Origin: a virus | Direction: 5' to 3' (one strand) | IMG/VR virus record: IMGVR_UViG_3300042894_001300 | Coordinates: 1-35,460 of that record | DNA length: 35,460 bases | Part shown: one piece after another, positions 1 to 35,460 of the stretch | Layout of the letters: the number at the start of each line of letters is the position of its first letter | Position numbering within the stretch: the stretch's first letter is position 1 | Notes under the pieces: generated by a model | What the model was told of the DNA's origin: nothing | Seen by the model: only the letters and a program-made list of their open reading frames with translations | Database searches by the model: none | Made by a program: the position numbers and the translations under genes

Positions 1-44
1 CAGTTAAGCGTGGTCGTGGTAGACCAAGAAAGAACTTCGGTTAA
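1..44 (+). CDS. whiB: Partial WhiB-like protein, C-terminal AT-hook only (cut by window start)
   Basis: Reading from base 3, the frame encodes VKRGRGRPRKNFG and then TAA at 42-44. This is the same C-terminus as the complete WhiB-like protein at the right end. The copies differ at three third-codon positions (bases 2, 23, 26), and the two full codons, AGA/AGG and CCA/CCG, stay synonymous. It is almost certainly the same gene, or a strain variant of it, re-entering through the terminal overlap and not a second paralogue. It contains the GRGRP core of an AT-hook, but no start or Fe-S domain is present here. Confidence 0.85.
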   Translation, partial: VKRGRGRPRKNFG

Positions 45-85
45 ATTTAACTGGTTTATTTCTCTGGTGTTGTTATGGGGCTCAT

Positions 86-135
86 GGCCGCCCCGCTCGC
101 TTCGCGAGCTCCTAGGCCTAGGTCGTTTGGCGGCC
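86..135. repeat. T-shaped nested inverted repeat, left copy
   Basis: An outer 7-bp stem (GGCCGCC at 86-92 with GGCGGCC at 129-135) encloses two independent palindromes. The first is GCTCGC-TTC-GCGAGC at 95-109. The second is the perfect 12-bp palindrome CCTAGGCCTAGG at 111-122. Together they can form a three-way junction in DNA or RNA. The element starts 41 bases after the whiB stop and lies in the invariant part of the terminal repeat. It could be a whiB terminator (although no clear T-run follows) or a packaging or replication signal. The role is not known. Confidence 0.8.
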
Positions 136-211
136 TTTGCTTGTTTCAGTCTTGGTGTTCCCGCCAAGCCGACCGTCCTTTAAAACAGTTTTGAGATTCG
201 CCTCCAGTTAG

Positions 212-261
212 AAAAAAGAAAAACGGTAAAAAGAAAAAAGATGTGCCCCCTCACAGGGTGG
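212..261 (-). terminator. Probable intrinsic terminator of the leftward left-arm operon
   Basis: Read on the minus strand, a short GC hairpin is followed by CACATC and a long T-rich tract, which is the A-rich stretch 211-240 on the plus strand. The hairpin is CCCT-GTG-AGGG, which is AGGG 255-258 and CCCT 248-251 on plus, with further G/C pairing outside. It lies downstream of the two leftward genes that start at 1539 and 1071, where their transcript would be expected to end. Confidence 0.6.
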
Positions 262-537
262 TTTATACCCCCCGCCGAACATCAACATAAAGTTGGGGGA
301 AGTCGTCGGCTAACTAACCTGATTGGTTACAGGGTTTAAGAAGTTTCTTTTTCCTTCCCTCTACCATTGGTTCGGTCGCATGCGAGGGGGAACCCGTTTT
401 CCGAAGTAAATATCGTCCCTCTGTCGGCTGGCAAATTATCAAGTCCTGCTGAACTTGAAGCCGAGTAGTGGACTACCGTCTTGCGATGAAGTTGTGTTTG
501 CCTATATGAAACTGAACTTATTACCTTGTTGACCTAT
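262..537. other. Gene-free, highly structured stretch (possible non-coding RNA)
   Basis: I see no credible ORF here on either strand. Several complementary helices follow one another: GCCGA 274-278 with TCGGC 306-310, enclosing CAAC 283-286 / GTTG 292-295; TAACC 315-319 with GGTTA 325-329; GAGGG 384-388 with CCCTC 417-421, continuous with GGAA 389-392 / TTCC 399-402; TCGGC 424-428 with GCCGA 460-464, enclosing CAAGT 440-444 / ACTTG 453-457; and GTAGT 465-469 with ACTAC 472-476. A perfect 10-bp palindrome TCGCATGCGA lies at 376-385. The leftward operon would read through this stretch before its terminator. It may be a long structured 3' UTR, an RNA gene, or DNA for protein binding. Confidence 0.45.
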
Positions 538-1071
538 TTAGTCGGATTTAATTCCTGACTGGTTTGGTCGGGATTCCCAGTTTGCTTTTGCGTACTCGCT
601 GATTATTGCACTTGCCTGTAGCTTGGTGCAATTCGTGGGAACATTCATTTTGTATTTTCTCATCAGGTTCATTTGCTTTGGCGTAGCTGGCTGGCCTTGG
701 TAATTGCCACGCTTCTCGCCTTTGGCTGGGTATGGTTTAACTGACCCTTTTTCTCCACGTATCTTGTTGCCGTCGGTGCGGGTGTCATCCCAATGGCGAC
801 GCAGTGCCATAGCCTTATTTGCGGTTTCACGGAGTTCGGCAGCATATTTTGCTAATAGTCTGTCTCCGTCGCTTCGAGACATGGAGCCGAGTGCGCCTTC
901 TTGTAGGTTGTAGCGCTCAACCAGGTTTTCTTGGATGATGAAAGCTATTTGTTCTGATGTCAACATCTCTGGCATTACATATGAATTTGATTCAAATGAT
1001 GGTCGTATTTCTTCTTCTGTTCTGGACATCAGCTTTTGTTGCCGTACCTTGTCCCAATTCATCTTTGTCAT
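538..1071 (-). CDS. Hypothetical early phage protein with C-terminal Q/L-rich helical motif
   Basis: The protein is 177 residues from an ATG at 1071, chosen because GGAG lies seven bases upstream. An in-frame ATG 54 bases earlier has no such site. The middle (about residues 65-130) is charged and probably helical, followed by a basic, Gly/Pro-containing linker. The last 40 residues contain PATPKQMNLMRKYKMNVP and LQASAIISEY. This resembles a short C-terminal segment (T-x-x-Q-x-x-L...) found on many phage recombination or replication accessory proteins. That resemblance is from memory, so the function is unassigned. It is the last gene of a short leftward operon with the HNH-like gene, and is followed by the structured stretch and terminator. 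Confidence 0.8.
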   Translation of the reverse strand: MTKMNWDKVRQQKLMSRTEEEIRPSFESNSYVMPEMLTSEQIAFIIQENLVERYNLQEGALGSMSRSDGDRLLAKYAAELRETANKAMALRRHWDDTRTDGNKIRGEKGSVKPYPAKGEKRGNYQGQPATPKQMNLMRKYKMNVPTNCTKLQASAIISEYAKANWESRPNQSGIKSD

Positions 1072-1124
1072 GTTGTTCTCCTCGCTCGTGCTATAGTACA
1101 CCATATGCGTGGTGCGCGCAAGCA

Positions 1125-1205
1125 CTACCTCGTCTTTTCTATCTTTTTAGCTAATTCGCTTAACGCTTTCATTTGTTCCAATTGTTTCTGCTCTTTAAGA
1201 GACAA
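1125..1205 (-). CDS. Candidate 26-residue helical peptide (uncertain)
   Basis: Between the two leftward genes the minus strand has an open frame with a strong Lys/Glu/Leu heptad-like composition, for example KEQKQLEQMKALSELAKK, ending at TAG (1127-1125). A TTG at 1205 preceded by AAAGAG is the only start that gives more than 15 residues. The first ATG gives just 15. The composition looks like real coding sequence and the frame is open further upstream, but without an ATG or GTG. It may be a small coupled gene or the remnant of a longer one. Confidence 0.3.
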   Translation of the reverse strand: MSLKEQKQLEQMKALSELAKKIEKTR

Positions 1206-1278
1206 CTCTTTATTTAAAGCTATTTCAGAAACCTTTGAAGAAATGAACTTTGACGCCCTGCGGGCGCTACGGCGACGT

Positions 1279-1539
1279 CTACTTGGGCTCATGCTTCTTC
1301 TTCAGCTCCATGTGGTCTGGCCGGACGCATTCCTTGTTCTTGCAGGTACGCAGCAGATAGTGGCCCTCAGGTATCTCTCCGTTAATCCATGACCAAGCCA
1401 AATGATGGGCATAGACGGGCTTCAGGTTGTAGCTGAATCTTGGATAGCCGTTTGGAAGTATGTAGGCAGTCCACAGCCAGCAGTCATGGGTTTTATTAAC
1501 TTTGTCCCAGAATCGCTTTTGAAGCGGCTTCGTTGCCAT
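1279..1539 (-). CDS. Degenerate HNH-family protein (probably inactive nuclease)
   Basis: The protein is 86 residues from an ATG at 1539 with a strong GGAGG site. It has the layout of small phage HNH_3-type homing endonucleases: an N-terminal FWDKVN...CWLWT...NGY segment, AHHLAW in the middle, and a zinc/metal finger-like C-x4-C-V-x-P-x-H-M end. In active relatives, including the one at 33026-33646, the core reads H-x-C-x4-C-V-N-P-x-H-L. Here the first His is Arg64 and the Asn is Arg73, so two of the three catalytic positions are lost while the two Cys and last His remain. It may be a decaying mobile gene or one kept for DNA binding. It is the first gene of the leftward left-arm operon. Confidence 0.8.
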   Translation of the reverse strand: MATKPLQKRFWDKVNKTHDCWLWTAYILPNGYPRFSYNLKPVYAHHLAWSWINGEIPEGHYLLRTCKNKECVRPDHMELKKKHEPK

Positions 1540-1669
1540 AATGAGTTCCTCCGTGTGAAATAATGGATGTACATAGCATACACGGCAACAACCACAATCG
1601 TGGAACTGTAATGTATGTAACAAGAATCCATTCTTATAGAGGCTTTAACGCAAAAAGCCAGGAGATTTC
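1540..1669. promoter_or_regulatory. Divergent intergenic region between HNH-like gene and small terminase
   Basis: These 130 bases separate the leftward HNH-like operon from the rightward structural genes and must hold promoters for both. Visible elements are a CCAC-AATC-GTGG dyad (1592-1603), a TGTACA palindrome (1568-1573) like the cores clustered near 34060-34118, and a two-part rightward element (GTAAC at 1617, TATAGA at 1635) shared with four other gaps. I could not find convincing canonical -35/-10 pairs. Confidence 0.5.
1617..1640 (+). promoter_or_regulatory. Two-part element GTAAY-N-ATAG, copy 1 (upstream of small terminase)
   Basis: GTAAC (1617-1621) is followed 18 bases from its first base by TATAGA (1635-1640), in turn followed by GG. 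The same pair occurs upstream of four other rightward genes with similar spacing. It lies about 30 bases before the small terminase start, which has its own AGGAG site. It could be a phage late promoter. Confidence 0.45.
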
Positions 1670-2107
1670 ATGCCATCAACGGAAAGATTGCTACTAACTC
1701 GTGACCAAGAGCTGTACTTGGAATGGTTAGTGCTCCCTGAGCATGAAAGAGTTCCGCTCACAAAAAGAGAATGGGCAGAACAACACGGTTACCACGCAAA
1801 TACCCTTGGTACATGGGAAAAGAAAAAGCACTTCATTGAACGCTGGAAGCTTGGCGTTGAAGGGCTGGCTCAATCCCCTGACCGCACACAGAAACTTTTG
1901 GATGCCTTGTACAACAAAGGCTTGGATGGCGATACAAAGTCAGCCGAGCTGTACTTGAAAGCCACAGGAAACCTAAAGATTCAATCACAGGTTGACATTC
2001 GAAACACCACATCGGTAAAAGATGTGAGTGATGAGGAATTGGAAAAGATGATTCTTGAACTATCGCAAAAACACGCTGACGTGATTCCATTGAAGAAGGC
2101 CGAATAA
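1670..2107 (+). CDS. terS: Terminase small subunit
   Basis: The protein is 145 residues. The ATG at 1670 follows AGGAG at the ideal distance. Residues 32-60 form a helix-turn-helix (REWAEQHGYHANTLGTWEKK) like those of phBC6A51-type small terminases, which bind the packaging start site. The middle (about 65-105) is helical with the LLDALYNKGLDGDTKSAELYLK pattern expected of the oligomerisation core, split here as LLDALYNKG and TKSAELYLK. The C-terminus carries the common DEELEKMI segment thought to contact the large subunit or portal. Its stop overlaps the next gene's ATG (TAATG). The large subunit is unusually distant, about 6 kb downstream beyond the fibre genes. Confidence 0.82.
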   Translation: MPSTERLLLTRDQELYLEWLVLPEHERVPLTKREWAEQHGYHANTLGTWEKKKHFIERWKLGVEGLAQSPDRTQKLLDALYNKGLDGDTKSAELYLKATGNLKIQSQVDIRNTTSVKDVSDEELEKMILELSQKHADVIPLKKAE

Positions 2108-2439
2108 TGAGAGCTGTTTGGGGTGCGTCTGAATCAAGTTCATTTCAAGGAAGGTCAAACGCATCTTTCGTAAGAATGATGAACACTCTCAAAAGAGAGT
2201 TAACAAAACAACAGAATCAGCTCCTCATTGAACACCAAGATGAAAATGCAGTAAGCGGTGGATTTGCTGACTCAATTCAGTTTCACTATCTTCTGCGCGC
2301 CGACACTTCACCAATGAGTTCGTCCACGTCTGCTGGTCCAGCTTTTGACGCTAATCAAGGTTCAACCGGTTCTGCTGATGTAAACTTTGGGCTGTACCAA
2401 AACAGAAGAAATTTCCGCAAACCAGGTAGAGGGTTTTAG
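2107..2439 (+). CDS. Hypothetical structural-module protein
   Basis: The protein is 110 residues and its ATG overlaps the small terminase stop (TAATG), implying translational coupling. I do not recognise it. The N-terminal half is polar and helical (LKRELTKQQNQLLIEHQDE). The second half is Ser/Gly/Asn-rich and ends in a basic, aromatic tail (LYQNRRNFRKPGRGF). It stops three bases before the long collagen-like fibre. It could be a fibre-attachment adaptor or a small virion protein, but that is a guess from position only. Confidence 0.65.
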   Translation: MRAVWGASESSSFQGRSNASFVRMMNTLKRELTKQQNQLLIEHQDENAVSGGFADSIQFHYLLRADTSPMSSSTSAGPAFDANQGSTGSADVNFGLYQNRRNFRKPGRGF

Positions 2440-5637
<3,198 letters not shown>

Positions 5638-5646
5638 GGAGCAATC

Positions 5647-6000
5647 ATGGCGACATTTACAAAAGAAAAACTATCTGCATCAACAAACGGTCGTGGAATC
5701 AAAATTTCTGCAACGGCAAGCGCTGGAACAACCGTTCACCAGACAGGTACAGCAAACAAAGATGAAATATGGCTTTACGCATACAACTCTGCTGCCACGC
5801 CACAGTTGATAACAGTTCAGTTTGGTGGAACCACGTCTGTTGACGATGACATCAAACTCACCATTCCATCGCAAAGCGGATTGACACTTGTTGTTCCTGG
5901 ATTGACGCTTGTTCCATCTGGTTCTGCCTTAACGGTTGCTGTTTATGCTGCTACTACGAACGTGGTGACTATTCAGGGTTATGTGAACAGGATTAGCTAA
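5647..6000 (+). CDS. Small beta-rich virion/fibre-associated protein
   Basis: The protein is 117 residues. AAGGAG lies seven bases before the ATG at 5647, nine bases after the long fibre stop. It is rich in Thr, Val, Ser and Ala with alternating hydrophobics (IWLYAYNSA, LITVQFGGT, LTLVVPGLTLVPSG, LTVAVYAATTNVVTIQGY), the pattern of an all-beta sandwich. It has no Cys and no signal peptide. The location inside the fibre module and the TAATG overlap with the next gene suggest a virion surface or fibre-accessory protein. No family is recognised with certainty. Confidence 0.7.
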   Translation: MATFTKEKLSASTNGRGIKISATASAGTTVHQTGTANKDEIWLYAYNSAATPQLITVQFGGTTSVDDDIKLTIPSQSGLTLVVPGLTLVPSGSALTVAVYAATTNVVTIQGYVNRIS

Positions 6001-6887
6001 TGGCAAATCCAGTTCGAAGGAATCTTTCGTCCAGCCAAGTTGAGGATTGGTTTGGTCCGTCAATCATCTATATTCCGTCACGTCGTGGCGCAGCAGTAGG
6101 TGTTGAATACCTTGTAATAGGCGGAGGTGGCGGAGGCGGATTTTCAACTGGTGGAGGCGGTGGCGCTGGAGGATATGTAGAGGGGTACGTATATCTTCCA
6201 TTAAGCGTTTCAATAACAATTGGTGCTGGTGGAGCAGGTGCAACAAGCTCAAGCAATGCTTCAAGAGCTGGTTCAAGTTCAATTCTTCATGACATTGTTG
6301 GATTCGGTGGTGGAAGCGGTGGAGACCCTGGAAACGCAACTCCAGGAGGTTCTGGCGCTGGAGGCGGTTGGCCAACAACTCTTTTGGCTAGTTCTGCAAC
6401 ACAAACAAGTCCATACAGCGGAGCCGGATATGGTTTTAATGGTGGTCCAGGAAATGGATTGAACTTTCGCGGAGGCGGAGGCGGAGGGGCTAGCGCAGCT
6501 GGTTCTGACTCTGGAACAAACGGTGGAGCTGGCGGTACTGGCGGAGCTGGAAGAAGCTCAAGCATTACTGGTTCTGCAGTAACTCGTGGTGGCGGAGGTG
6601 GAGCTGGTGCAGTATTCCAAACTGCAGGAGCAGGCGGAACTGGTGGTGGGGGAAACGGCTCTGCATCTGGAACTGGTAGCAACGGCACGGTAAATACTGG
6701 AGGTGGGGCTGGTGGTGGAGGAAATGCCTCAGCTGGTGGAACTGGTGGGTCAGGAATTGTTGTTATAAAATTTAGAGACTCTTTGACATTGACAGTATCC
6801 CCAGGTCTTACTCAAACAAATGCAACTGCTGGTGGATTTAAAACATATACATTTACCGCTGGTTTTGGGACGGTGACTTTCTCGTAA
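6000..6887 (+). CDS. Glycine-rich adhesin-like fibre-tip protein
   Basis: The protein is 295 residues and its ATG overlaps the previous stop. After a 35-residue N-terminus comes the signature EYLVIGGGGGGG, then about 200 residues in which Gly-rich strips (GGGGGAGG, GGAGGTGGAG, GGGGNG) alternate with short loops, ending GGSGIVVIKF and a beta-strand tail. This is the layout of the glycine-rich domain of many marine and freshwater phage fibres. It resembles the polyglycine-II sandwich adhesins such as gp38 of phage S16, where the loops bind the receptor and vary. The role here, receptor recognition at a fibre tip, is inferred from that resemblance. It is coupled by TAATG to the next gene. Confidence 0.78.
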   Translation: MANPVRRNLSSSQVEDWFGPSIIYIPSRRGAAVGVEYLVIGGGGGGGFSTGGGGGAGGYVEGYVYLPLSVSITIGAGGAGATSSSNASRAGSSSILHDIVGFGGGSGGDPGNATPGGSGAGGGWPTTLLASSATQTSPYSGAGYGFNGGPGNGLNFRGGGGGGASAAGSDSGTNGGAGGTGGAGRSSSITGSAVTRGGGGGAGAVFQTAGAGGTGGGGNGSASGTGSNGTVNTGGGAGGGGNASAGGTGGSGIVVIKFRDSLTLTVSPGLTQTNATAGGFKTYTFTAGFGTVTFS

Positions 6888-7234
6888 TGGCACACTACGC
6901 ATTTTTAGACGAAAATAATATTGTTACTGAAGTCATCGTTGGTCGCAACGAAGATGAAGTTGTTGACGGCATTAACAACTGGGAGGCTTACTATGCCTCT
7001 CTGCGTGGACAGCGTTGCGTAAGAACGTCTTATAACAACAACATCAGAAAACAGTTTGCTGGTATTGGCTATACATACGACCAAGATGCTGATGTATTTA
7101 TTGCTCCATGTTTGTATCCATCATGGACACTTGATTCAAATCATGATTGGCAACCGCCGAGCCCTCGACCAGTTGATGGTGTATGGGATTGGAATGAAGA
7201 AATGCTATCCTGGGTTGAGCGCCCAGCAGTTTAA
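6887..7234 (+). CDS. Fibre-module companion protein (YPSW family, unknown function)
   Basis: The protein is 115 residues, with its ATG overlapping the stop of the glycine-rich gene. It opens HYAFLDENNIVTEVIVGRNE, has VRTSYNNNIRKQFAGIGYTYD in the middle (split here as VRTSYNNNIRKQ and FAGIGYTYD), then DVFIAPCLYPSWTLD and a W-rich end. I recognise this pattern as a small protein very common beside fibre genes in marine phages. Its function is unproven; a fibre-assembly, chaperone or capping role is often presumed. The position directly after the adhesin-like gene fits that idea. Confidence 0.75.
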   Translation: MAHYAFLDENNIVTEVIVGRNEDEVVDGINNWEAYYASLRGQRCVRTSYNNNIRKQFAGIGYTYDQDADVFIAPCLYPSWTLDSNHDWQPPSPRPVDGVWDWNEEMLSWVERPAV

Positions 7235-7254
7235 CCAGATAAAGCAGGAACGAC

Positions 7255-8025
7255 ATGGCAATTGATTTTCCATCATCACCAGTAGACGGACAGATATTTA
7301 CATCTGGCGATTTTACGTGGGCTTACAGCACGAGTGTTGGCGCATGGAACTTGAGAGCATCAACAGTTACAGGTCCAACTGGACCAACAGGGCCAACTGG
7401 TTATACAGGACCTACTGGGCCGACTGGTGCTCAAGGAGAAACTGGACCCACGGGACCAACGGGGTACACAGGATACACAGGCCCAACTGGTCCAACTGGT
7501 TACACAGGTCCTACTGGTTATACGGGATACACGGGTTTTACCGGACCAACAGGAACATTCCTAACTACAAATATTGCAATATTCCGTGATGAAAAAACAA
7601 ACGGAACAGCTGGTGGAACATTTAACTCTGGCGCATACAACACGCGAACGCTGAATACAACAATGACAAATGGCATCAGCGGATGCTCGTTGTCTTCTAA
7701 CCAGATAACGCTTCCAGCTGGAACATATTATGTTCAAGCAGTTGCTCCTACTGGTGGAAACGTAAATAACCATAAAGCGCGTTTACAAAACGTTACTGAT
7801 GCAACAACTGCAATATTGGGACAAAACGCAGAATCTTCAGACACTGGTAGCGCGAATCCTGGAACAGATGCATTTGTTGAAGGTGTATTTACAATTGCTG
7901 CACAAAAAACATTTGAATTACAGCATCGTTGTTTTACAACAGAAAACACTACGGGTTTTGGTGAAGCGTGTTCATTTGGTGATACTGAGGTTTATTCAAC
8001 TATCACGATTATCAAGATGGCGTAA
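7255..8025 (+). CDS. Short collagen-like fibre with C1q-like C-terminal domain
   Basis: The protein is 256 residues, starting at ATG 7255 after CAGGAAC. Residues 1-37 ([20 protein letters not shown]...GAWNLR) are the usual phage virion-docking segment. Residues 38-100 are Gly-X-Y repeats ([10 protein letters not shown]) entered by the same ASTVT sequence as in the long fibre. Residues 101-256 form a beta-rich domain ([45 protein letters not shown]) resembling the trimeric C1q/TNF-like heads on collagen-like phage fibres. Its stop overlaps the large terminase start. It is likely a second, shorter fibre for receptor contact or capsid decoration. Confidence 0.85.
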
Positions 8026-9617
8026 TGCAACTTGATGAACTTGTAAATGAGTATCAATTTCGTAAGTGTCGCGGTCCAAAAGACGCTGAAGTTGAAGAAC
8101 TCTTAGAAGCATTTGAGTTCTTTTGCTCAAACTACGTTTACATTAAACATCCGTCACGTGGGCGAATAAAGTTTGAGTTACGCCCAGCACAGATACAAAC
8201 AATCAGAACTTGGCTGAGCGAAAGAAACAGCATCGTTCTTAAAGCGCGTCAGATTGGATTCTCCACGCTGGCTGCAGCATTTGCTTTCTGGCTTGCATAT
8301 TTCTGGCCAGACCGTTTTATTGTCATGTTGTCCAAGACGGAACGTGAAGCGACAAAGCTTCTGTCAAAGTCAAAGTACATCTACAAATATCTTCCTGATT
8401 GGATGCGTAAATCAGGCCCAGAACTTTTGCAAAACAACGTGCTCAAGATGGTGTTTGATAATGACTCAGTAATTGAGTCTCTACCATCAGCCAACGAACC
8501 TGCTCGTGGTGAATCCGTATATCTAGCCATCATTGACGAAATGGCGTTCTTGCCCAACCCTGAAGAAGCATGGGCATCAATTGAACCGATTGCTGACGTC
8601 GGCGGTCGAGTTATTTGTTTGTCAACGGCAAAAGGTGAAGGCAACATTTTCTACAACCTTTGGCAAGGCTCGCAGAACGGTACGAATCGATTCAAGGGCA
8701 TTTTCTTTCCATGGTCAGCAAACGCAGACCGTGACCAAGCGTGGTATGACGCGCAAGCAAAAGAACTACCAATCTGGCAGTTACATCAGGAATATCCAAG
8801 CAACCCTGAAGAAGCCTTTATTCGTTCTGGTCGCCCAGTATTTGATATTGACAGAATCAAGGAAATGGAAATTGAACCAGGTAAATCTGGTTTTAACAAA
8901 AAGTTAAGTGATGCACCTAATTCGTTTATGTTTGAGTCATCTGGTGGACCATTAACCATTTGGCATCTTCCAGTTTTTGGAACTTCATATGTGATTGGTG
9001 CCGACGTTGCAGAAGGATTGGCGCGTGGAGACTATTCATCAGCCCACGTAATTGACGCAAAGAGCGGAGAGCTGGTTGCCCATTGGCATGGCCACATTGA
9101 CCCAGACAAGTTTGGCTATGAGGTTCTATATGCTTTGGGTCATTTTTACAACGAAGCCTTGATAGGCGTGGAATCAAACAACCACGGTCTAACAACTTTG
9201 ACAGCTCTTAACAACGCAAATTATTACAACCTTTACCGCCAGCGCCGTCTCAGCCAAAGAAACGCTGAACAGACTGAGCAACTGGGTTGGAAAACAACAT
9301 CGCTATCAAAACCGTTAGCTATTGACGAATTGAGCGCAGCCATACGAGACAGGGTCTTGAAGATAAGTTGCGAAAAGACATTGGCTGAATTGAAGACCTT
9401 TGTCCGTGACGATAACGGCTCAATGCACGGCTCCCCACACGACGACCGCGTTATGAGCCTGGCAATCGCCAACCAGATGCTGAAGTATGTGTGGTTGCCG
9501 GAATATCGGCCAAAGACTGATGCCCCATGGGGAACCTTGAACTTTTGGGCCAAGAAGATTAAGAAGCCAGAAAAAGTGCCCGAACGGTACTTCATCGGTG
9601 AATTCAACACGTATTAG
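8025..9617 (+). CDS. terL: Terminase large subunit
   Basis: The protein is 530 residues, the normal length for a packaging motor. The ATPase half has an unusual Walker A KARQIGFS at 73-80, Walker B YLAIIDE at about 166-172 and the coupling motif LSTAKGEG near 200. The nuclease half shows the RNase H-like acidic motifs VIGADVAEGLARGDYS (near 325), IGVESNNHG and a final PHDDRVMSLA. It pumps DNA into the prohead through the portal and cuts the concatemer. The start overlaps the short-fibre stop (TAATG). It is followed by a 47-base gap with a copy of the two-part element, so downstream genes may begin a new transcript. Confidence 0.95.
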   Translation: MQLDELVNEYQFRKCRGPKDAEVEELLEAFEFFCSNYVYIKHPSRGRIKFELRPAQIQTIRTWLSERNSIVLKARQIGFSTLAAAFAFWLAYFWPDRFIVMLSKTEREATKLLSKSKYIYKYLPDWMRKSGPELLQNNVLKMVFDNDSVIESLPSANEPARGESVYLAIIDEMAFLPNPEEAWASIEPIADVGGRVICLSTAKGEGNIFYNLWQGSQNGTNRFKGIFFPWSANADRDQAWYDAQAKELPIWQLHQEYPSNPEEAFIRSGRPVFDIDRIKEMEIEPGKSGFNKKLSDAPNSFMFESSGGPLTIWHLPVFGTSYVIGADVAEGLARGDYSSAHVIDAKSGELVAHWHGHIDPDKFGYEVLYALGHFYNEALIGVESNNHGLTTLTALNNANYYNLYRQRRLSQRNAEQTEQLGWKTTSLSKPLAIDELSAAIRDRVLKISCEKTLAELKTFVRDDNGSMHGSPHDDRVMSLAIANQMLKYVWLPEYRPKTDAPWGTLNFWAKKIKKPEKVPERYFIGEFNTY

Positions 9618-9632
9618 TCCACGGGTCCATAG

Positions 9633-9657
9633 GTAATGGATTATCCTTTCTAATAGA
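9633..9657 (+). promoter_or_regulatory. Two-part element GTAAY-N-ATAG, copy 2 (after large terminase)
   Basis: TAGGTAAT (GTAAT from 9633) is followed 19 bases later by AATAGA at 9652 and then GG. The 18-base stretch ending in TTTTAA matches the one upstream of the small terminase at 16 of 18 positions (9647-9664 against 1631-1648). It immediately precedes the ATG at 9665, whose ribosome site would be AGAGG within the element. Confidence 0.45.
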
Positions 9658-9664
9658 GGTTTTA

Positions 9665-9886
9665 ATGCATTGTTCGTCCTGTAATCGACAGATTGACTCA
9701 GAAAATGACCGCAGACGCGGCATTTGTTTTGCATGCCACGTAAAAACCATTCGATTGGGCTTCCGTCATGGCAAAGATAACTGGAATGGACCAACAGAAC
9801 GCGAGATTCAGAGGTCTTACGAAGAGTCCGATGCATTCAAGCAAGGAAAAATTGAGAAGGTTCCAGCAAGGGCGGAATTGATATGA
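9665..9886 (+). CDS. Small zinc-ribbon-like protein
   Basis: The protein is 73 residues. Two CxxC pairs (C3-x2-C6 and C21-x2-C24) near the N-terminus look like a four-Cys zinc ribbon. The rest is charged and helical, with NGPTEREIQRSYEESDAF. Small zinc proteins of this kind near terminase genes often bind nucleic acid, but the function here is unknown. It starts the run of tiny genes between large terminase and portal. Its stop overlaps the next start as ATGA. Confidence 0.75.
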   Translation: MHCSSCNRQIDSENDRRRGICFACHVKTIRLGFRHGKDNWNGPTEREIQRSYEESDAFKQGKIEKVPARAELI

Positions 9887-10047
9887 AGATACGCAAAGCA
9901 GCCAAGATTCAAATGAAACCAGCACCAAAATACAAAAAGATTGAAGTTGCTGGCAAGGAAGAAGCCAAAAAAGATTTGAAGAAGGCTGATAAAGCTGCGC
10001 CTAAAAAAGATGAAAAAAAGCCGAAGAAAAAGGTGACAAAGAAATGA
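9883..10047 (+). CDS. Lysine-rich small protein (54 residues)
   Basis: The ATG at 9883 overlaps the previous TGA (ATGA). More than a third of the 54 residues are Lys, with Ala and Glu/Asp, ending PKKDEKKPKKKVTKK. It has no hydrophobic core and is probably disordered, like a histone or protamine tail. It is the first of the basic mini-proteins in this segment. A role in neutralising packaged DNA or tuning head assembly is possible but inferred. The ATGA chain at both ends argues that it is really translated. Confidence 0.65.
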   Translation: MKIRKAAKIQMKPAPKYKKIEVAGKEEAKKDLKKADKAAPKKDEKKPKKKVTKK

Positions 10048-10163
10048 AAAAGAAAAGTTCCAAGAAACCTAAGTTTGGCGTTCTTGCAATCATGGTTGAG
10101 ACGCCAGTAACAAAAGCGTACAAAAAAGCAATCAAATCAGAGAGAAAGAAGAAACAGTCATGA
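10044..10163 (+). CDS. Basic small protein (39 residues)
   Basis: Both ends are coupled by ATGA overlaps (10044-10047 and 10160-10163). The sequence begins MKKKSSKKPKFGVLAIMVET, has TPVTKAYKKAIKSE and ends RKKKQS. A short hydrophobic stretch (FGVLAIMV) sits between two basic ends. No family is recognised. It belongs to the lysine-rich cluster. Confidence 0.6.
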   Translation: MKKKSSKKPKFGVLAIMVETPVTKAYKKAIKSERKKKQS

Positions 10164-10525
10164 TGGTCTATAAGACAATCGCCACACTCAACACCGAAGG
10201 TCAGTGGGAAGCAATTAACGCTGACGATTTTGAAAACGTCGTCGTTACCATTGAGGGAACTTGGACTGGAGACATTGAGTTCTGGGGCACCAACGATGAA
10301 CCAGAGTTCACTGGCGATTTCAACTGGGTTAAGTGGAATCTGAACGACAGCGTCAACGCATCCACGACCGCTGTAACCGCAACTGTTACGGGCAACTCTC
10401 CAACTGAAGTCATTAAAGCTTTCCGTGGAAGCATCGCTGGACTTCGTTCATTTGCTGTTTACGCAGCAACTGGATTCTCTGGTACTGCCCGCGTGGTCGT
10501 CTCAATTCACAGAAGCGCAAAGTAG
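10160..10525 (+). CDS. Beta-sandwich virion protein (unknown)
   Basis: The protein is 121 residues and, unlike its neighbours, is acidic and not lysine-rich. Alternating strands are clear: NVVVTIEGTWTGDIEFWG, STTAVTATVTG, LRSFAVYAATGF and TARVVVSIHRS. The mix of Thr, Val and Gly with the GTW..IEFWG motif is typical of capsid decoration or head-fibre domains. I cannot name the family. It is joined to its neighbour by ATGA and is probably a virion component because of its place between terminase and portal. Confidence 0.7.
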   Translation: MMVYKTIATLNTEGQWEAINADDFENVVVTIEGTWTGDIEFWGTNDEPEFTGDFNWVKWNLNDSVNASTTAVTATVTGNSPTEVIKAFRGSIAGLRSFAVYAATGFSGTARVVVSIHRSAK

Positions 10526-10531
10526 GTCATC

Positions 10532-10786
10532 ATGGCTGCAAAGAAAAGCAAAAAGGGCATGGGCTTCAAAGCTGCTCAAAAACAAATAGCAAAAAAGCAG
10601 GGTGTCTCAATGGAGAGTGCTGGTGCAATTCTTGCTTCTGGTGCTCGCAAATCATCTCCTGAAGCAAAGCGCAAGAACCCAAACCTGATGAAAGTTTCAG
10701 GCGTTAAGAAGACTGCAAAGAAGAGCAAGGCGCCATCAGCAAAGAAGATGGAACGCCAAGAAATGAAGAGTCAGCGCGGCTACTAA
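10532..10786 (+). CDS. Basic protein of the GMGFKAAQ type
   Basis: The protein is 84 residues with about a quarter Lys/Arg. Its core GFKAAQKQIAKKQGVSMESA...AILASGARK and NPNLMKV is a pattern I recall from uncharacterised proteins in many environmental phages, placed near portal or terminase. The N-terminus (MAAKKSKK) and C-terminal half (KKTAKKSKAPSAKKMERQEM) are basic and disordered. It probably binds DNA or acidic partners. The stop overlaps the next ATG (TAATG). Confidence 0.7.
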   Translation: MAAKKSKKGMGFKAAQKQIAKKQGVSMESAGAILASGARKSSPEAKRKNPNLMKVSGVKKTAKKSKAPSAKKMERQEMKSQRGY

Positions 10787-10884
10787 TGCCAGGCAACCCT
10801 CGTTATCCAGCTCTTCCGGCAACAACGCAAAAAAACTATCTTCCAAGAAAGAAGAAGAAAAGTGGCAGCAAAAAAAAGAAGTAA
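10786..10884 (+). CDS. Tiny basic protein (32 residues)
   Basis: The ATG overlaps the previous stop (TAATG). The product begins MPGNPRYPALPATTQKNYLP and ends in a run of Lys/Arg, Ser and Gly. Its 3' end overlaps the next gene's GTG by 23 bases. Its small size makes it uncertain, but the precise overlap and the composition match its neighbours. Confidence 0.5.
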   Translation: MPGNPRYPALPATTQKNYLPRKKKKSGSKKKK

Positions 10885-11053
10885 GTCGCAAGTAAATAAG
10901 GCTGGCAATTACACCAAGCCAGCTATGCGCAAAGCGTTGTTTGAAAAGATAAAGGCTGGCTCAAAAGGTGGTGACCCTGGTGAGTGGTCGGCGCGTAAAG
11001 CTCAACTTCTTGCCACTGAATACAAAAAGCGTGGTGGAGGGTATAGAGACTAA
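10862..11053 (+). CDS. Small basic protein with KAGSKGG / WSARKAQLL motif
   Basis: The protein is 63 residues from a GTG at 10862, which lies within the 3' end of the previous gene. The core LFEKIKAGSKGGDPGEWSA and RKAQLLATEYKKRGGGY resembles a compact family seen in environmental phages and some large DNA viruses, always uncharacterised. The Gly-rich loop followed by a helix could contact phosphate groups, but that is speculation. It overlaps the next gene by TAATG. Confidence 0.7.
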   Translation: MAAKKRSKSQVNKAGNYTKPAMRKALFEKIKAGSKGGDPGEWSARKAQLLATEYKKRGGGYRD

Positions 11054-11289
11054 TGGCACTCAAGAAATCGCAGCAGTCGCTCAAAAATTGGTCGGAACAG
11101 AAGTGGAGAACTTCTGACGGTAAACCGTCCAAGGGTAAGAAGAGATATCTTCCAGATGCTGCTTGGGCTGCATTGTCACCATCAGAAAAAGCTGCAACCA
11201 ACAAAGCTAAAGCAAAAGGAAATGCAGCAGGAAAACAGTTCGTTAAGCAACCAAAGAAAGTTGCCGAAAAAACAAAGAGGTACAGATAA
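11053..11289 (+). CDS. Small basic protein, DUF5872-like
   Basis: The protein is 78 residues. The order SLKNWSEQKWRTSDGKPS, KKRYLPDAAWAALSPSEKAA and GKQFVKQPKKVAEKT resembles the DUF5872 pattern from marine phages and giant viruses, as recalled and not searched. It is strongly basic with a Trp-rich N-terminal half. The function is unknown. TAATG overlaps on both sides put it in one translationally coupled string with the other basic proteins. Confidence 0.72.
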   Translation: MALKKSQQSLKNWSEQKWRTSDGKPSKGKKRYLPDAAWAALSPSEKAATNKAKAKGNAAGKQFVKQPKKVAEKTKRYR

Positions 11290-11417
11290 TGCCTTACAGC
11301 AAATACTCACCAAAACAGAAGCGTCTTGCAGCAGTTGCTGAACCACGCGACAAGATAACTGGCGCTGACCTCAAAGCTCTTAGTGGCAAGAAGTTCAAGG
11401 GAAAGAAGAAGAAGTGA
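11289..11417 (+). CDS. Tiny basic protein (42 residues)
   Basis: It starts with the TAATG overlap at 11289 and ends with TGA at 11417, overlapping the next GTG (GTGA). The sequence starts MPYSKYSPKQKRLAAVAEPR, then has DKITGADLKAL and a Lys-only tail. The Y-S-P-K-Q-K...A-x-P...KITGAD pattern recurs in environmental phage genomes near structural genes, always without known function. The conserved pattern makes it more likely to be real than its length suggests. Confidence 0.68.
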   Translation: MPYSKYSPKQKRLAAVAEPRDKITGADLKALSGKKFKGKKKK

Positions 11418-11599
11418 AAAAACCAACGATGGCACAGGCGTACAAGAAGGCTGTTTCTAGCAAGCAACCTTCTCCAGAAGAGATGGACCCAGGCATGGTC
11501 GGTCCCAAAAAGCCCAAGGGCAAAGGACCAAAGCCTGTAATGCCGCTTGCTCCAAAGTCTGGTAAGACACCGAAGAAGCGCACCGGAAAGCAACTGTAA
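11414..11599 (+). CDS. Basic, proline-rich small protein (61 residues)
   Basis: A GTG at 11414 overlaps the previous TGA (GTGA). An ATG at 11429 is an alternative start. After a short helix (MAQAYKKAVSSKQ) it is Pro/Gly/Lys-rich and likely disordered (VGPKKPKGKGPKPVMPL, ending KTPKKRTGKQL). No family is known. It is another member of the basic cluster. Confidence 0.6.
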   Translation: MKKPTMAQAYKKAVSSKQPSPEEMDPGMVGPKKPKGKGPKPVMPLAPKSGKTPKKRTGKQL

Positions 11600-11605
11600 T
11601 CAACC

Positions 11606-12013
11606 ATGAAAAACTCAGAAACCCCACTTGGTATTGCTTTCACAATTGCCATTAAGAATGGCGAAGAAAAAGAAGGCATGGAAGAAAAGGAAGACAACGA
11701 ACTTCCTGAAGGCGTAACTAACGAACGAATCAAACTCGCCCCAGCAGAGGCAGAGTATGTCGAATCCATGTTTGAAATTGTTGAAGAATACGGCAAGCTT
11801 GCCGATGACGACGGCAACGGAATTTGGGTTGGTTATGAAGGCCCAAGCGACAACGAGAACAAGAAGTATGGAGTAAAGTGCTCTAACTGCGCGTTTTGGT
11901 GCCCAAAGATGAAGGGATGCCACATCATTGTTGAGCAGGCCCATCCAGACGGTTATTGCCGTTTGGCTGCAATTGGTGAAGGACTCGTTCAGAAGGGAAA
12001 GAGGACTAGATAA
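11606..12013 (+). CDS. Cys-cluster protein (possible zinc or Fe-S site)
   Basis: The protein is 135 residues. The N-terminal two-thirds is acidic and helical (AEAEYVESMFEIVEEYGKLA). The C-terminal part has the cluster C-x2-C-x3-C-x5-C...C in KCSNCAFWCPKMKGCHIIV and HPDGYCRLAAIGEG. Short phage proteins with this C-x-N-C-x-F-W...P-x-G-x-C layout are common near head genes. Bound zinc or an iron-sulfur cluster is plausible, but the ligand cannot be told from sequence. It overlaps the next gene by TAATG. Its acidic composition contrasts with the basic proteins around it, so it could be a partner for them. Confidence 0.72.
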   Translation: MKNSETPLGIAFTIAIKNGEEKEGMEEKEDNELPEGVTNERIKLAPAEAEYVESMFEIVEEYGKLADDDGNGIWVGYEGPSDNENKKYGVKCSNCAFWCPKMKGCHIIVEQAHPDGYCRLAAIGEGLVQKGKRTR

Positions 12014-12345
12014 TGGCCGCAAAAAAGAAGTCAGGTGGAAAGTCGCCAGCATGGCAGCGTTCAGAAGGGAAAAACCCAAAGGGTGGTTTGAACGCAAAAG
12101 GTCGTGCGTCGTACAAAGCTGAAACTGGTGGAACGCTTAGGCCACCGGTCAAGTCTGGTGACAATCCTCGTCGTGCTTCTTTCCTTGCTCGTATGGGCAA
12201 TATGCCTGGTCCTGAACGTGATTCAAAAGGTGAACCAACGCGACTCCTTCTCTCGCTGAATGCATGGGGTGCTTCTTCAAAAGCAGATGCCCGCGCAAAA
12301 GCACAAGCTATCTCCGCACGTAATGAACGAAAGAAGAAGAAGTAA
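12013..12345 (+). CDS. Basic protein, DUF6321-like
   Basis: The protein is 110 residues and rich in Lys, Arg, Gly and Ser. The sequence KSPAWQRSEGKNPKGGLNAK, then GRASYKAETGGTL, PPV and RRASFLARMGNMPGP, follows the order of the DUF6321 pattern known from environmental phages and large viruses (by memory). A helical, Arg/Lys/Ala-rich C-terminus follows. The function is unknown. It is the last of the basic proteins and couples directly to the portal gene by TAATG, so it is likely made in step with head assembly. Confidence 0.75.
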   Translation: MAAKKKSGGKSPAWQRSEGKNPKGGLNAKGRASYKAETGGTLRPPVKSGDNPRRASFLARMGNMPGPERDSKGEPTRLLLSLNAWGASSKADARAKAQAISARNERKKKK

Positions 12346-14189
12346 TGGCCCGTCAATCAAACGCAGACAAGCTGTCTAATTACAGAAGCAGAATTACAAG
12401 CTCAAAGCAGTTCCGTAAACAAGAAAACTATGACCAGCTTTGGCAGAGACTTATCAACCTTTACCGTGGCCGTCATTATCGTGGTCAGGCTGTTGGCGAC
12501 AGATTGCTTGTCAATATTGCTTTCTCCACGATTAACACTCTTGCGCCGTCTGTGTCTATTGGTCGCCCAAAAATCAATGTCAATCCGCGCACTCCAGAAG
12601 ATGGCGAAAAGGCAATCATTACTGAGTCAATTATCAACTACTGGTGGCAACACTATGACTGCCAAGCAGAGTTCCAGCGTGCTGTAAAGGACTATCTCAT
12701 CCTTGGTCATGGATGGGTTAAGACTGGTTATCGCTTTGTTGAAGAAGCCAAGATAAACAAGATTGAGTACACAGCTGATGAAGCTGCTCAGTCACGCCCA
12801 ACTGACGATGTTGAGTCAGAACTCATTATTAGAGAAGACCGTCCATTTGTCGAGCGCGTTGACCCATTTGATGTTTTCGTTGACCCAGATGCGGTGAACA
12901 TGGAAGATGCTCGATGGATTGCGCAGAGATTGCGTCGACCATTGAAGGATGCAAAAGCAGATAAGCGTTATGACGCTTCTGCTCGCTCAGAACTCAATGC
13001 ATCTAGCTACCGAAAGATGGGCGATGTCACGTCTGTCGGCGTATACAACAGCGCACCAGAAGATGAAGCGTATTGCGACATCTACGAGTACTACAACATT
13101 GATACTGGCGAGATGTCAGTGTTCTCTGATACTGGCGGCGATAAGTTCTTGATTAAACCAGTCAAGATGCCATATGTATTTGGCCATCCATTTATCATGT
13201 TGCGCAACTACGACATTCCAGGATTCTTCTATCCAATGGGTGAACTGGAAGCCATTGAGCCATTGCAGTACGAACTTAATGAAACTCGTACGCAGATGAT
13301 GAACCACAGAAAGCGCTACTCACGTAAGTGGCTCGCCATGGAATCAGCATTTGATGACTTTGGTCGCCAGATGCTTGCATCAGATGACGACAACGTAATC
13401 GTTCCAGTTAAAGGTTCAGAAAACCTTAACAACGTGGTTGTTCCAATGCCTGCACTTATTAACCCACCTGAGTTCTACAACCAGTCTGCGCTCATCCAAA
13501 ATGACATTGACCGTGTGTCTGGTGTATCTGAATACCAGCGTGGTGCAATTCCAGAAACCACGAGAACTGCCCGCGAAGCATCAATCATTGCTGAAGCAGG
13601 TAACGCAAGAGTTGCGGAAAAACTGGTCACTATAGAAAACCACATAGCCAAATGTGCACAGAACCTCATAATGCTTGCCCAGCAGTTCATGACTGGCGAA
13701 CAGACGGTACGCATCCTTGGAACAGAAGCAGCACCTGTTTGGTTAACGTTTGACAAGGACTACATTGCTGGTCAGTTTGACTTTACAGTTGAGGCAGGTT
13801 CAACTGCTCCACGAAATGAAGCATTCCGCCGCGATATGGCACTTCAGATGGTCGCAGCGCTTCAACCATTTGCCCAGCAAGGCCTTGTAAACATGGCAAA
13901 GCTTGCTGAGTACGTGCTTGGCGTTGGATTTGGCGTTAAAGACCCACAGTCATTCTTGACACCACAGGCAGCGATGGGCGCTGGCCCGATGATGGGTGAA
14001 GGAGAGCAACCAATGTTGCCTCCAGGCATGGAAGGAATGGGCATGCCACCAGAACTTCCAATGGGCATGATTCCATCGGCAGGGGCACCAATTCAAGGTC
14101 CAGGACCACAACCAGGTCCAACACCTGGCGGTTTGCTTGAGTCATTGCCACCAGAAGTTCTCCAAGCAATCCTTGCTCAAGGAGTGTAG
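12345..14189 (+). CDS. Portal protein
   Basis: The protein is 614 residues. The N-terminal region (NYDQLWQRLINLYRGRHY...NIAFSTINTLAPSVSIGRPKI) and the segments YLILGHGWVKTGYRF, DPFDVFVDPDA, YYPMGELEAIEPLQ and SGVSEYQRG...ARE are typical of podovirus-type portals. The order is crown-proximal wing, stem and clip. Twelve copies form the ring through which DNA passes; the terminase docks on one side and the adaptor on the other. The last 70 residues are Met/Gly/Pro-rich (MGAGPMMGEGEQPMLPPG) and likely flexible. The start overlaps the previous stop and the end precedes an 81-base gap holding the two-part element. Confidence 0.92.
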   Translation: MARQSNADKLSNYRSRITSSKQFRKQENYDQLWQRLINLYRGRHYRGQAVGDRLLVNIAFSTINTLAPSVSIGRPKINVNPRTPEDGEKAIITESIINYWWQHYDCQAEFQRAVKDYLILGHGWVKTGYRFVEEAKINKIEYTADEAAQSRPTDDVESELIIREDRPFVERVDPFDVFVDPDAVNMEDARWIAQRLRRPLKDAKADKRYDASARSELNASSYRKMGDVTSVGVYNSAPEDEAYCDIYEYYNIDTGEMSVFSDTGGDKFLIKPVKMPYVFGHPFIMLRNYDIPGFFYPMGELEAIEPLQYELNETRTQMMNHRKRYSRKWLAMESAFDDFGRQMLASDDDNVIVPVKGSENLNNVVVPMPALINPPEFYNQSALIQNDIDRVSGVSEYQRGAIPETTRTAREASIIAEAGNARVAEKLVTIENHIAKCAQNLIMLAQQFMTGEQTVRILGTEAAPVWLTFDKDYIAGQFDFTVEAGSTAPRNEAFRRDMALQMVAALQPFAQQGLVNMAKLAEYVLGVGFGVKDPQSFLTPQAAMGAGPMMGEGEQPMLPPGMEGMGMPPELPMGMIPSAGAPIQGPGPQPGPTPGGLLESLPPEVLQAILAQGV

Positions 14190-14202
14190 TAAGCCGTTCC
14201 AT

Positions 14203-14227
14203 GTAATGAAATGTGCTTAACTATAGG
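14203..14227 (+). promoter_or_regulatory. Two-part element GTAAY-N-ATAG, copy 3 (upstream of scaffold)
   Basis: GTAAT (14203) and TATAGG (14222) are 19 bases apart, in the 81-base gap before the scaffold gene. TTAAATAAATAGGG follows at 14231-14244. The placement would allow independent, high transcription of scaffold and capsid. Confidence 0.45.
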
Positions 14228-14270
14228 AAGTTAAATAAATAGGGAATAACCAAACGAAGGACGGACTCCC

Positions 14271-15050
14271 ATGACAACTGAAAATATTGCTGAAGCAGTA
14301 ACGGAAGAAGCAGCCCCACAGGATGGACAAGTTGCAGAGACGGAACTGGCAACAGCAGAAACTCCGCAGGAAGAATACGATTTCCTCGAAGTCACAGAGT
14401 TAGGCGAAAAATACGTCAAACTCCAAGTTGACGGAGAAGAAGTAGCGGTTCCAATTTCGGAGGCTCTAGCTGGATACCAGCGCCAAGCGGACTATACCCG
14501 TAAGACGCAGGAACTCAGCGAACAGAGGAAGCAACTACAGTTCGCGGCCACTCTGCAGCAAGCGCTACAGAATGACCCTGAAAATACGTTGCGCCTGCTT
14601 CAGGCTCAGTATCAAGTTGCTCCAAAGGCGGAAGAATCCGTTGAGGAGGAATGGCTTACTGAAGAGGAAAAGCAGGTTCGAGAACTTAGCTCGCGTCTAA
14701 ATGCTCTTGAACAAGAAAGAGCCATGGAAGCGCTAGTTAAGACTATTGAGTCTCTGGAGAGCAAATACGGTGATGAATTCAACGCAGACGAAGTTGTATT
14801 CAAAGCTTCTCAATTGGGAACGACCGATTTAGAAGCCGTCTTTAAGCAGATGGCTTTTGACAAGGTTTACGCTCAAAAGTCTGAGGCAAGCAAAAAACTT
14901 GCCGAGGAACAAGAGAGGCTTAATGCCAAACGAGGCGCAAGCATCGTGGCAGGGTCAACTTCTTCTAGGTCGGGTACAGCACCGCAATCTGCTCCGCCAA
15001 AATCCGTGTTCGAAGCTTTCGAGCAGGCTAAACGCCAACTCGGTAGCTGA
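14271..15050 (+). CDS. Scaffolding protein
   Basis: The protein is 259 residues and acidic, with a low-complexity Glu/Ala/Thr N-terminus. It then has a conserved block ELGEKYVKLQVDGEEVAVPI and EALAGYQRQADYTRKTQEL, long helices of coiled-coil type (about 80-215) and a basic Ser/Pro tail ending VFEAFEQAKRQLG. This composition, its position between portal and major capsid protein, and the helix-rich core are the standard features of phage scaffolds. These guide capsid shell assembly and then leave or are degraded; the basic tail usually binds the coat protein. No protease gene was found nearby. Confidence 0.85.
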   Translation: MTTENIAEAVTEEAAPQDGQVAETELATAETPQEEYDFLEVTELGEKYVKLQVDGEEVAVPISEALAGYQRQADYTRKTQELSEQRKQLQFAATLQQALQNDPENTLRLLQAQYQVAPKAEESVEEEWLTEEEKQVRELSSRLNALEQERAMEALVKTIESLESKYGDEFNADEVVFKASQLGTTDLEAVFKQMAFDKVYAQKSEASKKLAEEQERLNAKRGASIVAGSTSSRSGTAPQSAPPKSVFEAFEQAKRQLGS

Positions 15051-15077
15051 GACAAACTCACAACTTAGGAGAAAATC

Positions 15078-16034
15078 ATGGCCGGGAACCCGGACTTCAA
15101 TGCAATTTTGTCCACGACGTTGCAGAACTATCAGCCAACGCTCGTTGACAACATCTTCAAGGACCTAGTCCTTCTTAACCACCTCAACGAACGCGGTCGC
15201 GTTGTCGTTGAAGAAGGTGGTACCTCAATCGTTGAGCCACTCATGTACGCAGTGAACAACACTGTTTCTTCGTACAGTGGTTACGACACGATTGACCTCA
15301 CCCCACAGGACGGCATTTCAGCTGCTGAGTACGACTGGAAGCAGATGGCTGCTTCTATCGCTATCAGCGGTATCGAAGAGGCCAAGAACCGTGGCACCGA
15401 GGCAATCATCAAGTTGCTCAACGCAAAAATCATGCAGGCTGAGATGTCGCTCAAGAGCTCACTCAACAGCATGTTGTTCTCAAACGGCTCTGGCAATGGT
15501 GGCAAGGACTTCAATGGTCTTGGCAACATCGTCGGTACCCAGAACAACACCGTTGGTGGAATTGACGCTTCGTCAAACTCTTGGTGGAATCCAACTCAGG
15601 CAACGACCATGGCTGCAACTCTTACCTTGCAGAACATGGCTGATGTCTACAACCGCGCCTCAAAGGGCTCGGATGTTCCGGACCTCATCATCACCAATAA
15701 CAGCCTCTTCGAGAAGTTTGAAGCGCTGCTCACCCCGAACGTTCGTTACCAGGACGTCGCGAAGGCAAACGCTGGCTTCACGAACTTGATGTTCAAGCAG
15801 ACCCCAGTCGTGTTCGACTTGGCTCTGTCAACTGACACTTCGGATGCTCCGATGTACTTCCTCAACACGAAGTACCTCAAGCTCACCGGAATGAACGGCC
15901 ACTGGTTCCAGACCACCGACTTCCAGAAGGGCACTGTTGCGGGCGTTGACGCTCGTTACGCGCTCGTCATGGCGTTTGGTGAACTGACCTGTTCAAACCG
16001 TTCACGTCAGGGTTACATCACGGCTGACGCCTGA
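15078..16034 (+). CDS. Major capsid protein (HK97-like fold)
   Basis: The protein is 318 residues and TTAGGAGAAAATC precedes the ATG at 15078. The order fits an HK97-type coat of the environmental podovirus/siphovirus kind: a short N-arm (ILSTTLQNYQPTLVDNIF), an E-loop region with VVVEEGGTSIVEPLMY, a spine helix region (EEAKNRGTEAIIKLLNAKI), then the A-domain LIITNNSLFEKFEALLTP, PVVFDLAL and FLNTKYLKLT. No long N-terminal delta domain is present, in line with a separate scaffold. Codons favour C at third positions more than the neighbours, as expected for the most abundant product. A GC-rich hairpin follows the stop. Confidence 0.92.
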   Translation: MAGNPDFNAILSTTLQNYQPTLVDNIFKDLVLLNHLNERGRVVVEEGGTSIVEPLMYAVNNTVSSYSGYDTIDLTPQDGISAAEYDWKQMAASIAISGIEEAKNRGTEAIIKLLNAKIMQAEMSLKSSLNSMLFSNGSGNGGKDFNGLGNIVGTQNNTVGGIDASSNSWWNPTQATTMAATLTLQNMADVYNRASKGSDVPDLIITNNSLFEKFEALLTPNVRYQDVAKANAGFTNLMFKQTPVVFDLALSTDTSDAPMYFLNTKYLKLTGMNGHWFQTTDFQKGTVAGVDARYALVMAFGELTCSNRSRQGYITADA

Positions 16035-16048
16035 TAAAAGTCTTTGGG

Positions 16049-16070
16049 GCGGGGGCTGAAGGACCCCCGC
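16049..16070 (+). terminator. GC-rich hairpin after major capsid gene
   Basis: GCGGGGG (16049-16055) pairs perfectly with CCCCCGC (16064-16070) around an 8-base loop, 15 bases after the capsid stop. The following bases (TTCTAGAG) have only a weak T-run. It could be a leaky terminator or an mRNA-stabilising 3' end for the capsid message. Confidence 0.6.
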
Positions 16071-16152
16071 TTCTAGAGAAAAAAACAACAACAACAATCC
16101 AACTGCCAGGTTGGTTATCTCTTCGCAGTAGCGAGGAAGGAGCAAGAACATC
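16071..16152 (+). promoter_or_regulatory. Leader region of decoration-like gene
   Basis: These 82 bases between the capsid hairpin and the next ATG contain an A-rich ACAACAACAACAA stretch, a small hairpin CCAAC-TGCCAG-GTTGG (16099-16114) and a strong AGGAAGGAG ribosome site at 16133-16142. This is the one large rightward gap in which I see no copy of the two-part element. The unstructured A/C leader may favour high translation. Confidence 0.4.
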
Positions 16153-16623
16153 ATGGCAACAAACAACAAATTCGTCGTGGAGCGCACAAACGTGTTGGCT
16201 TCCGATGTTGTCGTAGGCACAACCTACGCCGCATTGGACGCTGGCGATTTCGGTTGGTACGGCATTGCCGGACAGACCTACGCTTTCCAGGCTCACGTCG
16301 TGTACGACGCAGACGGTGCAACCGAAGGCGCTGCCTTCTCAATCACCGCAGGCGCAGTTCCAACAGCAGTGCACTTCGTTTCGGAGTACAACACCGATGC
16401 AACAACCGTCGTTCGTACGGCTTGTGTCGCAGTTGACACCCCAGACCATGGCACCGCTTCGGTGGACGGCTTGAACAGCGCGTTCGTCTACGGCAGCATC
16501 ACCCCATCTGCAGACGGCTTCATTGCTGTTTCAGGCATCGCGGAAAACGCATCCAAGATTACAGCTAAGGGCACCTTGTCCACGCTGTCTTGGAAGCGTG
16601 TCGACTGGCCGAGCCAGCCGTAA
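16153..16623 (+). CDS. Capsid decoration-like / head-associated protein
   Basis: The protein is 156 residues, directly behind the major capsid gene with a very strong ribosome site. It is all-beta in appearance (NKFVVERTNVLASDVVVGTT, TYAFQAHVVYDADG, AAFSITAGAVPTAVHF, GFIAVSGIAENAS) with many Ala, Val and Thr. Codon use is C-rich at third positions like the capsid gene, so high expression is likely. Position, size and composition fit a shell decoration or head-vertex protein. Exact family is not recognised. An alternative is a tail-tube-like protein, but the podovirus layout makes this less likely. Confidence 0.72.
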   Translation: MATNNKFVVERTNVLASDVVVGTTYAALDAGDFGWYGIAGQTYAFQAHVVYDADGATEGAAFSITAGAVPTAVHFVSEYNTDATTVVRTACVAVDTPDHGTASVDGLNSAFVYGSITPSADGFIAVSGIAENASKITAKGTLSTLSWKRVDWPSQP

Positions 16624-16653
16624 TCCGCTAGCCGCTTAATCGCGGTACAAGGT

Positions 16654-16705
16654 TTGGCCAGGGTCTTGAGTCATCTTCCTTCGGGTGAACTTGGGCCCTG
16701 GCCAA
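16654..16705 (+). repeat. 10-bp perfect inverted repeat in the post-decoration gap
   Basis: TTGGCCAGGG (16654-16663) is the exact reverse complement of CCCTGGCCAA (16696-16705), with a 32-base loop. It sits 31 bases after the decoration gene stop and just before the candidate ATG at 16714. A terminator, attenuator or start-site-masking hairpin are all possible. No strong T-run follows. Confidence 0.7.
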
Positions 16706-16713
16706 TTCCATTT

Positions 16714-16833
16714 ATGTGGGATTCGGACAATCCTGGACTTTATTTCCATGACCCGGAACTCGCAAATCGCTGGTTTTGGGATGATGATTCTGTAGGTAAC
16801 AAAAACACCTACTATGTAGAGAACAACAACTGA
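16714..16833 (+). CDS. Candidate 39-residue acidic, aromatic small protein
   Basis: From ATG 16714 the frame reads MWDSDNPGLYFHDPELANRW, then FWDDD...NTYYVENNN and TGA at 16831-16833. It is unusually rich in Trp, Tyr, Phe, Asp and Asn, which is not random. The frame is open back to 16624, so a TTG at 16666 would give a longer form that starts SHLPSGELGPWPIP. No clear ribosome site precedes the ATG, and the upstream hairpin ends nine bases before it. The stop lies next to the ribosome site of the following gene. It may be a small head-tail protein. Confidence 0.5.
   Translation: MWDSDNPGLYFHDPELANRWFWDDDSVGNKNTYYVENNN
16796..16820 (+). promoter_or_regulatory. Two-part element GTAAY-N-GTAG, copy 4 (upstream of zinc-motif gene)
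   Basis: GTAAC (16796) and TGTAGA (16815) are 19 bases apart. Here the element lies within the candidate 39-residue gene and also forms a 6-bp hairpin GTAGGT-AACAAAAAC-ACCTAC (16793-16813). The second half departs most from the other copies. Confidence 0.35.
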
Positions 16834-16842
16834 AGGAACGAC

Positions 16843-17145
16843 ATGTCAAGAATTTCTGTATACACGAGCCAGATGCCAGAAGGTGCTGAACGGTATGGGG
16901 TCAATCCAGGCCTGGAAGCAGCAGCGCTTGTTCCAAGTTACATGTCTGTTACTGGAAGCGAACCAGCTCCTCCATCTGGAATTCCTTATGGTGTTGTTAA
17001 TGCTTGCATGGCAATGACCAAGGCTGGAACTGCTTGCACATCGCCAAAAGCAAATGGTTCAGACCTCTGTCTTGGCCACCAACGTCAGTTGAACAAAATG
17101 CAACGCGACGAAGAAGAAGCAAAAGTAGAAAAAATCGAGGACTAA
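16843..17145 (+). CDS. Small protein with C-x8-C...C-x2-H zinc motif
   Basis: The protein is 100 residues with GAAGGAACGAC before the ATG. The first half is flexible. Residues about 53-80 (NACMAMTKAGTACTSPK and GSDLCLGHQRQ) contain Cys-x8-Cys-x10-Cys-x2-His. This resembles a widespread small zinc domain (C-x-A-x-T-x-x-G-x-x-C) attached to many phage and host proteins. The C-terminus is a charged helix (MQRDEEEAKVEKIED). The role is unknown; it precedes the adaptor gene by three bases and may be a minor head-tail factor. Confidence 0.7.
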   Translation: MSRISVYTSQMPEGAERYGVNPGLEAAALVPSYMSVTGSEPAPPSGIPYGVVNACMAMTKAGTACTSPKANGSDLCLGHQRQLNKMQRDEEEAKVEKIED

Positions 17146-17148
17146 ATC

Positions 17149-17943
17149 ATGGCAATTCCATTTTCCAATGAGAATCTGACGCTTGCTCAGATGACGAGCT
17201 TTGTTGCTCAGTTGTCTGATTTGGAAATTGGACAAGACCCAAACGACGATATTTCCACTGACCTTGTATACGGATTTATCAAAGAGGGTTTTCAAAAGAT
17301 TTATAACCTGAGTACTCGCTGGCCGTATTACCAAGCGACGTATTCATTCAGCACGATTGCAAACCAGCGCGGCTATTCAACATTTGCCCGAAGCCTTCCA
17401 AGCGCACAGGTTTCTTCTATTACTGACCTAAACCAAGTTATTTCTGTTGTCAACAACACAAATGCTGGCAATGCTCTTATCTATCTTGACCAGTTCAAAT
17501 GTGAAAGCTTGTGGGTTGGAACGCAGGATACGACAGGAATTCCTGCTTACTTCAGCATTTGGGCAAACCAGGTAAACCTATGGCCAAAGCCAGACCAGGT
17601 CTACAACATTTCAATTCGTGGTTTCCGTCGTCCATCGCTTACATGGTTGAGTGACGCAAATACCGCAATTGACATCAGCCCAGATATGCAGTTGGCATTG
17701 ACCAACTATGTTCTTGCGCGAATCTTTCAGTTTCAAGAAGACCCTGAGATGGCTGCGGTATATAACCGCAACTTTGAACAAGAAGTTGCAATCATCCAAG
17801 GCAACCTGACTGCTCCGAATAACAACCAGCCACTCATCATGTCTGGCGGTTTGCAACTCACAGCCTACGACTACTGGTGGGCTGATTACCCAGGTATCCA
17901 AGTTCTGCCAGGAACGCCTAACCCACTGGCAATCATGTACTAA
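17149..17943 (+). CDS. Head-to-tail adaptor (P22 gp4-like)
   Basis: The protein is 264 residues. It opens with helices (LTLAQMTSFVAQLSDLE, DLVYGFIKEGFQKIYNL) and the W-P-Y-Y motif, followed by beta segments (GYSTFARSLPSAQVSSI, LYS-type CESLWVGTQ, FSIWANQVNLWPKP). It ends with a helix pair (MQLALTNYVLARIFQF, AAVYNRNFEQEVAIIQ). This arrangement and its position between capsid and nozzle genes match the adaptor ring that seats under the portal in P22-like and many environmental podoviruses. The stop touches the next ATG with no gap, so the two are coexpressed. Confidence 0.75.
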   Translation: MAIPFSNENLTLAQMTSFVAQLSDLEIGQDPNDDISTDLVYGFIKEGFQKIYNLSTRWPYYQATYSFSTIANQRGYSTFARSLPSAQVSSITDLNQVISVVNNTNAGNALIYLDQFKCESLWVGTQDTTGIPAYFSIWANQVNLWPKPDQVYNISIRGFRRPSLTWLSDANTAIDISPDMQLALTNYVLARIFQFQEDPEMAAVYNRNFEQEVAIIQGNLTAPNNNQPLIMSGGLQLTAYDYWWADYPGIQVLPGTPNPLAIMY

Positions 17944-19671
17944 ATGGCACAGATTCTTTTTGACCAAATTCGCGACTTTACTGGTGGCGTGAACTATCGA
18001 GCCGACCAGTTTCAGCTTGCCAAAAATGAGTCGCCTTTCATTTTGAATATGGAAGTTGACCCACGTGGTGGTGTTTTTACGCGCGCTGGATACAAAAAGA
18101 AGCACACTAATGCTGTCGTGACACCTGCTACGACTTGGTTGCCTAAAGGTCTGTACAACTATGAGTATCCATTGTCACCGCGGATAATGTTGACAACTGG
18201 GTATACATCAACAGGTCCAGTTGATGGGAAAGTTTTTGTATCTTCTGGTGGAAACTTTACTGAATTGAATTCTGCCGTATCTACACCGATTGCAGTTAAG
18301 TCAACCAATGGGGCAAGTTTTGCTCAATGGGAAGACATTCTTTATATTGCTCTTGGTAAAAACCAAACACAGATGGTCAAATGGACTGCTGGAGATACAT
18401 ACACAACTGCTCTTGCTGCATCTGGGCCAACATGGCAGCCGTACGATACTGGCGGTTCTGGTTACATGCCAAGAGCAGAATTGTGCATTTCGCATGCAAA
18501 CAAACTGTTTGTAGCCAATACATACGAAGATGGAACGGCATATCCAAATCGTATTCGTTGGTCGCATGAGAATCTTCCAGAGGCGTGGTATCAGCAGGAT
18601 TACATTGACATCATTGCTGGCGGCGAAGGAATTCGTGGAATTCAAGTGCTTGACGGTCAGCTTGTCATATTCAAGCCAAAGGCCGTTTATTTGCTGATGG
18701 GTTATGACGCAGACTCTTTTCAGTTGGTTGAGTTGACCACGGTTGTAGGAATTGATTATCCGCAGCAAGCAGTAGCTGGTTCTGGTGGTGTCTACTTTTT
18801 TGATTACCCGCTTGGTTTGTTCTTTATTGACCGAAACGGTATTCGTAACTTGTTTGACAGATTGAAACCAATCATTGATACAGACAGGGTTAACTCAAGC
18901 CTTTTGAGTACGGTGACCTGTAGTTTTATGAATGACAGATTGTGGCTATCAATGCCATTTGATATTTTTGATACTGGTAGCAATCCAAACTACGTAAACT
19001 GCAACTTTGTGTTTGACCCATCAATTGGTCCACAAGGCGCATTTACTTTGTTCCAATCAGCAACATATGACAATTCTTTGGATACAGATGTTCCTGGTTG
19101 GGGATTGGTTAGTGGCATTGACTGGAAAGATTCCACAGATGCTGCTTGGCACTTGGCCATAATGCCAGACTCATATTTCCCATTTGTTATGTATGTTGAC
19201 GAATATGCAAACGTATACGATGACCTTGGAACTGGTGACGATGACGGAGATATTGCCAGTTACTATAAAACCTCATGGTTCTATGACGATAGATACGTCC
19301 AAGATAAAACATTCGTTAAAAGTCTTTACGTTGTAAAAGAAGTTGAAAGCGAAACACAAATCCGTGTTGACGTTTACCACGATTTCAACACACTTGACAC
19401 TGTTACATCATCAACTTTGGCTTTGATTCCAACATCTACTGGTGGTCTATATGGAACAGCCACTTACAGCACGGATGGTAGTGGTGGCGTATATGGCAAC
19501 CAAGCATTGCGCCAAGGTATTCAAGTTGGTGGAAGACTTAAAACAGCTAAAGCAGTACAGCTTGAATTTATTGGACCAACTGGAGACTTTACTAATACCC
19601 CGGGTCGAGCTTGGGGATTGAATTCAATAGCTTTCAAGTATAAGAGACGCAAGATTAGGAGCAATAAGTAA
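17944..19671 (+). CDS. Tail nozzle / P22 gp10-like beta-propeller protein
   Basis: The protein is 575 residues. The opening (DQIRDFTGGVNYRADQFQLA, then NESPFILNMEVDPRGGVFTRAGYKKK, split here as NESPFILNMEVD and RGGVFTRAGY) is the hallmark of podovirus packaged-DNA-stabilisation or nozzle proteins. Repeating beta blades follow (WEDILYIALGKNQTQMVKW, GIQVLDGQLVIFKPKAVYLL, GGVYFFDYPLGLFFIDRNG). The C-terminal part is beta-rich and ends in a basic tail (KYKRRKIRSNK). It closes the DNA channel below the adaptor and forms the tail tip, to which appendages attach. No tape-measure protein is present, which supports a short tail. Confidence 0.8.
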   Translation: MAQILFDQIRDFTGGVNYRADQFQLAKNESPFILNMEVDPRGGVFTRAGYKKKHTNAVVTPATTWLPKGLYNYEYPLSPRIMLTTGYTSTGPVDGKVFVSSGGNFTELNSAVSTPIAVKSTNGASFAQWEDILYIALGKNQTQMVKWTAGDTYTTALAASGPTWQPYDTGGSGYMPRAELCISHANKLFVANTYEDGTAYPNRIRWSHENLPEAWYQQDYIDIIAGGEGIRGIQVLDGQLVIFKPKAVYLLMGYDADSFQLVELTTVVGIDYPQQAVAGSGGVYFFDYPLGLFFIDRNGIRNLFDRLKPIIDTDRVNSSLLSTVTCSFMNDRLWLSMPFDIFDTGSNPNYVNCNFVFDPSIGPQGAFTLFQSATYDNSLDTDVPGWGLVSGIDWKDSTDAAWHLAIMPDSYFPFVMYVDEYANVYDDLGTGDDDGDIASYYKTSWFYDDRYVQDKTFVKSLYVVKEVESETQIRVDVYHDFNTLDTVTSSTLALIPTSTGGLYGTATYSTDGSGGVYGNQALRQGIQVGGRLKTAKAVQLEFIGPTGDFTNTPGRAWGLNSIAFKYKRRKIRSNK

Positions 19672-19673
19672 CC

Positions 19674-20273
19674 ATGGCAACGCTTACAATTCCAAATACA
19701 TTTGTAAACGCTACAACAATTGTGGCTGCAGAGCACAACGCAAACTTCACCGCTGTCAAGAACTTTGTTGACGCTTTGTCGGCAGGAACAAACTTTGATG
19801 CTGGTGCAATCAACACCGAAGACATTGCATCATCAGCAATCACGGAAGCCAAGATTGCAGCAAATGCTGTGACAAGTAGCAAGTTGGGCACCAGCCTTAC
19901 TTTGACCACGCCAAACATTGGTTCAGCAACTGCGACATCATTGAATGCTTCGTCGAACATCGTTTATCACATTCAAACGACTTCCACGACCGGAAACTAT
20001 ACGCTTGCTTTGGTTGACGACGGAAAAGTCGTGGAATCAAACAATTTGACACAGTTTACAATTACAGTGCCATTGAACTCTGCTGTAGCTTTCCCAATTG
20101 GAACACAAATCACTGTCATTCAGACTGGTGCGGGACAAACAGTTCTTGCTGGTGATACTGGTGTAACAGTAAACGGAACCCCAGGTCTTAAGCTTCGTGC
20201 TCAATGGTCAGCAGCAGTTCTTCTCAAGCGCGCAACTGATACTTGGGTTGCGATTGGAGACTTGAGCGCGTAA
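19674..20273 (+). CDS. Tail appendage / fibre-like protein
   Basis: The protein is 199 residues, three bases after the nozzle stop. The N-terminal helix-and-loop segment (TIVAAEHNANFTAVKNFVDA, GTNFDAGAINTEDIASSAIT, then AKIAANAVTSSKLG) is a phage fibre hallmark in which T/D-x-I-A/S-I-T-x-A-K-I repeats form a triple-stranded beta shaft. The second half is a beta domain (TLALVDDGKVVESNN, ITVIQTGAGQTVLAG, TWVAIGDLSA) like many fibre heads. It probably attaches to the tail tip or head vertex as a short fibre. The stop overlaps the next start (TAATG). Confidence 0.78.
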   Translation: MATLTIPNTFVNATTIVAAEHNANFTAVKNFVDALSAGTNFDAGAINTEDIASSAITEAKIAANAVTSSKLGTSLTLTTPNIGSATATSLNASSNIVYHIQTTSTTGNYTLALVDDGKVVESNNLTQFTITVPLNSAVAFPIGTQITVIQTGAGQTVLAGDTGVTVNGTPGLKLRAQWSAAVLLKRATDTWVAIGDLSA

Positions 20274-20884
20274 TGCCGGTTTCTATTGGAGCACTTGGTT
20301 CTGGTGGTTCTTTGCCAGGCACGCCAACGATTGGTACTGCCACGGCTGGAAATACACAAGCATCAGTTACATTTACTACACCGTCGTATACAGGTAAGGG
20401 CGGAGTTGTAACTTACCGAGTTATTTCTTCACCAGGAAGCATCGCTGGTACTGGTACATCATCTCCAATTACGGTAACTGGTTTAACGAATGGAACTGCT
20501 TACACCTTTACGGTCAGGGCAGAAACATCGTATGGAACCGTTTCTGCATACTCTGCTGCTTCAAATAGCGTTACCCCAGTTGCTCCTCCAGTTCCTACTC
20601 CGACTCCTACTCCGACTCCCACCCCGACTCCCACCCCTACTCCTACTCCTACGCCGACTCCGACTCCAACTCCTGTATCGTGCACATATTGCGAACACGC
20701 TTTGACAGGAAACCAATTGTTCACTTGCGGTTGCGTAGAATTGCCAAGTGGATATCGACAGAAGTACTTCTTGCGTGAGTACTACACAACACAATTCTGC
20801 ACACCAAGCGGATGTGTTGGATGCTCATGCGACGTTAGTTACGACAGCGCGTGCGTTATTTCTGGAGACCCCTGCCTAGAATAA
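20273..20884 (+). CDS. Fibronectin III - (Thr-Pro)n linker - Cys-rich appendage protein
   Basis: The protein is 203 residues starting at the TAATG overlap (20273). Residues 17-102 form a fibronectin type III domain (PGTPTIGTATAGNTQASVTF, GLTNGTAYTFTVRAE, YSAASNSVTPV). Residues about 104-135 are an almost pure Pro-Thr linker encoded by a CCTACTCCGACT-type short DNA repeat. The last 69 residues carry ten Cys (CTYCEH, CGC, CTPSGCVGCSC, ACVISGDPC), suggesting a disulfide or metal-stabilised knob. Fn3 domains are frequent on phage surfaces and may bind carbohydrate; the Cys-rich end is unusual for a protein made in the cytoplasm. It is probably a receptor-contact appendage. Confidence 0.82.
   Translation: MPVSIGALGSGGSLPGTPTIGTATAGNTQASVTFTTPSYTGKGGVVTYRVISSPGSIAGTGTSSPITVTGLTNGTAYTFTVRAETSYGTVSAYSAASNSVTPVAPPVPTPTPTPTPTPTPTPTPTPTPTPTPTPVSCTYCEHALTGNQLFTCGCVELPSGYRQKYFLREYYTTQFCTPSGCVGCSCDVSYDSACVISGDPCLE
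20588..20675 (+). repeat. Short-period CCTACT/CCGACT repeat coding Thr-Pro
   Basis: A roughly 88-base tract of six-base units (CCTACT, CCGACT, CCCACC, CCAACT variants) encodes the Pro-Thr linker. Unlike the Gly-Pro-Thr repeats of the long fibre, many units are identical. Slippage could therefore change linker length between strains. Confidence 0.85.
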
Positions 20885-20913
20885 GCCAATAATCAAGTGC
20901 ACGAAGGAGCACC

Positions 20914-21228
20914 ATGACAGTAAGTAAAGAAGAGATGTTGGCCCAGCCATCGTTGTATTTGCCACAGATTCTCGCCGACCCTGAAATGTTTGCAGAACTC
21001 CAAAAGATGTCAGAAGAAACGCAGAAGAAAATGCGTGACGTAAAACCTTGGGATTTAATAAATGCCAATGTGCCAAAGGCAACGACAGAAGAAGCAGAAC
21101 GAAGATACTCAATCTGTTTGGACTGCCCAGAACTTCTCAAAGTGACTAAACAGTGCAAGCAATGCGGATGTTTTATGAAACTCAAAGTTAAGCTTCAAGG
21201 TTCTTCTTGCCCATTGGAGAAATGGTGA
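20914..21228 (+). CDS. Cys-rich mini-protein associated with oxygenases (DUF6171-like)
   Basis: The protein is 104 residues with GAAGGAGCACC before the ATG. The N-terminal half is helical (PQILADPEMFAELQKMSEET). The C-terminal half, EAERRYSICLDCPELLKVTK, then QCKQCGCFMKLKVKL and SSCPLEKW, has six Cys in CxxC...CxxCxC...C order. It matches by memory a domain common in cyanophage and other environmental phage genomes (DUF6171-like), where it stands beside 2-oxoglutarate oxygenases. It likely binds zinc or iron-sulfur. The next gene starts inside its stop codon (GTGA), indicating a functional link to the hydroxylase. Confidence 0.78.
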   Translation: MTVSKEEMLAQPSLYLPQILADPEMFAELQKMSEETQKKMRDVKPWDLINANVPKATTEEAERRYSICLDCPELLKVTKQCKQCGCFMKLKVKLQGSSCPLEKW

Positions 21229-21818
21229 AACCACTCGTATTTAACGGCATAAGTATTTACCGTGGTGCATTTAAGGATTCAATTGAGTTTATTGAAGCGG
21301 TTGAGTTTAGCGTCGAATCTGCGCTTGGACTCCCTGTATGGGAGCCAGCAACCGTCATGCACGCAGACGGGTCGATTACTGAATCAACAGTCAGAACAAA
21401 CGAGTTTCTATTTTTGCCAGTAGCGGAAGAACTTGATGAGTATGAAGAAAGTTCACGAAAACTACTGTCAGCAGAGATACACAAACACGTACTTCCATGC
21501 ATTGCTGATTTCTGTGCTCGGTTCTCGATTGACTCTGACCTGAATGTGCCGACTGCCTACCAATTGCTTCGCTACCACGAATCCCAGTACTACATCCCGC
21601 ATCTTGATGACGGGAAAAACACCAGACGACGGGTGTCTATGGTCGCCTATCTCAATGATGACTTTGATGGTGGTGAATTAAACTTTCCGTTTATTAACTT
21701 CAAGTACTACCCAATGGCTGGAGACGTGGTTGTGTTCCCATCTGGAGCGCCATATACCCATGAAGCTATGCCAGTAAGACAGGGTGTCAAGTATTCGGTT
21801 GTTAATTGGTGGGTCTAA
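21225..21818 (+). CDS. 2-oxoglutarate/Fe(II) oxygenase, prolyl-hydroxylase-like (first of two)
   Basis: The protein is 197 residues from a GTG at 21225 with GGAG five bases upstream, overlapping the previous TGA. ATG 21222 is an alternative. The double-stranded beta-helix core shows the iron triad H126-x-D128 (YYIPHLDDGK) and H179 (YTHEAMP), and a basic residue K189 (QGVKYSVVNWW) at the place where the family binds 2-oxoglutarate. Supporting motifs are VSMVAYLNDDFDGGELNFP and GDVVVFPSG. Such enzymes hydroxylate proline, lysine or other side chains, using O2 and releasing succinate and CO2. The substrate is unknown; the phage's Gly-Pro-Thr fibres are an attractive candidate. The stop overlaps the second oxygenase. 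Confidence 0.88.
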   Translation: MKPLVFNGISIYRGAFKDSIEFIEAVEFSVESALGLPVWEPATVMHADGSITESTVRTNEFLFLPVAEELDEYEESSRKLLSAEIHKHVLPCIADFCARFSIDSDLNVPTAYQLLRYHESQYYIPHLDDGKNTRRRVSMVAYLNDDFDGGELNFPFINFKYYPMAGDVVVFPSGAPYTHEAMPVRQGVKYSVVNWWV

Positions 21819-22300
21819 TGCAACCGGTAGTTTTAGATGAGCTTTTGGATAAATCTAAATACCAAGAACTTCTACAAAACCTACCTTCAATTGATTCTGG
21901 AATGATTGATTCTGGCCGGTCACGCCATATGGCCGAAAATGACTTTATTAAAAGAATGGGCATATCTCTTGAAGCTGTCGCTAAGAAGGTTTTTGGCTCA
22001 GATTCTTTACAAAGTTCATATTCTCTATATTGCAGGTATTACGGTGACGCCTCAATGGAGATGCATAAGGACGACAATGCTTGCACATACACAATTGACC
22101 TTTGTGTCCGGCAAACCGAACCATGGCCAATATATGTAGAAGGAAATCAATACTTGCTGAAAGAAAACCAGGCTTTGTGTTACCTTGGTAACGACCAATT
22201 ACATGGAAGACAGCCCAAAAACCTTGGCCCAAACGGGTCGGTTGAGATGGTCTTTTTCCATTTTGTTGAGCCAGACCATTGGTTTTTCGCTGGTAGGTAA
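21818..22300 (+). CDS. 2-oxoglutarate/Fe(II) oxygenase-like protein (second of two)
   Basis: The protein is 160 residues from the ATG overlapping the previous TAA. The iron motif H83-x-D85 (MEMHKDDNACTYTIDLCV) and distal H129 (DQLHGRQP) are present, with strands PWPIYVEGNQYLL, NQALCYLGND and VEMVFFHFVEPDHWF. A clear Arg/Lys at the usual 2-oxoglutarate position is not obvious, so co-substrate use is uncertain. It resembles small cyanophage oxygenases of unknown target. Being in tandem with the first oxygenase suggests that the two act in one pathway or on the same protein. The stop is followed by a 32-base gap with the two-part element. Confidence 0.78.
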   Translation: MQPVVLDELLDKSKYQELLQNLPSIDSGMIDSGRSRHMAENDFIKRMGISLEAVAKKVFGSDSLQSSYSLYCRYYGDASMEMHKDDNACTYTIDLCVRQTEPWPIYVEGNQYLLKENQALCYLGNDQLHGRQPKNLGPNGSVEMVFFHFVEPDHWFFAGR

Positions 22301-22317
22301 CGAATTACTCTTATAGA
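22297..22317 (+). promoter_or_regulatory. Two-part element GTAAY-N-ATAG, copy 5 (upstream of internal virion genes)
   Basis: TAGGTAACG (GTAAC from 22297, overlapping the oxygenase stop) is followed by TATAGA at 22312, a spacing of 15 bases, shorter than the other copies. AGGAGATTTCATCA then leads into the ATG at 22333. AGGAGATTTCAT also occurs before the small terminase start (1660-1671). Confidence 0.42.
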
Positions 22318-22332
22318 TAGGAGATTTCATCA

Positions 22333-22779
22333 ATGGCTTACGACCCAAGTATTTATGAGGCAACACGGCGAAACCTGTTGTCCAATTACAGCCAACAGGC
22401 GGCGATGAACGCCTATCGTCAGTACCTTGCCCAGACCCAAGGAGAGCGTCAAATAAGAGGCCTCCAAGAAAGAGCGTTTGGTCCTACTGCAACTGGTGGT
22501 CTTGGGGAAGTTCCAAAGTTGACATCTTCTTATGCACGTCGCGGGCTTTATGGTCGTGGAGTTCGCAGCGGAACCTACAACCAAGCACTTAACGAGTACG
22601 CTAGACAGCGGGCACGGGCACTTGGTCAGGCTCAGGAAGATATTTCTGGAGCCATGCGCGGGTTTGATATTACTGGCCGTGGTTATCAGTCAGAATTAGA
22701 GCGTGGACTTGCTGACCTAGAGATGAGCAAGGCAAGACAGATTTCAGAAGACGCACAAGCATTGTTGAATTTGAGGTAA
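22333..22779 (+). CDS. Internal virion protein A (putative)
   Basis: The protein is 148 residues, rich in Arg, Ala, Gln, Gly and Tyr, and mostly helical (NYSQQAAMNAYRQYLAQTQG, YNQALNEYARQRARALGQ, ADLEMSKARQISEDAQALL). A Gly-rich middle (GPTATGGLGEVPKL, RRGLYGRGVRSG) breaks the helices. Podoviruses carry a set of helical ejection proteins inside the head, encoded just before the holin; position and composition fit that set. No sequence family is recognised. The next gene starts with GTG four bases later. Confidence 0.65.
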   Translation: MAYDPSIYEATRRNLLSNYSQQAAMNAYRQYLAQTQGERQIRGLQERAFGPTATGGLGEVPKLTSSYARRGLYGRGVRSGTYNQALNEYARQRARALGQAQEDISGAMRGFDITGRGYQSELERGLADLEMSKARQISEDAQALLNLR

Positions 22780-22782
22780 ATA

Positions 22783-23937
22783 GTGGCTGTTGGAATTAGA
22801 TACTTTGGACAGGGCACACGCCCAATGGTTCGGCCAGCATCGACTGGTGGCGTTGACATGAGTGGATATGTTCCTGGCTATGTCCGCCCTTCAGTTACTC
22901 CAAGCACAGAAACAGACTTTAGTAATGAAGATTTTCCAGAAGTTGATTTTGGTGATACTGGACTTACTGGGGTAACAAGCACAGGTGGTTCAAGTAGCGC
23001 CTATAACACTGGGAAACTGGCGCTTGAACAGAAGAAGTTTGAAGCAGAACAAGCTGCAGCAACATCAGCTGCACAAAGATTGCGTGCTGGTCAAGAGGCT
23101 CAAGCCGCCTATATCCGTTCACAGCTTGGAGCTGGAATTCCATCAGTAATTTCTGGTGAAATTGGCGAGCAAGAAGCAGCTGGGCAAAGCTATATCAATA
23201 CCCAGTATCAAAATCTTTTGAATGCTCTGAATGCTCGCCGTACTTCTGGCGAAAATGTTTTGACAACTGGCTATGACGCATTGCGTAACTACTTGGCATC
23301 AAATGTTCCGCAGGCCTATGCCACGGCTGCCAGAGCTGTTCCGACAACAGTTCAGTCAGGCCTTGAGCAGTACCTTGCTTCACGTGGTGTTTCTGGTGAG
23401 CCAAGCGCCGCTGAAGTTGCTGCAGTTAATGCACAGCTTGCCGGTGGGGCCACGAACTACAACCAGCTTTTGAATGTTCTTTCAGCTCAAGAAGCCGCTG
23501 GACAGCAGTCACGTCTTGCTGAAGAGCAGATGGCCCGTCAACTTGGCGGTGAACGTATTGGTCAGATTTATGCTGGTGCAACTTCTGGACTTGAACAAGA
23601 AAAGCTTGCTGCCCTCAATGAGTTGGCAAGCAGAATCTCTAATGCTCGACTCCAAGCAGAACAACAGAGAATTGCTCGTGAGCAGGCTCTCCAAGATGCT
23701 CTTGCCACATTGCTTGGTCAGGGATATGTTGCTCCAACATCAACAGAAGGCGTAACTGAAGAAATTGTGGACAGGCGATATGTAGCTTCCCCAATTGAGC
23801 AACTTGCTGCAAAGCTTCCTAATATCCAGAATCAAACATTGGCTAACCGAATTAATCAGTTTGTTGCTGCTAACCCAACAGCAAGCCTTGAACAGGTTGC
23901 TCAAGCTTTCCCAAGACTCTCTAGAGGAATTGCCTGA
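22783..23937 (+). CDS. Internal virion protein B (putative, coiled-coil rich)
   Basis: The protein is 384 residues from GTG 22783, with GAGG upstream at good spacing. A disordered, acidic N-terminus (about 1-80, SGYVPGYVRPSVTPSTETDF) leads into long Ala/Gln/Glu helices (about 85-310, with LEQKKFEAEQAAATSAAQRL and LNELASRISNARLQAEQQRI). The composition is like the ejected core proteins of T7-like and P22-like phages, which help DNA cross the cell envelope. A short C-terminal repeat-like helix segment (LANRINQFVAANPTASLEQV) may bind the partner proteins. The assignment is by position and composition only. Confidence 0.68.
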   Translation: MAVGIRYFGQGTRPMVRPASTGGVDMSGYVPGYVRPSVTPSTETDFSNEDFPEVDFGDTGLTGVTSTGGSSSAYNTGKLALEQKKFEAEQAAATSAAQRLRAGQEAQAAYIRSQLGAGIPSVISGEIGEQEAAGQSYINTQYQNLLNALNARRTSGENVLTTGYDALRNYLASNVPQAYATAARAVPTTVQSGLEQYLASRGVSGEPSAAEVAAVNAQLAGGATNYNQLLNVLSAQEAAGQQSRLAEEQMARQLGGERIGQIYAGATSGLEQEKLAALNELASRISNARLQAEQQRIAREQALQDALATLLGQGYVAPTSTEGVTEEIVDRRYVASPIEQLAAKLPNIQNQTLANRINQFVAANPTASLEQVAQAFPRLSRGIA

Positions 23938-23939
23938 CC

Positions 23940-24731
23940 ATGGCACAGAATCCATTTCGTCAACGTTTGATTGCTGCTGGCGCTTCACCGATGAAGGCAA
24001 ACCAGTTTATTGAGCAACGCGCATTCGAGACTGGAAAGCCTGTTGGATTTACTGGCAAGCCAAAGGGCCCAAGCGAGTGGTACAACGAGAACTATGCAGG
24101 TGCAAGCGAGAGTTTGTATCCACAGGGTTTCCGTCCGCCAACAGTTGATGCACCAGATTTCAAGAATTATTTTGACATTGTTTATGGGAAAGGTGCATAC
24201 GACACTTTCACTACAAAGACATTGTCAACAAAGGCCCCAACATTCAGAGCTGCATCATTGAGTTCAAACGAGTTTGACAAAGGCATTGTTGCTTTGGTCA
24301 AAGGCGGTAAATCGCTTACTGAAATTACAGACAAAGTAGTCAAGAATCCTGCCGCATGGGCTGGTAGAACTATGTCTGATGCAGTTTCATATGCAACAAA
24401 GTTGTTTAATGAATACAACGATGCACAAGGCGCATTGGCTACCGCATATCAAACGCAGTTGGACAAGAACCGCGATTACAAATACCGTTTGCCAGACCCA
24501 AAGCTCCGCTATGGAACATCCACGAATCTTTCTGCTGGGACGGTTGACATTCTTTCTAACGCTGGCGCAGCAAAGGCTTACAACGCTTACGCGACAAAAG
24601 TAAAAGACCCAGCAAAACTTGCACAGTTCAAGTCATATTTGGTTTCGGAGGCAACTAAAGCAAAACTCACCCCGTGGAAGGATGAAGCTCGTCGTCGCGA
24701 TGCCCTCAAGGGCACAAAGATTGGCGGATAA
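23940..24731 (+). CDS. Internal virion protein C (putative)
   Basis: The protein is 263 residues. It begins with the basic helix NPFRQRLIAAGASPMKANQF, then an aromatic, Pro-rich stretch (GPSEWYNENYAGASESLYPQ) and helical segments (FDKGIVALVKGGKSLTEITD, ATKLFNEYNDAQGALATAYQ). The C-terminus is basic (EATKAKLTPWKDEARRRDAL). No catalytic motif for a lysozyme or transglycosylase is visible. It lies between two presumed core proteins and is likely ejected with the DNA. Function is otherwise unknown. The next gene starts with GTG three bases after its stop. Confidence 0.65.
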   Translation: MAQNPFRQRLIAAGASPMKANQFIEQRAFETGKPVGFTGKPKGPSEWYNENYAGASESLYPQGFRPPTVDAPDFKNYFDIVYGKGAYDTFTTKTLSTKAPTFRAASLSSNEFDKGIVALVKGGKSLTEITDKVVKNPAAWAGRTMSDAVSYATKLFNEYNDAQGALATAYQTQLDKNRDYKYRLPDPKLRYGTSTNLSAGTVDILSNAGAAKAYNAYATKVKDPAKLAQFKSYLVSEATKAKLTPWKDEARRRDALKGTKIGG

Positions 24732-24733
24732 GA

Positions 24734-27700
24734 GTGGCACCACGTAAGCCATTTGCTCCAGGCACGGCTGACAGACTTGAGCGTCTTGCTAAGAAATCTG
24801 TACAACCTATTAAGCCATCGGCCGCTATCCCAACTCCAGCAAAACCAAAGAACTGGTGGGATGACGAACCAAGTCCTGCAGCAAAGAATGTTCCAGGAAA
24901 CAAGCCTTTTGTTGGACCAACACTTGACCCTGAAGTAATCCTTGCTCGAAGCGAACTTGCTTCTAAGGCATCAGAGGCACGAGCAGCTGGGATACCTGAA
25001 TCAACAGTTACTGCTATTGAAACTGGCAAAGGTGACCCAAATCGTGGTTTCATTGGTATTGGTAGAGGCATTCTTGATATTGCCAAGGGAGTTGGCGGGG
25101 CAGTTGTACCTGACGTAATCCCTGGAACACGTATTGACATTAGCAATATTCTTCAACCTGTTGGAAAAGGCGCTGCAACCATTGGGACAAAAGCGCTTGT
25201 TGCTGCGTCTCCAGCGTTGGAAAAGCTTGACTTTGGACGTCGTCTTGTTACATCCACGTTGAAAGAAGTTGGTGACGAAGTTGCTGTCTGGCGTGGGACT
25301 CGTGAACGTGGTCAAGCTGGACAGGGTGAATTCCGTGGCAAAGGTGGATTCAGCGCATCTGATTGGTGGAGACAACTTTCCAAAGAAGGTGGTCTCTCTG
25401 GTGGAGAGTTCTTTGCTGATATTGAAAATCCGTATGTAAATCAGACGCTTGGCTTCATGGCTGATGTTTTTCTTGACCCATTGACTTATGCAACAGGACC
25501 TGGTGGTATTGCAAAGACAGCAACCACACGTGGTGTTATTACTGGTGGTACAAAACAGGGTGCAAAAGTTGCTGCTCGTGTTGCCGCTGCAGAAGCAGAC
25601 CAATTTGCTGCAGCCACAGCACGAAAGATTGCCCAAGAAACACTTGATGATGCAATCCGTATCGGTGATGATGTTCTTGCTAAATCTGCAGAAGAAGCAA
25701 TTACAAAAGCAGACAAACAACTTGCCGACGCTGCAAAGAAACTTGCAGGAGATGCAGCTGGTAGAACATACGGCAGAACCTCAAACCAAGCACTTGCTTC
25801 CAATGTTATCAATCTTCGTGATGAAGCACAGCGCACGATTGACCTTGGAACTGCACCAGCAAATGAACTTGCTTACGCAGAACGCTTTGTTGAAGTAATC
25901 AATGACGATGTGATTAAGAACATCCAGTCAAGTGGTCTTGCTGGAATTGCTGGACCATTCTGGGATATTGTCAAAGGCGTTCGTACTCCAGCCCAAGACA
26001 TTCTTGGTGTGCGTGGTGGTATTCGAGTAACTAATCCTCTTGCTGTTTTTGGTGGACCAGGTCCGTTGCGCGCAATTGTTCCTGGAACAGAACGTTTCAC
26101 GAATGTGGCTGGAAAGATTCTTGCTGGTTCGCGTTTGAAACTTGGCAACACCCCATTTGGAGCATCAATAATTAATAACATTACGCCAACTGGTGAGGGC
26201 GGAATCTTAGGTTCGCAAGACTTGCTTGAAATTCGTACTGCATTGCGTCGTGGAACACTTAGTCCACTTGAGGCTCAAGAAGCAACCAGATACCTGCAAC
26301 TGGACCAAGCAAATCGTGCTCTCACAAATAACGAACGCAAAGTTGTGCAAGGAATTGTTGCCACTAGCGGTCTTGGAAATGCAAAAAAGTTTAAACCAAA
26401 ATTCCTTGAAGAAGTTATCCGTATTCGTCAGATTGCCGATGCTGCTGGAATTCCACGTGTATTCACGGCAAAACAACAAGAAGCCAGTGATGCAATTGAT
26501 GCTTTTTTTACAAATATGTACAATTATGCAGCTGATGCCACAAAAGCAACTGGGTATGTACCTCCTTTCCGAGCAAATTATTTCCCACAAATGCAGTCAG
26601 ATGAAGCCATTCGTTGGGCTACGGCCAATCCAAAGAAGGCTCAACAACTTGCTCAAGCTCTTAAAGTTGACCGCACCTGGTTTGTTGGAAACTTCCGTGC
26701 CCGTGAACTAGCACCAGGAGATGAGTTCTTCGGGAAAGTTTTGACCCAGGCTGATATTGATGGTGGCGCTGCAACACTTAACCAAATTGCTCGTAAATGG
26801 GGTTTGAAGTTTGATTACTTTGAAACCAATCCATTAAAAATATTTGCCAAGTATGCAGACAAACAAGCACAATTTGTTGCTTTGCAGAAGAGCATTGGCT
26901 CTCTTCCTGAAACAATGCCGACCATGGCGGCTCGACAAGTTGGACCAGAGTTTGTAACTCCTTCAGTTACGACTCCACTTAAAGCTCCGTCATTTGGATT
27001 CAGCCTTGCCGACCCAGCAACTGGAATAACTTTGAGTCCAGTACCAATGCTTGAGGCATTGAGTGAGGGGCAGTTACGTTCAATCCTTGATGAGATACGA
27101 GGTTTGTCTCAAAAGCTTGAAGGTAAAAGAATTATTAAAACTGAAATTCAAGATGCGGTTGACAGTCTTGATACGCAAATTGCGAAGATTGAAGATGATT
27201 TTATTAAAGGTGTTATTACACCACCAGCTGCTGCTGTGTTGAGTGATGAAGTTATTAAGCTCGCAAAATCAATCGCATATGAAATTGAAGATATCCCACT
27301 AAAACTTGCTTCTGTTCCAGCAAATCGTTGGTCTGAATACTCAGCAATCGTTAAAAAAGGATTTGAAATCCTTAACGGAGATGTCATTGACCCACTTACA
27401 GGAAATGTTCTCTACAAGGGAACAGCACCAGATATTGCTGTGCGGGAAGAGCTTGCTGACTTGCTACGCAATGCAACACGCATGGAAGACCCGCAGTTCG
27501 CTGCACGAGTGCGCCAACTTGCAAATGATTACACAAGATTTTCTAAAGCATGGCTTACTGCGCGACCTGGTTTCCATACAAGAAACGCATTGAGCAACAC
27601 ATTCCAGCTGATTGCAGCAGGTGCAGACCCGCGCAATTTGTTTAAAGGAAATCGAATTTTATTTAGAATCAATAAAGGTCTTGAGTCTGGTCTTACACCA

Positions 27701-28870
27701 AGACAGATTGCTACACAATTGGTTGATAGTGGACTTGTTTCTGTAAAAGAAGAACTTTTTGATTTCCGTAAAGCATTTCAAACACGTGAACAATTAATTG
27801 ATGGAATTGAAGATGCTGTTAACTATTCTGGAGCAACTGGGTTTGGACAGGTTGGTGAAATTGCTCGTGAAGTTGGTGTTGGCAACAGAGGACTTCTGCA
27901 AAAAGCCACTCCTAAACAATCTAATTATGTTTCACGTGCCATTGGCTCAATACCAAAGGGCAGCCGTTGGTTTGGTGAGAAGATTGAAAATTATTCACGT
28001 TTTGGTTTGATGTGGGATGGAATATCAAAAGGATTATCGCCAGAAGAAGCTGCAGCGCGCGCAAACAAATACTTGATTGATTACGCAGACCTCAGCAATG
28101 TTGACCGGTTTGCCAAGCAAATCATTCCATTCTGGACATTCATGAGCCGTAACACGCCACTGCAACTTGAATTGCTGTGGACAAATCCACGTGCTTATGC
28201 TCTGTATACAAGTGGTAAGCGTCAAATTGAGGGACCGAGTGAAGAAGAAGGTGGAATGGTTATTCCTTCTTATGAACTTGCTCGTGGTGTTTTCCCAACC
28301 AGAGAAGAAGGATTTGGTGCGTTACTTCCTGGCGATGTAATTCGGCCTGGCCTGCCGTTCCCTGGTGGTGGTGAAAACGTTATCGAAGGTTTGATTACAG
28401 AACCAAAGAAATTCTTGGCCAATATCAACCCAATCTTCCGTGCACCAGTTGAAGCCGTTATTGGAAAGAAAGCATTCACTGGAGGAACGATTGTTCCAAA
28501 ATCTGAAGCAACACGACCAACCAAATCAAAGCTCATTTATCTTGGCCGAGAACTATTTTCGCCAACATCTCCTGTCTCATCATTCCTGAAAGCAATTCCA
28601 GGTGTTGGACGTCAGCAATTTTTGGCAACTTTATTTGGTATCAACATTGATGACGCTGAACCATTGGTGCAGGAAGTTAACTCTTTGTTGTCTTATGTTG
28701 GTTTGCCGTTCGGTGAACAACGAACAGAACCATCAGTACGTGAGCTTCAGAACCGTCTGTACGACCTTCAGGACTACATTGACGCTAAGCGCGCTGAAGA
28801 AAAACAGAGAATAGAAGATATACAAAAAGAGCAACCACAAGAATCAGGCAAGAACTGGTGGGAAGACTAA
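24734..28870 (+). CDS. Giant internal virion / DNA-ejection protein
   Basis: The protein is 1,378 residues from GTG 24734 and the largest gene in the window. Landmarks are a basic, Pro-rich N-terminus and a segment with FLDPLTYATGPGG (near 245) that I associate with large ejection proteins of actinophages. A strongly Ala-rich coiled coil spans about 275-345 (AADQ-type heptads: DDVLAKSAEEAITKADKQL). There is a long helical middle and a conserved aromatic stretch near 1130 (QIIPFWTFMSRNTPLQLELL). It ends in a charged helix and a final NWWED; the same NWWDDE appears near its N-terminus. Size and position match the gp16-like core proteins of podoviruses, which build a channel for DNA entry. No lysozyme motif was found, though a hidden enzymatic domain is possible. 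Confidence 0.75.
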   Translation: MAPRKPFAPGTADRLERLAKKSVQPIKPSAAIPTPAKPKNWWDDEPSPAAKNVPGNKPFVGPTLDPEVILARSELASKASEARAAGIPESTVTAIETGKGDPNRGFIGIGRGILDIAKGVGGAVVPDVIPGTRIDISNILQPVGKGAATIGTKALVAASPALEKLDFGRRLVTSTLKEVGDEVAVWRGTRERGQAGQGEFRGKGGFSASDWWRQLSKEGGLSGGEFFADIENPYVNQTLGFMADVFLDPLTYATGPGGIAKTATTRGVITGGTKQGAKVAARVAAAEADQFAAATARKIAQETLDDAIRIGDDVLAKSAEEAITKADKQLADAAKKLAGDAAGRTYGRTSNQALASNVINLRDEAQRTIDLGTAPANELAYAERFVEVINDDVIKNIQSSGLAGIAGPFWDIVKGVRTPAQDILGVRGGIRVTNPLAVFGGPGPLRAIVPGTERFTNVAGKILAGSRLKLGNTPFGASIINNITPTGEGGILGSQDLLEIRTALRRGTLSPLEAQEATRYLQLDQANRALTNNERKVVQGIVATSGLGNAKKFKPKFLEEVIRIRQIADAAGIPRVFTAKQQEASDAIDAFFTNMYNYAADATKATGYVPPFRANYFPQMQSDEAIRWATANPKKAQQLAQALKVDRTWFVGNFRARELAPGDEFFGKVLTQADIDGGAATLNQIARKWGLKFDYFETNPLKIFAKYADKQAQFVALQKSIGSLPETMPTMAARQVGPEFVTPSVTTPLKAPSFGFSLADPATGITLSPVPMLEALSEGQLRSILDEIRGLSQKLEGKRIIKTEIQDAVDSLDTQIAKIEDDFIKGVITPPAAAVLSDEVIKLAKSIAYEIEDIPLKLASVPANRWSEYSAIVKKGFEILNGDVIDPLTGNVLYKGTAPDIAVREELADLLRNATRMEDPQFAARVRQLANDYTRFSKAWLTARPGFHTRNALSNTFQLIAAGADPRNLFKGNRILFRINKGLESGLTPRQIATQLVDSGLVSVKEELFDFRKAFQTREQLIDGIEDAVNYSGATGFGQVGEIAREVGVGNRGLLQKATPKQSNYVSRAIGSIPKGSRWFGEKIENYSRFGLMWDGISKGLSPEEAAARANKYLIDYADLSNVDRFAKQIIPFWTFMSRNTPLQLELLWTNPRAYALYTSGKRQIEGPSEEEGGMVIPSYELARGVFPTREEGFGALLPGDVIRPGLPFPGGGENVIEGLITEPKKFLANINPIFRAPVEAVIGKKAFTGGTIVPKSEATRPTKSKLIYLGRELFSPTSPVSSFLKAIPGVGRQQFLATLFGINIDDAEPLVQEVNSLLSYVGLPFGEQRTEPSVRELQNRLYDLQDYIDAKRAEEKQRIEDIQKEQPQESGKNWWED

Positions 28871-29109
28871 TGAATGAAATAAAGAGCATCATCCTTCGTA
28901 TCGCGGCAACATTTGCTGCATCTGGTCTTGGAACAATTGGCGCTGGAACAATCGCTGGCGTAGAAATTTGGAAAGCCGTATTCATGGCTGGTATCGGTGG
29001 AGTAGCTGTCGTAGTAGAAGGATTGGCTCGCGCTTATTTGGATGATGGCAAGCTCAGCGCTTCTGAAATCAACGCTGTGTTTGACAAGGTTGACAGGGTC
29101 GAGTCTTAG
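28870..29109 (+). CDS. Holin-like small membrane protein
   Basis: The protein is 79 residues from the ATG overlapping the previous stop (TAATG). Two hydrophobic segments, about 7-30 (IILRIAATFAASGLGTIGAG) and 35-53 (KAVFMAGIGGVAVVVEGLA), are followed by a charged tail with LDDGKLSASEINAVF, a pattern seen in actinophage holins. It would form membrane pores that trigger lysis. There is no recognisable endolysin beside it, which is unusual. The gene ends in a convergent overlap of two or three bases with the leftward gene at 29106. Confidence 0.78.
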   Translation: MNEIKSIILRIAATFAASGLGTIGAGTIAGVEIWKAVFMAGIGGVAVVVEGLARAYLDDGKLSASEINAVFDKVDRVES

Positions 29110-29423
29110 TTCTCTTCACCTATTCCGTAATAGCGTTCCTGCCAGCCGGGTGCTTCTTCTTCTAAATGCTTCTCAATGAAGTCCATGAAGCTGTATAGGA
29201 AGTCTTCAATGAAGGCCAAAGATTCATAGGCATCTAATACAGGTATATCGTCGCGGGTTATATGCCAGTGATGTACGAAGTCCATGCATTGGTTGTTGCT
29301 CATGGTTATGGTGAACATGGCCCCGTTGTCGTCGTCTCGGATGATTTGTTCAGCGGCGTCAGAAATTTCCATCTGTTCTTTCTTGCTGAATATCTTGTTC
29401 ATCCAAGGACGTTCATCTTCCAT
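29106..29423 (-). CDS. Hypothetical acidic protein
   Basis: The protein is 105 residues. The ATG at 29423 lies within the end of the upstream sigma-like gene (11-base overlap). It is rich in Asp, Glu, Met, Phe and Trp, with the central segment NNQCMDFVHHWHITRDDIPV and helix LAFIEDFLYSFMDFIEKHLE. I recognise no family. Its high negative charge and overlap with the transcription-factor-like gene would suit a DNA-mimic or a partner of that protein, but this is only conjecture. It is the last gene of the right-arm leftward operon. Confidence 0.7.
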   Translation of the reverse strand: MEDERPWMNKIFSKKEQMEISDAAEQIIRDDDNGAMFTITMSNNQCMDFVHHWHITRDDIPVLDAYESLAFIEDFLYSFMDFIEKHLEEEAPGWQERYYGIGEEN

Positions 29424-29784
29424 GTTTACCCCAAAAATCTCTAAATCTTCCGTCGACTTCTAGTACTTCTCCTAGGTTCCTGTAAGCAATTTGTTTTAAT
29501 CTCCACGCATGTGGTCCGGAACATCCTAAACGACGTCCTAATTCTTCATAGGAAACCCGTTCATATTCAATTGCGTGAACTATGTAACGGTCTTGGTCGA
29601 GCAGTAAATCAATGCAATCGAGCACTATTTCAGATAATTCAGTTATGTCTTGTCTTACTGGTGCGGGGTCAAAACCTGGCGGTGCTTCCATCAGCGCTTG
29701 CCACTCGTCTTCTGGTTGTGGCAGCGTAATTATTTTTAATAGCTCATCAATGTCGAGCGGAATTTCTCTATCCGAGTAACTCAT
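29413..29784 (-). CDS. Sigma-factor region 4-like DNA-binding protein
   Basis: The protein is 123 residues from the ATG at 29784; a GTG-free alternative ATG at 29808 is 8 codons longer. The start at 29784 is preferred because it overlaps the stop of a well-initiated 14-residue leader ORF (ATGA). Residues about 45-110 (EIVLDCIDLLLDQDRYIVHA, then YEELGRRLGCSGPHAWRLKQ) follow the pattern of sigma-70 region 4: a helix bundle and a helix-turn-helix that reads the -35 element. Regions 2 and 3 are missing. It may redirect host RNA polymerase to phage late promoters, or act as an anti-sigma-like decoy. Confidence 0.72.
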   Translation of the reverse strand: MSYSDREIPLDIDELLKIITLPQPEDEWQALMEAPPGFDPAPVRQDITELSEIVLDCIDLLLDQDRYIVHAIEYERVSYEELGRRLGCSGPHAWRLKQIAYRNLGEVLEVDGRFRDFWGKHGR

Positions 29785-29825
29785 TTCTCGACTGATGTTC
29801 CAATACATGAAACAACAGTAATCAT
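29781..29825 (-). CDS. Candidate leader peptide of the sigma-like gene
   Basis: On the minus strand GAAGGAG (29839-29833) stands seven bases before an ATG at 29825. It opens a 14-codon frame, MITVVSCIGTSVEK, whose TGA overlaps the ATG of the sigma-like gene at 29784. The only good ribosome site of the region therefore serves this short frame, and the sigma-like protein would be made by re-initiation. Translational coupling or attenuation through a leader peptide is an inference. Confidence 0.5.
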   Translation of the reverse strand: MITVVSCIGTSVEK

Positions 29826-29887
29826 CAACACGCTCCTTCGGCGTAATAATTCAAGAATACATCACCGAAGTAGCATTTGAGTTGAAC
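29785..29887 (-). promoter_or_regulatory. Leader and short gap before the sigma-like operon segment
   Basis: About 60 gene-free bases (29826-29887) separate the leader peptide start from the resolvase stop codon. An AT-rich core (GAATTATTACG on the minus strand) could be a promoter -10 region, but no convincing pair of boxes was found. It may simply continue the upstream transcript. Confidence 0.3.
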
Positions 29888-30229
29888 TCAGTTCTTGTAT
29901 GCCTTCAATATCAAAACTTGTTTGTCGTCTTTGAACGCTATACCATTTAGGCCATCCAGAATACTCTTGACATAGTTATCAACATCTGCCCTGAGGCTTG
30001 ATTGTTCGTCAATGTCGGAGATTGTGACCTCAGCACCTTTGGTTGTTAGCTTGACAACGACACACACTGAGCCCTCAAAGAGCGGTCCTTCAGCCTCTTT
30101 ATAGCTATTGCCAACATGTTTTTCATATTCTCTGGTGGTTGAATCTGTGTAAACGAATCCACGTGCAGATACACGCGGCCTGCCCTTCGGGCGCGGCCTA
30201 CCAGGAATACTGAAACTAAAAGATTTCAC
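29888..30229 (-). CDS. rusA: RusA-family Holliday-junction resolvase
   Basis: The protein is 113 residues from a GTG at 30229 that overlaps the upstream stop (GTGA). It starts FSIPGRPRPKGRPRV, the usual RusA opening. It has the catalytic set D82-x-D84 and K88 (RADVDNYVKSILDGLNG) and D101/D102 (FKDDKQV). RusA-like dimers cut four-way DNA junctions; phages use them to clear branched DNA before packaging. This is the only recombination or DNA-processing enzyme identified here apart from the terminase and the HNH proteins. It is smaller than, but comparable to, the roughly 120-residue family members. Confidence 0.9.
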   Translation of the reverse strand: MKSFSFSIPGRPRPKGRPRVSARGFVYTDSTTREYEKHVGNSYKEAEGPLFEGSVCVVVKLTTKGAEVTISDIDEQSSLRADVDNYVKSILDGLNGIAFKDDKQVLILKAYKN

Positions 30230-30708
30230 TGAAAAACAATGTCACCACTCGTAAGCTGGTCACCCTTTGGAGCCCAGAAAGGAGTCTTGTTGTCGTCTGT
30301 GCCGATGAAATGCGGACGCTTCGGGTTCTCCGCCAAAGAAGCACGGTTATCCCACACCTCTTCAATTCCGGCCTTACGCGCGGCGCGATGCAACCAAGCA
30401 GGGACAGGTCCATGTTGCTCACCACGAATACGAACCTGAAAGTCTTTCTGTTTCACAGGGAAAGCGTTCTGCTTCGCCTGCTCCATCTGGATAAGCATCG
30501 CATCCCTTGACGGTGTGATTGGCCATGGCTCGCCTTGCTGAGGGCGGTTTATCTTGTTGTTCACCAGCTCATTGACGAATTCGAAGGCTTCTTTGTAGTC
30601 CTCAAGGGCACCTTCAATCGTGGATGGTTTGGTTGACGCAACAAGCTCACTAGCAATCTTGGCGCATGTCTGGATGACGATGGACTTGTTTACTTCTTGA
30701 CTAGCCAT
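30226..30708 (-). CDS. Hypothetical protein coupled to RusA (possible nucleic-acid binding)
   Basis: The protein is 160 residues, with its ATG inside the end of the methyltransferase gene and its stop overlapping the rusA GTG. The N-terminal half is helical (SIVIQTCAKIASELVAS, EDYKEAFEFVNELVNNKI). The C-terminal half contains RIRGEQHGPVPAWLHRAARK, IEEVWDNRASLAENPKRPHF and a TPFWAPKG end, a pattern I associate with actinophage proteins of unknown role near recombination genes. The Arg/Lys and aromatic residues would suit single-stranded DNA binding. The coupling to a resolvase supports a DNA role, but no family is claimed. Confidence 0.7.
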   Translation of the reverse strand: MASQEVNKSIVIQTCAKIASELVASTKPSTIEGALEDYKEAFEFVNELVNNKINRPQQGEPWPITPSRDAMLIQMEQAKQNAFPVKQKDFQVRIRGEQHGPVPAWLHRAARKAGIEEVWDNRASLAENPKRPHFIGTDDNKTPFWAPKGDQLTSGDIVFQ

Positions 30709-31258
30709 TTGATTCTCTTTTCACGGCGTAGCAACGAAGGTCGGTACCCAGTTTGTTTGTGTGAACGTCAGCAAAGCCAACATCCCGTAATGTTTTGTTC
30801 AAATCCCATTCACCGACGTTTGCGTAATGTTCAAAGTCCCGAATCGGATTCTCGTCAATGGCCGAATGTGGCGGTCTGCCTTCTCCAGCCATGGTCGCAA
30901 TGAAGATGCCACCATCCATCAGATTCTCATAGGAACGCTGGATAATCTCTTTCCACTTGTCAGTGTGCTCAAAGGTTTCCGTGGTCACAATGATGTCAAA
31001 AGAGTTGCGCGACGAGAACTCATGACCGAAAGCAACCTTGTCAACTCCAGGACCATCCTGCGGGTCAATGCCAAGGTATTCAAATGTCCACGGCTTGAAG
31101 ATGCCACGAACAGTGCCGTTGATGTCAAGAGACCCAATCTCAAGAATGCTGTAAAACCCATCTGGTGGATGAATGTTGCACTCCTTTGCGAGCGCCTCAT
31201 CTTGAAGACGGTAAGCATGAAACGTGTCATGAACCCAGTTATAAGCTTCAGAATGCAA
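30701..31258 (-). CDS. SAM-dependent methyltransferase (class I)
   Basis: The protein is 185 residues. I take TTG 31258 as the start because GGGAGGG sits five bases upstream; the frame stays open further up but only overlaps the glycosyltransferase. Motif I (ILEIGSLDINGT, 38-49), the acidic strand-2 end YLGIDPQ (61-67) and FDIIVTTETFEH (87-98) form the SAM-binding Rossmann core. This small type (LEIGS..INGTVR) is frequent in phages beside glycosyltransferases. It could methylate a sugar, protein or small molecule; the target is not evident. The start inside the glycosyltransferase stop region suggests a shared pathway. Confidence 0.82.
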   Translation of the reverse strand: MHSEAYNWVHDTFHAYRLQDEALAKECNIHPPDGFYSILEIGSLDINGTVRGIFKPWTFEYLGIDPQDGPGVDKVAFGHEFSSRNSFDIIVTTETFEHTDKWKEIIQRSYENLMDGGIFIATMAGEGRPPHSAIDENPIRDFEHYANVGEWDLNKTLRDVGFADVHTNKLGTDLRCYAVKRESNG

Positions 31259-33029
31259 TGTATCCCTCCCATTTTTTTTGGAAATATTGTTTGTCTTGTT
31301 CGACAAGTTTCTCAAACGCCTTTGGCGGCGTCGACTCGATAGTAACGGAGTGCCCGTGCTTAATCGATGTACCGGCCACGATGTAATTACCTCGTTCCAT
31401 TGCATTTACAGACCACACCACATCGTCATCTGAGTACCACCACTTCATGTTCTCGTCAAATCTGTACTTATGTGCAATGTCGTGCGGAAGCATGAAACAG
31501 AATCCAGCAATGCCACCAGTTCCATCATAACGGCCACGACAAGTATCACGCGAATATCGGTCTTCTGACAGTTCACCATCCCAATACTTCGGGCAGACAA
31601 GCCCATAGCTTTCATTTCTGTCAAGCGCCGCGCAAAGTTTGTCAATTGTTCCACGTTCAATCTCAACATCATCATTGATGAACAGCACATGGGACTTCGG
31701 CAACGCAGCTTCAAGACCCATATTCCACATCACATTGATGCCAGATTCAGCAGGAACAAACAGCTTTACGACAGAAGAAGGCAAGGCTTCCCCCAAAGCC
31801 CTGCCCTCTTCGCCGTCTCCAATCACGATGATGCGTGCCACTTTGCTTTCCTTCAGAAGCTGGTGGACCACCGTGTGGAGCCCCTTCACATTTGATTTCG
31901 TTGGGATAACAGCGGTTACCTTGCTTAAACCATTGCGATAAAAGAACAGGTTCTCTTGTAGACGCTTATCATTTGGCGACAAGCTGAATGCCATCTTGCC
32001 GTGCTCGAGCGCTTCTTCATACAAACCAAGACGATATGAAGCAATCGCATGCAAATCATGCGGGGCCCATCCCCAAGCGTGTGCTTCTGTGAGATACAAA
32101 TCTCCACGATTCGTAAGTTCAAGACAGCGTTTTGATGCCCAGTAACAGTCAGCCCAACGATGACTGTCGTAGTAGTGCTGTGCCAAATCAAGCCAGCACT
32201 CGCGACCATTCGGGTACTCTGCTACTGCTCTGAGAAGCCAATGCTCGCGCTCTGATGGCACTTGGCGCGCAATGTACCGCATGGAGAAGCCACGTTCTGG
32301 AGCCCACCAAGAACTTGCCATAGTGATGTGACGTTTAAAAAGCTTTACTGATTCGTCGGTTCTGCCGTAATACATCAGTTCACGGGCCGCATAATAAGTG
32401 TTTCTGTCGTTTTCTGGATTCTCTTCCAAGTCTTGCAACAACAATGGAAGGTATTGACTACGAGGCTTCGAGTTGTCAGCGAAATGATAGATACGGATGT
32501 CGCATTGGCCTTGTAATTCTTGGTAGCCAGGTTGCGTGATATTTACTTCATGAACCGCATTGACCCACCTGTGTGAGAAGCGCCGCGTTATCTTGTCACC
32601 TTGGTACTGCAACCCTGGTTTACCACGGGCAATAGTTCCTGCAACATCCACGTTCCCTTGTTCATCGTTCTCATACGACTCCCAATTCCACGTATACAGG
32701 TATCTGGGCCTGTTTACCGAACCATCGTTAGGAACGCGCTCTAAGGCCTCTCTCCAGCCTTCTCCGAGGACTTCATCAACATCTAAGTTGATTATCCAAT
32801 CTATGTCGTCAGGAAGTTTATCCAAGAGAACATTGCGAGCATTGGCAAAATGCCAAGGAGAAATGCTTTCTTCTTCAACTGTGATTCCGAGACTTCTGGC
32901 CAGAGCGACCGTGCCGTCAGATGAACCTGTGTCCAACAGATATACGACATCAGCAGCTTTAGCAGAGTTATACCAACGTTCAACGTGTGCCTCCTCGTTT
33001 TTGCATATTGAAACTACGGCTATTTTCAC
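31248..33029 (-). CDS. Two-domain GT-A glycosyltransferase
   Basis: The protein is 593 residues from a GTG at 33029 that overlaps the upstream HNH stop (GTGA). Residues 1-210 form a GT2-type domain (AVVSICKNEEAHVERWYNSA, LLDTGSSDGT at 31-40, NLDVDEVL with the DxD at 83-85). A helical, repeat-like middle (about 210-365: YYAARELMYYGRTDESVKLF, SYRLGLYEEALEHGKMAFSL) resembles TPR units. Residues 371-593 form a second GT2-type domain (VTAVIPTKSNVKGL, FINDDVEIERGTID, GTGGIAGFCFMLP, WYSDDDVVWSVNAMERG). The two catalytic halves could add two sugars in turn. Possible targets are DNA, host surface or the phage's own Thr-rich fibres. It is chained to the methyltransferase. Confidence 0.87.
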   Translation of the reverse strand: MKIAVVSICKNEEAHVERWYNSAKAADVVYLLDTGSSDGTVALARSLGITVEEESISPWHFANARNVLLDKLPDDIDWIINLDVDEVLGEGWREALERVPNDGSVNRPRYLYTWNWESYENDEQGNVDVAGTIARGKPGLQYQGDKITRRFSHRWVNAVHEVNITQPGYQELQGQCDIRIYHFADNSKPRSQYLPLLLQDLEENPENDRNTYYAARELMYYGRTDESVKLFKRHITMASSWWAPERGFSMRYIARQVPSEREHWLLRAVAEYPNGRECWLDLAQHYYDSHRWADCYWASKRCLELTNRGDLYLTEAHAWGWAPHDLHAIASYRLGLYEEALEHGKMAFSLSPNDKRLQENLFFYRNGLSKVTAVIPTKSNVKGLHTVVHQLLKESKVARIIVIGDGEEGRALGEALPSSVVKLFVPAESGINVMWNMGLEAALPKSHVLFINDDVEIERGTIDKLCAALDRNESYGLVCPKYWDGELSEDRYSRDTCRGRYDGTGGIAGFCFMLPHDIAHKYRFDENMKWWYSDDDVVWSVNAMERGNYIVAGTSIKHGHSVTIESTPPKAFEKLVEQDKQYFQKKWEGYIAF

Positions 33030-33646
33030 TTTGATTCCTTCGGTTTGCGTGGCATCTCTCCGCGTAGCTTAGCATTTGGATTGCGTTTGGCATACAGTTC
33101 ACGACGGCGCGCGTTCTTTCTTTTCTTGTATTCAGGATTTCTTCGTCTTTCACCATCAACTGTGTAATAAAACCGTTTTCCACGCTCTGAATGACAGGTC
33201 TTGCAGTATCTGGCAACCCATTGCTTGCCGTCCTTGGCTTTCATGGATGGAGGTGCCATAAACCCTGTGTTCTCATCAGTCCATTCGTGGCCGTATTTAC
33301 AGGTCTTTCTTTGGTGCATGTGATGACGGCCTTTTGCTGTCTTGTCACGCTGATTCAGCATTGCTGTTCCAAGCGACAAGTGTGCAGGGTTAACGCATTT
33401 AACATTGTCACAGGAGTGCATGATGTCAACGCGCGAGTCATCCATTTTCTTTGGCAACTCATCAAGACTGTGCTCTAGCATGTACGAGATACGATGTGCA
33501 CCTTCGCACTTCCCACCCCACCAAAGCTTGCCGTAGCCCTTGTTGCTACTCGATGCGGTCCATGGCCAACACTCATCGGCCCCAAGAACTTCTACCTTGC
33601 TCCAAAAACGGCCAGGATTTTTATCAGCACCATTTGCCCAAGGCAT
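33026..33646 (-). CDS. HNH endonuclease with zinc-finger C-terminus
   Basis: The protein is 206 residues from ATG 33646, preceded by TAGGTGG five bases upstream; a GTG three codons earlier is less likely. The HNH_3-type core is complete: H77-x-C (DIMHSCDN), then KCVNPAHLSLG with N86 and H89. A second metal site follows (CKYGHEW at about 116-122 and RYCKTCHSERG near 147-156), then a Lys/Arg-rich tail that is likely DNA-binding. These are typical free-standing homing endonucleases, or packaging-associated nicking enzymes. In contrast with the HNH-like protein at 1279-1539 all catalytic residues are present. It is coupled by GTGA to the glycosyltransferase gene. Confidence 0.87.
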   Translation of the reverse strand: MPWANGADKNPGRFWSKVEVLGADECWPWTASSSNKGYGKLWWGGKCEGAHRISYMLEHSLDELPKKMDDSRVDIMHSCDNVKCVNPAHLSLGTAMLNQRDKTAKGRHHMHQRKTCKYGHEWTDENTGFMAPPSMKAKDGKQWVARYCKTCHSERGKRFYYTVDGERRRNPEYKKRKNARRRELYAKRNPNAKLRGEMPRKPKESK

Positions 33647-33648
33647 AA

Positions 33649-33984
33649 TTACCACCTACCTTGACGAGAAGCATCATCAGCCCAAGGTTCACTGTCACCA
33701 GAAGGCGCGGCAAAAGATTCCTTGTTAGCTAGGGCAGAGTATTGAGCATGAGCTCCAACTTGATTACCTACCACGTCATCAATGAGGTCATAGAGAGCCA
33801 TAGTGTTCCGAGAAACCCAATCTTGATACTGCTGGTCTTCCAATGCCACCAGTTCTGTGTTGACAAGGTCAACTACACGCTGAATAGCGTCTTCATCTAT
33901 GAGTCCAGAGGCTTTGAGTACAAACCTCAGTGCTGTTTCTTGTTCTGACATTGATTGCTCCAATCCGCTATTCGCGTTGCTCAT
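33649..33984 (-). CDS. Hypothetical acidic helical protein
   Basis: The protein is 111 residues from ATG 33984 (GGAACGGAA precedes it). The longer open frame upstream would add a spurious hydrophobic stretch made from the origin-like DNA. Helices are predicted by eye at ETALRFVLKASGLIDEDA, QRVVDLVNTELVALEDQQYQ and MALYDLIDDVVGNQVGA. The C-terminus is polar (GDSEPWADDASRQGRW). No family is recognised. It is the first gene of the leftward operon, so likely early, and it stops just before the HNH endonuclease. Confidence 0.72.
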   Translation of the reverse strand: MSNANSGLEQSMSEQETALRFVLKASGLIDEDAIQRVVDLVNTELVALEDQQYQDWVSRNTMALYDLIDDVVGNQVGAHAQYSALANKESFAAPSGDSEPWADDASRQGRW

Positions 33985-34058
33985 TTCCGTTCCATATATT
34001 AGCACATACAACCTTGTTGTAGTGGACCTCATCCGATACCAAAAACACGCCAACAAAA

Positions 34059-34118
34059 TGTGTACACAAAAAGCCAAAGATGTACACAACCAGACAAACC
34101 AAACAAACATGTATACAA
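34059..34118. promoter_or_regulatory. Three palindromic TGT(A/G)(C/T)ACA sites (operator or iteron candidates)
   Basis: TGTGTACACA (34059-34068, a perfect palindrome), TGTACACAA (34081-34089) and TGTATACAA (34110-34118) share a TGTRYACA core and are spaced 20 and 29 bases apart. A further TGTATACAA lies at 34842-34850 and a TGTACA in the left divergent region at 1568-1573. The sites could bind a dimeric repressor of the leftward operon whose first gene starts at 33984. Confidence 0.45.
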
Positions 34119-34159
34119 GTCCAATACAAGTCAAAAACAGCACAAACACTGACAAAACA

Positions 34160-34191
34160 TGTGGAAAACCCTGTGGATAACCAGTGGAAAA
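34160..34191. promoter_or_regulatory. DnaA-box cluster (putative replication origin)
   Basis: The central site TGTGGATAA (34172-34180) is the exact complement of the DnaA-box consensus TTATCCACA. TGTGGAAAA (34160-34168) and AGTGGAAAA (34183-34191) are one- and two-mismatch variants in the same orientation. Starts are spaced 12 and 11 bases, about one helical turn. The sites lie in AT-rich, gene-free DNA. Host DnaA binding here could open the phage origin. No replication gene was found in the phage itself. Confidence 0.65.
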
Positions 34192-34242
34192 CAATACGAG
34201 AAAGAAAACTGTGAACTAAGGGCATAACTCATCTGCCCGTTT

Positions 34243-34284
34243 TGCTTGCAATAGTTAGCAGTCTGCTTGCAATAGTTAGCGCTG
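34243..34284. repeat. Tandem 21-base repeat beside the DnaA-box cluster
   Basis: TGCTTGCAATAGTTAGC occurs at 34243-34259 and again at 34264-34280, with a 4-base spacer giving a 21-base period (two helical turns). It begins 52 bases after the last DnaA-like box. Iteron-type spacing and place suggest a binding site for an initiator or regulator. Confidence 0.7.
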
Positions 34285-34472
34285 CGTGTTTTGTTTACTC
34301 TTTTATTTTGTTTATTTGGGTTGTTCGGCACCTTTAGGTGAGCGAAGCAGCCGGTGATTGCTGCTGTAAAAAGCGCGGAAAAGTAGCAAAGTATTCGAGC
34401 AGCTATTCGAGCATTCGATGCGGCGGCAAAAACATCAACTTTTTACAACATTCCACGTCAGCTGCCCGGCAA

Positions 34473-34522
34473 GAACGCAGCAAATATATGAACGTAGTGA
34501 ATAGGTATGAGCGCAGCAAATA
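34473..34522. repeat. Triplicated 14-base motif
   Basis: GAACGCAGCAAATA (34473-34486), GAACGTAGTGAATA (34490-34503) and GAGCGCAGCAAATA (34509-34522) follow one another with 17- and 19-base periods. They lie directly beside the terminator end of the candidate small RNA. Function is unknown. Confidence 0.6.
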
Positions 34523-34657
34523 GAAAAGCCCCAGATGCAGGAATGGCTACAAACCTACATCCAGGGCTTCTCCGACAGGACGAGCGAGGAGCCTGTCTAT
34601 TGGGTGTAGCGATTCGCTGACCACCATGCACGACACCAATGCCGTAGTACGCCGTGC
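34515..34657 (-). ncRNA. Candidate structured small RNA, about 140 nt
   Basis: On the minus strand a promoter-like TTAGTT-N17-TATGAT (the -10 is ATCATA at 34664-34669 on plus) would start a transcript near 34657. The transcript folds into a 5' stem TGCACG/CGTGCA (34653-34658 with 34627-34632), a middle stem GACAGG/CCTGTC (34574-34579 with 34592-34597) and a long terminal stem. The last pairs AAGCCC 34526-34531 with GGGCTT 34564-34569, with further GATG/CATC and AGG/CCT pairing inside. On the minus strand it is followed by TTTTCTATTT, like an intrinsic terminator. No known RNA family is recognised. Confidence 0.5.
34520..34569 (-). terminator. Probable intrinsic terminator of the candidate small RNA
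   Basis: The imperfect hairpin AAGCCC..GATG..AGG / CCT..CATC..GGGCTT has symmetrical internal loops. Read on the minus strand it ends directly in TTTTCTATTT (complement of 34518-34529). No protein gene lies upstream on that strand, so the terminator argues for a short non-coding transcript. Confidence 0.55.
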
Positions 34658-34944
34658 ACGCATATCATAACATACAAACATGGATGAACTAATCCGTCCT
34701 TGCGTGGTAGAAGACAAGCAGCCTTGCTGTTGTGATGATGATGATGTCAGACCAGATGCCAGTGCAGCCAGTCACAGTCACAGGTACAGATACCTCATGC
34801 ACAAGGGAGGGGTACACCCACCCCCCCACCGTACCCATTTGTGTATACAAATAAGGCTAGGGAGCTTTGAACTTTAAAAATACTTTTTGTGCTATTGATT
34901 TCTGTTAGCTTTGTTGACATTCACTAGTTTCTATGCGGTTCTAT

Positions 34945-34956
34945 TACAATTGTGTT
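34945..34956 (+). promoter_or_regulatory. -10-like box for leaderless whiB
   Basis: TACAAT (34945-34950) differs from TATAAT at one base and ends six bases before the ATG at 34957, so transcription could start at the A of the start codon. No ribosome site precedes the ATG. Leaderless messages are frequent in actinobacteria. A perfect TTGACA at 34914-34919 is 25 bases upstream, too far for a standard -35 with this box. Confidence 0.45.
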
Positions 34957-35319
34957 ATGACATGGATGGACTTGGCGGCGTGTAAAGGGAAAACGAATTT
35001 GATGTTCCCTAAGTTTCATAACGATAAGTCTTATACTGGTGTGGCAAGGCAGATTTGTAGTGCGTGTCCAGTGAAGAAAGAATGTCTGGATTATGCGTTG
35101 GAGTTTCCGATGACGGAGCTTCAGGGTGTTTGGGCTGGGTTGACGAATGGTCAGTTGGCTCGTGAGCAAAGAAGGCGTGGTTTGAAAGCGACAAGGCCAA
35201 CGATTCAGGAGATGTTGGTTGTTCGACGTAATGGCACTACAGCGTATGTTGAGCCGAAAGAGTTAGTTGATGCTCCGGTTAAGCGTGGTCGTGGTAGGCC
35301 GAGAAAGAACTTCGGTTAA
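34957..35319 (+). CDS. whiB: WhiB-family Fe-S transcription factor with AT-hook
   Basis: The protein is 120 residues from ATG 34957 (ATG 34933 is an alternative, 8 residues longer). The four Cys that hold a [4Fe-4S] cluster are C9, C34, C37 and C43 (DLAACKG, QICSACPVKKECLDYAL). They are followed by the GVWAGLT turn that replaces the usual GVWGG, and an Arg-rich helix. The C-terminus, KRGRGRPRKNFG, is an AT-hook. In host WhiB7 a similar hook grips AT-rich DNA next to the promoter while the Fe-S domain binds sigma region 4. Phage WhiB proteins (for example TM4) block host division regulators. Here it may rewire host transcription. It is the only rightward gene in this arm. Confidence 0.92.
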   Translation: MTWMDLAACKGKTNLMFPKFHNDKSYTGVARQICSACPVKKECLDYALEFPMTELQGVWAGLTNGQLAREQRRRGLKATRPTIQEMLVVRRNGTTAYVEPKELVDAPVKRGRGRPRKNFG

Positions 35320-35460
35320 ATTTAACTGGTTTGTTTCTCTGGTGTTGTTATGGGGCTCATGGCCGCCCCGCTCGCTTCGCGAGCTCCTAGGCCTAGGTCG
35401 TTTGGCGGCCTTTGCTTGTTTCAGTCTTGGTGTTCCCGCCAAGCCGACCGTCCTTTAAAA
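35276..35460. repeat. Right copy of terminal near-identical direct repeat
   Basis: This matches bases 1-185 at an offset of 35,275, with four A-to-G differences (35277, 35298, 35301, 35333). It covers the end of whiB and 141 non-coding bases. No other gene is present after the whiB stop at 35319. Confidence 0.93.
35361..35410. repeat. T-shaped nested inverted repeat, right copy
   Basis: This is identical to the left copy at 86-135, with outer stem GGCCGCC (35361-35367) / GGCGGCC (35404-35410), hairpin GCTCGC-TTC-GCGAGC and the 12-bp palindrome. It lies 41 bases after the complete whiB gene. It may act as that gene's transcription terminator or mark a genome end. Confidence 0.8.

Follow-up and report, generated by a model that had tools for sequence, protein, structure and literature searches.

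Results

The locus and its genes

We analysed a stretch of viral DNA of 35,460 nt, IMG/VR virus record IMGVR_UViG_3300042894_001300, referred to below as the window, and within it the segment at 34,059–34,284. On its left lies a leftward operon extending from 33,984 down to 29,106, the first gene of which (33649–33984, minus strand) encodes a protein of about 111 aa of unknown function, and on its right lies a rightward whiB-like gene (34933–35319, plus strand), WhiB being a marker of an actinobacterial host (PMC6802176, PMC10202952). A search of WhiB-bearing genome contigs for a finer host call returned two distant matches only, and the host is given here as an actinobacterium. The gene content further includes a terminase, a P22-like portal, a capsid protein with Mx8 among its nearest named relatives, a RusA-type resolvase, a glycosyltransferase and a sigma-70-like protein. 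The record, though classified as linear, has ends (1–185 and 35278–35460) that overlap by 183 bp with 3 mismatches and, because of this overlap, the genome is essentially complete as a circular map of ~35.3 kb. The phage is a complete podovirus-type actinophage of ~35 kb. Rfam and tRNA searches of the window gave no matches. The protein encoded at 538–1125 has a C-terminal stretch (ATPKQMNLMRKYKMN...) in common with a small gene near the small terminase gene in relatives.

A DnaA-box array in non-coding DNA

Three DnaA boxes in one orientation were found in non-coding DNA upstream of the leftward operon. Box 1 is TTTTCCACA on the minus strand (TGTGGAAAA on the plus strand; 34160–34168), with one mismatch to TTATCCACA; box 2 is an exact TTATCCACA on the same strand (TGTGGATAA on the plus strand; 34172–34180); and box 3 is TTTTCCACT, again on the minus strand (AGTGGAAAA on the plus strand; 34183–34191), with two mismatches. 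Their starts are 12 and 11 bp apart, just as the original prediction, made from the letters of the window, had described an exact box with two near-boxes. Only two matches to TTWTNCACA occur in the whole window, and these are boxes 1 and 2, the array at 34160–34191 being the window's sole DnaA-box cluster. The same-strand cluster score around the exact box was 6. It never exceeded 4 when the non-coding sequence of the locality was dinucleotide-shuffled 2,000 times, nor in 200 shuffles of the whole window. The array exceeds chance and is non-random, and it is probably bound by host DnaA. Exact copies of TTATCCACA in G011, G012 and G017 were set aside, as they stand among structural genes at a near-constant distance from the capsid gene.

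Conserved elements around the array

The array is accompanied by TGTRYACA palindromes at 34059–34068 (TGTGTACACA; 34059/34061), 34081–34088 (TGTACACA) and 34110–34117 (TGTATACA). These three had been predicted and are real; a further site missing from that prediction, a second TGTATACA palindrome at 34842–34849, adjoins a conserved element, GGCTAGGGAGC (34855–34865, plus strand), on the whiB side. Five of the window's eight TGTRYACA matches fall within ~0.8 kb, while two control palindromes each occurred twice, elsewhere. The sites are likewise concentrated in the control region of the related phage G423, and similar sites recur in relatives' control regions; they look like regulatory-type sites. 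A core element, AAGGGCATAACT (34218–34229), is exact in relatives including G423, G422 and G013, and the whiB-side element is conserved in relatives as GGSTAGGGAGC; the two are separated by 395–396 bp in the relatives measured versus 637 bp in the window.

The 21-base tandem repeat of the original prediction is also real; its assignment to an origin was not supported, as the repeat consists of two copies of a conserved regulatory-type palindrome. Two exact copies of TGCTTGCAATAGTTAGC, at 34243 and 34264, form the repeat, and TGCTTGCAATAGTTAGC is the longest exact block common to the window and the related locus L245 in this region. Within these copies lie two palindromic operators, GCTTGCAATAGTTAGC at 34244–34259 and a second copy, 21 bp from the first, at 34265–34280, and the same tandem pair with 21-bp spacing is present in L265/L267. 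The operator pattern GCTWRC-N4-GYWAGC gave 13 matches in 2.16 Mb of DNA from the sampled relatives (duplicate loci included), all in the control region, and its reversed control gave none in the same DNA. G013 carries a degraded copy in the same place, and the palindrome is absent from the low-GC (37–43%) members of the clade.

A search of actinobacterial genomes placed this palindrome also at promoters of an XRE/HTH gene. The sequence CTTGCAATAGTTAGC is present as a single copy in 17 of the 397 genomes (control, 0), and in 11 of these 17 it is directly upstream of one XRE/HTH regulator gene, which starts a few tens of bp further on; some of the remaining sites precede genes that by eye gave the impression of being HbhA-like. 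The two 17-bp direct repeats of the phage are a palindromic site common to host XRE promoters, and no Rep gene whose product could bind them was found. The host operator, that of the protein MASLNVGNLGEYLREQRR..., which may be comparable to Rv0474, has the identical palindrome GCTTGCAATAGTTAGC, often with a TTGCAAGC half-site nearby; the phage differs in carrying a 21-bp tandem pair before its operon and in having no annotated XRE gene. No tandem pair was found in 160 host genomes, and the tandem form may therefore be phage-specific. In viral contigs, 48 stretches carry the operator palindrome, a good part of them being one coding family. The extended palindrome GCTTGCAAWAGTTAGC (34243–34280; L245:1838; L265:3345–3381; L388–L404) is common to phages and XRE/HTH promoters, and no paper on the operator sequence was found in the literature searched; it appears to be a host operator, so far undescribed, that phages have borrowed.

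Skew, DNA stability and promoters

The original prediction had proposed a host-DnaA-dependent origin and named GC skew as a check. The skew minimum of the circularised genome lies at 34.8 kb, which is where gene direction switches, and skew at fourfold sites shows no replication pattern; skew therefore gives the origin no independent support and was rejected as evidence, since it tracks gene direction. The description of the locus as AT-rich and non-coding was correct as to the latter and weak as to the former. The least stable 40-bp stretch nearby (34286–34325), a weak candidate unwinding element by stability calculation, ranks only within the top 0.6%, stretches of greater length do not stand out, and no outstanding melting element was found near the boxes. 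As an oriC, a set of three boxes lacking a clear unwinding element would be minimal. A promoter scan of the region found no sigma-70-type promoter. Actinobacterial promoters are often atypical.

RNA structure on the whiB side

Leftward RNA from 34480–34680 folds better than its shuffles (z −3.27) and contains a 20-bp hairpin followed by a U-rich run (34523–34572, minus strand), which is terminator- or leader-like in a leftward transcript, while plus-strand folding of 240–560 and 34300–34680 was no better than shuffles. In relatives, the non-coding interval from AAGGGCATAACT to GGGTAGGGAGC has a constant length of 395–396 bp (L296:3862–4258, L265:3416–3812, L263:897–1293), and its leftward-read structure is intact in both haplotypes, including a few compensatory changes. 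Covariation in this interval was equalled by 51 of 500 shuffles (plus-strand fold) and is weak support for the structure because there are only three distinct sequences. The window structure is not homologous to that of the relatives by alignment. A C-rich run lies next to the whiB-side element, so that a leftward transcript there would be G-rich. Separately, the mostly non-coding DNA at 240–560, between whiB and the gene at 538, beats shuffles on the minus strand (z −2.5), and part of it resembles L263 around 1770–1880 by eye.

No recognisable replication genes in the window and its clade

Neither Pfam nor PHROGs searches found a polymerase, primase, helicase or initiator in the window, or a Rep initiator of the iteron plasmid type, which bears out the observation that no such gene is recognisable in the phage. 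Predicted structures of the proteins at 30226 and 538 were of low confidence (mean pLDDT 56 and 64) and gave no sign of an initiator. The absence is not an effect of a fragmented record, since the genome is essentially complete, and it extends to the clade, whose phages are about 33–38 kb in size and which was assembled by gathering relatives by capsid and by small terminase. In six-frame family searches, an AEP primase and a DnaB-type helicase were each found in 0 of 15 records of the window's clade, a count for which completeness is known for several records and which includes the unchecked G421 (47.8 kb), versus 5 of 5 sister-clade records; DNA polymerase A was in no sampled record of either clade. 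The sister-clade phages (G428, G429, G430, G432 and G433) have related terminase genes (small subunit 43–47% identity in the group) and, except for G428, an exact DnaA box upstream of the small terminase gene. No replication protein was seen among the sampled early proteins of four relatives, for which the 25 families with the most matches were covered, out of 38 and 42, and weak single matches may be hidden. In both clades several records have ends that overlap by 123–135 bp and so close on themselves, and fragmentation does not account for the genes missing from the clade either. With no recognisable replication proteins in a complete genome or its clade, replication must lean on the host.

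The array occupies the operator slot of relatives

Apart from the window, no clade member has a comparable DnaA array between the glycosyltransferase and small terminase genes. None was found in L245/G419, G423, G422 or G013, nearest relatives that also have no replication genes and of which L245 is the sole locus of the set with a detectable WhiB gene, and the comparison that the original prediction had itself proposed thus went against it. In the sister clade, an exact DnaA box lies about 1.0–1.5 kb upstream of the small terminase gene at most loci of sufficient reach; the block that holds it is conserved between close relatives, and its position is non-coding at the loci examined. The related locus L311 packs four boxes into 0.13 kb in this position, beside AT-rich DNA; L299, L300 and L309 have no such box. 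A role for DnaA boxes may be old, the array in the window being its own. L245 also carries, at 3700–3745 and upstream of its small terminase gene, four iteron-like copies of GGTTAAC at about 11-bp spacing.

Operators stand immediately left of the conserved AAGGGCATAACT in L263, L265, G423 and G013, and in L267 the distance from the operators to the start codon of the leftward operon is about 173 bp. In the window, by both alignment and distance, this slot is filled by the DnaA array, and the operator pair lies on the other side of AAGGGCATAACT. This placement is our main ground for interpreting the array as a component of a control region. As at DnaA-regulated promoters, the boxes are in a control region upstream of an operon, here 176 bp before the leftward start codon.

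DnaA boxes in other phages, hosts and plasmids

At least 119 stretches of viral contigs contain tandem boxes of the form TGTGGAWAACCNTGTGGAWAAC, the reversed pattern giving no match, and 82 of the 134 places in the TGTGGAWAACCNTGTGGAWAAC loci listed are outside any open frame of 100 aa. Tandem DnaA boxes are a recurrent phage feature, which lowers the novelty of the array and keeps the origin reading alive. A RusA-linked viral set (L129, L131, L134, L139, L140, L152, L165, L202, L204, L205 and L213) carries such arrays mostly outside long open frames; these are different phages from that of the window, with several arrays of 4–5 boxes, close to the RusA gene. In 397 actinobacterial genomes the box-pair pattern had one match (L244:1501–1521), not at oriC but before an nrdR-like gene, named from its sequence by eye, which indicates that DnaA-box pairs also occur at promoters.

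P1 oriR and RK2 oriV are plasmid or phage origins that use host DnaA. The window resembles these and oriC in its tandem 9-mers, which share one orientation and recur at about one helical turn, with a locally AT-rich patch and short repeats alongside. It differs from them in that it has three boxes only and lacks both a cognate Rep gene and a clear unwinding element, that a neighbouring repeat matches the operator of a host regulator, and that the array is not conserved in relatives. Known actinobacterial oriCs carry many more DnaA boxes.

Discussion

We propose that 34,059–34,284 would be the core of a control region flanked by the leftward operon and the rightward whiB side, made of sites for host factors, namely a tandem XRE-type operator, TGTRYACA palindromes and an added three-box array. 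Host DnaA would bind this array, and its binding would mainly tune leftward (early) expression to the replication status of the host, with a possible further part in starting phage replication. The operator, the TGTRYACA sites and the core element are conserved in relatives and the array sits in the operator slot, and a control function fits this anatomy better than an origin does. The region gave no sigma-70-type promoter, however; a genome without an initiator must start replication somewhere, and the array is its only DnaA-box cluster; and an origin role would likewise account for the tandem boxes widespread in viral contigs. We consider the chances of a control region acting mainly on leftward expression to be about evenly balanced.

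That the three boxes are where host DnaA loads the helicase of the host, whose replisome would then replicate the phage as it would a minichromosome or plasmid, is a serious possibility, although we think it rather doubtful. What stands of the original prediction is a significant, non-random array in non-coding DNA of a phage, and a clade, without recognisable replication proteins, to which the exact box upstream of the small terminase gene in the sister clade, the four boxes of L311 and the strong enrichment of tandem boxes in viral contigs can be added. The rest of its case is not supported, as the boxes are missing from the closest relatives of the phage, for which the replication problem is the same, only three are present and two of these are imperfect, the adjacent repeats are regulatory-type sites, and neither skew nor melting lends support. 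An initiator-free origin, at which a structured leftward transcript primes host polymerase in the ColE1 manner, would suit relatives that lack replication genes and keep a constant-length interval with leftward structure, as well as the folding of the window RNA and the G-rich transcript expected by the whiB-side element; we judge it improbable, given that the sequences are few, covariation is weak, the window structure has no alignable counterpart and a leader, attenuator or terminator would fit such a structure just as well. Very unlikely is a DnaA sink, in which the boxes titrate host DnaA and hold back host initiation during infection: multi-copy phage DNA with a non-coding box cluster could bind much DnaA, but three boxes per ~35 kb is little, and placement in the operator slot would go unexplained. 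A chance cluster without function, which the lack of conservation in close relatives might suggest, is opposed by the shuffle test and the phased, same-orientation spacing, and seems to us slightly less probable still.

A broader possibility, one that we would put forward as a long shot, is that the clade initiates DNA synthesis at a control region with nothing in it but sites for host factors and a structured leftward RNA, and that lineages have exchanged the initiating factor, with a host XRE-type regulator site in relatives and a DnaA array here.

Returning to the control region that we favour, its common palindrome suggests that the window phage, like its nearest relatives, is tied to a regulator of the host, and provides a lead on a regulon for which the literature searched held no paper. 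More durable is the finding that recognisable replication genes are missing across the clade. An initiator or a helicase loader, at the least, is usually encoded by tailed phages of this size, and a clade of ~33–38 kb without detectable replication genes, beside sisters that bear a primase and a helicase, turns replication carried out entirely by the host into a testable question.
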